64,000 bases of DNA. Source: Methanopyrus sp. SNP6. Its GTDB lineage: Archaea > JAADCQ01 > Methanopyri > Methanopyrales > Methanopyraceae. Shown piece after piece: positions 1 to 64,000 of this stretch. Where the stretch lies: contig NZ_CP019436.1 in the NCBI RefSeq assembly GCF_002201895.1, positions 571,456 through 635,455 of the forward strand, written 5' to 3'. The notes beneath the pieces were generated by a model. The model did no database searches. It saw only the letters and a list, made by a program, of their open reading frames with translations, and was not told the DNA's origin. Position 1 is the first letter of the stretch, and each line of letters begins with the position of its first letter. The position numbers and the translations under genes were made by a program.

Positions 1-351
1 GGCACGATCCTTGGGAACGACCGTTCGTTTGTGAGGGAGCTAGGGAATCACGAACACATCCATGTGCGCGTGTGTCTGAAGGGGTACGACCCTCAATCGT
101 TCGCGCGAATCACCAACGCGGACCCGAGTGGGTTCGATGTACAGCTCCGGTGCCTCAAATATCTTTTTAAAGAAGGGATATCCTTCCACCCAGCGATCCC
201 CGGTCTGTTCCGAACGGAAGAGATCGACAAGCTGGCCGGAATGCTTTCGAACATAGGAGTCCCACCCTCATCACTCGAGGTGGAGCCGATTAGAGTCTAC
301 GACCACGTCCGCAGGGAGTTGAGACGGCGGGGACTTACGGTTGTACGGTGA
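1..351 (+). CDS. Radical SAM-type protein, C-terminal part (5' end outside window)
   Basis: The frame is open from the first base to a TGA at 349-351, so only the last 116 residues are visible. They resemble the C-terminal region of archaeal radical SAM proteins, where a segment like VRVCLKGYDPQSFARITNA precedes a helix and a pattern of the kind GISFHPAIPGLF. The cysteine cluster would lie upstream and cannot be checked. An internal GTG at 31 could be mistaken for a start, but coding continues before it. The downstream gene starts inside its last codons. The family call rests on recalled pattern only, so the exact function is open. Confidence 0.6.
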   Translation, partial: GTILGNDRSFVRELGNHEHIHVRVCLKGYDPQSFARITNADPSGFDVQLRCLKYLFKEGISFHPAIPGLFRTEEIDKLAGMLSNIGVPPSSLEVEPIRVYDHVRRELRRRGLTVVR

Positions 352-2365
352 TCCAGGGCTCCTAGTGTTGATATTGCTCGTGTTGTTGGGAGTGGCTTCT
401 CTGCCCGCGGGTTCCGTGGTTTTGGCCTCGACTTTAGCTCCCGTGGCGGTAGCCGGTGGAGTAGCACTCGAGTACAATCTCGTGGATCCGAGGATAGTAC
501 CCGTGTTCGGGTTGCTTGCTATCCCCGGGTTCGTCCTAGGACTACGAACAGCCCGAAAATACCCCAGACAACACCTACGTTACAGAATGATCGTAGCGGC
601 AATGTTGCTGGCGGCATGCCTGTTAACGGACTTGACTTTATATATAACGAGGGGCAGTCTCGGCGGCACTATGAGTGATCCGTCTAGACACGCCTCCCAC
701 GCGTTGACGTTGTTGACCACCGGGCAACCCCCGGTCTTCTACGACACATTGAGACGAGAGTACCGCCCGGTCCATTATCCGTCAGGTCTCGGTCACATCG
801 CGATCACGGAGTCGATTTTATCGTGCTTGTACCATCCGAAGGATGTGAAGGATGCCGCGAGCTGGCCGGTTCAATTCGGATCGGTGCTAGTTGAGTTGAT
901 TGAATACCATATAAGCTCAGCGATGATAGCTTCCTCAATAGTCGACTTACTGCTGATAGCACGCGGAAGGTTACCTATCTTCGTAGTGCTACCTCTAACG
1001 ATCACGACGTACTTAGCATGTATTCCAAATTATATGAAGGTCGTACCATTCTTTCAATCACTAGCAGTGCTTGCTGCCTCAATAATAGCACTTATGCTTA
1101 ACTCACGGTTGCTGCCTGGTCTACTTGCGTTAGGCGCAATAACGATCCACTTTTATGGTATTATAGTCGTAATTATTCTGACTTTAACTTTGTTATGGGT
1201 CAAGAGGGAAGTCACAATTGCAAATCCAGTACTATTGGGTTCTATAATAGGGACTGTAGTGCAGTATCCTTATGTACATTGGAGCATAATGACGTATTTC
1301 CCATGTTATCCAGCTCATCCTAATCATTTACCACCAGACTGTATACATGGTTTAATATTATGTTTATTATCGTTCCTTTCAACTGCATTCATTGCTTATC
1401 CAGTTCTAGCCCTACCAACAATCAATGATTTACCTTATGTACTACCATTCGGGATCGTCATAGCTACAATTATAATTAGGGCCTGTAGGTCTCTACCTAC
1501 GGCTCTCAAAATAGCATGGATAAAATGTACTATCATGATCTTGACATTGACCGCAATTTCTGGAAGTATCGTTGGAGCGCGTCTTCTAGTCGTAACGCCA
1601 TTGCTAACTACCATAAGCCTATCCCTACTGGCAGCGGATGGGTATCTGTCTGCGTCGGTAGCATTGTACGGATATTGCATACTAACTATCAATCGGTGGT
1701 TAACGGACGCAATGTATGGATGTGAATTCGTCGGTGTACAACCGACTTATGTCCTGAAAGAGCATTGGAAGCTGTTCTATAGGTCGTTTTGTAGCAAAAA
1801 AGTCGTAGCTACAGTGCCTGAGGGATCCCTACCGTTTACGTGCTCTTGGAAACCGCGAGAAGTCGCTGAAGTTGTTCGAACGTTTCCAGATTCCAACACG
1901 CGACTACTGTTAACGGCAAGGAAAGGTAGCGAAATAATGCTTTACGTACCACCGGTTCGGGTTAGTGGGGAGTACGTCGTAAGGGAGTTGTCGCCCACGG
2001 GACGTGTCTGGGTAGCCGACGATCGCGCCGGGTCACTTCGACGTAATGTCCTGATAGGGGTGGAACGGTACGGCCACAAGATTACAGTGCGCGTTCTTGT
2101 AGTAAATCACAGTTGGGTAGGCATAACCGTGATCATCACAGGGAAATTGCGAAAAGGCGCGGTGATACTCTCGGCCCCTGAACGTACTCTATTTATCGAT
2201 TCTTACCGCACTAATGGTGGTTTTCTGGTCAACATTTATGGCCGCAATATGAGGACGATAAAGATAACGATCTCCGGTGCGAGGTGGATCGGTAATAGGC
2301 TGGTGTTCCACGGGTCGTTGAGGGATCTGGTCGCAAACATGCACGTTACCGGTGACTTAGTCTGA
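341..2365 (+). CDS. Large polytopic membrane protein with C-terminal soluble domain
   Basis: A 674-residue protein starting at TTG 341, overlapping the previous stop. Residues about 1-460 contain many hydrophobic segments, with the first extracytoplasmic-looking loop around residues 115-155 (contains SDPSRHASH and VHYPSGLGH). Residues about 470-674 are mostly soluble and beta-rich. A long multi-spanning part plus a C-terminal domain is compatible with a GT-C-type glycosyltransferase, but no diagnostic motif was recognised, so this is only a possibility. The stretch around 900-1750 is clearly richer in A and T than its surroundings and than most of this genome, which may indicate transfer or relaxed constraint. 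Confidence 0.75.
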   Translation: MYGDPGLLVLILLVLLGVASLPAGSVVLASTLAPVAVAGGVALEYNLVDPRIVPVFGLLAIPGFVLGLRTARKYPRQHLRYRMIVAAMLLAACLLTDLTLYITRGSLGGTMSDPSRHASHALTLLTTGQPPVFYDTLRREYRPVHYPSGLGHIAITESILSCLYHPKDVKDAASWPVQFGSVLVELIEYHISSAMIASSIVDLLLIARGRLPIFVVLPLTITTYLACIPNYMKVVPFFQSLAVLAASIIALMLNSRLLPGLLALGAITIHFYGIIVVIILTLTLLWVKREVTIANPVLLGSIIGTVVQYPYVHWSIMTYFPCYPAHPNHLPPDCIHGLILCLLSFLSTAFIAYPVLALPTINDLPYVLPFGIVIATIIIRACRSLPTALKIAWIKCTIMILTLTAISGSIVGARLLVVTPLLTTISLSLLAADGYLSASVALYGYCILTINRWLTDAMYGCEFVGVQPTYVLKEHWKLFYRSFCSKKVVATVPEGSLPFTCSWKPREVAEVVRTFPDSNTRLLLTARKGSEIMLYVPPVRVSGEYVVRELSPTGRVWVADDRAGSLRRNVLIGVERYGHKITVRVLVVNHSWVGITVIITGKLRKGAVILSAPERTLFIDSYRTNGGFLVNIYGRNMRTIKITISGARWIGNRLVFHGSLRDLVANMHVTGDLV

Positions 2366-2374
2366 CAGTCAGTG

Positions 2375-2437
2375 GAGGATGGGGTCGGATAAGGCCCCTG
2401 TTCGTCATCGCGTAGCTCCGACGAAACCTCCATCCTC
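2375..2437. terminator. Possible hairpin between convergent genes
   Basis: GAGGATGG at 2375-2382 is the exact reverse complement of CCATCCTC at 2430-2437. The pair lies between the ends of the membrane-protein gene and hemL, which converge, so it could serve as a shared terminator. The 47-base loop and lack of a T-run make this weak. Confidence 0.2.
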
Positions 2438-2522
2438 ATCCCTCGGATTCGTTATTCGTTGGGGATGGGACGGTCGGGGAAGCCCAGGTCAGGTCATCGT
2501 GGATTCCCACGGTACGGCTTCC

Positions 2523-3815
2523 TCATCCCGTGAGTCGGTCGAGTGATTCTCCTACGGCTTCCTCGGTGCGTTCCAGGTCCTCCTCGGTGTGTGCGATGGA
2601 TAGGAACCAAGCCTCGTAATTCGAGGCCGCGATCCATACGCCGCGCTCCAACAACTCCATGTGGAATCGCTTGAACGCATCGTGATCGGCCGAGTTGACG
2701 CCGGCGTAATCCCGGACTTCTTCGATCCCGAAGTACACCTGGAACATGGATTCAACTCGGTTCACGACCCCTTCGATGCCGCGGTCCTCGAGGTCGTCTT
2801 CTAGGGCGGAAGCCAGTCGTTTCGCTTTAGATGATAGTTCGCCGTAAGGTCGTTCGCGTTCGAGTATCTCGAGTGTAACCAGGCCCGCCGTGGCCGACAC
2901 CGGGTTGCCGTTGAACGTGCCGGCCTGGTATACTTTACCCTCCGGTGCGACGCGCGACATGTATTCCTCCGGGCCTCCGAAGGCCCCTATCGGTAGACCT
3001 CCTCCAAGGATCTTACCCAGGCAGACGAGGTCCGCGTCGATACCGTAGTACTCCTGAGCACCACCCAACCCCAGTCGGAATCCGGTGATCACTTCATCGA
3101 AGATGAGCAGCCGCTCGGTCCCGTCGCAGTACTCGCGAAGTACTTTCAGGAACTCCTCATCTGGTGGTACGCAGCCGGCATTACCCAGTACTGGTTCCAC
3201 GATCACCGCGCCGATCTCCTCGTCGAACCTCTCCACGGTCTCCACGAAGGCTTCGACGTCGTTGAACGGGCAGACAAGGGTGTTCTCCGCCACCGACTCC
3301 GGAATGCCCGGTGAGTCGGGCGCTCCGAGCTCGGAAGCCCCGGATCCCGCTCGGACGAGCACAGCGTCGTGAGCTCCGTGGTAGCATCCCTCGAATTTCA
3401 CCACCTTCTCGCGGCCCGTGTACGCGCGGGCGAGCCGTATCGCGCTCATCGTCGCCTCGGTGCCGGTGTTCACCAATCTCACCTTCTCCACGTTCGGGAC
3501 CAGCTCGACGACCTTCTCCGCGAGCTCCAGCTCGGGAAGCGCCGGTGTACCGTAGTGGAAACCCTCCCGCACTCGCTCGATCACGGCCTCTACGACCTCG
3601 GGATGTGAGTGTCCAAGTATCAATGGACCGAAGGCCAGGCAGTAATCTATCAGGATGTGACCGTCTACGGTGTACAGGCGCGAGCCCTCGGCCCTCTCAA
3701 CGTAGAACGGGTACGGGTCGAACCGGCGGACCGGGCTGCTCACGCCGCCCGGCATCACTTGCTCGGCACGCTTGAAGAGTTCGAGAGACTTGGGGAACTC
3801 GTCCTCGTAACCCAA
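2523..3815 (-). CDS. hemL: Glutamate-1-semialdehyde 2,1-aminomutase
   Basis: Converts glutamate-1-semialdehyde to 5-aminolevulinate, the entry to tetrapyrrole synthesis (siroheme, F430, corrinoids). The 430-residue length fits the family. It is a fold-type I PLP aminotransferase: N-terminal MPGGVSSPVR (residues 21-30), FDEVITGFR near 239-247, and CLGKILGGGLPIGAFGG with the expected Schiff-base lysine at K268. The start is TTG 3815, preceded by GGGGCT, with no in-frame ATG or GTG just upstream. It lies alone, reading away from tRNA-Thr, and converges with the membrane-protein gene. The cobalamin gene cbiD lies elsewhere in the window. Confidence 0.97.
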   Translation of the reverse strand: MGYEDEFPKSLELFKRAEQVMPGGVSSPVRRFDPYPFYVERAEGSRLYTVDGHILIDYCLAFGPLILGHSHPEVVEAVIERVREGFHYGTPALPELELAEKVVELVPNVEKVRLVNTGTEATMSAIRLARAYTGREKVVKFEGCYHGAHDAVLVRAGSGASELGAPDSPGIPESVAENTLVCPFNDVEAFVETVERFDEEIGAVIVEPVLGNAGCVPPDEEFLKVLREYCDGTERLLIFDEVITGFRLGLGGAQEYYGIDADLVCLGKILGGGLPIGAFGGPEEYMSRVAPEGKVYQAGTFNGNPVSATAGLVTLEILERERPYGELSSKAKRLASALEDDLEDRGIEGVVNRVESMFQVYFGIEEVRDYAGVNSADHDAFKRFHMELLERGVWIAASNYEAWFLSIAHTEEDLERTEEAVGESLDRLTG

Positions 3816-3931
3816 GCTGAGCCCCGACGGGACATGGGAGCAGGTACCTAATGAGTGCCTCGCTGCCTACTATGGTCTATTAGGGAGTCCCGTGGGACGT
3901 CGTTCGTTTCGAATCCCATAACGATTTAGGC

Positions 3932-4009
<78 letters not shown>

Positions 4010-4036
4010 GCATTCACCCGGACCACGATCGTCAGC

Positions 4037-4048
4037 ATACTTATATGT
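4037..4048 (-). promoter_or_regulatory. TATA-like box for tRNA-Thr
   Basis: Reads AACATATAAGTA on the minus strand, centred about 34 bases before the tRNA 5' end. This is a reasonable position for an archaeal TATA box with a short leader. Confidence 0.5.
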
Positions 4049-4224
4049 TACGCTGCCGACAGACCCGGTCACTCGGTACCTCGACCAGTTCTCCAGCACC
4101 AGTCGTACCGTCGGTGTGCCTTACTGGGACGGAGATGTTAGGAGGTAGAAGCGATACTCGTTCCGCTTCGCGTCGGGATAGGACGGGGGGCAGCGCATCA
4201 CCTTTCTGCCGACCGGGCGGGTCG

Positions 4225-4650
4225 CTATTCGCCCTCCAACTCCTGCAACCGTCGGACCATCTTGACGGCGGCTTCTACGGCGCGCTTAGCGTAGTGGACG
4301 CGCTCCAGGGCTTCCATCCTGGTCATGCCCGGGCCGGAGATACCTAGCGCCACGGGCTTACCGTACTCGACCATAAGATCCTGTATCTTTCTGAACGCCT
4401 GTTGCGCGATAGCCTGGTCGTGGTCGGTGTCACCCTTGATGATCGCACCGAGGGTTACGACGGCGTCGATGTCGTCACGCTCGAGGAGCTTCCTGACCGC
4501 CAATGGTACCTCGAAGGACCCAGGAACGAGGACGCGTTCAACGACCTCTGCCCCGAGATCCTTGGCGTGTTGGACCGCAAGTTCCTCCATCGCGTAGGTT
4601 ATCTCCCGGTTGAATTCCGTTACGACGAGACCTAACCGCACCGTGGACAT
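4225..4650 (-). CDS. ribH: 6,7-dimethyl-8-ribityllumazine synthase
   Basis: Catalyses the penultimate step of riboflavin synthesis, joining 5-amino-6-ribitylaminouracil with dihydroxybutanone phosphate. The 141-residue protein contains SFEVP (45-49) and GAIIKGDTDHD (69-78) with the expected catalytic histidine at H77, and GISGPGMT further on. The frame is open upstream to 4704, but ATG 4650 is preferred: it follows GGGGTG at a good distance and gives a normal-length protein. It is divergent from pcm. The next enzyme, archaeal riboflavin synthase (ribC), is encoded at 47658-48131. Confidence 0.95.
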   Translation of the reverse strand: MSTVRLGLVVTEFNREITYAMEELAVQHAKDLGAEVVERVLVPGSFEVPLAVRKLLERDDIDAVVTLGAIIKGDTDHDQAIAQQAFRKIQDLMVEYGKPVALGISGPGMTRMEALERVHYAKRAVEAAVKMVRRLQELEGE

Positions 4651-4724
4651 CTGACACACCCCGACGGCTCCGCGCTCCGACACGTCCAAAACCCCTACGG
4701 TCATCAGTCGGTGGGGGGACGGCG

Positions 4725-5405
4725 TTGGCTGAAGACGATGAGGTCTTTCGGCGCGCCCGTGAGCGTCTGGTGGAGCGGTTGAAGTCCCTGGGTTATATTA
4801 GATCGGATCGCGTGGCCGAAGCTATGCTCAAGGTGCCGCGCCATGAGTTCGTCCCGGAGGACCTCCGAGATCGGGCTTACGTCGACTCGCCCTTGCCCAT
4901 CGGCAAGGGACAAACCATCTCGGCCCCGCACATGGTGGCGTTGATGACCGAATTGCTCGATCCACGGATTGGGCATAAGGTGCTCGAGGTAGGGGCTGGT
5001 TCGGGGTACCACGCCGCCGTGGTAGCCGAACTGGTAAAACCAAATGGTCGTGTGATCACGGTCGAGAGGATCCCGGAACTAGCGGACTTCGCTCGGAATA
5101 ACCTGAAGAAAACCGGATACGACCGTTTCGTGAAGGTGTTGGTGGGGGACGGAACCAAGGGCTACCAGCCCGAGGCTCCGTACGACCGTATTCTGGTGAC
5201 GGCAGGCGCTCCGGACGTCCCGGAAAGCCTGCTGGAGCAGCTGAAGCCAGGAGGGAAAATGGTCATTCCGGTAGGAGATCGACACATGCAGGAGTTGTGG
5301 TTGGTGGAGAAGACCGAGGACGGAGAAGTCAGGCGTCGTCGGCACGGTGGATGTGCGTTCGTACCACTCGTAGGGGAAGAGGGATTCCAGGAACCCGAAT
5401 CTTGA
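4725..5405 (+). CDS. pcm: Protein-L-isoaspartate O-methyltransferase
   Basis: SAM-dependent repair enzyme that methylates isoaspartyl residues arising in aged proteins. The 226 residues include the family segments IGKGQTISAPHMVA (63-76), the SAM-binding VLEVGAGSGYHAAV (about 90-103) and the post-motif segment YDRILVTAGAPDVP. The start is TTG 4725 after GTGGGGGG. It lies divergent to ribH and upstream of the ASCH-domain gene on the same strand, separated by about 100 bases. Confidence 0.95.
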   Translation: MAEDDEVFRRARERLVERLKSLGYIRSDRVAEAMLKVPRHEFVPEDLRDRAYVDSPLPIGKGQTISAPHMVALMTELLDPRIGHKVLEVGAGSGYHAAVVAELVKPNGRVITVERIPELADFARNNLKKTGYDRFVKVLVGDGTKGYQPEAPYDRILVTAGAPDVPESLLEQLKPGGKMVIPVGDRHMQELWLVEKTEDGEVRRRRHGGCAFVPLVGEEGFQEPES

Positions 5406-5505
5406 CCCACTCTAGAGGATATGTACGACCCCGGGGATGAGGAGACCGGCAGGAGGAGACCGGGATGATCGAGGACCCCGATACCCGACCCGGGAGGTGA
5501 AGACC

Positions 5506-6192
5506 ATGGTTAAAGTCCCTGATCGCGTACTGAGCCGCTCCGAGGTCGCTCAGAATCCACACCGGGCCGTAGGAGAGTACGTCGAAGCTGTGGTGGTGCA
5601 GATAAAGGGAGATCAGGGTATTCAGCTGGAGCTCGGCCTACCGTTCGGCGTGTTCCTACCGGCCGGAGCGATCCGGGCGGCTTTAGACTGGCCCGAACCG
5701 GTGGATTTGGAGCTACTATTCATACCCGGGGAAGAGCTGATCGTCAAACTCGAGGATCTAGATCTTAAGAACAGAGTAGCTCGTGTGTGGATCCCGGAAT
5801 TCGAGGTGGAACGGCTCCGAGTGAGGCTCGGAGAGAGGCCGCCTCGCCGCGTGATCGAGATCATGACTAGGGAGGAATTCTTCGATCTGATCACCGAGGG
5901 TCTGAAAACCGCAGAGATACGGCCGTCCGATCACCGATCGTTCAGGTATCTGGAGCCGGGCGATACGCTCATATTCAAGAACTTCAAGGCCGGAACCATG
6001 CGCTGTATCGAAACGGTAGTCAGGAACGTCGAGAAGGACCTGGACCCTAAGGAAGCTGCCGAGAGGTTCTATCAGGAGGCCGGATTCGAGAGCCCCGAGG
6101 AATGTCTAGAGGGGCTCAAGGAGATGTATGACGGACTCCCAGAGAAGGTCGATGTAGCCGAGTTCGAGCCGGTGAGGGAGTGGGAAGAATGA
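5506..6192 (+). CDS. ASCH-domain (PUA-like) protein
   Basis: 228 residues. The C-terminal half (about 115-190) has the layout of an ASCH domain: a helix containing TREEFFDLITEGLKTAEIR, then YLEPGDTLIFKNF and a beta-rich tail. ASCH domains are PUA-related and usually bind RNA or nucleotides. The N-terminal half is a beta-rich segment that was not recognised. The frame is open from 5437, but ATG 5506 follows a strong GGGAGGTGA (5492-5500). The stop overlaps the next start as ATGA, so the two are probably translated together. Ligand unknown. Confidence 0.78.
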   Translation: MVKVPDRVLSRSEVAQNPHRAVGEYVEAVVVQIKGDQGIQLELGLPFGVFLPAGAIRAALDWPEPVDLELLFIPGEELIVKLEDLDLKNRVARVWIPEFEVERLRVRLGERPPRRVIEIMTREEFFDLITEGLKTAEIRPSDHRSFRYLEPGDTLIFKNFKAGTMRCIETVVRNVEKDLDPKEAAERFYQEAGFESPEECLEGLKEMYDGLPEKVDVAEFEPVREWEE

Positions 6193-6599
6193 AGGAGGAA
6201 GTGGCAAAAAGGATCGCATCGGAAGTGGCACCCCGGGTCGACTCGAAGGTAGTGGACAGGGTCTACGTGGCCGTGCGTGAGGGTACCGAAGAAGACCCAG
6301 AACCCGTCGCGAGGCTCGTCGAGGAAGGAGAGGAGGTATACGTGGTCTTCATCGGGCTCGAGGAGTCCGAAGACAGCAGTGCCGATAGGACCCTCGTGAA
6401 CCCTAGGAACCTCGAGGCTATGACCATCGATCTGATGGAGTGGGCGAAAGAGAAGTTCGAGGACGTCCACGTGTTAATCGGTGGCGTATCTTTCATCTGG
6501 AAGGGTGGCTCGTTCCGAGATCTCCTACGGCGCTACGGTGAGGATCCGAACGACTTCACGGTGATCGAGGAGAAGGCCGTAGGTATCCCTCCCCGCTGA
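6189..6599 (+). CDS. Hypothetical protein coupled to the ASCH gene
   Basis: 136 residues, alpha/beta, acidic, without recognised domain. ATG 6189 overlaps the preceding TGA by four bases (ATGA). Visible elements are a basic N-terminal helix, a central strand EEVYVVFIGLEE and a C-terminal VHVLIGGVSFIWKGGSF. The tight coupling suggests a partner or subunit of the ASCH protein. No catalytic signature is evident. Confidence 0.7.
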   Translation: MKEEVAKRIASEVAPRVDSKVVDRVYVAVREGTEEDPEPVARLVEEGEEVYVVFIGLEESEDSSADRTLVNPRNLEAMTIDLMEWAKEKFEDVHVLIGGVSFIWKGGSFRDLLRRYGEDPNDFTVIEEKAVGIPPR

Positions 6600-6723
6600 T
6601 TCAACGCCTAACGGAGCTCATCTAGGGGCATTAAGGCGTTATCGAAGCTTCGGAGACGTATTCTGGGCGCGTGGCTGCGGCTCTTCGCACGTCCGCGATA
6701 CGTTGGCCGCCACTCACGGTAAT

Positions 6724-7521
6724 TCACAGATCATAGGCGCGTCCATCCCGGGCAGCGACGGTTTCAACGCCAGTCTCGTGCTCAATACGCCTCGCTTCGC
6801 GCCCGGGACCTACCCTAAGCATCTTCATTCCGAAATGTGTTATGAAAACCTTCCGGAGTTCGGGTGCTTCCGAGACTAACTCTATCACGTCGCGGGTGCA
6901 AAGATGTCCTCTGATCCTATCCGATCCCGGCCTTACGACGTTGACTATAGCAACGGTCACGTCTTCTATCACCTCGAAGAGATCTTCACGAAGCTCCGTG
7001 TCTCCGGTGTAGTAGATGGAGTCGTCCTCTGTTTCGAGACGGAACCCGATACCGGTAGGGTCCCCATGGGCGGTCGGTACCGCTTCGAGGGTCCCGACCG
7101 GTAGGTCTACCTCATCGCCGGGTTCGAGCACCACCACTTCTTCCGGTAGGCTTCGGTGGTAAGCGCTGAGGACGGGACCGTAGTCACCGGAGTCATCGGA
7201 ACACCCTTCCACTGCGGAAACGGAGCCTACGAAGATGCCACGACGTTTAGTCCCGCCGCGCGTCATAGCCTCGACGAGTACCTCGGCTTCGGCGTAGTGA
7301 TCGGGATGTGAATGGGAGACGAACACGGCGTCGACGGCCGTGGTGGGTCGTCGGGAGAGTCTGGTACTCAGAAGACATCCAGGCCCTGGATCCACGTGGA
7401 GATGGAAGTCCGGGAACTCAAGACGGAAACCTCCGGTTCTGCGTTTCTGAGTGATCATAGCGAAGCGCCCGCCGCCTGTACCAGCGAAGAACATTGTAGT
7501 GTTGTCCGTCCACCGGTTCAA
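6724..7521 (-). CDS. Metallo-beta-lactamase-fold hydrolase
   Basis: 265 residues. The metal-binding motif is HSHPDH (70-75), followed by a later TAHGDPTGIGF and YTGDTE, which could supply the third histidine and the bridging aspartate, and a C-terminal FITHFG. This is the UlaG-like layout, often found in archaeal proteins of unknown substrate. The start TTG 7521 overlaps the upstream stop as TTGA; an ATG at 7494 is an alternative that would drop nine residues. It is probably the second gene of an operon with 7518-8486. Substrate unknown. Confidence 0.85.
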   Translation of the reverse strand: MNRWTDNTTMFFAGTGGGRFAMITQKRRTGGFRLEFPDFHLHVDPGPGCLLSTRLSRRPTTAVDAVFVSHSHPDHYAEAEVLVEAMTRGGTKRRGIFVGSVSAVEGCSDDSGDYGPVLSAYHRSLPEEVVVLEPGDEVDLPVGTLEAVPTAHGDPTGIGFRLETEDDSIYYTGDTELREDLFEVIEDVTVAIVNVVRPGSDRIRGHLCTRDVIELVSEAPELRKVFITHFGMKMLRVGPGREARRIEHETGVETVAARDGRAYDL

Positions 7522-8486
7522 CGTCTCGTTCGGCAGATTGAGTACCCCGTTACTACGGGCAGGTCCTTTCCATCTATCTTCATTATCCCGTCTTTCACCA
7601 CCACCGTATCGCCCGGCTCTACCTTCTCGGGATCACCTTCGACGGCCATGACGATCTCTTCACCGGGACCGGCGACCACGTCTCCCATGTGCCTGGCGTC
7701 GACGTCCTCCACGAGCCTGACGACGATCCGCCGCTCGGGAGGAACGTCCTCCACACCCTCACCCTCCTCCTCGGTGCCGACCTCGACAACTTCGCCGACC
7801 ACCCCTTCCTTCAAGATATCGTAACCTTCCCGGATATGCTTGAGCATCTCCTCAGCGAGTCGTCGTCTATACTCGCGGAGTCGTTCGATGTCCTCGTCGA
7901 TGGCCTTTTGGAGGTGAATCCGAGCCAAGTGGTCCACCCTGCCCTTTACCTCGAACGCGTCGTACTCGGAGCTCACGAGAACGGTGTTGGAAGACACGTA
8001 CTCGAAAATATCATCCAGTGCGTTTCGTAGGGATTCTAGGTCTGGCTTCCCTCCGAGCTCGGAGTCCACGAACTCGATCACCAGTTCCTTGACGACCTTA
8101 GGACCTTCCACGATCAGGGCGGGGCCGCCGAAATTTTTGGATAGAACTTTTTCTCCTTCGAGTTCGACGATGGCGTGGGCTCCGGGAGTAGCATAAACAC
8201 GGCGTCTCCGGACGCCTTTGGCAGATCTTACACCGACCTCTCCGGCCACCACCTCGTCGTTCACTTTCCAAACCTTCTTCCTATCGTCATGGAACTCGAA
8301 GTAACCACCCTCGACCTCGAGATCTTTCAGGAACGATTCCAATTCTTCTTCCGTTCTTATTTCACCGGAGTACAGTTTTTCCTCCACTTCCCGCATCTTT
8401 TCTTCATCCATACGAGCGACTAGGATGCGATGGTCCCCGGCCACGAGAGCACCGTCCGTCCCGGCGTAAGCCAGTACCAGGGTCAA
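7518..8486 (-). CDS. Conserved archaeal protein, DUF2121-like N-terminus
   Basis: 322 residues. The N-terminus LVLAYAGTDGALVAGDHRI resembles, from memory, archaeal DUF2121 proteins, which have a proteasome-like (Ntn) opening strand-turn. The middle (about 30-60 and 190-215) is rich in charged helices, and the C-terminal part contains a small beta domain with PGDTVVVKDGIMKI. The start is TTG 8484-8486 with GGGGAGAGG upstream. An AT-rich stretch around 8518-8532 may hold the promoter. It is coupled to the metallo-beta-lactamase-fold gene by TTGA. Function unknown and family placement tentative. Confidence 0.7.
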   Translation of the reverse strand: MTLVLAYAGTDGALVAGDHRILVARMDEEKMREVEEKLYSGEIRTEEELESFLKDLEVEGGYFEFHDDRKKVWKVNDEVVAGEVGVRSAKGVRRRRVYATPGAHAIVELEGEKVLSKNFGGPALIVEGPKVVKELVIEFVDSELGGKPDLESLRNALDDIFEYVSSNTVLVSSEYDAFEVKGRVDHLARIHLQKAIDEDIERLREYRRRLAEEMLKHIREGYDILKEGVVGEVVEVGTEEEGEGVEDVPPERRIVVRLVEDVDARHMGDVVAGPGEEIVMAVEGDPEKVEPGDTVVVKDGIMKIDGKDLPVVTGYSICRTRR

Positions 8487-8540
8487 CGCGTCCTCTCCCC
8501 GAGCTAGTTAGAGTTAGATGGAAATTATTTCAAGTTAACT

Positions 8541-9581
8541 TCAAACGTATCGGTATATACAAACGTCGACGTTTTCCAGATGACGCTCGGCGGCGCGTCT
8601 GCACTCTCGCATAACACGGACCGGCGTGTAACCGAGATCCGCCGAGTGGTATTGAGGCACGTGCTGGAGAATCCGGTAAGGTATGCCTTCGTCGATGGAA
8701 GCCAGAAACTCCGCAATTTTCTCTACATCCTCGGGCGTAATATACCCTGGCACTACTAAGGTACTCGGACGGAGGATCGGTGGATCTTCTCGCGCGAATT
8801 CCCGACCGATGATCTCGAGATTCTTAAACGTGTACTCGGGGTCGGAGAAGGATAAGGCGTAGTATATCCGTGGATCGAACGCCTTGACGTCCATGTTAAA
8901 ACCTCCACCGGACTCGTAGCAGATCTCGGCGATTCTACGCATGAGTTTTGGTCTTAAGCTTCCGTTCGTTTCCAAGCACACGCGAACGCGGAGCTCCTCC
9001 CACTCACATCCGATCTCTATAACCTGGTCGTAATGGGGGGTTGGATCACCACCGAAAAAACATACGCACGTCACGTCCGGATCGGAGGCACGACGTTTCA
9101 AATCTTCGGAACTCAGCCGCTCACGTTCCATCCAATGTTCGTAATTCTGGCAGAAGAAGCAGTGATGGGTACATCCACCGTAGAATACGGCTAGGTTGTA
9201 TCGATCGCGCTCGGGCCCCAGTGTTTCCGTGTACTTCGGGTACCCGCGAGAGGTGGCACCAGGGCAGACCCACGCTCCCACGCAGTTGGTAGGATGGGGA
9301 TCCAGATATGCGCGGCCAATGTGCTCGCGGACTATCTCACCGCATTCGTTTCGAACGACACCGCAGTACCCTACCTTCCCCTCGGGTATCCTACACCGGT
9401 TCACGCAGGCGCCGCACTCGAGCCCTCCCGACGGCGGCTCCGGTGGGAGTCCAAGCTCCCTCCTCGCTTCAGCGTGCGCCTCTCGGAGGATCTCTCGGGC
9501 TTTATCCCAACGGTTCAAGATACATTCCCTACACACGCGTAAAAACGAGGATGCGGGAGCCCCGCAGAGTTCGCAGGTCAT
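8541..9581 (-). CDS. Radical SAM protein with N-terminal zinc-ribbon-like cysteines
   Basis: 346 residues. The radical SAM cluster motif is CTHHCFFC (Cx3Cx2C) near residue 140, followed by a glycine-rich FFGGDP segment and LETNGS. The N-terminus holds additional cysteine groups: CELCG, CRECI, CGACVNRC and YCGV. The layout resembles pyruvate-formate-lyase-activating-enzyme-like proteins of archaea. ATG 9581 overlaps the stop of the DUF59 gene (ATGA). Neighbours encoding a DUF59 protein and a flavodoxin fit a need for Fe-S assembly and a one-electron donor. Substrate unknown. Confidence 0.9.
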   Translation of the reverse strand: MTCELCGAPASSFLRVCRECILNRWDKAREILREAHAEARRELGLPPEPPSGGLECGACVNRCRIPEGKVGYCGVVRNECGEIVREHIGRAYLDPHPTNCVGAWVCPGATSRGYPKYTETLGPERDRYNLAVFYGGCTHHCFFCQNYEHWMERERLSSEDLKRRASDPDVTCVCFFGGDPTPHYDQVIEIGCEWEELRVRVCLETNGSLRPKLMRRIAEICYESGGGFNMDVKAFDPRIYYALSFSDPEYTFKNLEIIGREFAREDPPILRPSTLVVPGYITPEDVEKIAEFLASIDEGIPYRILQHVPQYHSADLGYTPVRVMRECRRAAERHLENVDVCIYRYV

Positions 9582-9841
9582 TCTTCTTCCTCCGTCAACA
9601 CGTGTCCGACCAGCTTCACGTCGACGTTCACGCCCTCGAAGGCGGACTGGAGGGCAGCCTTGACTTGTTCCACGATCATCAGTGCGGAGGGACAGAACGG
9701 GTTAGTGGGCCGGATGATGACTTCGATGTTCTCATCGTCTGCGTTCACCTCCTCGATGAGCTTCATCGAGACTATGTCGAGTCCCGTGTGTGGGTCTTTC
9801 ACACTCTTGAGCTCCTTTAACACTTCCTCTTCTGAGGGCAA
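9578..9841 (-). CDS. DUF59/MIP18-type iron-sulfur assembly protein
   Basis: 87 residues, the typical size of a single DUF59 domain. It shows the N-terminal VLKELKSVKDPHTGLDIVS, the segment NPFCPSA with the conserved cysteine, and a C-terminal LVGHVLTEEE. Related proteins (SufT, PaaD, Cia2) act in Fe-S cluster delivery. It sits between a flavodoxin gene and a radical SAM gene and overlaps the latter by four bases, so maturation of that enzyme is a reasonable inference. Confidence 0.85.
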   Translation of the reverse strand: MPSEEEVLKELKSVKDPHTGLDIVSMKLIEEVNADDENIEVIIRPTNPFCPSALMIVEQVKAALQSAFEGVNVDVKLVGHVLTEEEE

Positions 9842-9847
9842 CTAGGT

Positions 9848-10279
9848 TCACCCCCGAGCCTTCCGGAGCACCTCTTTCGCGAACTTACGGGCTTTTTGAA
9901 CATCTTGTTCGTCTGGGTGCCCTCTGGCGATCAAAGGTAAGAAAGGGTGCTCTCCCTTTATGGTTAGTTCCCCGATCACCTCCCCGCCGGCTCGTTCGAT
10001 CCTTTCACGCATCCATTTGATGGTTTTACCCCAGTGTAAGGAGTACGTGCAGAATAGTGCGACTTTAACGTCGCTCCAGTCGTTGTTGCGCACGAAGTGA
10101 CGAACCGGCTCCGCCGGTCGGAACGCGTGGACTGGGGTGCCGAGGAAGGCGAGCTCGGCATCCAAGCGTTCGTTGCCGCTGAGGATCTCGACGAGCGAGG
10201 CTCCCGTGGTCGAAGCGATCACTTGGGCGATTACTCGAGTGTTCCCCGTCTCCGAAAAGAAATACACTTTGCGTCTTAT
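9848..10279 (-). CDS. Flavodoxin-like protein, probable ATA start
   Basis: About 143 residues. The FMN phosphate-binding loop SETGNT follows strand KVYFF, and AFLGTPVHAF and LFCTYSLHWGKT are further flavodoxin-type loops. The first canonical start is GTG 10267, but it cuts into strand 1 and lies 19 bases from the only good ribosome-binding site, GGAGGTG (10287-10293). ATA at 10277-10279 is in frame, 7 bases from that site, and restores the strand; an in-frame TGA lies at 10286-10288. It is probably an electron carrier for the adjacent radical SAM enzyme. Confidence 0.85.
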   Translation of the reverse strand: MRRKVYFFSETGNTRVIAQVIASTTGASLVEILSGNERLDAELAFLGTPVHAFRPAEPVRHFVRNNDWSDVKVALFCTYSLHWGKTIKWMRERIERAGGEVIGELTIKGEHPFLPLIARGHPDEQDVQKARKFAKEVLRKARG

Positions 10280-10309
10280 GGGATCTCACCTCCACACGTG
10301 ATTCGGTTA

Positions 10310-11386
10310 TCACGGTTCCGGGTCAGGCATCTCGACGACCCTTTCGAGCTCTAGGTAGAGTTCTTCCATTTCCTCCTGATACTCGGCCTTACCGAGTGCT
10401 ACGGCGTCCATGCGTTCCTCAAGATCTCTCGTCGTCTCCTCCGATACGAACCGCTCGTAATTAGCACTGAGATATTCGTAGATTGCTTCACCACGGGTTG
10501 TCGGGAATATCCACCTCCGTTGCGGTACCTCGTACACGTATCCGCGTCGAAACAGCTTCTCAACTATCTGCGCGTAGGTGCTAGGACGGCCAAGCCCCCG
10601 CTCTCGCATGTCTTCAACCAACTCCGACTGATCGTACGGGTACTCTTCATGTCGTTCCAACACCTCTACGTCTCCTATTTTGAGCCGGTCTCCCTCTTCC
10701 AGTTCTGGGGTCTCCCGGATGCCGTACGCCGGCAGGTCGTATTCCGTTAGGACCTTAGTGAAGCCCGGATCGACGATCTCTAAAACCCCGCTGAGCTCGA
10801 GCTCCGCGACGGGCACCCCTTCGACTTCGACCTCCAGTACGGCCTCCTGGTAGAGGACCTTCGCGGACTTCATCTGGCTAGCTACGAAACGTCGAAAGAC
10901 GAGATCATAAAGGCGTAAATGGTGGGAAGTCAACGTGACGGTGGTTCGAATCGCTCCCTCACGAACCATAGTTCGTATCTCCTCGACGTCGGCAGGTTTG
11001 GTTGGTCTTATACACTCGTGGGCGCCTTCGACGTGCTCGGCCTCGGGTTCCCAGGTCCTCGGATTGTAGTCCTCGGGGTCGAAGTTAGCCCGAATGTAAT
11101 CCCGAGCCACGCGCTTGCCCTCCTCCGAGACTCTGGTAGAGTCGGTCCGGTGGTATGTGATGAAGCCCCCCTCAAATAGGTCCTGAGCCAGCTGCATGAC
11201 GCGCTCGGACGACAGTCGAAGTCGTCGGGTAGCTGCCTGAAGCATGGTTCCGGTCTCGAAAGGTGGTTTAGGGTGTATTTCACGCTCCTCTCGATTAACT
11301 CGGACGACCTCGGCTTCCGCTCCCCTCATCGAAGTGTAGGTCGATTCAGCGACGGGTCTGTTCCGGATCCGAAGTGTCGCATTCAA
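10310..11386 (-). CDS. rgyA: Reverse gyrase subunit A (C-terminal topoisomerase part)
   Basis: 358 residues corresponding only to the C-terminal part of a type IA topoisomerase. The catalytic motif GGFITYHRTDS places the DNA-linking tyrosine at Y78. Other family segments are PPFETGTMLQAA (41-52), EGAHECIRPT and LGRPSTYAQIVEKL. No Toprim or helicase domain is present. In M. kandleri reverse gyrase is a heterodimer of a 358-residue A subunit and a large B subunit carrying helicase and the rest of the topoisomerase, which matches. The start is TTG 11386 with GGGGGATC upstream. rgyB is not in this window. Confidence 0.95.
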   Translation of the reverse strand: MNATLRIRNRPVAESTYTSMRGAEAEVVRVNREEREIHPKPPFETGTMLQAATRRLRLSSERVMQLAQDLFEGGFITYHRTDSTRVSEEGKRVARDYIRANFDPEDYNPRTWEPEAEHVEGAHECIRPTKPADVEEIRTMVREGAIRTTVTLTSHHLRLYDLVFRRFVASQMKSAKVLYQEAVLEVEVEGVPVAELELSGVLEIVDPGFTKVLTEYDLPAYGIRETPELEEGDRLKIGDVEVLERHEEYPYDQSELVEDMRERGLGRPSTYAQIVEKLFRRGYVYEVPQRRWIFPTTRGEAIYEYLSANYERFVSEETTRDLEERMDAVALGKAEYQEEMEELYLELERVVEMPDPEP

Positions 11387-11895
11387 TTACGATCCCCCGG
11401 CCTCGCAAGGTTAGGGCGAGCGCCGAGGCAAATATTGACTTTCGGGAGAACGGGCCCGGGTCGGGTGGGTAGGGCATGGACACGTTGTACCGACGCTGGT
11501 GGGAGATAGCCCCAGGAGGCACCCATATGATGGAGGGCACGGGGAGCCCCGACGGCCAGGGTATCCGAGTAGTGATCCGGTGGGGAGTGGGATGATTGTG
11601 GTGAACGGCGGCGGATAGAATGGTAGCACATCTCAATCGCGCTGATAGGCATGAATGATGAACATCGGGGCTCGCGAGCATCACATCGACGGAGATACTG
11701 TGAAGTTCTTCGGGATCGAGCGGTGTGACCGTCATGCTCCCGAAGTGCCAGTTCCTGTCGTGTCGGCATTCACCGCGCCGGGCGGGTCGGTAAATAACGT
11801 CGAGGAAGTCGGGAAATAGGTACTGTCTGAAGGCCAACGGTATCCCCTGATCTACCGGCCGCGCCCTCTGGTATTAACGGCCCGAAGATCGATTG
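11387..11895. other. Intergenic stretch, possible gene remnants
   Basis: 509 bases between rgyA and dcd. A minus-strand frame near 11640-11837 reads like protein for about 65 residues (for example FLDVIYRPARRGE, VTPLDPEELHSIS) but then degenerates and overlaps rgyA, so it is at most a remnant. On the plus strand, 11476-11595 encodes a 39-residue frame behind GGGTGGGTAGGGC. Neither was recognised and neither is annotated as a gene. Confidence 0.3.
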
Positions 11896-12510
11896 TTATC
11901 CGCGACAGAAGTCCAAGTGCATCTTAGAGGGTGACGGTTTCTCGTCCCCGTGGTATTTACCACTGGACTCCGCATAGGTACGCTCCGCGGGGCTGGAGAG
12001 CCTGTGGAACACTATTTGTACCACCCTCATGCCGGGACGCAGCTTGACTGGCATGGGGTTGAAGTTAACCAGTTCTAGCGTCAGCCGCCCACGCCACCCA
12101 GGGTCCACGTACCCGGCCTCGACGTGGGCTTGTATTCCGAGCCTGCCCAACGACGAGCGTCCGTGAAGGACTCCGGTTATGTCCGGTGCGTTGATCTCGA
12201 TCCACTCGTGCGTGACGGCCAACACGAGCTCGCCTGGATTGATCACGAACTCTTCGTCTTCATCGATCACTACCCGCTCCGTGTTCTCACCGGCGTCGAC
12301 AGTTGGGTCTATGCAGGGCTTATGGAGCGTCTTGAACACCACAAACTCGTTGCCTAAGCGCAGATCCAGACTGGCCGGTCCAAGGGCTTCCTCGAGATAC
12401 TCCTCCTCGAGTGGTTTCACGACGATATCGCCCTCTTTCAGAGCCCGCTTGATGTCCCGGTCCGAAAGCACCGTCAAAGGCTCTCCCCCGGGTTGAACCG
12501 CGAATCGCAT
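11896..12510 (-). CDS. dcd: dCTP deaminase (dUTPase-fold)
   Basis: Deaminates dCTP towards dUMP/dTMP synthesis; archaeal members may also hydrolyse dUTP. The trimeric dUTPase-type core shows HGRSSLGRLGI and AGYVDPGWRGRLTLEL, which hold the active-site serine/arginine and the tyrosine-aspartate lid region, plus the N-terminal VLSDRDIKRAL and C-terminal SSGKYHG. The start could be ATG 12510 (204 residues, behind GAGGGTC) or TTG 12477 (193 residues, behind GGGGGAG), the latter closer to the family's usual N-terminus. Whether it is mono- or bifunctional is not decidable here. Confidence 0.93.
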   Translation of the reverse strand: MRFAVQPGGEPLTVLSDRDIKRALKEGDIVVKPLEEEYLEEALGPASLDLRLGNEFVVFKTLHKPCIDPTVDAGENTERVVIDEDEEFVINPGELVLAVTHEWIEINAPDITGVLHGRSSLGRLGIQAHVEAGYVDPGWRGRLTLELVNFNPMPVKLRPGMRVVQIVFHRLSSPAERTYAESSGKYHGDEKPSPSKMHLDFCRG

Positions 12511-12679
12511 ACGTTCCGACCCTCTATCTCGACTGGTGGTACCTTGACCTACGGTACCGTCGGGACGTGTGCCGAGCCATCACCGTCGACCGACGAGACG
12601 GATTCGGCTATGATAGCACAAAGTGCCGGCGTCCAATCCGGAGCGTGCGCATGCGGAGTTACCAATATCGGGAGTGGCG

Positions 12680-12948
12680 TTGGTGGCAAGTTCGAATACC
12701 ATAATTTTTGGCTTCGTGGACGACGCCGCGGCGCTCGTTGAGCGAGAGATCGAAAGAACCCGATATCCGGAATCCCTTCCGCTGATCGACGAGGCTAGAG
12801 AGGACTTAATAGACGACAATTTTAAGGCATACGTTTGTGAGTCAACCATCAAAGCCAGGGTTATTATTTCCGATGTAGTGTTAAAGTTGTTGTTGGAGCT
12901 TCGGAGTTTCTCAAGCTAATTACGGATTCGGGTGTGGATGTGGTTTAG
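12680..12948 (+). pseudogene. Frameshifted remnant, possibly PIN-domain-like
   Basis: From TTG 12680 (behind GGGAGTGG) a frame runs about 79 residues to TAA 12917-12919 and opens with SSNTIIFGFVDD, like the first strand of a PIN domain with its first acid replaced by serine. Just before that stop, another frame continues naturally as SEFLKLITDSGVDVV to TAG 12946-12948, so a frameshift near 12895-12905 is likely. At under 90 residues in total it is also shorter than a PIN domain. Identity is tentative; the frameshift pattern is clearer than the family. Confidence 0.4.
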
Positions 12949-13485
12949 ATAGTGAGATGATTTCCGTGGAGCCCTCCTCGGATGTTTTAACTGGATTCGG
13001 TAGCAAGGGATGATAAGACCGGGATCGTGGTGCCAACGGATTCAACCGGGTCTCTGCCTCGATCTGAAGGTGTAAGGGAACGTCTACTTACGAGGCCACG
13101 GCTACATCGGCGTTCAGTTTCCCACCCTCGACGTAGGTTCGCTCCATGGGACGCGAGACGTGGTCGGGGGACACGCGGCGGGCTCAAGTCGACTGTCGGC
13201 GAATGAGCTGCCTGCGCGAGGACTCCATCACCGTCTCGCTCCTGAAGCGGCTGCGAATTATTCGCCCTATCATCAGGGCCTTCACTCAGTTCCCGCCGAG
13301 TGTACGTGCCGGACTACTCCACCGACGGGTGGCGACACTGTTACGTGATATTGTAGTTACGTGACCAACTAGCGGAGATCGCCGAGACTATCGTGGCAAA
13401 TGGCGTAGGGACCGGTGTCGGACCCGGATACGCTTCGAGCTACTTTTAGGCTCCGTCCCAGAGTGTCCGTCGGGGGCTGTTCTTC
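12949..13485. other. Unassigned intergenic stretch upstream of hmgA
   Basis: About 540 bases with no gene that could be supported. Short open frames around 13146-13364 on the plus strand lack a convincing ribosome-binding site and resemble nothing recognised. A TTTTAG box at about 13443-13448 lies some 40 bases before the hmgA start and may be its TATA element. Confidence 0.35.
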
Positions 13486-14718
13486 GTGGATGAGAAGAAG
13501 ATCGAGGAGCTCGTGAGCAAGGTAGTGGAAGGTGAGATCAAGTTCCACGAAGTGGAGAAGTATACCGACGGTGATAGTGAGGTAGCCACAGAAGTTCGAC
13601 GTCGTGCGCTGGAGCGGTTGACCGGCGCGGAGCTCAAGCACCTCGGCGAGTACACTATCGACGCGAACCGTGCGATGGACAAGAACATCGAGAACATGAT
13701 CGGAGCCGTTCAGGTACCGGTCGGTGTCGCAGGTCCGCTGTTAGTGCACGGGGAGTACGCAGAGGGGGAGTACTACGTACCGCTCGCGACGACTGAGGGG
13801 GCGTTAGTGGCCTCCGTCAACCGAGGTTGTTCGACTATCACCGATTCAGGCGGTGCCCACGTGAGGATAGTGAGAGACAGAATGACGCGTGCTCCGGTGT
13901 TCAAACTGCCGTCCGCTCGTGAGGCGTTGGAGTTCTGCGAGTGGGTATGTAAGCACTTCGACGAGATCAAAGAGGTGGCCGAGAGTACCACACGTCACGG
14001 TGAGCTGCTCGATATTCAGGAATTCGTGGTTGGTAGGCACGTATTCCTCCGGTTCGAGTTCGATACGAAGGACGCGATGGGTATGAACATGGTCACTATC
14101 GCCACCGAGGAAGCTGTGAACTGGATCGAGGAGAAGTATCAGGACGCGAAGTGCGTTTCGATAAGCGGGAACGTTTGTGTGGACAAGAAACCCTCGTGGC
14201 TCAACAACGTACTGGGCCGAGGTCGAACGGTGGTGGCCGAAGTCGAAGTCCCGCGCGATATAGTCGAGGAGAAGCTTAAGACCACTCCGGAAGCTATGGC
14301 CGAGGTCAATTACAGGAAGAACCTGGTGGGTTCCGCGGCCGCCGGTAACATCGGGTTCAACGCGCATCACGCGAACGTTGTGGCCGCTATCTTCATCGCT
14401 ACAGGCCAGGATGAGGCGCACGCTGTCGATGGGTCAACTGGGTACACCACGATGGAGGTCACGGAGGACGGTGATCTGTACGCCAGTGTGACGATTCCCA
14501 GCTTGAACGTAGGGACGGTTGGAGGGGGTACCGGAGTGGAGACGCAGCGCGAGTGTCTGGAAATCCTCGGTGTGGCTGGTGGGGGAGACCCGCCCGGTGT
14601 CAACGCTAAAGAGTTCGCCGAAGTGGTCGCCGCCGCGGTCTTAGCGGGTGAGCTGTCACTCGTAGCTGCACTGGCGGCAGGACATCTGGGTAAAGCGCAC
14701 AGGCTCTTAGGTCGTTAA
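13486..14718 (+). CDS. hmgA: 3-hydroxy-3-methylglutaryl-CoA reductase (class I)
   Basis: Reduces HMG-CoA to mevalonate with NADPH, the committed step to archaeal isoprenoid ether lipids. The 410 residues match archaeal class I enzymes. Catalytic elements visible: ATTEGALVASVNRG (glutamate), SGNVCVDKKPSWLN (lysine), ATGQDEAHAVDGS (aspartate) and the C-terminal AAGHLGKAHR (histidine). The start is GTG 13486 with CGGGGG upstream. It converges with the next gene, overlapping by four bases. Confidence 0.97.
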   Translation: MDEKKIEELVSKVVEGEIKFHEVEKYTDGDSEVATEVRRRALERLTGAELKHLGEYTIDANRAMDKNIENMIGAVQVPVGVAGPLLVHGEYAEGEYYVPLATTEGALVASVNRGCSTITDSGGAHVRIVRDRMTRAPVFKLPSAREALEFCEWVCKHFDEIKEVAESTTRHGELLDIQEFVVGRHVFLRFEFDTKDAMGMNMVTIATEEAVNWIEEKYQDAKCVSISGNVCVDKKPSWLNNVLGRGRTVVAEVEVPRDIVEEKLKTTPEAMAEVNYRKNLVGSAAAGNIGFNAHHANVVAAIFIATGQDEAHAVDGSTGYTTMEVTEDGDLYASVTIPSLNVGTVGGGTGVETQRECLEILGVAGGGDPPGVNAKEFAEVVAAAVLAGELSLVAALAAGHLGKAHRLLGR

Positions 14719-15038
14719 GCTTCGAAAATCGGGAGTGGGAACTCCTCCTTCCCTTCCCCTCCCTCTACGAGCTCACGCATGAGTTCGTGGACGCGCTCCC
14801 GGATCTCTTGGTACTCCTCAGTAACGTCCTCCATCAACGTCACCGCGTAGCCGAACTCCCTGTCCGAGTCTAGGGAGACTACCTCGGGTTCCTCTTCCAT
14901 AATCTCCTGAAGCATCTCGTACGCCTCGTCGAAGTCGTCCGCCGAGAACCGAGCTGAGAGTATCATGCGGTCACCGTGGCTGAACACCCTGAGTTTCACC
15001 AACTTTTCCTTGTGCTTGTTAAGTATCTCCATGATCAT
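14715..15038 (-). CDS. Conserved hypothetical small acidic protein
   Basis: 107 residues (ATG 15038, or ATG 15032), alpha/beta, very acidic. It has an N-terminal ferredoxin-like-fold flavour: strand KLRVFSHGDRMILSARF, helix with FDEAYEMLQEIMEE, strand, helix. No catalytic motif is visible. It is divergently placed to the zinc-ribbon gene at 15074 with about 35 bases between the starts, and its 3' end overlaps hmgA. Not recognised with certainty. Confidence 0.6.
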   Translation of the reverse strand: MIMEILNKHKEKLVKLRVFSHGDRMILSARFSADDFDEAYEMLQEIMEEEPEVVSLDSDREFGYAVTLMEDVTEEYQEIRERVHELMRELVEGGEGKEEFPLPIFEA

Positions 15039-15073
15039 GGCCTAGAACAGCCCCCGATGCGAGGGTGGGTAAC

Positions 15074-15781
15074 GTGACGAGGTGTCGGCGCTGCGGATAC
15101 CCCGTCGAATTACCTCTTAAATGTCTCCGTTGCGGGGAACCGTCCTTCGAAGTCGCCGCGTTTCAAGTATACCCGAAGGATGTCAGGTACGTCGTAGCGT
15201 TCGTCAACGAGAGCGACGTTCACACAATCCGCCAGTCGTTTCAAGGAGATCCGGACGGGATCATGCTTCGAAACCTTGCAGAGAGACTAGGAGAGCTTCT
15301 CCACTCAGCGGCACCACACGCCGCGACGGCTGTCTGCACCCCACCGTGGATAGTCGAAATCGTGGAGCGGATATCCGGAGTAACCGTTCGCACGGTGAGG
15401 GACGATTTCGACGATGTTGTAAGGTCTCTGCAGGCCGAGCTTCGAGCCGACCGGCGGCTGGACCGCGTCGAAGAACCACCGGAGCGTAAGCTAGGTGGTA
15501 GTCACTCGACGATCATCGGTGGTCGGCGTGGGAGGGAACTCGTACTCAAGGTAGCTTCCGTACCCTACGTCAAGAAAGTGATCCCGGGTCGTATAGGAGC
15601 TAAAGGATCGCGTGGAGGTGGGGGAGTTCGACTGAAGGTGTCGCGGGTCAGTGGCAGTGGTAACGTGAAACTACTCCTCTCCGAAGGGGCGGCCACCCAG
15701 GAGATTTTCGTGGTGACCACCGCCCGGGACGAGCGAGAAGGTAAGCTCGTGGCCAAGCTACTTGAGCGGGTCATTCGATGA
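15074..15781 (+). CDS. Zinc-ribbon protein of the DUF2103 type
   Basis: 235 residues. The N-terminus carries two CxxC pairs, CRRCG and CLRCG, forming a zinc ribbon. The C-terminal half contains LGGSHSTIIGG, VPYVKKVIPGRIG and a glycine-rich turn, as recalled for archaeal DUF2103 proteins annotated as predicted metal-binding. GTG 15074 is preferred over GTG 15065 because GAGGGTGGG (15061-15069) is then correctly spaced. The 3' end overlaps the opposing gene by 11 bases. Role unknown; an RNA-binding role is only a guess. Confidence 0.72.
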   Translation: MTRCRRCGYPVELPLKCLRCGEPSFEVAAFQVYPKDVRYVVAFVNESDVHTIRQSFQGDPDGIMLRNLAERLGELLHSAAPHAATAVCTPPWIVEIVERISGVTVRTVRDDFDDVVRSLQAELRADRRLDRVEEPPERKLGGSHSTIIGGRRGRELVLKVASVPYVKKVIPGRIGAKGSRGGGGVRLKVSRVSGSGNVKLLLSEGAATQEIFVVTTARDEREGKLVAKLLERVIR

Positions 15782-16256
15782 GCTTTCTTTCCCTCTTTCG
15801 CGGTGGACGTACCGTAACGACCGCTAACGCCCTTTCATCCTCTCGGACGAGCACCAATGTGCGCGCTTCTCCCGAGAATCGGGCGTACTCGAACTCTGTC
15901 GCTAGATCATCGACATCCAGACGACCTGCCGAGGTTGGGCGACATCCCTCCGCAGTGATCACATACACGGTGTAAGCGGGATGTAATCTGTCCAAATGAC
16001 GCTTCAGCTCGTCCTGGTACTTCTCTAGCGGCACGGTTCTCATCTCGGAGAGCACTAGTACCCTTTCGGTTCCCACCGCAATCCATACGTCGTTCTTTAT
16101 TAGCACTTTAGCGGCCGAAGCTAACCTCCTGAGTGCGTGGACGGCTTCGGGGACGTCGGCTGACGGCGACAGTTCCCTCTTCCTGAGTCGTTCTAAGGCG
16201 TGCCTGGTGGGCACTAACACCCACTTGTTCGGGTCGAACTTCCGTACGATAGCCAA
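15771..16256 (-). CDS. Hypothetical protein, divergent from marker 11
   Basis: About 161 residues from TTG 16256, which lies 8 bases after GAGGGG. The frame is open to 16370, but that would run across the start of the opposite gene. It contains a basic helix VPTRHALERLRKRE, a helix RRLASAAKVLI, then alternating strands (VWIAVGTERVLVLSEM and YTVYVITAEG) and a basic C-terminus RPPRKRERK. No recognised domain. It converges with the DUF2103 gene. Confidence 0.6.
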   Translation of the reverse strand: MAIVRKFDPNKWVLVPTRHALERLRKRELSPSADVPEAVHALRRLASAAKVLIKNDVWIAVGTERVLVLSEMRTVPLEKYQDELKRHLDRLHPAYTVYVITAEGCRPTSAGRLDVDDLATEFEYARFSGEARTLVLVREDERALAVVTVRPPRKRERKLIE

Positions 16257-16284
16257 CTCACGATCCCCTCGGTGGGTGATCACA

Positions 16285-17232
16285 TTGGTGTCGCTAAGTC
16301 CAGAGGAGGTCCATCGTAAGTGTTCGGAGAAAGGTTGGGTGACCATGTACGAGAGGATCGCCACGCTCACCGACGAGGACAGGGGACGCGTACTCTTGGT
16401 CGAGGACCATCCAACACCTGTCGGCGCCGAGTGGGTGATAAGGAACTACGAAGCCACCAGCCCGCTGGTAGAGAAAGCTTGGAGGGAGGGTAAGCGCCAC
16501 TTTTTCTTGCTGAGGGTCGGGGAGACCTCGCTGAACCTTGAATCGGGTGTACGGGCCGCGGGTGTGGAGAGCGTAGAGGTGCGGGACGGCGAGGTCCGGG
16601 TGACTCATGCGGGGCTCGCCGGGGCCGGTGTCGGTGCCGCTCTATCCCGGGGATGCGCCGAGGGTGTTTCTCGGGTCGAGATTCATGAGGAAGGAGGAGG
16701 ATCCCGACTGGGTCGGGCGACGGTGGTAACGCCGGAGCTACGACGCCTAGTGATCGGGGTCGATGATACGGACACCGAGGAGGAAGGCGCTACTTGGTCG
16801 GCGGTTGACGTGATCTGTCACCGCTTGGAGGACGAGGCAGGGGTTTTCTATTCCCGACACGTCATAGTGCAGTTGTACCCTAAGACACCCCACCGAACTC
16901 GAAACTGTGCGGCGGTAGTTGTAGAGCTCGGGGTGCCGCCGAAACGCGTAGAGAAGGTCAAGAGGAAGTTCCTGAAGATGCTGAAGGAAGTGTCCTTTTC
17001 CGATCACACATGTGCGGCGTTCTGGGACAGGTTAGAGTTCCCGAAGGAACTGAGAGATCTAGGGGACGCCGCCAAGCGTCGGATCGTTAGCCGGGAGGAG
17101 GTCGATGAAGTGGTAGAGATATGTGAGATCGAGGTCGTCTCGATCGGGGACGGAGAGCGCGGGCGGATAGGAGCCGTGGCAGCTCTGCCCTTCATCGACG
17201 ACCACGGGCTCGCCGCCCGCGTTCCCAAATAA
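16285..17232 (+). CDS. Methanogenesis marker protein 11
   Basis: About 315 residues, a family confined to methanogens and related archaea. Diagnostic segments are VIGVDDTDTEEEGATWS (about 156-172 from this start), similar to the ATP-binding acidic motif of the tRNA-Ile2 agmatinyltransferase TiaS, THAGLAGAGVGAALSRG, HVIVQLYPKTPHRTRNC and a C-terminal RIGAVAALPF. TTG 16285 sits 8 bases after GGTGGG; GTG 16339 and ATG 16345 are shorter alternatives. The TiaS-like core suggests ATP-dependent chemistry, but the role is not established. It overlaps the opposing DUF504 gene by 41 bases. Confidence 0.85.
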   Translation: MVSLSPEEVHRKCSEKGWVTMYERIATLTDEDRGRVLLVEDHPTPVGAEWVIRNYEATSPLVEKAWREGKRHFFLLRVGETSLNLESGVRAAGVESVEVRDGEVRVTHAGLAGAGVGAALSRGCAEGVSRVEIHEEGGGSRLGRATVVTPELRRLVIGVDDTDTEEEGATWSAVDVICHRLEDEAGVFYSRHVIVQLYPKTPHRTRNCAAVVVELGVPPKRVEKVKRKFLKMLKEVSFSDHTCAAFWDRLEFPKELRDLGDAAKRRIVSREEVDEVVEICEIEVVSIGDGERGRIGAVAALPFIDDHGLAARVPK

Positions 17233-17455
17233 CCCTACCACCGCGCTCCACCCGAATTACCCGATGTACTGGAATCTCCGCGTTCCACAGCACTAAAAAA
17301 CCCCTTTTAACGTCTTGAATCTCATCTCCCCAGATCCGACGGAGCCCACTCGAGGATCCACGATCGATGACGTAGATCACGTACTCCGAGGGGTCGTCGT
17401 CCGGATCGTGCAACATGCGGCTAAAAATTTCTTCAAGTTCCGTTTTGCGCGACAC
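17192..17455 (-). CDS. DUF504 (UPF0248) family protein
   Basis: 87 residues. The family pattern is visible: YVIYVIDRGSSSGLRRIWG, then DEI, then FLVLWNAEIPVHRVIRV followed by a G-x-V-I-W-E-R tail. DUF504 proteins are small and archaeal, with a suggested RNA-related role. GTG 17455 is preferred over GTG 17464 because GGGGAG then lies 8 bases upstream. The 3' end runs antisense into the marker 11 gene. Confidence 0.8.
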   Translation of the reverse strand: MSRKTELEEIFSRMLHDPDDDPSEYVIYVIDRGSSSGLRRIWGDEIQDVKRGFLVLWNAEIPVHRVIRVERGGRVIWERGRRARGRR

Positions 17456-17481
17456 ATCGCCCACTCCCCGGGGGAGCCAGC

Positions 17482-18210
17482 ATGTATCGAACGTTAACGC
17501 TGCTCATAATTTCCACGACCCTAATGACCATCGCAGCTGCAGAACGCCTAGACCCAGTCGACGAGAGCCGGCCGCACATTCTCAACGTTTACATCGAGGG
17601 GCACGATGCCACCTGCTTCGGCCAAGGTATCGACACGAAACAGATCGAGACCTCGGGCCTGAAGCACGTTCCAGAAGTCCAGACGAAAGGTGAGTTCACC
17701 GTGACGGTGGAGTTCGACACTGGTCCGCGTCCCCCTGAGCGACTCGCCGTGGAGCTTTACTTCCCGTCGTGGTTGGTGGTGCCGCCTAAGTACGAACTAA
17801 AGCCTGAGAAAGGGGTCGAGATCGATCATCCCGAACCTAATAGTACCATTCGTGCCGATCTCCGAGTTAGGGTCGGTGAAGGACCTAACCCACTGAGCAT
17901 AGGCGATGAGTACTATCTCGTGGCCGTGCTTCGGGATCCGACCAAGGAGTCCGACGTCCTCGACTACGTGGTTTTCAAGCTGAGGTTCAAGGAACCGCGC
18001 GGTGGGGAAAGTACCCACGAACCGGCGCTCCTGAAGGTTACTCGGTCAGCACTCGGTGATGCCGCGTCGGTGCTCGTGGCAGGGTTCATTTTGGGATCTT
18101 TGAGTGTTCTCGTCGCGGAGATCGTGTGCGGATGGATTCATTCCGGACCGGCGGCGCAGTGGGCGACGGTGATAGGAGGGTTGATCGGAGCCCTCCTGGT
18201 CTCGATTTAG
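17482..18210 (+). CDS. Exported protein with C-terminal membrane anchor
   Basis: 242 residues. The N-terminus TLTLLIISTTLMTIAAA is a signal peptide, followed by a beta-rich extracytoplasmic domain (about 25-180) and C-terminal hydrophobic segments at about 190-213 and 222-242. ATG 17482 follows CGGGGGAGCC. The next gene, also for an exported protein, begins 13 bases on. No family recognised; possibly part of the cell surface. Confidence 0.75.
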   Translation: MYRTLTLLIISTTLMTIAAAERLDPVDESRPHILNVYIEGHDATCFGQGIDTKQIETSGLKHVPEVQTKGEFTVTVEFDTGPRPPERLAVELYFPSWLVVPPKYELKPEKGVEIDHPEPNSTIRADLRVRVGEGPNPLSIGDEYYLVAVLRDPTKESDVLDYVVFKLRFKEPRGGESTHEPALLKVTRSALGDAASVLVAGFILGSLSVLVAEIVCGWIHSGPAAQWATVIGGLIGALLVSI

Positions 18211-18223
18211 AGGGGGATCCAAT

Positions 18224-18802
18224 GTGAACGTGAGGATCTACGCGGCGGCGTCCGTATTATGCCTGGCATTGCTCGCGGCTTCGGTCCAGTGGGACGTACT
18301 TGCGGATTTACCGGAGGCATGGAGGGAGCTGAACGCGGCTACGGAGCTAGCACACAAAGCCCTCGAGGAGAAGAAGAAAGGTGACGAACTGATGGAGGAG
18401 GTATCCGCCACCGTCAACGCGGCTAGGGGTGCCGGACTCTTAGCCCTCTCCGTTAACGCCCCAAGAATACTGGAAGACCTTCGCGAAGCGTACGTCCATT
18501 ACGCCAGAGCCGTCGATGCGATAGAAGCGGCCGTCGATCATCTCGACAGAGCCCTTGATGTGATCGGAGCGACGGCCGATCCCGAGATAAGGGAGTCACT
18601 GAAGCTGATGCACGAGGGCGTGAGTCACTACAAGATGGCTTTAAAGGAGTTCAAGCTGGGCGTCCAGGCGGCCGACGAAGGGGATGTCGGAGAGGCGTTC
18701 CACCGCGTTAATTTGGCTTATCGCCTGATGCGCGAGGGCATGAAGATGTTCAGCCGAGGGAAAGCGGAGCTGGAAAGTAAGACGCTGTTGTTCATGGGAT
18801 GA
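18224..18802 (+). CDS. Exported helical protein
   Basis: 192 residues with signal-like VLCLALLAASVQWDVLA at 12-28, after which the protein is almost wholly helical. Heptad-like repeats of acidic and alanine-rich helices (for example HYARAVDAIEAAVDHLDRAL) suggest an elongated bundle. GTG 18224 follows GAGGGGG. It lies between the anchored protein and the ABC-class ATPase with gaps of 13 and 7 bases, so the three are probably co-transcribed. No family recognised. Confidence 0.72.
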   Translation: MNVRIYAAASVLCLALLAASVQWDVLADLPEAWRELNAATELAHKALEEKKKGDELMEEVSATVNAARGAGLLALSVNAPRILEDLREAYVHYARAVDAIEAAVDHLDRALDVIGATADPEIRESLKLMHEGVSHYKMALKEFKLGVQAADEGDVGEAFHRVNLAYRLMREGMKMFSRGKAELESKTLLFMG

Positions 18803-18809
18803 CTCGTTT

Positions 18810-20213
18810 ATGAGAGGACTCGAAGAGAAAATCCGGACGTTGCAGTTGCCTACGGGTGTGCGATGGTGTCCTAGGCGGATGACCAACAGGTCCAGGGGAC
18901 GCCGGTGGTACGCTGTTCGCGGATCGGACGCCGTACGCGTAGTACTACCCGTTAGGGTGTCTCGACGTGATTTCAAGAAAGTGCCGAAAGGTGCCGAAGA
19001 CGCGGCGGCTCACCCAATCATCGAGGAGATTAAACGACGGTCGCGCGAGGAACCGGACCTCTACCCGTTGTCCGGGAAGCTCTTGGACCATAAAAAGGTC
19101 CGGAAACTCACCGAGCCCTGTACGGTCGTACGACTCCACGGCTTTCGCACTCCTCCCATTTGGATGCCGGGAAAGTCCAACCGTGTCCTGCGCCGGTCAC
19201 GCGAAGTCCTGTTAACGGTGCGGATGTTGTTCCCGCCCGATTGGTCTGAGGAACGCGTTCTGGACGGTGTATACGCAGCCTTGGACGCGCTTCGAGAGGT
19301 CGTACTGGAGATCCCACGGAAGGAAATCCTTCGAACTTGTGATGTGGTTCTCGATCAGCGAGAGCTTCGGGAGCAGTTGGAGAGAGGTGAGATCGAACAC
19401 CGAGGGAAGCGGGTAGTATCCTTGATAGGGGATGGGGCACGACCCGCTCGCAGGTTGACGGACGTCCGTCGACACCACCGCATAGCCGGCCCCAAGCCCG
19501 ACCCTCACATCCCGTTCGAGGTTCCTGAGGACCACGATGCGGACCTAGTTCCGCTGGAAATTGAGCTCCCCCGAACCGGCGAGCGAAAGCGCTTCCTACC
19601 GATTTACGAGGGAGAACTGTTCGCCATCGCCGGAGCCAACGCGCAGGGCAAGACTACCCTGATTAACGCCGTGGAAGCGGGTCAAGACGATCATGCGCCC
19701 GGGGACGGTCGTGAGTACGTGATTACAGTCCGGCGCACCGCCAAGGCCGAGGCGGGTGTCAAGAGGATGAACGGTGAGGATGTGAGTCTGTTCTTCCGGG
19801 AATTACCGCCCGGATACGAGGGGACTCCTGAAAACGTCCGTGGCCTCGCCAGCGGTTCGATGAAAATGGCCGCGGAGATCCAGCGGACCCTGGAGGAAGG
19901 AGCCAAAATACTCTTCATCGACGAGGACAAGGCCGCCGTGAACCTACTAGTGCCGGGAGTTCTTACCAAGGAACTTGAAGGTATCCGCACTCTCGTGGAG
20001 GTACGTGACGAGATCACATCCCGAGGCGTCACAATCGTCGCGGCTACAGGCGTTCTCGACGACTTCACCGCCGCCGCCGACAGAGCGATCGTAATGGAGG
20101 ATCATCGGCCTAAGCCGTTGAACTTGAGGGAGTTCCGCGCACGGTTGGCCCGGTATTACTTGGAGCGGGCCCGAAGGTATCGCTCGAACGCCGAAAGCCC
20201 TGAAAGTGACTGA
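18810..20213 (+). CDS. Predicted ATPase of the ABC class (COG3044-like)
   Basis: 467 residues. An N-terminal region of about 240 residues precedes an ATPase core with Walker A GANAQGKTTLINAVE, then PGDGREYVIT, the characteristic ASGSMKMAAEIQ segment and Walker B ILFIDEDKAAVN. The order matches COG3044 proteins, recalled as having GxHGKST and DEDTSATN at these sites, so this copy is divergent at both. These ATPases lack the transport context of ABC exporters and their substrate is unknown. ATG 18810 follows GGGATGA. It is the last gene of a putative operon with two exported proteins. Confidence 0.83.
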   Translation: MRGLEEKIRTLQLPTGVRWCPRRMTNRSRGRRWYAVRGSDAVRVVLPVRVSRRDFKKVPKGAEDAAAHPIIEEIKRRSREEPDLYPLSGKLLDHKKVRKLTEPCTVVRLHGFRTPPIWMPGKSNRVLRRSREVLLTVRMLFPPDWSEERVLDGVYAALDALREVVLEIPRKEILRTCDVVLDQRELREQLERGEIEHRGKRVVSLIGDGARPARRLTDVRRHHRIAGPKPDPHIPFEVPEDHDADLVPLEIELPRTGERKRFLPIYEGELFAIAGANAQGKTTLINAVEAGQDDHAPGDGREYVITVRRTAKAEAGVKRMNGEDVSLFFRELPPGYEGTPENVRGLASGSMKMAAEIQRTLEEGAKILFIDEDKAAVNLLVPGVLTKELEGIRTLVEVRDEITSRGVTIVAATGVLDDFTAAADRAIVMEDHRPKPLNLREFRARLARYYLERARRYRSNAESPESD

Positions 20214-20218
20214 AAAAA
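20213..20218 (-). terminator. T-run after the HAD gene
   Basis: Six consecutive T on the minus strand directly after the stop of the HAD-family gene. Archaeal RNA polymerase commonly terminates at such runs. It lies inside the convergent end of the ATPase gene. Confidence 0.4.
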
Positions 20219-21199
20219 TCACCCGAGCTTGCCGGCTTCACCGCGTACACGCTCCCTCATCGCCTCGGAGTACCTAATGAACTCTTCAAGCTCGCGCCGC
20301 CGTGCCTGGTTCACGTTCAGTACTCGCGCTTCCTCTTCCGGTTCGAGCTCTTTCGCAAGTTCTAGGGTCTCGTCTTTCCCTTCTTCGAAGAACGTCTTGA
20401 GAATCGGCAATACGGCGGATAGCGACGGTGCCGCGACGGCTACGTCCGCTTCTGGTATACAGTACTCGTTCCCGTTAAAAGCTACCGCCAGTCCGCCCCG
20501 TTCCCTCACGAACTTCAACATGTCTACGTCCGTTATGCTGTCACCCACGCACGCGATCTCGGAAACGTCGGTATCTTCTAGGTCCGCGACCTCTTCCACG
20601 ACCTCCGCCTTCCGAGATCCGCCTACTACCTTTATTTTAGAGCAGAACTCCCCGAGCTCGGTCTCGGAAAGTCTCCCGAAGAAGTCGTCGACACTCTCGA
20701 CGAGCTCCTTTTTGTCGGCATCACTCGGCGGGTAGAACTTCCTCAGTATTTCCATTTCCATTTCGAGCACGAGCCGCCGCTCATCTTCTGAGGGTTCCGG
20801 AGCGTCATCTAGCGGCATCTCCGTGCAGTACACGTGTTCGAGTGGAATGCCGACGAGGCCGGCGATACGCATGGCATGCTGCTCGTAACTCGTGGAAGCT
20901 ATGAACGGAGTAGCATCGAGTTCTCTCACCGTCCTTCGAGCACCGGGAGTGAGTGTAGCATCTTCCGAAACCCTTCGAAGATCGTCTTCAGTGACGCCGT
21001 GAACAACTAGGAACGGAACGATGAGTGCCAGTGTGGTTCCCGGTTCGTATCCCTCCCGCTGCTCCTCGAAGTACACCACATCGTCGTAGAAACTGATGAC
21101 CTCAAAGATCTCCCGACCGTTGGGAACGCAACGCGCCATGACCTCGTAAGCGTGGTCCATCGGGGACAGCGGGCCTTCAAGGTCGAACACTACGGGCAC
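20219..21199 (-). CDS. HAD-superfamily protein, EhaR-like
   Basis: 326 residues. The N-terminal VVFDLEGPLSP is a HAD motif I with the second aspartate replaced by glutamate (DxE). FIASTSYEQH is a motif II-like segment and CVGDSITDVDML is the acidic motif IV. From memory it resembles the archaeal protein annotated as energy-converting hydrogenase subunit R. It may be a phosphatase-like fold with altered chemistry. The start GTG 21199 lies inside the end of the upstream gene (23-base overlap), implying coupling. No other hydrogenase gene is nearby. Confidence 0.72.
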   Translation of the reverse strand: MPVVFDLEGPLSPMDHAYEVMARCVPNGREIFEVISFYDDVVYFEEQREGYEPGTTLALIVPFLVVHGVTEDDLRRVSEDATLTPGARRTVRELDATPFIASTSYEQHAMRIAGLVGIPLEHVYCTEMPLDDAPEPSEDERRLVLEMEMEILRKFYPPSDADKKELVESVDDFFGRLSETELGEFCSKIKVVGGSRKAEVVEEVADLEDTDVSEIACVGDSITDVDMLKFVRERGGLAVAFNGNEYCIPEADVAVAAPSLSAVLPILKTFFEEGKDETLELAKELEPEEEARVLNVNQARRRELEEFIRYSEAMRERVRGEAGKLG

Positions 21200-21722
21200 G
21201 TTGACGCCCCCTCAGGTGCTTCAGAACTCGCTCGGTTCGCTCTTCGATCACGTCCATCCGGACGGCGCGACCCACGCAATCGTCCTCCAGGAAGTACATG
21301 TAGAGCATGCCCACTACCCGCTCGTTCTGCGCCACCGGGGCGCCTGCGTCGCCAGGTCCTGGGATTGCCACGTTTGGAATTCTGATACTCAACTCTCGTC
21401 GACCTACCTCCAACACCTCGGCTAGTATCCACCTGTTCCCGATGTGAACGGCACACGTTCCTTCTTCCGGTAATCCTACGTCGGTTACCTCCGAGTGACC
21501 CGGCTCCACCCAATATGCCGCGAACCCACCGACTGGGTCATGGAACGCGAGCTCACAGACGGTTCCCCCACCTCGGACGCGCTTCGGCACGTTCTCGGGG
21601 TTAGAGCTCGTGATCACTACTCGACATCCGTTCACGTCCAACACCGCCGTGACCTTTCCTTCCCACCCAAGTCCGTGGATCCTGTCACCGGCTTTCAGCA
21701 GGCGCATGACCCCCCGTGTCAC
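21177..21722 (-). CDS. Hypothetical beta-rich protein, trypsin-fold-like
   Basis: 181 residues, beta-rich, starting at GTG 21722 or ATG 21707. The C-terminal segment GPGDAGAPVAQNERVVGMLY strongly recalls the active-site region of trypsin-like proteases (GDSGGPV...VVG), but the serine position is alanine, and no clear histidine/aspartate partners were identified. If the fold is right, the protein would be a non-catalytic homologue. It overlaps the HAD-family gene. Family assignment is low confidence; the open frame and codon pattern support a real gene. Confidence 0.6.
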   Translation of the reverse strand: MTRGVMRLLKAGDRIHGLGWEGKVTAVLDVNGCRVVITSSNPENVPKRVRGGGTVCELAFHDPVGGFAAYWVEPGHSEVTDVGLPEEGTCAVHIGNRWILAEVLEVGRRELSIRIPNVAIPGPGDAGAPVAQNERVVGMLYMYFLEDDCVGRAVRMDVIEERTERVLKHLRGRQRARSVRP

Positions 21723-21951
21723 CTGCGACTTCGAGCGGGGTTATCACCCCACGCTCACGACGCCGATCGAAAACTAGGAAATCGATAACTAGGAAGTCAG
21801 AGGTAGGTTAGGGAGCTGAGGAGTATAGGGCGACTCTCGGGTCGAGCGGGAGTCAGACCTCGCGGGCCCAACTTCCCGAGACTGTCGCTACGTGGCTACC
21901 ACGCAGTGAGATCATTCGCTGAACCTTCCGAAACGTCGGCCGGAACGCTGA

Positions 21952-23025
21952 TCACACCTTCCGAGCCACTAAAGTCCGCTCGTTAGGTGTATTCCGTTTC
22001 AGGCGCTCGATAGCCAGTATCTCGTACCCGCGGCGCTCGTATTCGAGTTCGGTTTCTGAGACAGCCGTCTCCACGTCCGATGCGGCGTATTTTCCGGTTG
22101 ACGGGTCGACGGCCAACTTCACCGTCTGCACTATGAACCCGCCGGGCTCGAGGAATTCGTCCGCGACGCTGAGGGTGATTTCGGTGGCTTCAGTGTGGAT
22201 CCTATTGAGATCGCTCGTGACTAACCTGACACGGCCTTCGATGTCGTCTTCGGTCAGCTCTTCGGCCCTTTTCTTGAGGTGTACGACGTTGTCTAGCTCG
22301 AGAACCTTCGGGTGCAAGTCCCCTGGATCTACGGCGTATACCGTCCCTGACTCTACCCTCCTCGCCAGTTCGTAACTCCAACCACCCGGTGCGGCCCCGA
22401 GATCGATCACGTCGGAACCTTCCCGTACGATGTACGGATGGCGCTTCAGCAACTCCCTGAGTTTGAGCTGAGCCCTGGAGATAGGTCTCATCCCGGGACT
22501 CCACTTGCGTACCCGTTTAACCTCTTTGCTGACGATCAGGTCCGGAGGGGCTACCGAGATCCCGGCGGTATCCTGTAGCACCTCGATCCAGACGTAGTAG
22601 TCGGGGTCCTCCAAATCCACCGGGGCGCCGGTCGCCTCCTGTACCGCCGCACCTACCTTCACCTCGACCTCTCGCTGTCCGAACGGTGGTTTGCCCCGCT
22701 TTCGGCACCGTACTGCAAACGACGTGTTTTCGCCCAGCTTACGTCGCGCCAGGATCGTGGCCGTGCGTTTCATCACGTCCAGGTCGGCGCGCACGGTTCG
22801 GTGGATGGGGACGATCTTAGCCACCCAATCCGTGTCCGCATCTTTCACTATCTCGACGATCTCTTCCGGTTCTAGATCCGATCGTACCACTACGACGCCT
22901 TTGAAGTACGTGGGCTCCGCCTCCGTGTACGGGTCCTCTTCTTTCAGTATACCCTCGAGCTCTTCGACACAGCGGAACTCGAACCCGGCGGGGCATGTCA
23001 CTAGAGCTTGGAACGGTGGAATCAT
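21952..23025 (-). CDS. THUMP-domain / RrmJ-type RNA methyltransferase
   Basis: 357 residues. The N-terminal part (about 1-165) has THUMP-type features such as FEFRCVEELEGIL and FAVRCRKRGKPPFGQREVE. The C-terminal part has RrmJ/FtsJ features: SRAQLKLRELL, the SAM-binding DVIDLGAAPGGWSYELA, VTSDLNR and GGFIVQTVKL. It probably methylates a 2'-O position in a structured RNA, bound through the THUMP domain. ATG 23025 lies just after the trpS stop, so the two are likely co-transcribed. The exact RNA target is unknown. Confidence 0.88.
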   Translation of the reverse strand: MIPPFQALVTCPAGFEFRCVEELEGILKEEDPYTEAEPTYFKGVVVVRSDLEPEEIVEIVKDADTDWVAKIVPIHRTVRADLDVMKRTATILARRKLGENTSFAVRCRKRGKPPFGQREVEVKVGAAVQEATGAPVDLEDPDYYVWIEVLQDTAGISVAPPDLIVSKEVKRVRKWSPGMRPISRAQLKLRELLKRHPYIVREGSDVIDLGAAPGGWSYELARRVESGTVYAVDPGDLHPKVLELDNVVHLKKRAEELTEDDIEGRVRLVTSDLNRIHTEATEITLSVADEFLEPGGFIVQTVKLAVDPSTGKYAASDVETAVSETELEYERRGYEILAIERLKRNTPNERTLVARKV

Positions 23026-23026
23026 C

Positions 23027-24151
23027 CTACCAGTCCTCCGGCACTTCGGGCGCGTCCGGGTGCTGTGATAGTATGTCCGGAAGCTCGTCTCGAACGTCCT
23101 CGCGACGACGTTCTAGTTCTTCCAGTACCTCCGCTAGTGCTTCTCCTACCATCCGTTTGCACTCACCGCAGATGATGTCCCCTTCTCGGCACTTCTTCCG
23201 GATCTCCCGTAGCTTTTCATCCCCTCCGATGCGGTCTGCTAGATGGTACACCATGAGTTCGTACACCACGCACTTGTCAGGGTCGCCACCGTGCTCGCGG
23301 TGTTCCTCGAGCGTCGCCCCTCCACCTGTCTTCGCGTTCCACACCTTCTCTTTCGCCGCCTCGGGATCGTCGGTGAGGAATATCGCGGTGTTGGGTTTAC
23401 TGCTTGACATCTTACCACCAGTCAGCCCGGTCATGAACCTGTGGTACGTGCTGGCCGGCTTGATCAAGTCCTCCTTCTCCGCTATATCCCGAGTCAGCCG
23501 GAGGTGGGGGTCCTGGTCGACACCCACGGGTACGAGGACCCGGTGTGGTCTTTCGATCTCCTGTGGGTGTAGTATGTCGGCGGCTTGAACGATCGGTGCG
23601 AAAGCGTGCCCCATGCTGGTCTCGCCGGTGAACCCGTACGTGTTCTTCACGGCGTTCCACGTGAGTCGGCCAGCTAGCAACAGTGCCATCCGCTGGACTG
23701 TCTTTCTCTCGGATTGGAGGTAGATCTCACATCGATCCGGGTCCAGGTCGAGACCCAACGCGGCGTAGTTGAGGACGTACTCTTCGATGGCGATCCTGTG
23801 TGCCCGATCCAGGTCCATGTTCCGGGCGTTGTATGCCTCCAAGTCGGCAATTGGGATGTACACCTTGACGTCCATCTCCTGTTGGTAGAACACCAGTTGA
23901 TCGACGACCGTCTTGTGGCCGAGGTGCATTCGGCCGCTAGGCATCATTCCGCTGAGGACGCTGACGAGTTTGCCGTCGTTGTAATCCTTGAGGAAGGCGT
24001 CGTAGTCGCGGTGCCCGAAGACTATACCACGGTCCAGCAGCGGGAATCGCCGTGGTAGTAACTCTCGGACTTCCTCGTCGATCGGTCGAATGCCGAACTC
24101 CTCGGTAAGACGTTCGTAGTCAACTTCTTCTACGTCCCAGGGATCGATCAA
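23027..24151 (-). CDS. trpS: Tryptophanyl-tRNA synthetase
   Basis: Charges tRNA-Trp. 374 residues of archaeal/eukaryotic type, class Ic. The HIGH-type motif is PSGRMHLGHK (71-80) and the KMSKS-type motif is GGKMSSSKP. GVDQDPHLRLTRDIA and the N-terminal DPWDVEEVDY are further family segments. The start is TTG 24151. It is followed by the THUMP methyltransferase gene and preceded by a small HTH gene, all leftward. Confidence 0.97.
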   Translation of the reverse strand: MIDPWDVEEVDYERLTEEFGIRPIDEEVRELLPRRFPLLDRGIVFGHRDYDAFLKDYNDGKLVSVLSGMMPSGRMHLGHKTVVDQLVFYQQEMDVKVYIPIADLEAYNARNMDLDRAHRIAIEEYVLNYAALGLDLDPDRCEIYLQSERKTVQRMALLLAGRLTWNAVKNTYGFTGETSMGHAFAPIVQAADILHPQEIERPHRVLVPVGVDQDPHLRLTRDIAEKEDLIKPASTYHRFMTGLTGGKMSSSKPNTAIFLTDDPEAAKEKVWNAKTGGGATLEEHREHGGDPDKCVVYELMVYHLADRIGGDEKLREIRKKCREGDIICGECKRMVGEALAEVLEELERRREDVRDELPDILSQHPDAPEVPEDW

Positions 24152-24179
24152 AGTCTCGGGTATGGGAGTTCACACCCGC

Positions 24180-24425
24180 TCATTCGCTCTCCACGAACTT
24201 TTCCTTCACGTAATCGATGAGGCCTTCTTCCTCGGCCTTCTTTAGGTGGTACTTCACGGACTTAAGTGAGATGCCCTCTTCCTCGGCTATTTCTTCCTCA
24301 CTCTGTCCCAAGACGTACTTTCTGAGGATTATTCTCGCCCGCCGGGCGCTGGTGGTCACTCCCTCCTCGACGAGATCTCGTGGGTGACACGGCCAGGCTC
24401 CGTAGTACGGCTTCTGATCGGCCAT
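24180..24425 (-). CDS. Small helix-turn-helix protein
   Basis: 81 residues. The segment from about 32 to 68, RKYVLGQSEEEIAEEEGIS followed by LKSVKYHLKKAEEEG, is a sigma-region-4/LuxR-type helix-turn-helix. The N-terminus carries HPRDLVEEGVTTSARRAR. It is probably a DNA-binding regulator. It lies between endA and trpS with short gaps on both sides, so it may be a member of that operon. Target unknown. Confidence 0.75.
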   Translation of the reverse strand: MADQKPYYGAWPCHPRDLVEEGVTTSARRARIILRKYVLGQSEEEIAEEEGISLKSVKYHLKKAEEEGLIDYVKEKFVESE

Positions 24426-24438
24426 GGGAGTGTCCCCC

Positions 24439-24948
24439 TTACAGTCTCTTCCACCGCCACATCACATACTCGATGCGTGGTTCTTCGACGTCCTCAACGA
24501 CGGCTAGGACGAAATCCTTCCGGACGGAATGTGCCAAACGTGTGGCCCGCAATACGTCACGGGTAGACAGTTCCGTGTCCGGCTCGACCACCCTCACCAC
24601 GTATTTAGAGTGTTCCCGGTCGGGGTCCTCCTCGTACACCCGGAACCTTCCTCCGTACTTAAACCCGGACTTCACCACGTATCCCCGCTCGGTGAGATCC
24701 CGATAAACGACGTATCCTGCCAAAAACCCAGGTCTCCTACGTTCGAAGAAGGAAAGCAGTTCTTCCACATTCATGGATTCGCCTTCCGGCGTCTCCGGGT
24801 TGATCTCACCTTTCTCCGCCAGGTACACGGTTTCGAAAGGGTCAAGGAAGAGCACGTTACCGTGCTCTGTTCCGAAGTACCGACGCTTCAAGTCCTCGTA
24901 ATCCTTAGAGACTAAGCTACCACCTTCGAAGACCTTAGCATGTGGCAA
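24439..24948 (-). CDS. endA: tRNA-splicing endonuclease
   Basis: Cuts pre-tRNA introns at bulge-helix-bulge sites. 169 residues, the size of the homotetrameric archaeal type. The catalytic triad is visible in order: tyrosine in GFKYGGRFRVYE, histidine in REHSKYVV and lysine in VRKDFVLAVV. The C-terminal EYVMWRWKRL is the usual closing strand. ATG 24948 starts the leftward group endA-HTH-trpS-THUMP gene. Neither tRNA gene in this window has an intron. Confidence 0.95.
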   Translation of the reverse strand: MPHAKVFEGGSLVSKDYEDLKRRYFGTEHGNVLFLDPFETVYLAEKGEINPETPEGESMNVEELLSFFERRRPGFLAGYVVYRDLTERGYVVKSGFKYGGRFRVYEEDPDREHSKYVVRVVEPDTELSTRDVLRATRLAHSVRKDFVLAVVEDVEEPRIEYVMWRWKRL

Positions 24949-25044
24949 TTTCTCACCCCCAGTTCCCGGCGCACAACATTCAACTAGGATGGATCGTTCG
25001 GACTACATGGGCGTGATGAAAGGCCTGCGTCGCGGATCCTGCGG

Positions 25045-26055
25045 ATGAAGATTGAGCCCGGCACTGACTCGGCCTGGGTGTTCACCGTGCGGTTCCGAGG
25101 ACGGCCCGACCGGTACGTGGCGGCGTGGAAGCAACCCGACCGAGTCACGGGAGCGGATCGTAGTGTAGTGATAGTGCTGTCCACCCGGGGCTGCCGATGG
25201 TTCCACGAGACCGGAGGATGTGTGTTCTGCTCCTACCCGCTCGAGGGCGCGGGTACGAGGGTGCCGACGGAGCTCCTAATACGCCAGTTCGAGCGAGCTT
25301 ATTCCCGACACCGACTGGACTCACCACACGGAGTCAAACTGTTCACGTCGGGTAGCTTCTTAGACCCTGAGGAAGTGCCAGACGAAGCCGTTCGGGAGAT
25401 ACTAGGTCGGCTGGCCGAAAACGATCTGGTGACGGAGGTATCCTTCGAATCTCGCCCCGAGTTAATCACGGACGAGCGGTTGGAGTTGATCACGGACGTT
25501 TTGGACGGGAAGTCCTTCGAGGTAGGCATCGGGTTGGAAACCAGTGATGACGAGCTGCGCGCGTCTATGAACAAGGGCTTTTCCTTCCGTGAATTCGCCA
25601 AGGCCGTGAAGAAGGTGAGGGAGTATGGAGGAATCCCTAAGGCGTATGTAATGCTGAAGCTCCCATTCCTCTCCGAATCAGAGGCACTCAGGGACGCGTA
25701 CATGTCATGCGTTGACGCCCACTTGGCCGGCTGCACTAGGATTTCGATATGCCCTGTCACAGTCCATAGGGAGACCGTGCTGGAGAAAGCTTGGCGCGCC
25801 GGGCTTTACAGACCGCCCTGGTTGTGGACCTGCGTGGAGGTAGCTAGGAAGGTGAAAGGGGACTTAGGTGATAGGGTCGATCTGCTGGTAGATACGAGCG
25901 GTGCCGGAACTCCACGAGGTCCGTCCAACTGTCCGAGATGTTCCCGGCGTGTCGCCCGGGCCCTTCGGGAGTTCACCCGTACGCAGGATACCGGCAAGCT
26001 CGAGGGTCTCAAGTGCTCATGTTTCGCGGTTTGGCGCACGCATATCGTCTGCTAG
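25045..26055 (+). CDS. Archaeosine-synthesis radical SAM protein (RaSEA)
   Basis: 336 residues. The cluster cysteines are in STRGCRWFHETGGCVFCSY, an unusual spacing (Cx8Cx2C) recalled for the RaSEA family, which cleaves the lysine adduct of preQ0 on G15 of tRNA to give archaeosine. FEVGIGLETSDDELR and MNKGF are Elp3-like segments, and the C-terminus holds CPRC and KCSC, possibly a zinc site. No in-frame start exists just upstream of ATG 25045. It is divergent from endA, another tRNA-processing gene. Confidence 0.85.
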   Translation: MKIEPGTDSAWVFTVRFRGRPDRYVAAWKQPDRVTGADRSVVIVLSTRGCRWFHETGGCVFCSYPLEGAGTRVPTELLIRQFERAYSRHRLDSPHGVKLFTSGSFLDPEEVPDEAVREILGRLAENDLVTEVSFESRPELITDERLELITDVLDGKSFEVGIGLETSDDELRASMNKGFSFREFAKAVKKVREYGGIPKAYVMLKLPFLSESEALRDAYMSCVDAHLAGCTRISICPVTVHRETVLEKAWRAGLYRPPWLWTCVEVARKVKGDLGDRVDLLVDTSGAGTPRGPSNCPRCSRRVARALREFTRTQDTGKLEGLKCSCFAVWRTHIVC

Positions 26056-26062
26056 GCACGTT

Positions 26063-27235
26063 TCAGCCGATGCTGAGTAGTGTCGCCAGCAACAATCCCC
26101 ATACGAACACCAGCGCCGCCCGCGCGAGTATTCCGATGACTGGGCTCAAGTCACCCTCCGCCGACGCTCCCGATACTTTTTCCAGTATCCCCATCCCCGA
26201 AAGTGCCCCGGAGACGGCTTCGAACGCCCCCTGGAGCAACTCCAAGGTGATCTCTGCGATTCCGATCGCCGCCTGTCCCAGCGAGCTCAACAACTCCGGA
26301 TTGACGATGGACAGTGCCAATCCTCCGAACGTCCCGAGCACTAGTCCCGTCAGCAGCAGGCCCGATAGGTCGAACTGTCCGCCTCCTACCGGACCCCACT
26401 GTGAGGTACCACTCGCGGACTCCGTGATGGACCTTATGACGTCACGTACGAGCTCCATCCTCTTGACCTCTCCGTACCTGAAGAGCCATACGTCCGGACA
26501 GCCAGCCTCCTTCAGCAGCGTTAGCTGATGCGCTAGACGACTTTCGTTTAGCTCGTGGAGCGCTATTGCCACCTTGCCTGGGTAGAGCCGCTCGTACAGC
26601 TTGTACACTCTGACGGGCCACTCGTCGTCCCTCCCGTACTCCTCGGTGTAGGCCTCGACGATGAACTTGTCCACGTAAGTCGCGATCGCGTCTCGGTCGA
26701 TGGAGTACGGCTCCGGCTTCTCAGGCAGTAAGCAGAAGTACACCACCTTACCGTGGGAGTGCACGAGTTCCGAGATCTCACGTACGAGGTCGGTGATAGC
26801 CTGCATAGCTTTCGCGCGCTTGACGGGGTCACTCGTCGGGTACCGGAAGGAATCGTCCAATATTACCCCATCACAGTACGGTAACGCCGACCGTACTGCG
26901 TCGAGGATTTCCCTACGCGCTTCTGGGTCCCACGGCTTGTCCCAGCCGTCCTTACGTTCGAACCCCACGATCCAGGCGTATACCTTGACGTTCGGGTCCC
27001 TCGCCTTGATGTGGGAGTATACGGCCGAGAGCGTGTCGACGCGCGTCGGGGTGCTGACCCCGCGGATTAAGACGGCCACCTCTGTGTAGCCCGTGCTGAG
27101 GATATCGTCCGTGAACTTTTGGACGCCTTCGGACCTTATCGTGCTTCCCCAAGCGAACACCCCGACATCGGTAGCGCAGGCGGGTGTAGCGAGTAGAATG
27201 GTAGAGATCGAAGTCATCAAAACTCTAGTGAGCAT
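26063..27235 (-). CDS. Exported TIM-barrel-like protein with C-terminal membrane segments
   Basis: 390 residues from ATG 27235, which follows GAGGGGGGTGG; the frame is open further upstream to 27301. A signal peptide (MLTRVLMTSISTILLATPA) is followed by a domain of alternating strands and helices (about 25-245) resembling a glycoside-hydrolase TIM barrel, with acidic residues at GVILDDSF and KFIVEAYTEE in plausible active-site positions. The C-terminus has glycine-rich hydrophobic stretches (about 275-315 and 360-390) that anchor it. Substrate unknown; a cell-wall polysaccharide is possible. Its promoter region abuts that of glnA. Confidence 0.75.
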   Translation of the reverse strand: MLTRVLMTSISTILLATPACATDVGVFAWGSTIRSEGVQKFTDDILSTGYTEVAVLIRGVSTPTRVDTLSAVYSHIKARDPNVKVYAWIVGFERKDGWDKPWDPEARREILDAVRSALPYCDGVILDDSFRYPTSDPVKRAKAMQAITDLVREISELVHSHGKVVYFCLLPEKPEPYSIDRDAIATYVDKFIVEAYTEEYGRDDEWPVRVYKLYERLYPGKVAIALHELNESRLAHQLTLLKEAGCPDVWLFRYGEVKRMELVRDVIRSITESASGTSQWGPVGGGQFDLSGLLLTGLVLGTFGGLALSIVNPELLSSLGQAAIGIAEITLELLQGAFEAVSGALSGMGILEKVSGASAEGDLSPVIGILARAALVFVWGLLLATLLSIG

Positions 27236-27272
27236 GTCCACCCCCCTCGAATGCCTCGGAGGTTGCAAAACG

Positions 27273-27281
27273 TCTATAAAG
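27273..27281 (+). promoter_or_regulatory. TATA box for glnA
   Basis: TCTATAAAG lies about 65 bases before the glnA start. Transcription would begin near 27300-27305, which puts the downstream GGAA-N6-TTCC palindrome just inside the transcribed leader, a classical place for repression. Confidence 0.6.
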
Positions 27282-27314
27282 TCCCTGGGCGGGCACACCA
27301 CCAGCTCTGGATTG

Positions 27315-27332
27315 CCGGAAAACCCGTTCCGG
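27315..27332. promoter_or_regulatory. NrpR operator upstream of glnA
   Basis: The sequence CCGGAAAACCCGTTCCGG contains GGAA-N6-TTCC (27317-27330), the consensus recognised by the methanogen nitrogen repressor NrpR, extended by one CC/GG pair. It lies between the TATA box and the glnA start, and nrpR is the next gene downstream of glnA. Repression in nitrogen-rich conditions, relieved by 2-oxoglutarate, is the expected behaviour from studied methanogens. Confidence 0.8.
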
Positions 27333-27342
27333 GGTGTCGACT

Positions 27343-28725
<1,383 letters not shown>

Positions 28726-28729
28726 GCCC

Positions 28730-28742
28730 GGAACCTTCTTCC
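28730..28742. promoter_or_regulatory. Operator-like site upstream of nrpR
   Basis: GGAA-CCTTC-TTCC lies about 45 bases before the nrpR start, just upstream of a TATA-like CCTATAGTA (28747-28755). The half-sites match the NrpR consensus, but the spacer is five instead of six bases, so autoregulation is only a possibility. Confidence 0.3.
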
Positions 28743-28779
28743 CCACCACCTATAGTATTGTTACAGGGGTTGAAACGAA

Positions 28780-29763
28780 ATGAACCAGCTGGACGTGATG
28801 ATCCTCAAGATACTCGCCGAGGCAGATCGACCCATGGGCTCCGGTCGCATCGCCGAGCTCATCGAGGAACGGTTCGGTGAGAAGTACAGCACGCGCTCCA
28901 TCCGGTACCGCCTCCAGAAGATGGAGGATAAGGGACTAATTCGGAGGGTACGGAGGAACGACAGGGTAGTCGGTGCCGAGATCACCGAATGGGGCCTCAC
29001 GGCGCTGAAGATCGAGACATCTTCCGAACGCGTGGGCATGTACCTCTCAGTGATCGAAGAGATGGCTTACCGTTGCTCCTTCGATCCCGATGTCATGAAA
29101 GGGAGAGTAGTTTGCAACGTCTCCGTAGTGAAGAGGGAACACCTCGACGACTTCCTCGACGCAGTCGTTGAGACGTACCGTGCCGGCATCTCGCCCAGCC
29201 CGCTGGTGGCGATTAAAGAGGATCTGTCGGATCACGACGTCGAGGTAGGAGAGGACGAAGTCGCAGTACTCACGGTGTGTTCCGTCACCATCGACGGTGT
29301 TCTGATCAACCGGGGTATCCCGGTAACACCCGTCTGCGGAGGCCTGCTTTACCTAGAGGAGGGCGAACCTCTGGGTATGCAGGAGTACATAGAATACGAG
29401 GGGTCTACAGTGGATCCTCTCCACGTGTTCGTCGCTAAAGGGATGACTCAGGTCGAACGCGTCCTAGAAACCGGTACCGGGTTGGTCCCCGCCAACGTCA
29501 GGTACGTACCGTGGGCGGCGCTGGAGGACGTCGAACGTGTCGAACGCGAGCTCGAGAAAGCCGACATCCGTGGGATCGTAGACGTCCCCAAAGTCGAAGG
29601 GGAAATCTTGGGAATCCCACTCCCACCCAGAAGCTTGGGTATCGTGGCGTACGGTGGGCTGGTCCCGGTAGCCCTCCTCGAAGAACGCGGTATCTCGACT
29701 CGAACGTATCCCACGCGCACTTTAGTGGAGTATTCCTCGCTAGAAGATGCCCGCCGTTACTAA
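28780..29763 (+). CDS. nrpR: Nitrogen-responsive transcriptional repressor NrpR
   Basis: 327 residues. The N-terminal winged helix (about 1-65) has ILAEADRPMGSGRIAELI and RSIRYRLQKMEDKGLI. It is followed by a single NrpR effector domain of about 250 residues, including PVTPVCGGLLYLEEGEP and the C-terminal SLGIVAYGGLVPVALLEE. Methanococcus versions carry two such domains, so this is the short form. NrpR represses nitrogen assimilation genes and is released by 2-oxoglutarate. It sits directly after glnA, whose leader bears a perfect operator. Confidence 0.92.
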   Translation: MNQLDVMILKILAEADRPMGSGRIAELIEERFGEKYSTRSIRYRLQKMEDKGLIRRVRRNDRVVGAEITEWGLTALKIETSSERVGMYLSVIEEMAYRCSFDPDVMKGRVVCNVSVVKREHLDDFLDAVVETYRAGISPSPLVAIKEDLSDHDVEVGEDEVAVLTVCSVTIDGVLINRGIPVTPVCGGLLYLEEGEPLGMQEYIEYEGSTVDPLHVFVAKGMTQVERVLETGTGLVPANVRYVPWAALEDVERVERELEKADIRGIVDVPKVEGEILGIPLPPRSLGIVAYGGLVPVALLEERGISTRTYPTRTLVEYSSLEDARRY

Positions 29764-30344
29764 CGCCGGAACCTCGAGAGTAGTCGTCTGATGGGACCCA
29801 AGATACCCTCAGAGGAGGTCATCCTCCGGATTTTCAACTCTTCCCCTCCCGCTCTTTCGGGCAACTTCTTCGGAGGTCCCAGTTCCTTCAACCTTTCAAT
29901 GAGGTCTTCCGGCAGTACCGTGGATAAGGCAAGGCTAGCTCCAGCTAGGACCACACTCTGCTCGTAGTGGTACCTGCTTCCGGCGAAGAACCCGGTAACG
30001 TTCGAGAGTATCTCGTTCGGATCTTCCCAGTCCAGATCTACCGTGGATCCTGGTTTGATGGCCTCCTCCTTACTGTTCATCTCAATGAACACTTTAGCAT
30101 CTTCAGAAACGCCCGGGTATCCGGCAAAGACAAAGAGCACGGGTTCCCCGGCGTGCGTCAGTACCTTCCCCCTCTTCCCGTTCACCCTGATTTTGACGGT
30201 GTGGTACGGCCTGGGTGGATCTTTCAACAGCTTGGTCACGAGGTTATAGCCGGTCTCGAACAGCTCTTCCCGCGTGACCGTGTACCGGTTGAAAGACAGG
30301 AAGTTTGAGGTGACCAGTATGAACAACGGTAACACCCCGATCAC
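29760..30344 (-). CDS. Membrane-anchored hypothetical protein
   Basis: 194 residues. The N-terminal GVLPLFILVTSNFLSF is a signal anchor. The middle contains beta strands (for example EPVLFVFAGYPG and AKVFIEMNSKEEA), and the C-terminal third is basic and helical, ending RRLLSRFRR. It converges with nrpR, overlapping by four bases, and its GTG start faces mtnA. No family recognised. Confidence 0.62.
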   Translation of the reverse strand: MIGVLPLFILVTSNFLSFNRYTVTREELFETGYNLVTKLLKDPPRPYHTVKIRVNGKRGKVLTHAGEPVLFVFAGYPGVSEDAKVFIEMNSKEEAIKPGSTVDLDWEDPNEILSNVTGFFAGSRYHYEQSVVLAGASLALSTVLPEDLIERLKELGPPKKLPERAGGEELKIRRMTSSEGILGPIRRLLSRFRR

Positions 30345-30438
30345 GCCGTGACTCCCGGCGCCCTCCCCTCATAACCCGATCGTCATCTCAGTCATCTTAT
30401 CAGACATTCCGCCCCGGTCATCGGGTGGGGTGAAGCCT

Positions 30439-31416
30439 GTGTCCGCGTTTAAAACGTTGACGTTGCGGGTGTACTGGGACGAAGCACGGTTCGAGGTCCT
30501 GGACCAAACGGAGCTACCGGACCGAGAGGTTTGGCGTGAATGCACTTCCTACAAGGATGCCGCGGAAGCCATCGAGAACATGCGCGTCCGAGGAGCACCT
30601 CTCATAGGAGCCGTCGCCGCCTTGGGCGCGTGGGTGGCGTACGAGCGGGACGAGGACTACGGAGAGGCCATCGAACGACTCCGTAACACACGGCCGACAG
30701 CACGCAACCTCTTCTGGGCGCTCGAGAGGATGGAGGACGCTCAAAACCCACGAAAGGAAGTCGAGCGGATCCTACGAGAGGATGTGGAGGTGAACCGAAA
30801 GCTCGGCGACCATGGGGCCGAACTACTGCCAGACGAGTGCACGGTTCTCACCCACTGCAACGCCGGGGCACTAGCCTGCGTGGACTGGGGGACAGCACTC
30901 GGTGTCGTCCGGTCCGCGGTATTCGACATGAACAAGGAGGTCGAAGTCATCGCGACCGAGACGCGTCCCGTGCAGCAGGGGGCGCGCCTAACCTGTTGGG
31001 AGCTCTCAAAGGACGGCATACCGGTGAAGCTGATAGCCGACACGGCCGTAGGATACGTGATGTCGAAGGGTAAGGTCGACGCGATCATCGTAGGTGCAGA
31101 TCGCATCGCCCTGGACGGATCCGTCGCCAACAAGATCGGCACCTACCAGATCGCCGTGTTGGCGGATCGCCACGACGTGCCGTTCTACGTGGCGGCCCCT
31201 ACGAGCACCATCGACCCAAACACCGAGACCGGCGAAGACATCCCGATCGAACACAGGTCCGAGGAGGAGGTGAAAAACGTCCGTGGCGTCCGGGTGGCCC
31301 CAGAGGACGTGACGGCCCTCAACCCGGCGTTCGACGTCACACCGCCGGAACTCATCGACGCCATCATCACCGAGAAGGGTGTCGTCGAGCCCCAGGAGGT
31401 GGCCGACCTGGTATGA
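30439..31416 (+). CDS. mtnA: Methylthioribose-1-phosphate isomerase (eIF2B-related)
   Basis: 325 residues of the MtnA/eIF2B-alpha family. Family motifs: VRGAPLIGAVAALG (substrate loop), THCNAGALAC with the catalytic cysteine, ETRPVQQGARLT, and VGADRIALDGSVANKIGT with the catalytic aspartate. It isomerises methylthioribose-1-phosphate in methylthioadenosine salvage, and some archaeal relatives act on ribose-1,5-bisphosphate. GTG 30439 is preferred (GGGTGGGGTG 6 bases upstream) over GTG 30430. It overlaps cbiD by ATGA. Confidence 0.92.
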   Translation: MSAFKTLTLRVYWDEARFEVLDQTELPDREVWRECTSYKDAAEAIENMRVRGAPLIGAVAALGAWVAYERDEDYGEAIERLRNTRPTARNLFWALERMEDAQNPRKEVERILREDVEVNRKLGDHGAELLPDECTVLTHCNAGALACVDWGTALGVVRSAVFDMNKEVEVIATETRPVQQGARLTCWELSKDGIPVKLIADTAVGYVMSKGKVDAIIVGADRIALDGSVANKIGTYQIAVLADRHDVPFYVAAPTSTIDPNTETGEDIPIEHRSEEEVKNVRGVRVAPEDVTALNPAFDVTPPELIDAIITEKGVVEPQEVADLV

Positions 31417-32642
31417 GTAGCATCCTCGACCCGATACGCGGGATCCCCGTGGATCTCGAGCTAGTGAGAAGGGAACTCAACGTCGATCTTCCCACGGCCC
31501 GGTACTTGGTACGGACCGGTCTGATCACGACCGACGGAGCCCGGGTGCTCCGACGCGGGCCCACCACCGGGACTTGCGCCACCGCGGCCGCCAAGGCCGC
31601 GGCTATCCGACTCCTGGAGGGCAGAACGGTACGGATCGTCCGCGTTCGCCTGCCGATAGGGACGGTAGTGGGCGTTCGGGTTTCGCGCGTCGATGGGTAC
31701 CCACCCGAAGCCAGAGTGAAGAAACCCGGGAACGACGACCGCGTGGACGTCACCGCGGGTGTTACCATCGCCGCCAGGGTCGAGGAGACCGGCTCCCAGG
31801 GTATAGAGATACGCGCGGGTAGGGGGGTTGGTGAGACACCATCCGGAGAACCAGCGATATCCGAGGCTGCGCGGGAACAGATAATCGACAACCTGCGCTA
31901 CCTCGCTGACTCCTACGGGATCGGTCTAAGGGTCACGATCGAGGTGCCGGACGGCGAGGAGATCGCCCGCAAGACCCTGGCACACCGTCACGGGGTAGAA
32001 GGAGGCATCTCGATCCTGGGAACGAAGGGTTTGGTGGACCCGAACTCAGAGGAGGCCATCGAGGGGTCGATCCGGAGCGACCTCCGGTACGTCGGGCGCT
32101 TTCCCTGTCTGGTCACCGGGTACAGGACCATGGACAGGGCGCGACGACTCGGGATACCCTCTCGCGACATCATCAACTGCCATGGAAGGTACGACCTGGC
32201 GCTCGAGGCCGTGAAAACAGGTGTTCCGGCGGACGGGGAGGTCAAACGATTCGGCGCCGTGCTGATCTTCGGAATGCCAGGCAAGCTGCTCAAGCTCGCG
32301 GCGGGCGTGTACAACACGCACTCGAAGGTAGCCGACGCACGCCGCGAGTCCCTGGTGACCCGACTAGTCGAGATCGGCCGGCCCGACATCGCGGTCAAGG
32401 CGTTGCGTCACGAGGGGCTGATATCCGAGTTCCTCAGAGGCCTCGACCCAGACGTCCGTCGGAAGCTGTTCGAACGCGTCTGCGAGCTCGTCGAGGAGCG
32501 GGTGAGCTCCGATCACGACATCGAGTGCGGGTGCGCGCTATACTTCCGCTCGGGCGACTCCGAAGAAGTCGTTGAGGGGGAGGGCTGGAAGCGGCTGGTT
32601 CGCGGGCACGATGATGATCTGATCGGCCGTCCGAGGGGATGA
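31413..32642 (+). CDS. cbiD: Cobalt-precorrin-5B C1-methyltransferase
   Basis: Methylates C1 of cobalt-precorrin-5B in anaerobic cobalamin synthesis. 409 residues, slightly longer than usual because of an N-terminal extension of about 45 residues (DLPTARYLVRTGLIT) before the diagnostic RRGPTTGTCATAAAKAA. LRVTIEVPDGEEIARKT, GISILGTKGLV and IFGMPGKLLKLAAG are further family segments. ATG 31413 overlaps mtnA. The last coding bases are part of an imperfect duplication continuing into the intergenic region. Confidence 0.95.
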   Translation: MSSILDPIRGIPVDLELVRRELNVDLPTARYLVRTGLITTDGARVLRRGPTTGTCATAAAKAAAIRLLEGRTVRIVRVRLPIGTVVGVRVSRVDGYPPEARVKKPGNDDRVDVTAGVTIAARVEETGSQGIEIRAGRGVGETPSGEPAISEAAREQIIDNLRYLADSYGIGLRVTIEVPDGEEIARKTLAHRHGVEGGISILGTKGLVDPNSEEAIEGSIRSDLRYVGRFPCLVTGYRTMDRARRLGIPSRDIINCHGRYDLALEAVKTGVPADGEVKRFGAVLIFGMPGKLLKLAAGVYNTHSKVADARRESLVTRLVEIGRPDIAVKALRHEGLISEFLRGLDPDVRRKLFERVCELVEERVSSDHDIECGCALYFRSGDSEEVVEGEGWKRLVRGHDDDLIGRPRG

Positions 32643-32745
32643 GGACACAGGCCGCCGCTGAATCCCGACCTTAACGGAGTGGAAGCATCCCGGATGATGA
32701 CCTAATCGGCCGCCCGATCGGTGAGGACGTTCCAGGCCGCTGACG
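32610..32745 (+). repeat. Imperfect direct repeat at the 3' end of cbiD
   Basis: About 50 bases starting GATGATGATCTGATCGGCCG (32610) recur 83 bases later as GATGATGACCTAATCGGCCG (32693), followed in both by a GAGGAC...CAGGCCGC-type segment. The first copy contains the cbiD stop. This looks like an old tandem duplication of the gene's 3' end. Confidence 0.7.
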
Positions 32746-32748
32746 GGG

Positions 32749-33636
32749 TCAAGCTACCTCGACACCTTCCGAGACCCCGTGTATCGCCGACACGCACTTT
32801 CCGCTCAACGCGTCTTCGAGCGCCGTCTTGACGTCTTCGGCATCCTCGCGCCAGCACACGGCGAAGACCGTGGGTCCCGCGCCGCTGATCGCGAACCCCA
32901 ACGCCCCTGCCCCGTAGGCGGCTTCCCGGAGCTCACCATATCGGGGCACGAACCGCCTGCGCACGGGCTCGGAGATCCTATCCTGTCCGATCAACCTCGC
33001 GAACGTCTCCGCGTCCCCCTCCGCGATCGCCGCCACCATCAGCGCGACCGCCGAGAGGTTGTTCACAACGTCGTCAAGCGAAGGCGGCCTTTCTCTGAGG
33101 ACCCTCCTGGCCTCCTCCGTGGTCACCCTGACCCCGATCGGCGTCACCGTCACGAACCCGAGGTCCCCAGGTACCTCCAGCCTCCTGTACTCCCGCTCGG
33201 ACCGCCAGATCACGAAACCGCCCAACAGGCACGGGGCCACATTGTCGTAGTGGGGCTCCCCGGCTGCCGCGCGCTCCCCTTCCGCCGCGAACCTGAGCAG
33301 CTCGGACTCCTCGAGCCCTAGCCCGAACTCCCGGTCGATAGCCACGGCCGCAGCCACCGCCGAGGCCGCGCTACTACCTAATCCCCCCACAGGAACGCCC
33401 TTACCGATCTCTAAGGTCACCCCGGGTAGGTCGAACTCCTCAACCATCCTCAGGGCCACGCGTCCCGCGGTGTTGCGCTCGGGATCGGTCGGGATCGAAT
33501 CCTCGGTGACTATCCTCACGCCGTCCGCTTCGCGGGCCTTCACGACGTCATGGAACCCGTCGACCGCCAGTCCGAACACGTCGAACCCTGGACCGACGTT
33601 GGCGATCGTCGCCGGTGCCCGTACGACCGTCGACAA
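32749..33636 (-). CDS. thrB: Homoserine kinase
   Basis: GHMP kinase that phosphorylates homoserine in threonine synthesis. Motif 1 is VRAPATIANVGPGFD, the phosphate-binding loop is VPVGGLGSSAASAVAAA, and the C-terminal motif is GFAISGAGPTVFA. TTG 33636 (295 residues) is chosen because GGGGTGA lies 5 bases upstream. GTG 33645 is a close alternative, and the frame stays open to 33702, which would run into the divergent gene. Divergent from methanogenesis marker 6. Confidence 0.95.
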   Translation of the reverse strand: MSTVVRAPATIANVGPGFDVFGLAVDGFHDVVKAREADGVRIVTEDSIPTDPERNTAGRVALRMVEEFDLPGVTLEIGKGVPVGGLGSSAASAVAAAVAIDREFGLGLEESELLRFAAEGERAAAGEPHYDNVAPCLLGGFVIWRSEREYRRLEVPGDLGFVTVTPIGVRVTTEEARRVLRERPPSLDDVVNNLSAVALMVAAIAEGDAETFARLIGQDRISEPVRRRFVPRYGELREAAYGAGALGFAISGAGPTVFAVCWREDAEDVKTALEDALSGKCVSAIHGVSEGVEVA

Positions 33637-33694
33637 CGGCGTCACCCCGACAAGGATACTTAGCGCCGGCCCTTCCTGGGATCGGGTGGTACCC

Positions 33695-34117
33695 TTGAAC
33701 ATCAGCCGTTACTTCGCTCTAGCCCCCGGCGCCGGGGTTTCGTCCAAGGAGCTCGTCCAGTGGCTCCTCGAGAACTCACCGCCCGAAGTGACGATCAAGG
33801 AGACCTGCTTCGGGGCCATCGCGGACGGTCCCGAGGACGAGCTACGGAAGCTCGCCGAGAGGGCACGTGAGGAGTTCGGATACGCCGTGTTCTCCAAGGT
33901 GAGGGGATACCCCGCAGGGGACCCCAGAGTCTGCCGGAGAACCAGAGGGGGCGGTCCCAGACCCGGGTTCCCGCAACTCCAGCGCGAGGTCGAACTCCTC
34001 GACCTCATCGCGGAGGGATTGCGCGCCCTGGACAGGGGGGAGGAGGTAGAACTAGAGGAGCGGGAACCAGTGTCCGCGAATACGATCCGGAAGCTCGCCG
34101 AAGAAGAGCTGGAGTAA
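33695..34117 (+). CDS. Methanogenesis marker protein 6
   Basis: 140 residues. The family's conserved segments are clear: APGAGVSSKELVQWLLE, TIKETCFGA, FSKVRGYPAGDPRVCR and GGGPRPGFPQLQ-E. The protein occurs in methanogens and related methane-oxidising archaea and is associated with methyl-coenzyme M reductase function, but its reaction is unknown. TTG 33695 follows GGGTGG by 5 bases; the frame is open upstream into thrB territory. Confidence 0.85.
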   Translation: MNISRYFALAPGAGVSSKELVQWLLENSPPEVTIKETCFGAIADGPEDELRKLAERAREEFGYAVFSKVRGYPAGDPRVCRRTRGGGPRPGFPQLQREVELLDLIAEGLRALDRGEEVELEEREPVSANTIRKLAEEELE

Positions 34118-35052
34118 CCCTCGTGAGGGATATCGGCGTCCTAAGATGAGATGACGGGGATACATATCGGGTACAACATCGCCACAGCTAACAGCTCACG
34201 CCCCGCATGGAGTCTTCCTGTATTATCTTTTTCCACCGTCAATTAATAAGTCTAAGAAATGTCACAGAACCTGATAGTCGAATCCCGACTTCCGTATTCT
34301 GCCGTCAGGATAATACCACACGAGACGTGAACGTGTGCTGTGGGTCGGAGATGATGATCCAACCTACCGGCACCCCATATCGTGTCGCTAGTGTGCGGAA
34401 CCTCCTAGGGTTCTGATCAGGAAGGCTTCTAGTCGGTCTGAGTTCTCCTAGAGGGTCCCCGGAGCTCGATCGTATTCGAGGTCTCGCGTCGGAGGTCGGG
34501 CTTAACTCGCAAAACGAGTACCCGAAACGAGTACCCGTCTCGCCCGGTTCGTGTGGAGATACGAGAGTACTGAGAGTGGAGTTGCGCATTAACTGACGGG
34601 TCCGGCTAGAGGACTCTCCCAGGTCCAGGGAAACTTGACACCCCCGTGGAATACTTTCGTTCTAGGGTTTGGGTGGAAAGCTCGCCCGCGCTCGAACCGG
34701 TGATCACGACTCAACCTGGCAACGTAGTACGGGGCCGCTGGAGCTTCAGCGGCCCGTCTGCTCCTCGATACGATGGGTGAGAGTGTTTACGTACTGTTAT
34801 CCACTAACACTCATACTAATATCGCACTATATACGTATCATCTTCGTATGATTACTCAACAATAGTAATGTGATCGCCCGACCACGATGGAACGGAATGT
34901 GGATCACGGGTGGAAATTCTACACCACTTCCAACGCGGGATCGTATTGGAAACGAACGCACATGTCCGGTACTGGGGCGAGGGTCCACGAAGGAGCACCG
35001 TCTACGGCATAAGACTCAAATACTGGAAGGGGTTGGATGGGATTGTGGGATA
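34118..35052. other. Long gene-poor region upstream of tRNA-Val
   Basis: 935 bases without a supportable gene. Open frames at 34207-34416, 34669-34851 and 34870-35088 lack convincing starts, and the last runs into the tRNA. An AT-rich patch at about 34785-34870 and a perfect hairpin at 34732-34755 are the visible structure. An A/T-rich CAAATACT near 35017-35024 is a plausible TATA element for tRNA-Val. Confidence 0.4.
34732..34755. other. Perfect GC-rich hairpin
   Basis: GGGCCGCTG (34732-34740) and CAGCGGCCC (34747-34755) are exact reverse complements around a 6-base loop, GAGCTT. No T-run follows, so it is not a typical terminator. It may be part of a small RNA or a protein-binding site in the gene-poor region. 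Confidence 0.5.
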
Positions 35053-35129
35053 GGGCCCGCAGTTCAGCCCGGCAGAACGCCGGCCTGACGAGCCGGTGGT
35101 CCCGGGTTCAAATCCCGGCGGGCCCACCA
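35053..35129 (+). tRNA. tRNA-Val (anticodon GAC), C at position 8
   Basis: Full cloverleaf: acceptor GGGCCCG/CGGGCCC, D arm GTTC...GAAC, anticodon stem CCGGC/GCCGG with loop CTGACGA (anticodon 35087-35089), T arm CCGGG-TTCAAAT-CCCGG, discriminator A and an encoded CCA. Position 8 (35060) is C, as in the tRNA-Thr of this window, which implies C-to-U editing. No intron. A ParA-like gene follows about 180 bases downstream. Confidence 0.96.
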
Positions 35130-35308
35130 CCGCTAATTGTTACGAAAATCATAACAACATGACCCCGGACCTCGAGAATGAGGTGATTGAATTCTCTCCA
35201 TACCATCATGGGAATCGTGACGCTCGCTCCGCCTAACTATTATATGAGTCATATGTTCTTGATTTCCGGAAAGTATTGAGCGGTGGTCCCGCCGGACCTG
35301 GGGGACTG

Positions 35309-36139
35309 TTGAGGCTGGGCATCCCGTTCCTTGTCGGCGTTACGGCGTACCAGGGTGGGACCGGCAAGACTACAGTGGCTTTCAACGCAGGTTTGGAGTT
35401 CGCGCGTCCTAGGGGCTTCGACGGTGTCCCAGCCTGCCCAGTGGTTATGATCGATCTTGACCCACAGGGTCAAGCCAGGAAGGGTGGGAGAACGCTGGTT
35501 TCCTTGTTCGAGGACGGACCGTTCGAGCGACACTCGATCAGGATATCGGTCTCGGACTTCCGAATGTGGAAAGTGGAGTACGATCCCAACGGCTTTGACG
35601 ACATCGTCCGAAAGGACGTACCGTTCGGCACCGCACTACTGGCCGTACCTAGAAAGGGGCTGGAAAGGATCAACGCCAGTTCGTTACGGAGATTAATAGG
35701 GGAGGTACACGAGTTGGTTGGCGATCCCCCAATCGCCTTGGTGGACACTCCACCGATGAACGTGAGGGCGGAGTGGGTTCGAAACATTCTGGTAGAGTGC
35801 GATCTGGTGGTGCCGGTGGCGGACTTCAGGTCGATCAAGCAGTTAAGTAGGTTCTTCCGTGAGTCGGGCTACGTGACCCGATTCGCCGTACTGAACAAGG
35901 TGTTCGAAGGGCGAACGAAGGAGGCCGAATTCCTGAGGAAGCGTGTGAAGGAAGAGCTGAGCCGATTACCGATAGATACCGAATCCGACTTGATTTGGGT
36001 TCCCGATTCCGAGGTGATCCGCGTGGCGACGGATCTCGGAGTACCCGTGCGGATGAGGTTCAACTCCTACGGTTACGCCACACCTTTCCGTAGGATAGCA
36101 CGTCGAATCACACTGGAATGGAGCCGGAGGGTGATATAA
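35309..36139 (+). CDS. ParA/Soj-like ATPase with altered Walker A
   Basis: 276 residues from TTG 35309 (after GGGGG); TTG 35276 is a longer alternative. The Walker A is AYQGGTGKTT (13-22), where the deviant motif's signature lysine in KGGxGKT is Q15. MIDLDPQGQARKGG and ALVDTPPMNVRAEW are ParA-type switch segments. ParA ATPases move DNA or protein complexes on nucleoids or membranes. The partner gene overlaps by one base (TAATG). It lies alone between tRNA-Val and an AT-rich tract. A partition or positioning role is inference. Confidence 0.83.
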   Translation: MRLGIPFLVGVTAYQGGTGKTTVAFNAGLEFARPRGFDGVPACPVVMIDLDPQGQARKGGRTLVSLFEDGPFERHSIRISVSDFRMWKVEYDPNGFDDIVRKDVPFGTALLAVPRKGLERINASSLRRLIGEVHELVGDPPIALVDTPPMNVRAEWVRNILVECDLVVPVADFRSIKQLSRFFRESGYVTRFAVLNKVFEGRTKEAEFLRKRVKEELSRLPIDTESDLIWVPDSEVIRVATDLGVPVRMRFNSYGYATPFRRIARRITLEWSRRVI

Positions 36140-36864
36140 TGACTTCCACGGAGGTCAAGTTCGACGGCGAGGCAGTACAGCGCGTGTTCGGCGTTCCGCG
36201 AGATGTGATTAAGGGTACGGTAGTAGGAGCTATGGACGTCATGGAGGAGAGGAAATCCGAAGGCCTCGCCGCGATCCGGCGACCGGATGAGATATGGCCA
36301 ATAGGACGGGCACTGGCGCGGTTGGCCTCGACGGCGAGAACGTCGCTAATCCGGACGGGCGGTATCTCGGAACCGTGGGGAGTACTCGAAAACGTGCTTG
36401 GAGACAACGAGCCGAAATCCCCGCTTCTCCGTCGATTGTGGGCTTTGACTATGGGACGGGGAAGTGTTGGTTTCCCTGCACTGACTCCGGAGACTACGGT
36501 GATAGCTTGGGGCGTTCGAGACACCGGCGAGGTGAACTTGGAGGTGAGAAGCTTGGTGGAAACCCCGGTTGTTCGAGGTCTGGTGACGCTGGCAGTGATG
36601 GACGACATGGGTGAGATGATGCTAGACAGGTTAGGTGATCGGGCGGAGCGGTTGTCCGAAGCACTCCGACGGGCGTTCGACGACCGAGCGATCAAACTTC
36701 TGGGTACTTGCGCGTGCTCGTGGATGTCGGAGAAGCTCGGGGACGAGTTCGAGGAGTGGTGGAACGAAGGCGGTGGGTGGCGGGCTCTCTATAGAGTCGT
36801 ACGTAAGAGCGAGCTGGTGGAGTCGACGGTGAAGGAACGCACCGGGATAGAGCCCGGGAAGTAA
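36139..36864 (+). CDS. Unknown partner of the ParA-like ATPase
   Basis: 241 residues from ATG 36139, which shares one base with the preceding TAA and follows GGAGGG. Mostly helical with short strands; it contains FGVPRDVIKGTVVGAMDVMEE near the N-terminus and a long helix around DRAERLSEALRRAFDD. No recognised DNA-binding motif, though the first 60 residues could form a helical DNA-binding unit. In ParA loci the second gene usually encodes the site-binding or activating protein, so this is the candidate for that role. Confidence 0.65.
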   Translation: MTSTEVKFDGEAVQRVFGVPRDVIKGTVVGAMDVMEERKSEGLAAIRRPDEIWPIGRALARLASTARTSLIRTGGISEPWGVLENVLGDNEPKSPLLRRLWALTMGRGSVGFPALTPETTVIAWGVRDTGEVNLEVRSLVETPVVRGLVTLAVMDDMGEMMLDRLGDRAERLSEALRRAFDDRAIKLLGTCACSWMSEKLGDEFEEWWNEGGGWRALYRVVRKSELVESTVKERTGIEPGK

Positions 36865-37175
36865 GCCCGCGGTCCGGCCCCCACGGTTTCGTTTCATGAT
36901 ATCCGGTTTTCGAGTTCTCGGTACACCCCGCCCTCACTCGTCGCGAAAGCGACCACTTATCAGAACTGTCGACATTTTACCCGCTCATCGACATTGATTG
37001 TGAGGTATTCGTCATTCATGGCTAAAGATAGTGAGTGAGTTATGGTGGCTAGTTTTGAAAGGTGGATAAATCTGTGTTGGATGGTATATGTGAAATAGTT
37101 GAAAGATTGATTTGATTAGGCAGTGTTCATATAAGGAGTAGGACAATAACATTTTTCAATCGGGAAAGGATAGGT

Positions 37176-37268
37176 GTGTCGAAGTTGATGGTGATGAGAA
37201 TGAAAAGAAAAATAAAGGCAGTAAGAGGTAAAAATAGTAGAAAGCAATACACTGAACTGTTGGATTAA
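37176..37268 (+). CDS. Possible small basic peptide
   Basis: GTG 37176 opens a 30-residue lysine/arginine-rich frame (MSKLMVMRMKRKIKAVRGKN...) ending at TAA 37266-37268, with GGATAGGT upstream. It may be chance coding in a purine-rich tract. Listed only because a start and a ribosome-binding-like sequence are present. Confidence 0.2.
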   Translation: MSKLMVMRMKRKIKAVRGKNSRKQYTELLD

Positions 37269-37298
37269 GAAGAACACTCTCGAGAAGAATACTCTAGA
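37269..37298 (+). repeat. 15-base imperfect tandem repeat
   Basis: GAAGAACACTCTCGA is followed directly by GAAGAATACTCTAGA, two mismatches in 15. It lies at the end of the C-depleted tract beyond the ParA-like pair and could be a binding site. Confidence 0.55.
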
Positions 37299-37363
37299 TT
37301 ACTGGGTCAAGGTATAATAGAAGATTATGCATAGAGGTGAGTAAGGTGTGATGGGGAGGAGGA

Positions 37364-38437
37364 CTACTCCTTCTCCACCGGGCCCAGGACACTGTCCAGG
37401 GCCTTCTTCCAGGCCTTGGTGGGCACCTCCGGCATCGCGGTGACGCCCTCGCGGACGACGGTTATCGCGCTCACCGGGCACGCCCGGGCGCACGCTCCGC
37501 AGTAGGCGCAGGTCTCCGGGTGTGCCACGATCTTAGTTTTACCAGCCTTACCGCCTTTCTCAAACTCCAGCGCGCCGCACGGGCACACCTCGACGCACAG
37601 TCCGCAACCGACGCACTCCTCGTCGTCGACCTCCAGGGTTCCCTCGTACGGCTTGATCACCTCGATGGCGTCGACCGGGCAGACGAAGCCACACCATCCG
37701 CAGTATACGCAGGAGCTCGGGTCGACGTCGACGGACCCATCGACCTCACTCTTCTCCGGGATCTCGCCGCGGGTGGTACCGTAGCACACCATACAGCCGA
37801 CCTTGATCGCGTCCACCGGGCACGTCCTCATGCATACGCCGCAGTACACGCACTTGTCCTCGTCGACTTCGATGCTGAACTCGGGCTCAGGGTTATCGGC
37901 GCTGGGCTTCGGCCGCTCGACCGTGATGGCGTCGGCAGGACACGCTTCCTCGCAAGCCTTACAATAGATGCACTTCTCCTCGTCGATCTCGATCTCTCCC
38001 ATCACGAGGTCACCGGGTGTCGGAACCTCGCGCTCGACTGTAATAGCCTCCTGCGGGCAGGTGTCGGCGCATAGGGAGCAGTACACGCACTTCTCCTCGT
38101 CCACTTCCACCGACTTCGGCAGCTTAGGCAGTCCAACCTCTGTCATGGGCTTCCCGTTGACGAACAGCTGGATGACGTCGTACGGGCATACGAAGGAGCA
38201 GATGCCACAGAGGACGCACTTACTCTCGTCGACGTCGATCGGGTCCTCTCCCTTGCGCACGACGGCGGACGGTGGTGCCACGGAGATCGCGCCCACTGGG
38301 CAAGCCGTCTCGCAGATCCCACAGGCGGCGCACTTCGACGTGTTTACCACGAGTTCCCTCTCCTCTGCACCCTCCCTGACCACGCGCAGCAGCGGTGGGG
38401 ATACCTCCTTCACGGGTTCTAGCCTGGCTTCCGCCAT
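37364..38437 (-). CDS. fwdF: Polyferredoxin with eight [4Fe-4S] motifs (FwdF-like)
   Basis: 357 residues with eight Cx2Cx2Cx3CP motifs, for example CAACGICETACP, CVLCGICSFVCP, CVYCSLCADTCP and CVGCGLCVEVCP, plus an extra CMVC between the fifth and sixth. Size and number of clusters match subunit F of formylmethanofuran dehydrogenase, which conducts electrons in the first step of methanogenesis from CO2. ATG 38437 follows GGGGGAAA; the frame is open to 38452. No other fwd gene is adjacent, so another polyferredoxin role is possible. Confidence 0.9.
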   Translation of the reverse strand: MAEARLEPVKEVSPPLLRVVREGAEERELVVNTSKCAACGICETACPVGAISVAPPSAVVRKGEDPIDVDESKCVLCGICSFVCPYDVIQLFVNGKPMTEVGLPKLPKSVEVDEEKCVYCSLCADTCPQEAITVEREVPTPGDLVMGEIEIDEEKCIYCKACEEACPADAITVERPKPSADNPEPEFSIEVDEDKCVYCGVCMRTCPVDAIKVGCMVCYGTTRGEIPEKSEVDGSVDVDPSSCVYCGWCGFVCPVDAIEVIKPYEGTLEVDDEECVGCGLCVEVCPCGALEFEKGGKAGKTKIVAHPETCAYCGACARACPVSAITVVREGVTAMPEVPTKAWKKALDSVLGPVEKE

Positions 38438-38489
38438 GTGTGTTTCCCCCAAGTAAATCTCGTTCGCGCCACCCTCAGACCGTCGTCCG

Positions 38490-38499
38490 CTATAAATCG
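38490..38499 (-). promoter_or_regulatory. TATA box for the polyferredoxin gene
   Basis: Reads ATTTATAGC on the minus strand about 55 bases before the start, implying a leader of roughly 30 bases carrying the ribosome-binding site. Confidence 0.5.
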
Positions 38500-38672
38500 T
38501 GTTGTCGACACCTGAATGATGGTAAAGGTTATCTATATTTACATGCGTAAGACGCAGTCCACCTCGGCACCACTAAGCGACAGATGTCCGCTGTCGGCGT
38601 CCTAACTTCACGGATGAAACGGCCGTCTTTCATGTTCCGAAAGGTTTAAGTCCGAAGAGTAGAGGACAGACG

Positions 38673-38879
38673 TTGTGTGGAGTCCGATTGCTACGTCTGG
38701 TCCAGAAGGTTCTGTGGTGGATTCTGTCCAACCTGGAAGAAGTTATCTATACGGAGAACTTACTGCTCCGCGTGGTAAGCCGTACGATCGTTGTGATGTT
38801 GCTACCGATCAGGTTACCGTACAGGTTGTTGAAGACGATCGCTGAATACCTACGACGAGGACTTACATCCACCTACTAG
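38673..38879 (+). CDS. Possible small membrane-associated protein
   Basis: 68 residues from TTG 38673, basic at both ends with a hydrophobic helix RTIVVMLLPIRLPYRLL. A TATA-like GGTTTAAGT (38643-38651) lies about 25-30 bases upstream, so the transcript could be nearly leaderless; there is no ribosome-binding site. Not recognised. Confidence 0.35.
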   Translation: MCGVRLLRLVQKVLWWILSNLEEVIYTENLLLRVVSRTIVVMLLPIRLPYRLLKTIAEYLRRGLTSTY

Positions 38880-39284
38880 AGAACGTTCCGTTTACTTTCT
38901 TGAGATTCCGAGGTTCGCGTTCCCCGTTGCCATGTACCCTACCCGGTGCCCTTGTTTTCCTCCGTCAAGGACGTCACGCGGTGACCATCACGGTTAGTCT
39001 TACGGTTGATTACCGCTCCACTTTTTGGTGCGAGGCACGCTGGTTCGAATAGGGAGTGCGGTTGGCTCACGCAGTGATCCGAGTTTTCAGTCCGATACTT
39101 ACCTGTATGGAGTTTTCCGTAGGTGATGATACCTTCCGATACCGTCAAGAGTCGGGATCGAGGGTTGGTATCATTCGCGAGCGACGGACCGTGGCGGGTC
39201 AGTGTCATAGCGTACGCCCGGTGTACCTAAGTGGTGCACCGCTGTGTAATCCGTCAGGAATCCGATCGGCCGGGGGGTGCCTCC
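38880..39284. other. Upstream region of serA with repeated elements
   Basis: About 400 bases without a supportable gene. ATGATACC (39126-39133) and GGTATCAT (39167-39174) form a perfect 8-base inverted repeat. GGTGTACC (39220-39227) and the palindrome GGTGCACC (39233-39240) are spaced 13 bases start to start, about 45 bases before the serA start. Either pair could bind a regulator. Confidence 0.35.
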
Positions 39285-40853
39285 GTGGCGAAGATCCTGG
39301 TGACGGATCCCATACACGAGGACGCGCTGAGGAAGCTCGAGGAGCTAGGAGAGGTCATCGTGTTAGAGGACGCCGACGAAGAGGAGATCCGGGAGCACGT
39401 GAGGGACGCGGACGCTTGGGTGGTGAGGAGCGGGACGAGGGTGACGAGGGAGATGATCAAGGAGGCCGAGCGCCTCAAGGTCATCGCCAGAGCGGGTGTG
39501 GGCGTCGACAACATCGACGTGAAGGCCGCTACGGAACGCGGTATCATCGTCGTCAACGCGCCGGAGTCGAGCTCGATCTCTGTCGCGGAACACACGATGG
39601 GTCTCATCCTCGCGTTGGCCAGGAAGATACCGCAGGCGGACAGATCGGTACGCCGCGGGGAGTGGGACAGGAAGACGTTCATGGGCGTTGAGCTGGCTGG
39701 GAAGACTTTGGGCCTCATCGGCCTCGGCAGAATAGGTCAACAGGTGGCCAAGCGTGCCAAGGCGTTCGAGATGGAAGTGATAGCGTACGACCCGTACATA
39801 CCGAGGAAGGTGGCGGAGGAGCTCGGGGTGGAGCTCGTCGACGAGCTCGAGGAGCTGCTGGAGCGCGCCGACATAGTCTCGATCCACGTCCCCCTGACCG
39901 AGGAGACGGAGGGGATGATCGGCGAGGAGGAGCTGAAGAGGATGAAGAGCTCGGCGTTCCTGATCAACTGCGCGCGCGGTAAGATCGTGGACGAGGAGGC
40001 GCTGATCAAGGCGCTGAAGGAGGGCTGGATCGCGGGCGCCGCCCTCGACGTGTTCGCCGAGGAGCCGCCCGGCGAGGACCACCCTCTGTACGAGCTGGAC
40101 AACGTGGTCCTGACGCCGCACATCGGCGGCTCGACTGGTGAGGCACAGCGATCGGCGGGTCTGATCGTGGCCCGTGAGATCGAGCGGGTGTTGAAGGGTG
40201 AGATCCCAGAGAACGTGGTCAACCTACCGCTGGCTGGCGTGCCGGACGACGTGAGAGAGCTGATGGAAGTGGGCGAGCGACTGGCCGACGCTGCCGCCCA
40301 GGCACTCGAGGGACGTCTGAGATCGGTTCAGGTTAAGGTGGGTGGTGAGTTCGAGGATCGGGAGAAGGAGGCGCTGAAACGGGCAATTCTGAAGGGATGC
40401 CTGGACCGTGTGTTGACGGATCCCGTTACCATGGTCAACGCGATAGACGTCGCCGAGCGAAGGGGGATCGAGTTCGAGTTCACGGTCTCGGACGAGCTCG
40501 AGGGAGGAGAGGTGGAAGTGGTTGTCCGCTCGGACGAGGACGAGATCTCGCTCAGGGGCGAGCTAGTCGAGGATCGGGTGTACCTGACGTCGGTGAACGG
40601 GTACGAGGTGAGGTTCAAGCTCAGCGGTCCGACGCTCTTCGTGTGGCACGTGGACAGGCCTGGGGTGATCGGGGAAGTCGGGATAATCCTGGGCGAGCAC
40701 CGCGTGAACGTGGCAGCGATGGAAGTCGGACGCCGGGAACGTGGCGGCGAGGCGATCATGGTCATACGGACGGACGAGGAGCCGCCCGAGGAGTGCCTGC
40801 GGGCCATCGACGAGGTCGAACCGGTCCGCCGGGTGGAGCTCGTCAGGTGCTGA
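39285..40853 (+). CDS. serA: D-3-phosphoglycerate dehydrogenase
   Basis: First enzyme of serine synthesis from 3-phosphoglycerate. 522 residues: N-terminal substrate domain, Rossmann domain with LGLIGLGRIGQQVAKRAKAF, then NCARGKIVDEEAL and the catalytic-histidine segment VVLTPHIGGSTGEAQ, an intervening domain, and a C-terminal ACT domain (GVIGEVGIILGEHRVNVAAM) for allosteric control by serine. GTG 39285 follows GGGGGTG. The next gene starts within its last codons. Confidence 0.97.
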   Translation: MAKILVTDPIHEDALRKLEELGEVIVLEDADEEEIREHVRDADAWVVRSGTRVTREMIKEAERLKVIARAGVGVDNIDVKAATERGIIVVNAPESSSISVAEHTMGLILALARKIPQADRSVRRGEWDRKTFMGVELAGKTLGLIGLGRIGQQVAKRAKAFEMEVIAYDPYIPRKVAEELGVELVDELEELLERADIVSIHVPLTEETEGMIGEEELKRMKSSAFLINCARGKIVDEEALIKALKEGWIAGAALDVFAEEPPGEDHPLYELDNVVLTPHIGGSTGEAQRSAGLIVAREIERVLKGEIPENVVNLPLAGVPDDVRELMEVGERLADAAAQALEGRLRSVQVKVGGEFEDREKEALKRAILKGCLDRVLTDPVTMVNAIDVAERRGIEFEFTVSDELEGGEVEVVVRSDEDEISLRGELVEDRVYLTSVNGYEVRFKLSGPTLFVWHVDRPGVIGEVGIILGEHRVNVAAMEVGRRERGGEAIMVIRTDEEPPEECLRAIDEVEPVRRVELVRC

Positions 40854-41284
40854 AGAGCGTGGCCGTGGCGGGTGACCTGGACCGGTTTAGGGAGGTGATT
40901 AAGGAGAGGGGTTGGTCGGAATACTCTCCCAACCCCGCCACGGGCCTCCTCACGGAGCTGGTCGAGCGGTTCTTGGCTAGGTTCCCGGGTGCCGTGGCCG
41001 TCAAGGGACCGGACCGGGAGCGAGGTACCGAGGAGTTCGTCGTCGAGATACCGGGCGGCGACGCGTTCTTGGACGAAATACTGGAGGAATGTGAACGGAT
41101 ACGTGAGAACTTCGAAAGAGAGTTCAGAGGAGAGGTCACGATCAGCCTCGGTGTAGGCGTCGGCCCGGCACCACGCAACCGCCGTCCACTCCGCGAAGGC
41201 GAGTCGCCGGCGGTCCGGAGGGCCCTCGAGGCGCTTCGGGAGGCGAAGAGGAAGGGAGGAAACGCTATCGTAGTCCGGGGGTGA
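40847..41284 (+). CDS. Hypothetical protein with nucleotidyl-cyclase-like C-terminus
   Basis: 145 residues from GTG 40847, overlapping the serA stop by seven bases. The C-terminal part, TISLGVGVGPAP...ALEALREAKRKGGN, has the strand-glycine-helix pattern of the last section of GGDEF or GTP cyclohydrolase III-type domains, but the catalytic part is not recognisable, so this is a weak resemblance. Its TGA overlaps the next GTG (GTGA). It therefore sits in a tightly coupled run serA - this gene - m5C methyltransferase. Confidence 0.65.
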   Translation: MLKSVAVAGDLDRFREVIKERGWSEYSPNPATGLLTELVERFLARFPGAVAVKGPDRERGTEEFVVEIPGGDAFLDEILEECERIRENFEREFRGEVTISLGVGVGPAPRNRRPLREGESPAVRRALEALREAKRKGGNAIVVRG

Positions 41285-42639
41285 CGGAGTTGACGGAGTT
41301 CTGGACGCGGTGCTACGCGCTGGCGGCGAGATCGCTGATCGAGGTTATGAGGACGAAATCGTACCCGGTGCAGTATATCCTCAGGAAGACGCTGTCCGAG
41401 TACGACGACAAGACACAATCCGTGACGCGGAGCATGGTGTACGACGTGCTCCGCCGCTACGGGACACTAGAGCGCGTCGTCGACGACGTCTCGAGGTCAG
41501 AGCTTCCGCCGTTGGAGCGCGCCCTCGTGATGGTGGCTGCGAACGAGGTCCTCTACGAGGGTAAACACTCGGCACCGGTGACGGACTCCGCGACCCGGGC
41601 AGCCAAGGAACTCGGATTGAACCACCGCCGCGTCCACGGAGTCGTCGCGGACCTAGAGGAGTACGAGGGACCGGAACCGGAGGACGATATCGACAGGATG
41701 TGCCTTGAGTACCACCATCCACGGTGGTTCGTCGAGAAGTTCGGTGCCCTCATCGACGAGGACGAGCTCAAGGATCTCATGGAAGTCCACAACGAACCGC
41801 CTGAGTACTATACGTTCCGAGTTAACACGATGGTAACCGACGTAGAGGACGTCCTCCGTGAGTTCGAAGAGCACGGCTTCGAGGTGGAGCGCGGGAAGTA
41901 CGTCGACTACTGTATCCGGGTGAAGAAGGGGCAACCGCTGCGGCTGGAGGAGCTGGAGTGTTGGCGGGAAGGGCACATCGTACCCCAGGACGAGGCGGCG
42001 GCACTGGTAACCGAGATACTGAACCCACAACCCGGGGAGAGGATCGCCGACTTATGCGCCGCGCCGGGCGGTAAGACCACACACATCGCACAACTGACTG
42101 GAGACGAGGCGGAAATCCTTGCCGTAGACGTCAGTGGGGTACGACTCCGCAGGCTAGAACGGTTCGCGGAACGAATGGGATTCGAGAACATCGAGACCCT
42201 ACGCGCGGACGTCCGCAGGCTAGGTAGGAACCCGCGGTACGTGGGTAAGTTCGACCGGGTGCTGTTGGACCCTCCATGCTCCAGTCTTGGAACGCTCCGG
42301 AGCGATCCCGACGTCAAGTGGAAGATCGGGCCGCGAGATATCCGAGAGTTGGCACTAAAGCAGCGTCAGCTCATCCGCGCGGCGGCCCGACTGCTCAAAC
42401 CTGGGGGCGTACTGGTATACTCGACCTGTACCATCACACCCGAAGAAAACGAACTCGTCGTATCCGAAATTATCAAGCGGGATCGCTTGCGTCCCGTGGA
42501 CGTACGTTCGAAGTTCAAGTTCTTACACCCGCCCTTAGGAGTCGACGGAGTATCGTCGAGCTTGGAAGCCGGTCGGATGTGGCCACACGTCCACGGTACT
42601 ACCGGGTTCTTCGTGGCCAAGTTGAAGAAGGTGGCTTAA
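41281..42639 (+). CDS. RNA m5C methyltransferase (RsmB/NSUN type) with NusB-like N-terminus
   Basis: 452 residues. Residues about 1-130 form a NusB-like helical RNA-binding domain. The catalytic domain has RIADLCAAPGGKTTHIAQL (SAM binding), LDPPCSSLGTLR with one catalytic cysteine, and YSTCTITPEENE with the second. It methylates C5 of cytosine in rRNA or tRNA. GTG 41281 overlaps the preceding stop. A second family member without the NusB-like domain is encoded at 57713-58684. Confidence 0.92.
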   Translation: MTELTEFWTRCYALAARSLIEVMRTKSYPVQYILRKTLSEYDDKTQSVTRSMVYDVLRRYGTLERVVDDVSRSELPPLERALVMVAANEVLYEGKHSAPVTDSATRAAKELGLNHRRVHGVVADLEEYEGPEPEDDIDRMCLEYHHPRWFVEKFGALIDEDELKDLMEVHNEPPEYYTFRVNTMVTDVEDVLREFEEHGFEVERGKYVDYCIRVKKGQPLRLEELECWREGHIVPQDEAAALVTEILNPQPGERIADLCAAPGGKTTHIAQLTGDEAEILAVDVSGVRLRRLERFAERMGFENIETLRADVRRLGRNPRYVGKFDRVLLDPPCSSLGTLRSDPDVKWKIGPRDIRELALKQRQLIRAAARLLKPGGVLVYSTCTITPEENELVVSEIIKRDRLRPVDVRSKFKFLHPPLGVDGVSSSLEAGRMWPHVHGTTGFFVAKLKKVA

Positions 42640-43898
42640 CAAGTGAAGGCTATCCCGAATCCCGCTATCCCCGCGATCGTGGGTGGTAGGAGTGTGCGAC
42701 ATGTTCGCTCGAGGATCTCTGCATTACCGAACACGGCCGTCCATAGGTACTTCACGAGTATTGATTCCAGCGAGGACAGTGCGATCAGTACGCCCGCGGT
42801 CGAGGAAGGAAGGGTACCCGAATTCACCATATAGGCTAGGCTCAAGCTCATCGCGTTGCTGCTGGCTAACGAGCCGACCACGGCACCGACGACCAAGCCG
42901 GCTTTCCCCGCGAACAGCTGTCCTATCTTCAGTGTCATCGAGAACCCCGAAATGAGGAGACCTAGCTTCACCGCGGGTTTCAGGGAGAGGGGAGACCGCA
43001 TCCGATCCTTAACGACACGTCGGAGATCTTCCTCGTCGACTTCCGCGCGACCCGACTCGTATACGGAGATAGCGAACCCGGCTATGGCCGCGGGGATCGC
43101 CACGTAAGCCACCTTCTTCACCACGGCTAGGTCCCTCGAGACGGCTGCGACCAGGATCATGTTGCGTAGGATCGCGACGGAAGTCGCGGCGGGTACTACG
43201 GCGGCAGGCACCAAAGGGAGTTCCTTGAACCTCGCCACGACGGTCGCGGTGGTGGCGGAACTGCTGACGAAACCTCCGACCAGAGACGTCGTCAGTACCC
43301 CTCCCCTGACGGACGTCCGAACTCCCAGGTACCCGAGTGCCGTCACAGCGAGCACCAGCAGGACGATCTCCAACACCCTCCTCAGGTTCAGAACGCCCCA
43401 GGGATCCACGGGGCCGGGTGGACAGAGCGGATAGACCAGTGCGGCCAGCGAGAACACCGTCAAGGCGTCCAACACGTCCCTGTCGGACAGTCTCCTCAGG
43501 ACGGGGTGGATCCTCGCCCGGGAGAGGAGTACTACGGCCGTCGCGATCGCTAAAGTGGCTCCTTCTTTGAACCTACCCATTCCGACCAACGCACCAGCGG
43601 CGAACGTGGCCAACAGCGCCAACGGTGTGACTATACCCAACGATCGACGCTGGTACACCCGCATGACGTACATCGTCACGGCCAGCGCGGCGGCCCCAAC
43701 CGACGTCACCGTGGCTATGGGGACGCATCCTAACCTGTAGAAGTACGCGGTGAGTCCTCCGAGCACACCGATTAAAGTGAACGTCCTGAAGCCCGCGACC
43801 CGACGCGCGATGTGAGCGTGCTCGCGCTCGAGTCCCACCACCATCCCTACCGCGGCCGATAACACCAGCATCTGTAGGAACCGGAGGTACTCATCCAT
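42636..43898 (-). CDS. MgtC/DUF4010-type membrane protein
   Basis: 420 residues with about 12 hydrophobic segments. The N-terminal VGMVVGLEREHAHIARRVAGFRTFTLIG is the conserved loop of MgtC/SapB-related proteins, and the C-terminal half (GLVVGAVVGSLASSNAMSLS) fits DUF4010. Function of the combined family is unknown; transport or membrane stress roles have been suggested for MgtC relatives. It converges with the methyltransferase gene by four bases and is divergent from the LarC-like gene. Confidence 0.82.
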   Translation of the reverse strand: MDEYLRFLQMLVLSAAVGMVVGLEREHAHIARRVAGFRTFTLIGVLGGLTAYFYRLGCVPIATVTSVGAAALAVTMYVMRVYQRRSLGIVTPLALLATFAAGALVGMGRFKEGATLAIATAVVLLSRARIHPVLRRLSDRDVLDALTVFSLAALVYPLCPPGPVDPWGVLNLRRVLEIVLLVLAVTALGYLGVRTSVRGGVLTTSLVGGFVSSSATTATVVARFKELPLVPAAVVPAATSVAILRNMILVAAVSRDLAVVKKVAYVAIPAAIAGFAISVYESGRAEVDEEDLRRVVKDRMRSPLSLKPAVKLGLLISGFSMTLKIGQLFAGKAGLVVGAVVGSLASSNAMSLSLAYMVNSGTLPSSTAGVLIALSSLESILVKYLWTAVFGNAEILERTCRTLLPPTIAGIAGFGIAFTC

Positions 43899-43925
43899 GA
43901 CGATATCCTCCCGGGGGCAACCTGA

Positions 43926-44456
43926 ATGGGGTTGGACTACGAGCCTTCACACTTGATGTTACTGGTTACGGTATTGGACGATCGGGACGGCGAGGTGCTG
44001 GGCGACGCGATTCAAAAACTGATCGAGCGCGAGGAAGTACTCGCGTGTCACGCGGTCCCGTGTGTGACGAAGAAGAACCGGCCCGGACACGTCCTGGTGG
44101 TTTTAGTGGACGGTGGTGAGAATCCCGACCGGGTAGCGGAGGACGTCGCCCGTGACATCATGGTGTTAACTGGGTCAACGGGTGTCGACAGGTTCGATGC
44201 CGATGGTGTGTACTCCGTACCTTCCAGGTTCGAGGACGTCCGGGTGGTATACGGCGAGCGTGAATGGAGGGTCAGCGTCAAGATCGCGGAGACAGAGGAA
44301 GGAGAAGTCGTCACGGTGAAAGCGGAGTTCGACGAGTGTCGTGAGATAGGTGAGGAGACGGGGATCCCACCGCGCGAGGTGAAGGCCATGGTAGAGGCCG
44401 CCGCGAGGGTCGGGGGTTGGGTCGACCTCAAGGATCGCGAGATTAAAGTTCGGTAA
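43926..44456 (+). CDS. Stand-alone LarC C-terminal-domain-like protein
   Basis: 176 residues. The order of elements recalls the C-terminal (DUF111) part of LarC, the enzyme inserting nickel into the pyridinium-dithiocarboxylate cofactor: LLVTVLDDRDGEVLGDAIQKL, VTKKNRPGHVLVVL, then a middle strand pair, RVSVKIAE and VKAEFDECREIGEETGIP. In some microbes LarC is made as two pieces, and this would be the second. The N-terminal piece is not in the window. ATG 43926 starts 27 bases from the divergent DUF4010 gene. Assignment from pattern memory. Confidence 0.65.
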   Translation: MGLDYEPSHLMLLVTVLDDRDGEVLGDAIQKLIEREEVLACHAVPCVTKKNRPGHVLVVLVDGGENPDRVAEDVARDIMVLTGSTGVDRFDADGVYSVPSRFEDVRVVYGEREWRVSVKIAETEEGEVVTVKAEFDECREIGEETGIPPREVKAMVEAAARVGGWVDLKDREIKVR

Positions 44457-44489
44457 GTGTCCAGACCCAGTGGCATAACGGTATGAAAA

Positions 44490-44660
44490 AGTATCCCCGG
44501 ACCGTGGGGCCCCCTCTCATCCCGGCGCCTCGCGGCGTCGAGGGGGCCCCGCCGACTTGTACCGGGGGTCCGTAGCGGACGCTCATCGGATCGGCTTCGG
44601 CCACCTAGCGCCCGTCCCTTGAGGGAAGTTAGCGTGAAAGGCCTCCGTCGGCGCCGCAAT
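44490..44660 (+). ncRNA. Candidate structured RNA
   Basis: A 326-base gap contains a perfect 11-base inverted repeat, GGGGCCCCCTC (44506-44516) and GAGGGGGCCCC (44540-44550), flanked by a possible outer pairing of CCCCGG (44495-44500) with CCGGGG (44562-44567). Downstream are a cUUCGg-type hairpin GGC-TTCG-GCC and a small hairpin TCCC-TTGA-GGGA. No sequence typical of RNase P RNA or SRP RNA was found. Strand and ends are guesses. Confidence 0.4.
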
Positions 44661-44782
44661 CATCACGTGTCAGGTTCGGGCAAGAGTCTTCATCGGCTAA
44701 ACTACCGACGATGGCGTAAGATTTGAAGATCTCGCTCGAACGCCACGGAGGACCAACAGCGTAGAGAAGGAGCCCGTCCGCT

Positions 44783-45925
44783 TCAGGGGCGGAGGATGTC
44801 GATCTTCTCCTCTTCGACGGCTTCGATCGCTCTCTCCATCAGTTTCTTCGCGAGATACGCCGAGGATTCACGAACGATGATCTGGAGCCTTCTCCCTTCG
44901 ACTTCGAGTTCCCCTAGATCGACCTCGACCGCCGGGCAGAACTCGTGACAGTATCCACAATGGAAACAGTCACCGGTCCGGAGGTCACCGTACGGATACG
45001 GGCACTTCTCCTCGAGTCGGCAAGGGTCACAGTTCTCACAGCGATCCGGGTTCCAATGGATGGTCTCTTGGATCCACGTATCGGCGTACGTGGCCTCCTC
45101 TACTGGTGTTCTGTCGGAGAGCCTAGCGATCGGTAGGGCGGCGTCGGAGTGATCACGCTCCAAAAGCGGAAGCGTTTCCTCGGTAACCGCTATCACTGAC
45201 GCGACACCCGCGATATTCTCCGGTCCCGCGGATGTCCTATACTCGCCCATGAACGTAGGGTCACACTCGGTGAGATCCGCGTGAAGTGTTAAGTTAGGGC
45301 GTTCCCGGGTGCTGCGGGTACCTCTTCCAGTGATGACCCCGGGAGCCCCACAGAACAGTACACGTCGGCCGGGTCGATGGAGGCGGAGGTCCGGATCGTG
45401 TTCCAGAGGGTTGTAACCTCCGCACCCGCTGAAGGATGCCTCCCCGGGTTCCAGAGGTCTCGGTGCGAAGATAGTCGACGCGGGTCGTTCGCCATCGTTG
45501 AATATCGCGGAGTAGTTACGGAAGCACGCACGGGTAGACGCGATCATCGCGCGTTCAAGCTCATCTAGGCCGACTGTTACCTCATACTCACGACCGTCGT
45601 CCGATACGGCGACGACGTCGAACTCTTTACCCTCCGCTATCGTGCGGAGTAGGTGCGCCCCAGAAACGTCTCCATGAGCTGTAGCCGGGACCAGACACTC
45701 GATGAGTCCGAGGCGCTCGTTAGGGCACGGGCCCACGGGTACTCTTATACCCTCTAGGTATGCTTCCTCGAATCGACGCACCTCACCGGGTTCAGTGATG
45801 CGAAAAGACAAAATCCCATAAACTCCACTCATCAATCCGACAGTGGCGCAAGTGACGGCATCGACGGATCGACGTTCACCTTCGGTCATGTCCCAGAACT
45901 CGTCGATACGTACCACGGTAGGCAC
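44783..45925 (-). CDS. Methanogenesis marker protein 16 (DUF39/HcyBio type) with ferredoxin-like domain
   Basis: 380 residues. Family elements: VDAVTCATVGLMSG, VPVGPCPNERLG, ATAHGDVSGAHLLR, FSGCGGYNPLEHD and GVITGRGTRS. These belong to the DUF39 group that includes homocysteine-forming sulfur transfer enzymes. The C-terminus carries CENCDPCRLEEKCP and CFHCGYCHEFCP, two Fe-S-type cysteine groups. GTG 45925 is chosen because GGGGGATC precedes it at a good distance; the frame is open to 45994. A role in sulfur or methanogenic cofactor metabolism is inferred from the family. Confidence 0.85.
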   Translation of the reverse strand: MPTVVRIDEFWDMTEGERRSVDAVTCATVGLMSGVYGILSFRITEPGEVRRFEEAYLEGIRVPVGPCPNERLGLIECLVPATAHGDVSGAHLLRTIAEGKEFDVVAVSDDGREYEVTVGLDELERAMIASTRACFRNYSAIFNDGERPASTIFAPRPLEPGEASFSGCGGYNPLEHDPDLRLHRPGRRVLFCGAPGVITGRGTRSTRERPNLTLHADLTECDPTFMGEYRTSAGPENIAGVASVIAVTEETLPLLERDHSDAALPIARLSDRTPVEEATYADTWIQETIHWNPDRCENCDPCRLEEKCPYPYGDLRTGDCFHCGYCHEFCPAVEVDLGELEVEGRRLQIIVRESSAYLAKKLMERAIEAVEEEKIDILRP

Positions 45926-46164
45926 ACCCGATCCCCCGCATCCACTGAGCCCCAAATATTCTGTACTAACGTTACCGGGCAGCCTTAGCCCCACTAACGG
46001 CTTAGCAAACCCTTTACGGCACGTGTAGTTTTTTCACGCCGTGAAGTAAGATGATGACGGAGGTAAAAGGGTATAGTGGAGGATAGAAACGGCGTCACGT
46101 TAACTGAACTGCACCGGTATCGTCGTAACGAAGCGACGTAGGTATGACGGTAACGATCGAAGGT

Positions 46165-46470
46165 CTAGCGGAGCCAGTGGGCGCGCTCCGCTACCACGTA
46201 CCCATCGTCGGACTTGGGTGCGTTCTTGAGTATTTTCTTCTTGAATTCACGATCACGCCTCGGATTGTCATCTTCACGGAACTTACGCGTCCTCTCGGAA
46301 GTTGTCCACGTCTCATCCTCCGCGTCAACGTCTTCTAATCGTTCCGCGAACTCTTCCAGCAACTCCATAGTTTCCCTTAGGATATCCAAAACATCGACGT
46401 CATCACGCTCGGAAGCCAGAGACAGGTACGTATCGACCTCGAGGAGTTGCTCAAGCTCCCTTCCCTTCAT
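46165..46470 (-). CDS. Hypothetical acidic/basic helical protein
   Basis: 101 residues. The N-terminal half is acidic and helical (RETMELLEEFAERLEDVD) and the C-terminal half is basic (RRDREFKKKILKNAPK). ATG 46470 overlaps the stop of the restored aminopeptidase frame (ATGA), so it was originally coupled to that gene. No family recognised. Confidence 0.58.
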   Translation of the reverse strand: MKGRELEQLLEVDTYLSLASERDDVDVLDILRETMELLEEFAERLEDVDAEDETWTTSERTRKFREDDNPRRDREFKKKILKNAPKSDDGYVVAERAHWLR

Positions 46471-47533
46471 AACGAGACCCCCAGCAACTCTCCGGACCGC
46501 GCGACGAGTTCGTCGTCCAGGTAAAGCTCGAACTCCTTAATAACCGCATCGAGATGCACCCGTGAGCTTACCCGCCCGCCAAACGTGCTGTTGTCCCCCA
46601 AACCCTATGTGGACGGTCCCGTAGACCTTCTCGTCTTCCAGTACCACCCCACACAGCTTCGCCCCGGGATTGGTGCCCACTCCCAGCTCGCACAACATTT
46701 CTCCGTTCTCGATCCGGCGGATCAGCCGAACGAATTCGAGATCTTCATGCGAGGCTTCGACCATCCGACCATTCGAGATCTCAAGCTTTATAGTCAAGCT
46801 TTATAGGCTCGTCGAGAATTCCATCAGGCGCCACGCTGCCGTCGATTTGAACGTGCCCTTCCGCCGACCCTTCGATCGGGGCTACGAAAGCCTCTCCAGC
46901 CGGAAGGTTACCGAATTCCCCTGGGTCCCGCAGGTTCCCGTCGTCCGCCAGTGCCTCCCGTCCGCTGATGTCTATCACGAGCTCGCCCGCAGGAGTCACC
47001 AGACGGGCTTCGGAGGCTTCAGTGAGGCGTTCAGCGAGTCCTCGAGACAAACTCCTCAGCCGCTTATAATCGACGTCAATGGCACGTTCCGCGGTATCAC
47101 GAGTGAGGCCGGGCATCGATGCCACCCTAGCCCCGGCTTCGCAGGTCCGTCGCCGGGCCTCCGTGTGAGATATCGACCAAGAGGTGACGGCAGCGACCGC
47201 GTTGGAGCTCCTCATCATTGCCGCGACGTGGTCTGGGGGCTCCTCGCCGTGGGTTTCCCTGGGATCGATGATGACTAGCGCTCGGTCTGTCCCTTCAGCG
47301 GCTTCGAACAGTTCGCGACCTAGTTCCTCCATCCCGGGATCGGTCAGCACGAGGAAACGCTCGCCCTCAGAGAGCCCTAAGCACTCTCGAACGACCCGTT
47401 CAGCCCAGCCCAAACCGACCACCCGCGTGACGTCACGCTCTGGAAACTTCGGACACGTAGCCCCGGACCGGTGAAGGAAGGTACGAACGGCGTCGCGATT
47501 TGCGGATGGGGTGTTACAACGGCTCCATCTCAC
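46467..47533 (-). pseudogene. M29-type aminopeptidase, broken by two frameshifts
   Basis: Three successive frames together read as one aminopeptidase T-like protein. The first holds RVVRECLGLSEGERFLVLTD and ends after ILDEPIKL because a 13-base unit is duplicated at 46781-46806. Removing one copy joins it in frame to EISNGRMVEASHEDLE and ELGVGTNPGAKL, the conserved M29 core. That frame fails at a run of five G (46595-46599); removing one G restores GDNSTFGGRVSSRVHLD and a natural end at 46467-46469. The true start is uncertain, perhaps GTG 47431. It is a pseudogene, or the last shift is a sequence error. Confidence 0.82.
46781..46806. repeat. Exact 13-base tandem duplication inside the aminopeptidase gene
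   Basis: TCAAGCTTTATAG occurs twice in direct succession (46781-46793 and 46794-46806). It shifts the reading frame of the aminopeptidase gene and creates a local TTG that could restart translation. Confidence 0.9.
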
Positions 47534-47657
47534 GTGTTGTCGGAGGACCAGAAGTTGAGACGATACGGTTTCTCCGAACTACAGGTTGCGTCTCTCGAAC
47601 AGGTAGTCCGACTGACTGTAAGCGTGAAAGGAAAGCTAAACGACCACATTACCCACC

Positions 47658-49135
<1,478 letters not shown>

Positions 49136-49153
49136 CTACTCGGGGTGTGTATC

Positions 49154-50098
49154 ATGTTCGACCCGGAAAAGTTCGTCGAAGAGGCTGTCGAAGAACTACG
49201 CCAGGAGATAGGGGATAGGAAAGCTATCATTGCCGTATCCGGCGGCGTCGATAGCACCACCGCCGCAGTTTTAACGCATCGGGCCATCGGGAGCCACCTG
49301 GTGTGCGTGTTCGTCGATCACGGTTTCATGCGCAAGGGCGAGCCGGAACGCATCCGCGAGTTACTGGAAGAAGAACTGGGTTTGAACCTCAAGTTCGTCG
49401 AAGCCGCGGACGAGTTCTTCGAGGCACTTCGAGGAGTTACCGATCCAGAGAAGAAGAGGAAAATCATCGGGGAGAAATTCATCGAAATATTCGAGCGGAT
49501 AGCGAAGGAAGAAGAAGCCGAAGTGCTCGTTCAGGGTACGATCGCACCTGATATCATCGAGTCCGAGCGTGGAATCAAGTCTCACCACAACGTCGGTGGA
49601 CTGCCCGAAAAGCTGAACCTCGACGTCGTGGAGCCACTTCGGGACCTATACAAGGACGAGGTGAGGAAGGTTGCTCGCTACCTGGGAATACCAGATGAAA
49701 TCGTGGAGCGTATGCCATTCCCCGGCCCCGGTCTCGCAGTCCGAGTGCTTGGTGAGGTAACGCCTGAGAAGGTCGAGATCGTGCGTGAAGCGAACGCTAT
49801 CGTGGAAGAAGAGGTCGAGAAAGCTGTCGAAGAGGGGAAGATGTCGAAGCCGTGGCAGGCCTTCGCCGCACTCCTGGACTGCAAGGCCACCGGTGTGAAG
49901 GGTGACGAGCGGGACTACGGATGGGTCATCGCCGTTCGGATCGTCGAATCGATCGACGCGATGATAGCGGACGTACCAGAGGTTCCGTGGGAAGTCCTAC
50001 GCAATATCCAGGACCGGATCACCAGTGAGGTACCTGAGGTAACCAGGGTTTTGTTCGACGTAACTCCTAAACCGCCAGCAACTATCGAGTTCGAGTGA
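49154..50098 (+). CDS. guaAb: GMP synthase subunit B (ATP pyrophosphatase)
   Basis: Activates XMP with ATP for amination to GMP, using ammonia from a separate glutaminase subunit. 314 residues corresponding to the PP-loop and dimerisation domains of GuaA only, as usual in archaea. [12 protein letters not shown] is the PP-loop, [12 protein letters not shown] and HHNVGGLPE are substrate loops, [14 protein letters not shown] follows, and the C-terminus is [11 protein letters not shown] 49154 follows CGGGGTG. The glutaminase subunit is not in the window. Confidence 0.97.
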
Positions 50099-50111
50099 GG
50101 GGGGACGCGCG

Positions 50112-50840
50112 TTGGCTTTCGTCGTCATCCCATCGGTCGATGTAGTCGAAGGTAAGTGTGTGCAGCTCGTCGAAGGAGATCCGGAGCGTAGGACGTTCGA
50201 GTCCGATGACCCGGTGGAAACCGCGCACCAGTGGTCCGAGTTCTTCCCCTGGATTCACGTGGTGGACATCGACGCGGCACGCGGTGAAGGGGATAACTCG
50301 AATATTATCGAGCGGATCTGTGAGGAGGTCGACGCCAATGTTCAGGTGGGTGGCGGGATCCGTTCCACCGAACGCGCGGAAGAGCTCATCGAGCTGGGTG
50401 CCGACCGTCTGATAGTGGGAACCGTGGCGTTCACCGATGAGGATGATTTCTTGAAGATCGTCGACGTGTGTCATGATCACGGTATCGAGGTGTTCGTGGC
50501 ACTGGACGTCAACGAGAACCACGAGGTGTTAGTCGGCGGGTGGAAGGAGGACGCAGGAATCACCCTGGAGGACGCCATAAAACGCTTCAACGAAGTTGCT
50601 GACGGGTACCTGACCACCGCGGTGCACGTCGAGGGCAAGGAGATAGGTATTGACGAAAAAGTCGTAGAGAAGTCGACCAGCACCACGAATCTCCCGGTGT
50701 TGTACGCCGGTGGAATAGGTTCGATCAAGGACGTGAAGCGGGCCAAGGAAGCCGGAGCGTACGGAGTAGTGATCGGGACCGCCCTGTACCATGGGGACAT
50801 CGATCCCGTGGCGCTACTCGATCTCATGGAGGAAGACTAG
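50112..50840 (+). CDS. hisA: Phosphoribosylformimino-AICAR-phosphate isomerase
   Basis: Fourth step of histidine synthesis, an Amadori rearrangement in a TIM barrel. 242 residues with IPSVDVVEGKCVQLVEGDP (first catalytic aspartate), HVVDIDAARG, VQVGGGIRS, a second catalytic aspartate in FVALDVNENH, and LYAGGIGSI plus VVIGTALYHG for phosphate binding. TTG 50112 follows GAGGGGGG. It starts 13 bases after guaAb and converges with hisG. Confidence 0.97.
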   Translation: MAFVVIPSVDVVEGKCVQLVEGDPERRTFESDDPVETAHQWSEFFPWIHVVDIDAARGEGDNSNIIERICEEVDANVQVGGGIRSTERAEELIELGADRLIVGTVAFTDEDDFLKIVDVCHDHGIEVFVALDVNENHEVLVGGWKEDAGITLEDAIKRFNEVADGYLTTAVHVEGKEIGIDEKVVEKSTSTTNLPVLYAGGIGSIKDVKRAKEAGAYGVVIGTALYHGDIDPVALLDLMEED

Positions 50841-51688
50841 GGTATCATCCTCTCGATAGGAAGGACGATAATACCCTCCGCACCTAACTCCTTAGCCTTG
50901 AGTACTACCTTCGACACGTCCTCCTCGTTCACTACCGCGTAAACGTCGACCATGTCCTCGTCCCCGTATATCTCCGACACTGTAGGACCGGTAACGCCAG
51001 GCAACAGCTCGTGGAACTCTTCTAACCGTTCTCGAGGCACGTTCATCATGACGAGGCACTTTCCATCGGCGTTGAGCACACCCTTCAGCGATAAGTAAAC
51101 TCTCTGGATCACCTCACCGTCCGTCGCGTCGGGATTGGCGATCAATCGTGCGGAGGTCTCCAGCAGTTCGTCGACAACACGAAGCCTGTTGACCTTGAGC
51201 GTAGTCCCCGTGCTACACAAGTCCACGATCGCGTCCGCGACTCCTATTCTCGGCATGATTTCGGTGGCTCCCGACACTTGAATGATCTCCACGTCCACGC
51301 CGATATCCTCGAAGTACTGCCGGGCGATGTTTGGGAACTCCGTGGCGACGGTACCACCGTCGAGGTCTTCCGGTGACTTCACATCCGACTCTTCGGGTAC
51401 TGCGAGCACCAGCCGCGCCTGACCGAACCGTAGATCGAGCAGCTCCTTTACCTCCACTCCAGCCTCTACTATGAGGTCGTATCCGGTGATCCCGAGTTGC
51501 GCCACCCCCTCTTCCACTAACCGAGGGATATCCGCAGCCCTGACGAACATAACCTCGATATCGGGGTCCGTGGTTCTGGCCTTGAGACGGCGTCCCAGAG
51601 GCTCCTCTACGCCGATTCCAGCGCGCTCGAGGAGCTTAAGTGCCGGCTCATGTAGGCGTCCCTTGTTGGGTACCGCTACGGTTATCAC
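50837..51688 (-). CDS. hisG: ATP phosphoribosyltransferase (long form)
   Basis: First step of histidine synthesis, feedback-inhibited by histidine. 283 residues with the catalytic PBP-like domains (AVPNKGRLHEPALKLL, LGITGYDLIVEAG, and the PRPP loop IVDLCSTGTTLKVN) plus the C-terminal regulatory domain (GVTGPTVSEI...VYAVVNEEDV), so it is the long, HisZ-independent form. GTG 51688 follows GGAGGGCG; the frame open beyond is antisense to the deaminase gene. It overlaps hisA by four bases at the 3' ends. Confidence 0.97.
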   Translation of the reverse strand: MITVAVPNKGRLHEPALKLLERAGIGVEEPLGRRLKARTTDPDIEVMFVRAADIPRLVEEGVAQLGITGYDLIVEAGVEVKELLDLRFGQARLVLAVPEESDVKSPEDLDGGTVATEFPNIARQYFEDIGVDVEIIQVSGATEIMPRIGVADAIVDLCSTGTTLKVNRLRVVDELLETSARLIANPDATDGEVIQRVYLSLKGVLNADGKCLVMMNVPRERLEEFHELLPGVTGPTVSEIYGDEDMVDVYAVVNEEDVSKVVLKAKELGAEGIIVLPIERMIP

Positions 51689-51746
51689 TTGCGCCCTCCA
51701 TCGACGTCCCAGTCGCAGGATATAACGGTACTCGGGGACCGTGGAC

Positions 51747-53039
51747 TTGAGGCTCGCGATACTAGGAGGCGTCGCGGTAACTCCGGAGCGTGTGATTGAA
51801 GACGCAGGAATTCTGATCGAAGACGGTCGAATTTCATTCGTAGGCACACGAGAACAGCTCGAAGAGTGTGAAGACTGGGAGGACGAAATAGAGCTCGAAG
51901 AGAAGGACGTTATCATGCCGGGTTTGATCAACACTCACACACACGGTCCCATGACGCTGTTTCGAGGTGTCGCCGATGATATGCCACTGATGAAGTGGTT
52001 GAGGGAGGAAATATGGCCGCTGGAAGAGCGCCTCGACGCCGAAAAGTGCCGATGGGGAGCGGCGCTCGCGGCTATGGAGGCCCTCAAGTCCGGCACTACC
52101 TGCCTCGTAGATATGTATTTCTTCATGGACACCGTAGCCGAAGCCTACGCCGAGGTCGGCATCCGCGCGGTTATCTCCCATGGCATGATAGACCTCGGCG
52201 AGGAGGACAAGCGGGAGGAGGAGCTGAAAGAGTCGGAACGCGTGTACCGCAAGTGCCACGGGATGGAAGGAATCATCGAGTTCTCGCTAGGACCGCATTC
52301 CCCCTACACATGCTCTGAGGAGTTGCTCAAGGAGGTCCGGCGCTTAGCTGATGAGTGGGGAGTTAAAATTCAGATTCACGTAGCCGAGACCAAGGACGAA
52401 GTGGAAGAAGTGAAACGGGAGTACGGGAAGCGACCTGTAGAGTACCTGGATGAAATAGGACTGCTCGACGACGACGTTATAGCCGCTCACTGCGTGTGGC
52501 TCAATGATAAAGAAATTGAAATATTATCGAAGAGAGGAGTGGTTGTTTCACACAATCCGATCAGTAATATGAAGTTAGCTTCCGGTATCAGCCCCGTACC
52601 TGAAATGCTCGAAAGAGGTGTTAACGTCACTATAGGTACAGATGGGTGTGCGAGCAACAACAACCTCGATATGTTGGAGGAAATCAAAGTAGCAGCCCTG
52701 TTACATAAAGTGAACAAGATGGATCCATCGGCCACGGAGATGTTGGAGATCATGAAGATGGCGACTGTGAGGGCAGGTACGGTCTTCTCGAGCGAGAAGA
52801 TAGGGGACATCGAAGAGGGTTACGCAGCAGACCTAGTAGTTCTAGACGGCAGCTCTCCCAGATTAAATCCCAATCACAACCAAATTTCAAACATTGTGTA
52901 CTCAGTCTCAGGATCAGATGTGAAGCATGTATTCGTGGCTGGGGAACTCGTAGTTAAGAATAGAAGACTCGTCAGAGCAGACGAGCAGGAAATACTGGAG
53001 AACTCCACAGAGTGTGCAGAGCAACTCACTTCCTCATGA
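51747..53039 (+). CDS. dadD: Deaminase of 5'-deoxyadenosine / SAH / methylthioadenosine
   Basis: About 430 residues of the amidohydrolase superfamily. Zinc ligands appear in NTHTHGPMTLFRG (HxH), IQIHVAET, IAAHCVWL and TIGTDGCASNN. Relatives deaminate S-adenosylhomocysteine, methylthioadenosine and, in methanogens, 5'-deoxyadenosine from radical SAM reactions. TTG 51747 lies after GGGG at usable spacing; GTG 51741 is an alternative. The 3' half is more AT-rich than the 5' half. ahcY lies at 55082, so the two may serve one salvage route. Confidence 0.9.
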   Translation: MRLAILGGVAVTPERVIEDAGILIEDGRISFVGTREQLEECEDWEDEIELEEKDVIMPGLINTHTHGPMTLFRGVADDMPLMKWLREEIWPLEERLDAEKCRWGAALAAMEALKSGTTCLVDMYFFMDTVAEAYAEVGIRAVISHGMIDLGEEDKREEELKESERVYRKCHGMEGIIEFSLGPHSPYTCSEELLKEVRRLADEWGVKIQIHVAETKDEVEEVKREYGKRPVEYLDEIGLLDDDVIAAHCVWLNDKEIEILSKRGVVVSHNPISNMKLASGISPVPEMLERGVNVTIGTDGCASNNNLDMLEEIKVAALLHKVNKMDPSATEMLEIMKMATVRAGTVFSSEKIGDIEEGYAADLVVLDGSSPRLNPNHNQISNIVYSVSGSDVKHVFVAGELVVKNRRLVRADEQEILENSTECAEQLTSS

Positions 53040-53571
53040 GTCTAACTCCTAAGTAAATCGCCGCTCCCGCCAGCACTGCTACCAAAAGTGCCACCAACGC
53101 CCATGCGACGGACTTTGGCGACAGCTTCTTAAGTTTCTTCTTTATCTCTTCCCTTAGTTTCCCAATCTTCTTTTTTATCTTTTCAGTCGCCGTTCTTACC
53201 TTTTCAGCCACTGTTCCTTCGCCACTTCTCTTCTCTTCTTCGCCCTTCTCGCTTACCTTCTTCCCTTCCTCGCTCCCGCCTCCACCGGCATGCCCACCGG
53301 TCGTACTTCCGTGGGTCGTACTTCCGTGATCTTGTTCGCCATGTCCTCCTCCCTTAGCGCCCCCTCCGCCGTGTCCTCCCCCTACGCCGGCGGAGCCGGC
53401 CGGCGAGGGGTGTGAGGCGGGCGGAGGGGGCGTTTGGCCTACGGAAGGCGAAGATCCCCCTCCGGTCCCGCCGGAAGGGATAGACGGCGGTGGTGGTGGT
53501 AGTGTCTGCGCCTGAGTTGCGCTTATCGCCATCAGGACCAGCGCCGCGAGAACCACAGCAGTGCGCCGCAA
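53026..53571 (-). CDS. Exported low-complexity surface protein
   Basis: 181 residues: signal peptide (VVLAALVLMAISATQAQ), a proline/glycine/serine/histidine-rich stalk (about 23-100, with PPPPP and GGGHGGGGAKGGGH), a lysine/glutamate-rich helix (about 105-150), a transmembrane segment (ALVALLVAVLAGAAIYLGV) and a short basic tail. TTG 53571 follows GGGGTTG. It overlaps the upstream gene by 40 bases and the deaminase gene by 14. Probably anchored in the envelope; function unknown. Confidence 0.75.
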   Translation of the reverse strand: MRRTAVVLAALVLMAISATQAQTLPPPPPSIPSGGTGGGSSPSVGQTPPPPASHPSPAGSAGVGGGHGGGGAKGGGHGEQDHGSTTHGSTTGGHAGGGGSEEGKKVSEKGEEEKRSGEGTVAEKVRTATEKIKKKIGKLREEIKKKLKKLSPKSVAWALVALLVAVLAGAAIYLGVRLMRK

Positions 53572-54872
53572 GCTATCAACCCCACCATAGGGTTCACCGG
53601 GACTTTGAACGTTATCACCGCGGCGATTGTGCCAGCTCCGGCTATTATCACGGCGAGTGACACCGGAAGCTTGACACCGAAGACCTCGATGTAATCCCCG
53701 GACCCATGCTCCTCCGACGCGAACACGTCAGATATCCTTACAGGAATCCGCTTCGTACCATTTATATATTCATCATAAAGGCGTGTTACTTCCTCGTACT
53801 CTGGTATCAACTCCGAGTCTACCAACCGTGCCGCTTCATCCCGCTGACCCAGCTCCAGCAGCTTCGCGACGCGCTTGCACTCTTCGGACATCTCCGTCAG
53901 GAGGTCACGAATTTTAGCAGCGATCTCCGCGAGCCTCTCGAGCTCCGATCGGTACTCTGGATGGGTCTCTGCGGATTTGCTCAGGTATTCAACAGTGCGA
54001 CCCCAGGTCTCGGCAGCCATCGCGTACCATCGGGCAAGCTTACGGTATCCCTCCGGAGTCGGTGGGACTTTACCTCCTTCGAGAGCGTAGAGGTACAGGG
54101 CTTCTAGGAAGGCTTTGTCCAGTTCGGTCCGATAGTTATCGTAATTCGGAGGAAGCTCTCGCCCGATGTAGTAGTAACCGTCCTCGAAAGTTGCGGCCGG
54201 AATCCCGTGCTTGGCGACTGGGGCGGTGACCCATGGTGGAGACGTTCCGGTCTGTTGTGTGTCGACCCTCGCACCGATCACTCCAGCTAGTACCTCACAG
54301 ATCTGAAGCGCCCGTTGGAAGGACTCGGGGTTGTCGTTCCCGTGGATCGGGCCGGCTGGGATTAGGATGAACTCTGACACTCCCCAGCTCGGCCGATGCG
54401 CGTGAACGTCAAGGAAGAGTTCAGGTTTCCCTGTGATAGGCACACCGACCTTTCTCCCAAGCTCCTCGGGATGTAGCACGTAAGGTAGCACGTGGTTGTA
54501 AAAAGTAAGCTGTCCGAGATCACGTGATACTAGGTACTTCTCCTCTTCACTTCCGGATTGATAGTACTCCGTCGGAATCTTAATCCACGAGACTACGAGA
54601 GTTCCCTTAAACTCACCAGAGTTATATACAAACCATTTCACGGCTTCAAACATGCATTTATGAGCTTGATATTCCAGTGGATGAACACCCAAAGACACCC
54701 ACACAAAGTGGCCATCGCCATTCTTCCAAACATAATATTCGACCGGAACCTCATACACTTTATTACCCAAAGTAACTTGATATGTCTCCACTAGCTCACC
54801 ATATTGTATCGAACAGGCCCCAGTAAGTGCCGTAAAAGCCATCGTGAGCACCATCACCACACGACGCACCAT
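53532..54872 (-). CDS. Exported, membrane-anchored zinc-carboxypeptidase-like protein
   Basis: 446 residues. A signal peptide (VVMVLTMAFTALTGACS) precedes a domain with GVHPLEYQA, an HxxE pair, then FLDVHAHRP and a later ATFEDGYYY, together like the metal ligands and catalytic glutamate of M14/AstE-type carboxypeptidases. Residues about 280-370 are helical, and two hydrophobic segments close the protein. The part near 54550-54850 is AT-rich. It is co-oriented with and overlaps the low-complexity surface protein. The peptidase call is inference; the substrate could be a wall peptide. Confidence 0.7.
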   Translation of the reverse strand: MVRRVVMVLTMAFTALTGACSIQYGELVETYQVTLGNKVYEVPVEYYVWKNGDGHFVWVSLGVHPLEYQAHKCMFEAVKWFVYNSGEFKGTLVVSWIKIPTEYYQSGSEEEKYLVSRDLGQLTFYNHVLPYVLHPEELGRKVGVPITGKPELFLDVHAHRPSWGVSEFILIPAGPIHGNDNPESFQRALQICEVLAGVIGARVDTQQTGTSPPWVTAPVAKHGIPAATFEDGYYYIGRELPPNYDNYRTELDKAFLEALYLYALEGGKVPPTPEGYRKLARWYAMAAETWGRTVEYLSKSAETHPEYRSELERLAEIAAKIRDLLTEMSEECKRVAKLLELGQRDEAARLVDSELIPEYEEVTRLYDEYINGTKRIPVRISDVFASEEHGSGDYIEVFGVKLPVSLAVIIAGAGTIAAVITFKVPVNPMVGLIACGALLWFSRRWS

Positions 54873-55081
54873 TTCACCCCCTGATACGATAAAGGTGTAC
54901 CCGGCGGCCAGGCCACCCGGTCATCGACGGCACTACGGCCACTCACGGGCGTGACGGGAACCGATGTGCCGGGAACGTGACCACGGGGATCACCGCCGGG
55001 AGACTCCCGCCTCCCCCCGCCGGGGGCCGGCGTAAGAAACACTCGATCATGCCCATTACCATTTTCGGGGGATGCTCGACG

Positions 55082-56356
55082 TTGGTCGTAGTTAAGGAGG
55101 GTGAGTACGCGATTCGAGACCCTTCCCTAGCTCCGAAGGGTCGAGACATGATTGAGTGGGCCCGAGACCACATGCCAGTGTTAGAAGCTATCCGCGAGCG
55201 GTTCGAAGAAGAACGACCACTCGAAGGTATAACCGTGGGAATGACCCTACATCTCGAGGCCAAGACGGCCGTTCTGGTCGAGACGTTGATGGCCGGTGGC
55301 GCCGAGGTAGCCATCACCGGATGCAACCCTCTTTCGACGAAGGATGAGGTCGCGGCGGCACTCGTGAGGGAAGGAGTGCACGTATACGCCTGGCGTGGGG
55401 AGACGGAGAAAGAGTACTATCAGAACATCGACCGGGTGCTCTCCCACGAGCCCGACATCATAGTCGACGACGGTGCAGACTGTATTGCGCGTGTGCACAC
55501 CGAGTTCCCGGACCTAACGGAGCGCGTGATCGGGGCCACCGAGGAAACAACAACGGGCGTTAACAGACTGCACGTGATGCATAGGGAGGGCATCCTAAAG
55601 TTCCCGGTCATCGCCGTGAACAACGCTAAGACGAAATACCTTATGGACAACCGTTACGGGACCGGACAGAGCGCACTGGACGGGTTGATGCGAGCCACCA
55701 ACATCCTCCTCGCTGGCAAGACCGTAGTGGTAGTCGGGTACGGGTGGTGCGGCCGCGGCATCGCGCGTCGAGCGCGGGGCTTGGGAGCCAACGTCATAGT
55801 AGTGGAGGTAGATCCGATTAAGGCCATGGAGGCTATCTTCGACGGATTCCGAGTGATGCCGATGGACCGAGCTGCCGAGGAGGGCGACATCTTCATCACC
55901 GCTACCGGAAACCGGGACGTGATCCGTGGCGAACACATCGAAAAGATGAAGGACGGCGTCATTTTAGCCAACGCAGGTCACTTCGACGTGGAGATCGACA
56001 AGGAGTATCTAGAGGAACATTGCGAGGAAAAGATCGACCGCAGGGGCGGCCTGGTCACCGAATATCGGATGCCAAACGGCAAGAGGGTTTACCTGATCGC
56101 AGAGGGAAGACTGGTGAACCTGGCGGCCGGAGAGGGACACCCGATCGAGATCATGGACATCAGCTTCGCGCTCCAAGCGCTTTCCGTCGAGGTGTTGGCG
56201 AAAGAAGGGGAGGGTATGGAGCCCGGAGTGTACAAGGTACCGAAAGACGTTGACAAGCGCGTCGCCGAACTGAAGTTGAAGTCCATGGGGGTCGAATTAG
56301 AGGAACTGACACCGGAACAGCGCGAGTACATGGAGAGCTGGGAAGAAGGTACGTAA
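55082..56356 (+). CDS. ahcY: S-adenosylhomocysteine (or S-inosylhomocysteine) hydrolase
   Basis: About 424 residues. Family segments: DPSLAPKGRDMIEWARDHMPVL, GMTLHLEAKTAVLVETL, ATEETTTGVNRL, the NAD-binding VVVGYGWCGRGIA and GHFDVEID. It hydrolyses the methyltransfer by-product to homocysteine; in some methanogens the true substrate is the deaminated form made by DadD, whose gene is nearby. TTG 55082 follows GGGGG and gives the usual N-terminus. ATG 55049 has no ribosome-binding site. Confidence 0.95.
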   Translation: MVVVKEGEYAIRDPSLAPKGRDMIEWARDHMPVLEAIRERFEEERPLEGITVGMTLHLEAKTAVLVETLMAGGAEVAITGCNPLSTKDEVAAALVREGVHVYAWRGETEKEYYQNIDRVLSHEPDIIVDDGADCIARVHTEFPDLTERVIGATEETTTGVNRLHVMHREGILKFPVIAVNNAKTKYLMDNRYGTGQSALDGLMRATNILLAGKTVVVVGYGWCGRGIARRARGLGANVIVVEVDPIKAMEAIFDGFRVMPMDRAAEEGDIFITATGNRDVIRGEHIEKMKDGVILANAGHFDVEIDKEYLEEHCEEKIDRRGGLVTEYRMPNGKRVYLIAEGRLVNLAAGEGHPIEIMDISFALQALSVEVLAKEGEGMEPGVYKVPKDVDKRVAELKLKSMGVELEELTPEQREYMESWEEGT

Positions 56357-56381
56357 CCTGCCGATGATAAGGATCCGAAAG

Positions 56382-56392
56382 GTTATTTTACC
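56382..56392 (+). promoter_or_regulatory. TATA-like box for the roadblock operon
   Basis: AGGTTATTTTA, preceded by a purine-rich CGAA, lies about 65 bases before the roadblock gene start and would place transcription near 56412. Confidence 0.45.
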
Positions 56393-56452
56393 GACGATCA
56401 ACGGGGTCTCCCGGAGCGTGCCTTTTCAACAGGATAACGGGGAGTGGACGTG

Positions 56453-56812
56453 ATGGAACTAGACGATGTCGTCAAGGAACACGGCGTTCTCTGTGCGTTC
56501 GTTGCCACCGAGGACGGATTCGTTGTCGACGCGGCGCACGACACCGACATAGATCCCGAGGAGAGTGCAGCTCTGGCGGCGACCGCCGTTATGAGGCTCA
56601 AGAACGTAATGAACAGATTGATTGGTGAGTCCGAAGAGGAAATGGAAATCATCGCCGTGTGCGGCCATTCCCTAGCACTGAAAGAGGTCGAGGGCGGGCT
56701 CATCGTTGGACTGTTGTACGATAGCAACGAAGTCCCCACTGGAATTGTTAAGCTAATTCTTCAGGAGCTTGAAGAAGAGTACAGAGGAAGAAGCGTCGAA
56801 GAGCTGCTTTGA
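56453..56812 (+). CDS. Roadblock/LC7-domain protein
   Basis: 119 residues, one roadblock domain: an N-terminal helix, strand GVLCAFVATEDGFVV, helix EESAALAATAVMRLKNV, strands MEIIAVCGHSLALKEV and GGLIVGLLYD, and a C-terminal helix. Such proteins regulate small GTPases (MglB type) or act as scaffolds. ATG 56453 follows GGGGAG by 8 bases; GTG 56444 is less likely. It is the first gene of a probable operon with two cysteine-motif proteins and an RNA methyltransferase. No small GTPase gene of MglA type is adjacent. Confidence 0.8.
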   Translation: MELDDVVKEHGVLCAFVATEDGFVVDAAHDTDIDPEESAALAATAVMRLKNVMNRLIGESEEEMEIIAVCGHSLALKEVEGGLIVGLLYDSNEVPTGIVKLILQELEEEYRGRSVEELL

Positions 56813-56836
56813 GGGTACATCACTGGGGGGTAAGTG

Positions 56837-57256
56837 GTGGCTATCGAGATCGAAGACGTGAACGAGGTCCTACTAGCTGCATCGTTGTCGGCACTCAAAG
56901 AGCTCGGTGAAACCCCTCACACGATCGCACTAGTAGTGAGAAGTCTACTCGAAGACGGGGTAGAGGAGATCCCCAAGGAGTTCTTGGACGAGCTCAAGGA
57001 GACATTGCACTTACCTCCTGGATCCGTACAGTCACGGGGAGGTACGAGGTATGAGATAGATAATGAGGACGGTAAAGTTACTATTCGAGTTGAAAGCTGT
57101 AGCTGGAAATCTATCTGTGAACTTCAGGAAGAAATGGGGCAAAGAATCTGTCCAGTAGCAATCATTATCGATGCTATATCTGAAACATTACCTATTCACG
57201 TTGAGTTCGATAACAGTTCAGAGTGCATAATTAAAGCTAAGAGGGTGAGGACATGA
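56837..57256 (+). CDS. Cysteine-motif hypothetical protein A
   Basis: 139 residues from GTG 56837 (or 56834) after GGGGGG. The N-terminal half is helical. The C-terminal half has SCSWKSICEL (Cx5C), then ICPVAI and SECIIKAKRV, a four-cysteine set that probably binds metal or a cluster. The next gene encodes a protein with the same pattern. The DNA from about 57050 is distinctly AT-rich. The cysteine layout is reminiscent of V4R-type domains, but this is not firm. Confidence 0.65.
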   Translation: MAIEIEDVNEVLLAASLSALKELGETPHTIALVVRSLLEDGVEEIPKEFLDELKETLHLPPGSVQSRGGTRYEIDNEDGKVTIRVESCSWKSICELQEEMGQRICPVAIIIDAISETLPIHVEFDNSSECIIKAKRVRT

Positions 57257-57711
57257 GCACTGCTAGCATCGAACATACAATTGCAATAATGTCAACTCTT
57301 AATAGAGTGATTAAAGAGAATGACGGTTCAGTAACACATTTCCACTTAAGCATTGTCTCGAGTAAGATAATGGAAACATTAGCGGCTAAAAATCGTATAG
57401 AGCAGGTAATCGAAAAACTGCGAAAAGGCGTCGATATCGCCGTCGAGAATGGCGAATCAAAAGTCGATATTGACGGGTATATGTCGATAGAATTTAGATC
57501 GAAATCCGATAATGTTATATCATGTACAGTAAATGAGTGTCCTTACAGAAAATGGTGCACTAAAATCTTACCGATGGTAGTAGAAGACGAGGAACTAATG
57601 GTGCTGCCATGCACGATCCTTATGGAGTGCTGTTTCCAGGACTCTCATGGGGGAGTGCATAAAGTCGAACCGGACGAGTCCTGTGAAATCGAGATCGTGT
57701 TCAAACGCTGA
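57253..57711 (+). CDS. Cysteine-motif hypothetical protein B (relative of protein A)
   Basis: 152 residues from ATG 57253, overlapping the preceding stop (ATGA). Its C-terminal half has NECPYRKWCTK (Cx5C), VLPCTILMECC and ESCEIEIVFKR, lining up with the three cysteine sites of the preceding protein, so the two are probably diverged duplicates. AT-rich codon use, unlike neighbours. It may form a complex with protein A and the roadblock protein; no reaction can be proposed. Confidence 0.65.
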   Translation: MSTASIEHTIAIMSTLNRVIKENDGSVTHFHLSIVSSKIMETLAAKNRIEQVIEKLRKGVDIAVENGESKVDIDGYMSIEFRSKSDNVISCTVNECPYRKWCTKILPMVVEDEELMVLPCTILMECCFQDSHGGVHKVEPDESCEIEIVFKR

Positions 57712-57712
57712 G

Positions 57713-58684
57713 GTGTTCCTACCCGAAATCGACGATAGATGTCACGAGTTGGCGGAACGTTACGGCGTCCGACCCTACATGATAGCTAGGTATCTGGCTC
57801 TCTTAGGACGATCTGAAACCGAGAAACTTCTGGAACACATGGAAGACATCCGTCCGGCCATTCGAGCAAATACCATTCTGGTGAACCCAGAAGGACTCCG
57901 ACGCATCTTGGAAGAGAAGCGGGGGTTCGAGCTGAAGCGCTGCCCAGAGCCCGTGGATGTAGGGTTCTGGATCCTCAACGACCCGCCTATTTCCATCGGC
58001 GCTACCTTAGAGTACATGATGGGGTACTACGTGCCCCAGGACGCCGCTTCCATGCTGCCTCCGGTCGTGTTGAACCCGGAACCTGGAGATCGAGTGCTCG
58101 ACGCGTGTGCAGCTCCTGGTGGAAAGACCACCCATCTGGCCCAACTCATGGATAATGAAGGCACGTTGGTAGCCATCGACGTGGATCCGAACCGTGTGCG
58201 GGCGTTGAAGAGCAACCTGGCCAGATGCGGTGTCGCCAACGCGGTGGCCCTTCGGATGAACGCCCTCGACTTACCGAGCACCGACTGGGAGTTCGATCGG
58301 ATTCTTCTCGACGCGCCGTGCACCGGGGAGGGAACCATTCACAAAGATCCTTCTAGGAAGACAAGCCGCGATCCGGAGGATATCGCCACGTGTGCTAGGT
58401 TACAACGCCGCTTGATCGACGCGGTCGTAGAGGTGTTAAGACCGGGTGGGGTGCTAGTCTACTCTACGTGTACGTTCTCACCCGAAGAAAACGAGCTGAT
58501 AGTACAATACGCCGTGGATGAACACGGACTGGAGCCGGAGCCCGTAGACGTAAGGTGGGCGGACAGGGGACTACGCGTGCCGGGGGTCGAGCCGAAGGTG
58601 CGACGGGCGTGCGCCCGGCTATACCCTCACAGACACGGCATGGAGATTTTCTTCATCGCTAGATTACGGAAACCCCTCAGCTAA
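57713..58684 (+). CDS. RNA m5C methyltransferase (NSUN/RsmF type), second copy
   Basis: 323 residues without the NusB-like domain. LDACAAPGGKTTHLAQLMD binds SAM, LLDAPCTGEGT and YSTCTFSPEENE hold the two catalytic cysteines, and MMGYYVPQDAASMLPP precedes them. GTG 57713 starts just after the preceding stop but has no clear ribosome-binding site, so translation probably depends on the upstream gene. Probably a tRNA or rRNA modifier; compare the longer paralogue at 41281-42639. Confidence 0.9.
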   Translation: MFLPEIDDRCHELAERYGVRPYMIARYLALLGRSETEKLLEHMEDIRPAIRANTILVNPEGLRRILEEKRGFELKRCPEPVDVGFWILNDPPISIGATLEYMMGYYVPQDAASMLPPVVLNPEPGDRVLDACAAPGGKTTHLAQLMDNEGTLVAIDVDPNRVRALKSNLARCGVANAVALRMNALDLPSTDWEFDRILLDAPCTGEGTIHKDPSRKTSRDPEDIATCARLQRRLIDAVVEVLRPGGVLVYSTCTFSPEENELIVQYAVDEHGLEPEPVDVRWADRGLRVPGVEPKVRRACARLYPHRHGMEIFFIARLRKPLS

Positions 58685-58770
58685 GGCCCCATCGATCATC
58701 CAAACTCACCAAGGGATTCCTTCGTCATCGGGGAGAGCGTTGGTAGTACTGGAGGAGTCCGAGTGGAAGC

Positions 58771-59152
58771 TTGCTGAACGATGTTTCTGTCCGTCAGGTG
58801 ACTCTGTACCGTATGAAGACGGCTCGAGTTTGGGGAATGGGGAAGGAAGAAGGTATTCGAAACAGTACAGTAAGAGAGTTTGCGCATGGATCAGCTGTGA
58901 AGGATTCGATTACGTCCTTGAAGGTAGGTGAAGACAGGCTGCAACTTCTTCTGCAACCGTCCTTAAGTTGAACTTGTTCGAGCGAGCACATGAGAACGGC
59001 GTGAAGTCCTTCCACTTCGACTTTCAGGGACGAGGACTGCGGTGGAGGGCAAGTACGACGTGGGCGTAGTCCAAATCAAGGTCGTAGGCGGGAAAGCGAG
59101 GTGGGAGCTGACAGAGGAGTTAGAGAGGCTGTTCTCTGTCACTGAGGTGTAG
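58771..59152 (+). pseudogene. Scattered coding remnants
   Basis: A 520-base gap holds three pieces in three frames that each read like protein: 58771-58971 (VTLYRMKTARVWGMGKEEGI...), about 58965-59035 (LKLNLFERAHENGVKSFHFD), and 59042-59152 (KYDVGVVQIKVVGGKARWEL, ending TAG). They may be parts of one gene broken by two frameshifts. Not recognised; other explanations include chance. Confidence 0.3.
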
Positions 59153-59203
59153 GTCGGTCGGCAAAGGGAGAGTTCCTCACACGTTCGGATAGCGGGGACC
59201 TCC

Positions 59204-60274
59204 TCATCCCGACTCGACAAGTTCCTCGCAGAGGTCGATGAACTGTTCCCGAGCGTTGCCACCGAAGAGCTCTCTACCTTTCTCCCCCATACGCTTCAGG
59301 TCCTCGTAATCGATGCTCAGGGCTCGACTCACGGCTTTTACGACCTCTTCGGGGTTAGAAGCGTCTTCGGCCGCCACCGCGACACCGCGTTTCTCCAATT
59401 TTTTGGCGGTAACGTATTGGTGGTCTCTGAGCACGTCTCTTCTAGGCAAAACCACTACCGGCTTGCCCAACGCGGCGGCTTCCACGGGAGTGGCTCCCCC
59501 TAAGCACACGACGAGGTCGGCGGCCTTCAATAGAGCCGGAAAATCGTGGAAGAAACGCCTCGCCACAATCCCGGAGCACAGTCCATCCAGCTCTCGTCTT
59601 AGGCGCTCAGGATCCATGGCGTTCCCCGTGTTCACAACCACTTCCCAGTCCCTCAGTAGTCCATGCTCAGCACACTTGACTAGTCCCTTCAAGGCGGGTC
59701 CGTAGCCGGCCGAACCCGTAGTCCACACGAGTACTCTCCCTCCCAGGCCGTAATTCTCCCGTGCCTCTTCCGGATCGGCCTCCTCGAAGCTCCGGGGCAA
59801 CACGATACCGACGTTAACAGCTCGGTCGCCGTAGTACTCGGCCATATCCTCGTCCCAGACTCCGATGACGTCGGCGCACAACTTCGCTACCTTACCTGAG
59901 ACGGAGACCACGTCGGTCGGCTCGTAGTGTGCCACAGGCAATCGCTTGAACTTCCCTGCGAGCATAGGTCCGATAGCCACACCGGACCCCGTGGACAGAA
60001 CCAGGTCGGGCTGCACATCACGGAGTGCTTTGGAAGCCGCTAGGTAATTCTTCAGCCCGCCCAGAGCGGCCCTCCAGATGGTATCGTTTATCCTTCTGGG
60101 TCTCGGCAGGCCTATGTACCCTTCGAAGCCTGCCTTCTTGAGCCGTTCTACTGCCTGATCAGAGTCTTCATTGACGGCGAAAGTCACGTCATGTCCTCGG
60201 TCGGATAACTCCTCGGCAAGGGCGAGTGCCCTCGTGAGATGTCCACCATCCCCTGAAGCTATTAACACGTGCAC
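59204..60274 (-). CDS. MurG-like glycosyltransferase
   Basis: 356 residues, GT-B fold. The N-terminal GDGGHLTRALALAEEL, the segment DLVLSTGSGVAIGPMLAG and the C-terminal CLGGATPVEAAALGKPVVVLPRRD match the UDP-GlcNAc transferase group (MurG, Alg13/14). GTG 60274 follows GGGGGAACG; the frame is open to 60310. M. kandleri has a pseudomurein wall, so a role in wall or glycolipid synthesis is plausible but unproven. The start lies about 30 bases from that of the divergent GTPase gene. Confidence 0.87.
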   Translation of the reverse strand: MHVLIASGDGGHLTRALALAEELSDRGHDVTFAVNEDSDQAVERLKKAGFEGYIGLPRPRRINDTIWRAALGGLKNYLAASKALRDVQPDLVLSTGSGVAIGPMLAGKFKRLPVAHYEPTDVVSVSGKVAKLCADVIGVWDEDMAEYYGDRAVNVGIVLPRSFEEADPEEARENYGLGGRVLVWTTGSAGYGPALKGLVKCAEHGLLRDWEVVVNTGNAMDPERLRRELDGLCSGIVARRFFHDFPALLKAADLVVCLGGATPVEAAALGKPVVVLPRRDVLRDHQYVTAKKLEKRGVAVAAEDASNPEEVVKAVSRALSIDYEDLKRMGEKGRELFGGNAREQFIDLCEELVESG

Positions 60275-60304
60275 GGGCGTTCCCCCGGGGACTACCGGTT
60301 GGGA

Positions 60305-61507
60305 GTGCATGTAGGAATAGTAGGCAAGCCGAACGTGGGTAAGAGCACGTTCTTCGCGGCTGCCACACTGTCATCCGTGGAAACCGCAGATTATCCGTTC
60401 ACTACCGTCGACCCGAACCAAGGTGTCGCCCACGTCCGAACGGAGTGCCCCTGTAAAGCGTTCGGTGTGAAGTGCCAGCCTCGGAACTCCTTGTGCATCG
60501 ATGGTAATAGGTTCGTACCCGTGGAGCTGATCGATGTCGCGGGACTAGTTCCTGGCGCCCACGAGGGAAGAGGACTCGGAAACAAGTTCCTAGATGATCT
60601 CAGACAGGCCTCTGTACTGATACATGTCGTAGACGTTTCGGGGTCCACGGACGAGGAAGGTCGTCCGTGCGATCCAGGCACTAGGGAACCTACCGAGGAC
60701 GTGAAATTCCTGGAGCGCGAGCTGGACGAATGGATAGCGGATATACTACGGAGAGACTGGGGCCGAACTGTCAAGCGCGCGAGCCTGGAGAAGATCCCGA
60801 CGACGGAAGTCCTCAAGGAACGGTTGGCGGGCATCGGAGTGTCGGCACCGGACGTCGAAAGTGCCATGGAAAGGGCGGAGGTACCGAGCGACCTCACGAA
60901 ATGGTCGGACAAGGACATCCGACGGTTCGCTCGGGAAGTACGACGTGTCAACAAGCCGATGGTCATCGCCGCTAACAAGATCGACGTCGAGCGCGCCGAA
61001 GAGAACTTGAAGAGGTTAGAAGAGGAAGTCGAATACCCGGTGGTTCCCACATGCGCCGAGGCGGAACTAGCGCTCAGGCGAGCGGCCGACCAGGGGTTAA
61101 TCCGTTACCTGCCGGGAGATTCAGATTTCGAGATATTGGAAGAAGAAAAGCTGAGCGACGAACAACTCCAGGCGCTCGAATTCATCCGGGAGAAAGTTTT
61201 GAAACGTTGGGGTTCCACCGGGGTGCAGGAGGCCCTGAATCGGGCTGTATTCGATGTGGCTAGGATGATCGTCGTGTACCCGGTAGAGAACGAGAACAGG
61301 TTATCGGACTCCGAAGGCAAGGTGCTACCGGATGCACTGCTCCTCCCGGAGGGTACTACGGTACGCGAATTGGCCTATAACATCCACACCGAAATCGGAG
61401 AGAGTTTTAATAGAGCCATCTTAGTGAAGCCCGACGGGAGTCGTGAGGTGGTTGGTGAAGATCACGAGTTGGAACATGGAGACGTTGTCAAGATTCAGAC
61501 ATCCTGA
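60305..61507 (+). CDS. Obg/YchF-related GTPase with TGS domain (Ygr210 type)
   Basis: 400 residues. The G domain has GIVGKPNVGKSTFF (G1), LIDVAGLVPGAHEGRGLG (G3) and AANKID (G4). An insert after G1 carries ECPCKAFGVKCQPRNSLC, typical of the archaeal/eukaryal Ygr210 subgroup. The C-terminal TGS domain has LLLPEGTTVRELAYNIHTE and EHGDVVKI. It probably associates with ribosomes. GTG 60305 is chosen since it directly precedes the conserved HVGIVGKP. The following exported-protein gene starts 28 bases after its stop. Confidence 0.92.
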   Translation: MHVGIVGKPNVGKSTFFAAATLSSVETADYPFTTVDPNQGVAHVRTECPCKAFGVKCQPRNSLCIDGNRFVPVELIDVAGLVPGAHEGRGLGNKFLDDLRQASVLIHVVDVSGSTDEEGRPCDPGTREPTEDVKFLERELDEWIADILRRDWGRTVKRASLEKIPTTEVLKERLAGIGVSAPDVESAMERAEVPSDLTKWSDKDIRRFAREVRRVNKPMVIAANKIDVERAEENLKRLEEEVEYPVVPTCAEAELALRRAADQGLIRYLPGDSDFEILEEEKLSDEQLQALEFIREKVLKRWGSTGVQEALNRAVFDVARMIVVYPVENENRLSDSEGKVLPDALLLPEGTTVRELAYNIHTEIGESFNRAILVKPDGSREVVGEDHELEHGDVVKIQTS

Positions 61508-61535
61508 CCCCACCCCTAAGGGGGGTGAGCGCGCT

Positions 61536-61976
61536 TTGAGAATCCTCGTACTGGTATTACTACTATCGCTCCCTCTTACTCCAGCACTCGCGGAACCCAC
61601 ACCCTCCGCTGGGTATTCTAGTACTTCAGAGCAACCCGCTCAGGAGGAAGTGAAAACCGAAGGGCAAATGGTCGAGACTAGCAACGTACCTCCCAGCGAA
61701 GCTGTACATCCCTCAACCCCAAAACAAGAAAATGAAGTCACAACCACGACCCCAGCATCTGGTGGTCCTGAGACCCCCGAGATAACAAAGTCGGAGAAGA
61801 CGGATGAGAGGAAGGAGAACCGCGTGGTCAACCTCCGCGAACCGAACCCTGTGGAGAAAAAGAATAACGCGAACGTTACTATGCTCATGGGCATCCTGGC
61901 CGCATCGGCGTTAGGCGCGTACAGTATCGCGAAGAGGAAGAGGAAAGAAGCACTCGTCAAGGTTCCCGCAGCATGA
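61536..61976 (+). CDS. Exported low-complexity protein with membrane anchor
   Basis: 146 residues from TTG 61536 after AAGGGGGGTGAG. Signal peptide (LVLVLLLSLPLTPALA), then a threonine/proline/glutamate-rich stalk of about 80 residues, a transmembrane segment (VTMLMGILAASALGAYSIA) and a basic tail KRKRKEA. The build is the same as that of the protein at 53026-53571. The 3' end overlaps the opposing DUF3194 gene by 20 bases. Function unknown; likely envelope. Confidence 0.75.
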   Translation: MRILVLVLLLSLPLTPALAEPTPSAGYSSTSEQPAQEEVKTEGQMVETSNVPPSEAVHPSTPKQENEVTTTTPASGGPETPEITKSEKTDERKENRVVNLREPNPVEKKNNANVTMLMGILAASALGAYSIAKRKRKEALVKVPAA

Positions 61977-62205
61977 TCCTGTCGGCCTCCTTAATGGCGG
62001 CTTCCGCCGCGCGCTCAACTGCCTCTTTAATTTCCTCATCGGGGAGTTCGCTCAGCGGGTGTACCTCAACTTTAACGTCTACTTCCACGGACTTGCCGTC
62101 CACCGTCACCGTTACGTCAACGTCCTCCAAGTCACGCTTTGGAATCCTGCGATAGAGCTCCTGGAGGGCTACTTCGTGAATGCGTTCTATGTCTTCGAGC
62201 TTCAG
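61957..62205 (-). CDS. DUF3194 protein, probable CTG start
   Basis: 82 residues: LKLEDIERIHEVALQELYRR, then VDVTVTVDGKSVEVDVKVEV and a C-terminal helix EIKEAVERAAEAAIKEAD, matching the small archaeal DUF3194 family that usually follows the prefoldin beta gene. No ATG, GTG or TTG is available: the upstream in-frame stop lies inside pfdB, and the only sensible start is CTG 62205, which overlaps the pfdB stop as CTGA. This mirrors the ATGA/GTGA/TTGA couplings elsewhere in the window. Confidence 0.78.
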   Translation of the reverse strand: MKLEDIERIHEVALQELYRRIPKRDLEDVDVTVTVDGKSVEVDVKVEVHPLSELPDEEIKEAVERAAEAAIKEADRIMLREP

Positions 62206-62564
62206 GCCGCTCCGGCCCCGCCACCTCCCTCAGCCTGCTGAAGGGCTTTCTGGAGCCTCTCCTGGAGGTTCTCGATCTGCTGCTGGAGACGTTTTTCCTG
62301 CTTCTCCAGTGTTTTTACTCTTAGCTCCAGTGTTTCCTTTCTGTCCTCGAGCTCTCCCTTCACCTCATCACGGTCAGCTTCTATTAGCAAGCCACCAACA
62401 GTTTTGTATATCTTGGTACCTTCTTCGATTTCGTCGAGTTCCTTAAGGGCCCTTTCGATCTCCCTAAGCTGCAGCTCCAGCTGCTGCTTTTGCGCGACGA
62501 TAGAACTCAACTGCTGCTGAAGCTGCTGGAGCTGAGCTACCTGCTGCTCCATATTCTGAGCCAT
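62202..62564 (-). CDS. pfdB: Prefoldin beta subunit
   Basis: Co-chaperone subunit that delivers unfolded proteins to the thermosome. 120 residues forming two long coiled-coil helices (rich in Q and L, for example QLQQLQQQLSSIVAQKQQLE) joined by a beta hairpin segment KIYKTVGGLLIEADR. The C-terminal tail is glycine/alanine-rich. ATG 62564 directly follows the pcc1 stop. The alpha subunit is not in the window. Confidence 0.95.
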   Translation of the reverse strand: MAQNMEQQVAQLQQLQQQLSSIVAQKQQLELQLREIERALKELDEIEEGTKIYKTVGGLLIEADRDEVKGELEDRKETLELRVKTLEKQEKRLQQQIENLQERLQKALQQAEGGGGAGAA

Positions 62565-62816
62565 TTACACGTCCCCCAGAACCGTCGTGATGACCCGCTC
62601 TGAGAGTGCGAGGAGACGGAACACTCCTGAGACTGATGCTCGGAGTGCCGACACGTCTTCCGCTCGGATCTCTATTTGTATGTTGTTACCGAGGCGGTCG
62701 ATGTCCACCCGTGATCGCCGTGCCGGCATGAGTTTAACGTCCGGTAACACCGATTCGTGGATTACTCTGGCGACTCGTTCCGATTCGAGCTCGGCATTAC
62801 ATCGAAGCGTGTGCAT
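62565..62816 (-). CDS. pcc1: KEOPS complex subunit Pcc1
   Basis: 83 residues: LRCNAELESERVARVIHESVLPD, then a strand pair with NIQIEIRAEDVSALRASVSGVFRLL, the Pcc1 fold. Pcc1 dimerises and nucleates the KEOPS complex, which makes threonylcarbamoyladenosine at position 37 of ANN-decoding tRNAs, including the tRNA-Thr encoded in this window. The gene order next to prefoldin beta and Brix is common in Euryarchaeota, which supports the call. Confidence 0.88.
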   Translation of the reverse strand: MHTLRCNAELESERVARVIHESVLPDVKLMPARRSRVDIDRLGNNIQIEIRAEDVSALRASVSGVFRLLALSERVITTVLGDV

Positions 62817-62831
62817 GGTTCCACCCTCGTG

Positions 62832-63410
62832 TTATAGTTTCATCCTCTCGTTCTTGGTGCGGAAATCCCGATAGAACAGGGACGGGCCGACCTTCTCGGT
62901 GCGACGGTAAAAGGTTAGGGTTCCTAAGTGACGGGGATGGCCTTCGACTACCAACAGCACGTCGGCTAGGGCCTCCTCGAGTACGTCCTCCAAGGAACCC
63001 ACTCGGGGTACGAATTCTACTCCGAGAACTTCGGACAGCGACTCCGCGACCTTCATGTGACCGGAAACTGGACGTTTCGACGTCGTGATCACCATATTGC
63101 CAGGAAGATCAACTCTATTCCCGAAGAGCTCACGCTGTAGCTTGACACCACCTAGCCAGAACGATAGTCGTAACCTGGGTGGAATCTCCCCTAGGTCTAT
63201 CACATGGAGTTGGGCGGGGTTACCTTTGGCTTCCGTCACGTAGAAAAGGACTTCAGCGCCGGATTCTAATGCTTCCAGTACGGTGTCCCGGAGGTTCTTC
63301 GTACCCCTCAGGATGTAAGTAGCATCGGGTAGTGCGCACTCCAGGTCACGACACAGCGAGCGCGTGCGGCGAGCGGGGCGCTGTGAGGTGGTGATGGCAG
63401 CCTGTCTCAA
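62832..63410 (-). CDS. Brix-domain ribosome biogenesis protein
   Basis: 192 residues. The opening AAITTSQRPARRTRSLCRDLE and RGTKNLRDTVLEALESGAE match archaeal Imp4-like Brix proteins, followed by AQLHVIDLGEIPPRLRLSF and GVKLQREL. It probably assists rRNA processing and large-subunit assembly. TTG 63410 overlaps the rpoP stop as TTGA, with AGGAGGT ten bases upstream. Cotranscribed with ribosomal and polymerase genes. Confidence 0.9.
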   Translation of the reverse strand: MRQAAITTSQRPARRTRSLCRDLECALPDATYILRGTKNLRDTVLEALESGAEVLFYVTEAKGNPAQLHVIDLGEIPPRLRLSFWLGGVKLQRELFGNRVDLPGNMVITTSKRPVSGHMKVAESLSEVLGVEFVPRVGSLEDVLEEALADVLLVVEGHPRHLGTLTFYRRTEKVGPSLFYRDFRTKNERMKL

Positions 63411-63562
63411 CGAGCTGTGTACCTCCTGGGCACGGGGTGCCGGGGTTTCATTACCAGTCTGAAGCCACAATGGGTACAGCGAATGGGATCTTCGTTGATG
63501 TCCAACCTGACCTTCTTACCACACCTCATGCAGATGTACTCGTACTTCTCTTCCTCGTACAT
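63407..63562 (-). CDS. rpoP: DNA-directed RNA polymerase subunit P
   Basis: 51 residues, the archaeal Rpb12 equivalent. The zinc ribbon is CMRCG...CTHCG, followed by the basic tail RHPVPRRYTAR. ATG 63562 lies 8 bases after GGAGGAG. GTG 63568, overlapping the previous stop as GTGA, would add two residues. The stop overlaps the Brix start. Confidence 0.92.
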   Translation of the reverse strand: MYEEEKYEYICMRCGKKVRLDINEDPIRCTHCGFRLVMKPRHPVPRRYTAR

Positions 63563-63564
63563 GG

Positions 63565-63834
63565 TCACTTCTCCTCCAACGCCTTCCGAATAGCGCGCCT
63601 GACGATCCTCTGGGCTTCAGTCTCGGGATAGTAGGCTCCTCCTGTAAACTCCGCACCGCACTTAGTGCACCTCCAAATACCGGTACCAACCCTCTTCACG
63701 GCCCGCTTGTGACATACGGGACACTCGTGTTTCTGTCGCTGGACCGATTCGATCTCCGCGACACGACGTCGGATCCGCATTCCGTACCTGGGTCCGAAAC
63801 GTCCCGCTGGACCGACCTTCTTCGTGCGACCCAC
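63565..63834 (-). CDS. rpl37ae: Ribosomal protein L37Ae (eL43)
   Basis: 89 residues: basic N-terminus [17 protein letters not shown], zinc ribbon CPVC...CTKCG and [12 protein letters not shown] large-subunit protein. GTG 63834 is preceded by GGGGGTGCGG. It follows rrp42, as in many archaea, but has its own TATA box in between. Confidence 0.96.
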
Positions 63835-63867
63835 CGTTCCGCACCCCCGCGCGCAGGCCCTTTGACC

Positions 63868-63875
63868 GATATAAG
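63868..63875 (-). promoter_or_regulatory. TATA box for the rpl37ae operon
   Basis: CTTATATC on the minus strand, about 35-40 bases before the rpl37ae start and after the end of rrp42, so the downstream genes can be transcribed independently. Confidence 0.55.
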
Positions 63876-63889
63876 GTTTGGGGAGTTGA

Positions 63890-64000
63890 TTACAGTTGAG
63901 CCTTGACGGTACGTCGGACTTCTTCCGCCTTCTTTGTGGCTAAGTCAATGGCGTCCTCCAGTAGATGTTCAGGAAGATCCCCAAACTCTCCCTTCTGAAC
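63890..64000 (-). CDS. Exosome subunit Rrp42, C-terminal end (partial)
   Basis: Only the last 36 residues are inside the window, ending at TAA 63890-63892. The helical tail (for example [19 protein letters not shown]) fits the C-terminus of archaeal Rrp42, and position directly before rpl37ae is the common archaeal order. Assignment leans on context. Confidence 0.55.

Follow-up and report, generated by a model that had tools for sequence, protein, structure and literature searches.

Does a gene for a ParA-like ATPase, coupled to a gene of no recognized family and lying between a tRNA gene and a repeat-bearing AT-rich tract, mark a DNA partition locus in Methanopyrus? Such a locus had been proposed in a preliminary description, which we followed up in the window (the whole 64,000-nucleotide stretch of DNA analysed), in its genome of origin (Methanopyrus G000; 1,421,521 bp), and in a comparison set of five Methanopyrus genomes (G000–G004), three of which are fragmented and two of which (G002 and G003) are metagenome-derived. 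Presumably, G001 (1,694,969 bp) is M. kandleri AV19. The published genome of M. kandleri AV19 has a size of 1.69 Mb (PMC5504354). The proposal held in part: the ATPase and its partner form a conserved core and partition is a plausible function, but the nearby repeats do not support it. As a tentative reading, which we hold a little less probable than its negation, the two genes (hereafter designated A and B) form a ParA-adaptor cassette for positioning or partition, of mobile origin and with exchanged alleles. The features of the locus are as follows.

35053–35129, plus strand: tRNA-Val(GAC), called by ARAGORN and Rfam
35137–35157, no strand assigned: palindrome TTGTTACG-AAAAT-CATAACAA, 3' of tRNA-Val, at the same place in five of five genomes
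35309–36139, plus strand: gene A, predicted ParA/MinD-type P-loop ATPase of 276 aa with a TTG start (orthologue starts, AF2, Foldseek, profile)
35351–35353, plus strand: CAG (Gln15) at the signature lysine of the deviant Walker A motif (sequence)
36137–36141, plus strand: TAATG, overlap of the A stop and the B start (sequence)
36139–36864, plus strand: gene B, partner of A, 241 aa, orphan family found in Methanopyrus only
36865–37363, no strand assigned: AT-rich, C-poor spacer (499 bp), private to G000, in which one 15-bp duplication occurs in two copies
37364–38452, minus strand: polyferredoxin gene, after the spacer

Both the tRNA gene to the left of the pair, on which the two programs agree, and the TAATG overlap of the two genes are thus present as described.

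Gene A encodes a ParA/MinD-type ATPase

The reading frame of gene A is open from 35276 at the latest. Its start was put at 35309, probably a TTG codon, because a TTG just upstream of the P-loop is shared in position by all five orthologues; a start at 35053 was excluded, this position belonging to tRNA-Val. When the AF2 model of A (pLDDT 89, pTM 0.90) was compared by Foldseek, Soj was the best match (E 2.6e-9) and McdA was also among the top matches, the TM of these matches being about 0.55. Moreover, the profile of the A family matched MinD-1 (2.4e-7) and Soj (1.1e-6) and, weakly, 7dut (SOJ protein, 220 aa; E 3.5e-4), which we take to be SegA. Pfam and NCBIfam searches with A of the window yielded ParA/MinD matches below the curated cut-off, and both A2 paralogues pass a Pfam cut-off (AAA_31, CbiA). 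In the alignment of seven A homologues, the motifs GGTGK, DxDxQ, and DTPP are invariant throughout. The assignment of A as a ParA-type ATPase was therefore borne out by both fold and profile matches, and A is, by its modelled fold, a member of the ParA/MinD superfamily. The protein is basic in four of the five genomes (pI 8.9–9.7, the 84–95th percentile, against a proteome median pI of 5.2), a charge that would fit a nucleoid-binding ParA. The other proteins of the ParA superfamily in G000 are MinD, ArsA/Get3, NifH/CfbC, Mrp/ApbC, SRP54, and a CooC-like protein (the last two assigned by sequence reading), so that A is the only ParA-like candidate in this genome besides MinD; SMC is also present.

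The glutamine reported in place of the signature lysine was confirmed in the codon at 35351–35353, the deviant Walker A of A in G000 (one assembly) reading QGGTGKT. Hence the signature lysine of KGGxxK(S/T), by which the ParA/MinD superfamily is recognized, is absent from this protein. The sequence KGGTGK is found in all four orthologues and in both paralogues; the altered motif, previously cited as making the locus unusual, is private to G000, and Gln15 should not serve to define the A family. Two ParA-type proteins without this lysine have been described, namely McdA of S. elongatus (SGGQGKT), which has an unusually high ATPase activity (PMC6328274, PMC9178275), and BcsQ (RGGVGTT; PMC9178275). 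The private loss in G000 offers a natural test of the role of the signature lysine.

Gene B encodes an orphan protein of Methanopyrus

Among 394 genomes searched, B was detected in five, all of them Methanopyrus, and no homologue outside this genus was found in viral contigs, plasmids, other archaea, or species genomes. No Pfam, NCBIfam, PADLOC, or PHROG family matched the 241-residue protein at a meaningful score, no match to a ParB, ribbon-helix-helix, or helix-turn-helix family was obtained, and its profile matched no partition protein in the PDB. The earlier statement that the partner has no recognized family thus withstood the profile search. The AF2 model of B is all-helical and unreliable (pLDDT 44), no DNA-binding fold could be recognized in the protein, and in charge it is average to acidic. 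Two apparent relationships were rejected. A profile match to one phage capsid protein of HK97 type (8eci, E 9.5e-6) was reproduced neither with four related capsids, for which E was 15 or worse, nor when the search was run in the opposite direction; a resemblance to Bcl-2-like proteins was confined to short helical stretches with E values near 0.01–0.1.

The pair is conserved in the genus

The tRNA-Val gene lies upstream of A in all five Methanopyrus genomes, being intact in G001 and G004 and intron-bearing in G002, with a partial copy at the end of a contig in G003. In G000–G003, B adjoins A in the same orientation, and in G004 A and two halves of B sit at contig ends. The junction between them varies, with an overlap of GTGA in G002 and of ATGA in G004 and a gap of 3 nt in G003. 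Moreover, G001 contains a second, paralogous pair, A2-B2, in which B2 matches the B profile with an hhalign probability of 96% (E 1.5e-9) and A2 is preceded by a winged-helix-like ORF with a weak match to MCM_C (E 4e-4). Collectively, the genus-wide occurrence, the paralogous pair, and the ParA fold of A uphold the conserved two-gene core. The partner is not invariant, since the gene that follows a second ATPase gene in G004 (L028:8845–9498) encodes a protein in which no similarity to B was detected. This latter protein holds the sequence RNSHLH, which resembles, by eye only, the HEPN motif R-x4-6-H.

Alleles of the pair have probably been exchanged

Between G000 and G001, 33 neighbouring proteins are 90–98% identical, in contrast to 48% for A and 61% for B. 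The synonymous sites of A and B are near saturation (dS 1.97 and 1.42, respectively), far above the adjacent polyferredoxin gene (0.35). As the raised synonymous divergence is not explained by faster protein evolution alone, exchange of distant alleles is its simplest reading, and we infer from the sequences that the cassette has probably been exchanged between Methanopyrus lineages at the same place. In G001, a broken second B, similar to those of G002 and G003, lies beside a polyferredoxin fragment (L021:5800–6180), about 18 kb from the intact pair. Alternatively, the pair may have been inherited vertically with very fast protein evolution, the allele of G000 being partly decayed, as the private Gln15 might indicate; the raised dN/dS between G002 and G003 (A 0.259/0.55, B 0.108/0.26; neighbours about 0.26–0.33) points in the same direction. 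We consider this very improbable, because the synonymous sites between G000 and G001 are near saturation while those of the neighbours are not, and because the frames of both A and B are intact. Exchange of alleles at a fixed site, as in our preferred reading, warns that a conserved position need not mean vertical inheritance.

A mobile origin of A-B is probable in view of its position and divergence. In G001 and G002, the gene immediately before tRNA-Val is of LAGLIDADG type (L020:9624–10682 and L023:10875–11912); neither such a gene nor the tRNA-Val intron of G002 is present in the window. In G001, large insertions are found to the left and to the right of the locus. No integrase was found, nor was a duplicated tRNA end as an integration scar in the window, nor a plasmid or viral contig carrying B. 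The divergence and exchange of the pair, together with this insertion hot spot, would also be explained by a conflict module for defence or inter-element competition, in which alleles turn over rapidly. The A2-B2 pair of G001 is located near an ATPase of the DUF499 family, which occurs with restriction and defence genes. Such a module nevertheless seems hardly likely, given that PADLOC matches none of the proteins, that no toxin or nuclease domain is present, and that the universal presence and fixed site of the pair are unlike those of most defence genes. A positioning or partition cassette that arrived on a mobile element remains our preferred reading.

Repeats and palindromes near the pair

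The AT-rich tract described to the right of the pair was confirmed at about 36960–37350, with GC as low as 35%. The segment 36995–37345 is the sole 350-bp stretch of the 1.42-Mb genome in which C or G falls below 10%, and it is C-poor on the plus strand. Neither an Rfam family nor a match to phage DNA was found in the tract. The repeats claimed within it fared unequally. The direct repeats TCGACATT are at chance level (two copies in the window versus 2.39 expected in shuffles), and 8-mer pairs within 30 nt arise in 17% of shuffled tracts. Likewise, the GAAA-loop hairpin is a single instance of a perfect 5-bp stem with a GNRA loop, and 3% of shuffles have one. The 15-base tandem repeat is above chance, being reached in 0 of 500 and 0 of 150 shuffles, but consists of two copies only, with 13 of 15 positions matching, and Tandem Repeats Finder reported no array in the tract.

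When the other genomes were compared, the pair was found to be kept, whereas the tract of about 500 bp and its repeats are absent from all four; in G001 and G003, the distance from B to the gene that follows is only about 95–140 bp. The orthologous pairs of G001–G004 thus lack the repeats proposed as a centromere, and with this the nearby-repeat part of the partition-locus reading fails. No conserved centromere-like repeat was found near the pair across the five genomes, and a search for gapped palindromes within 20 kb of the locus gave no convincing enrichment. The 8-mer ACACCCGC, enriched near the locus, was rejected, as it occurs on both strands and in no common context.

The palindrome TTGTTACG-N5-CATAACAA (TCGTTAYG-N5-CRTAACGA), which directly follows tRNA-Val at all five loci, was also rejected as a centromere of the pair, because about 70–90 copies per genome stand behind tRNA genes and gene ends. 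There are 67–94 copies in each of the five Methanopyrus genomes versus 0–4 of a reversed control pattern. In G000, with 73 copies, the palindrome is 3' of 26 of the 30 tRNA genes, its centre 17–21 nt past the gene, and many other copies lie 25–48 nt past stop codons, often between convergent genes. A corresponding sequence, CGTTA(N)9TAACG, has been published for AV19, where it follows about half of the tRNA genes (PMC5217627). These positions identify a general tRNA/3'-end element that is not specific to the pair, and, since protein genes are also followed by copies, a broader role at 3' ends or in termination seems likelier than one confined to tRNA maturation. Variation at arm positions 2/20 and 7/15 is almost independent, as would be expected of a DNA site bound by a protein more than of an RNA hairpin. 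A further copy is found in the window at 3904–3924.

Candidate function of the A-B pair

According to our preferred reading, A would bind ATP, dimerize, and bind DNA non-specifically, and B, made from the same transcript, would link A to a cargo and control the ATP cycle of A; the cargo would thereby be positioned or shared out. The cargo would most likely be DNA. The module would probably derive from the partition genes of a plasmid or virus and would already have settled behind tRNA-Val when the genus began to diversify. Since then, distant alleles of the cassette would have replaced one another at the site by recombination. We infer both the joint function and the mechanism; by analogy, the coupled B fits the role of an adaptor.

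In comparison with bacterial ParABS of type I (ParA/Soj), A-B has the same fold, the motifs GGTGK(S/T), DxDxQ, and DTPP, a basic ATPase, and a second gene downstream; it differs in having a partner other than ParB, in that a parS-like repeat was not found, and, in G000, in the Gln that replaces the signature lysine. The AspA-ParB-ParA system of the archaeal plasmid pNOB8 is likewise a segregation cassette in which genes overlap and the ATPase is of ParA type, but no AspA gene is present at the A-B locus; the winged-helix-like ORF before A2 in G001 may be compared. In SegAB of archaea, similarly, the ATPase gene lies on the chromosome and overlaps a downstream partner gene that is confined to archaea. 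SegB, however, belongs to the ribbon-helix-helix proteins and has the sites TCTAGAsTCTAGA (PMC9178275, PMC12284271), whereas B is an orphan with no detectable relative.

This last comparison bears on a role of A-B in housekeeping chromosome segregation, in which the pair would replace SegAB and B would bind dispersed chromosomal sites. The genus-wide presence of the pair at one chromosomal place agrees with such a role, as does the lack in G000 of any other ParA/Soj-type ATPase except MinD. Furthermore, the S. solfataricus SegB motif TCTAGA[GC]TCTAGA has 0 copies in the 1,421,521 bp of G000; the shorter TAGA[GC]TCTA has three, all of them more than 15 kb from the locus, and in Euryarchaeota a more degenerate form of the motif is possible (PMC12284271). 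However, allele exchange down to 48% identity amid neighbours of 90–98% would be odd for a core function that is essential, and no conserved candidate centromere was found near the pair; we therefore regard housekeeping segregation as unlikely. Slightly more doubtful still is the fuller proposal that a ParA-type ATPase and a partner specific to the genus segregate or organize the Methanopyrus chromosome in place of SegAB, one lineage doing so without the signature lysine and whole alleles being exchanged between lineages. For the distribution of DNA in euryarchaeal methanogens without a recognized SegAB, the coupled A-B pair provides a concrete, testable candidate.

The cargo might instead be other than DNA, such as a protein complex or a membrane or surface assembly, as carboxysomes are positioned by McdAB. 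McdA is among the best Foldseek matches of A, it naturally lacks the signature lysine as well (SGGQGKT; PMC9178275, PMC6328274), the partner McdB is likewise an orphan, and B is not basic. At the A-B locus, however, neither a carboxysome nor any other compartment is found in the vicinity, B has no sequence match to McdB or to any other protein, and no conserved neighbour gene would account for a cargo, as the neighbours vary between genomes. We judge a non-DNA cargo improbable, and continue to favour, with the reserve stated at the outset, a cassette that acts on DNA.

Genes neighbouring the pair

The genes next to the pair differ from genome to genome. Near the polyferredoxin gene of three relatives, sequence reading found apparent formate dehydrogenase subunits and a formate transporter, which have no counterpart in the window. 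These formate dehydrogenase- and transporter-like genes are located as follows.

L023:5394–8747
L022:3176–7769
L020:14118–15176
L021:1718–3775
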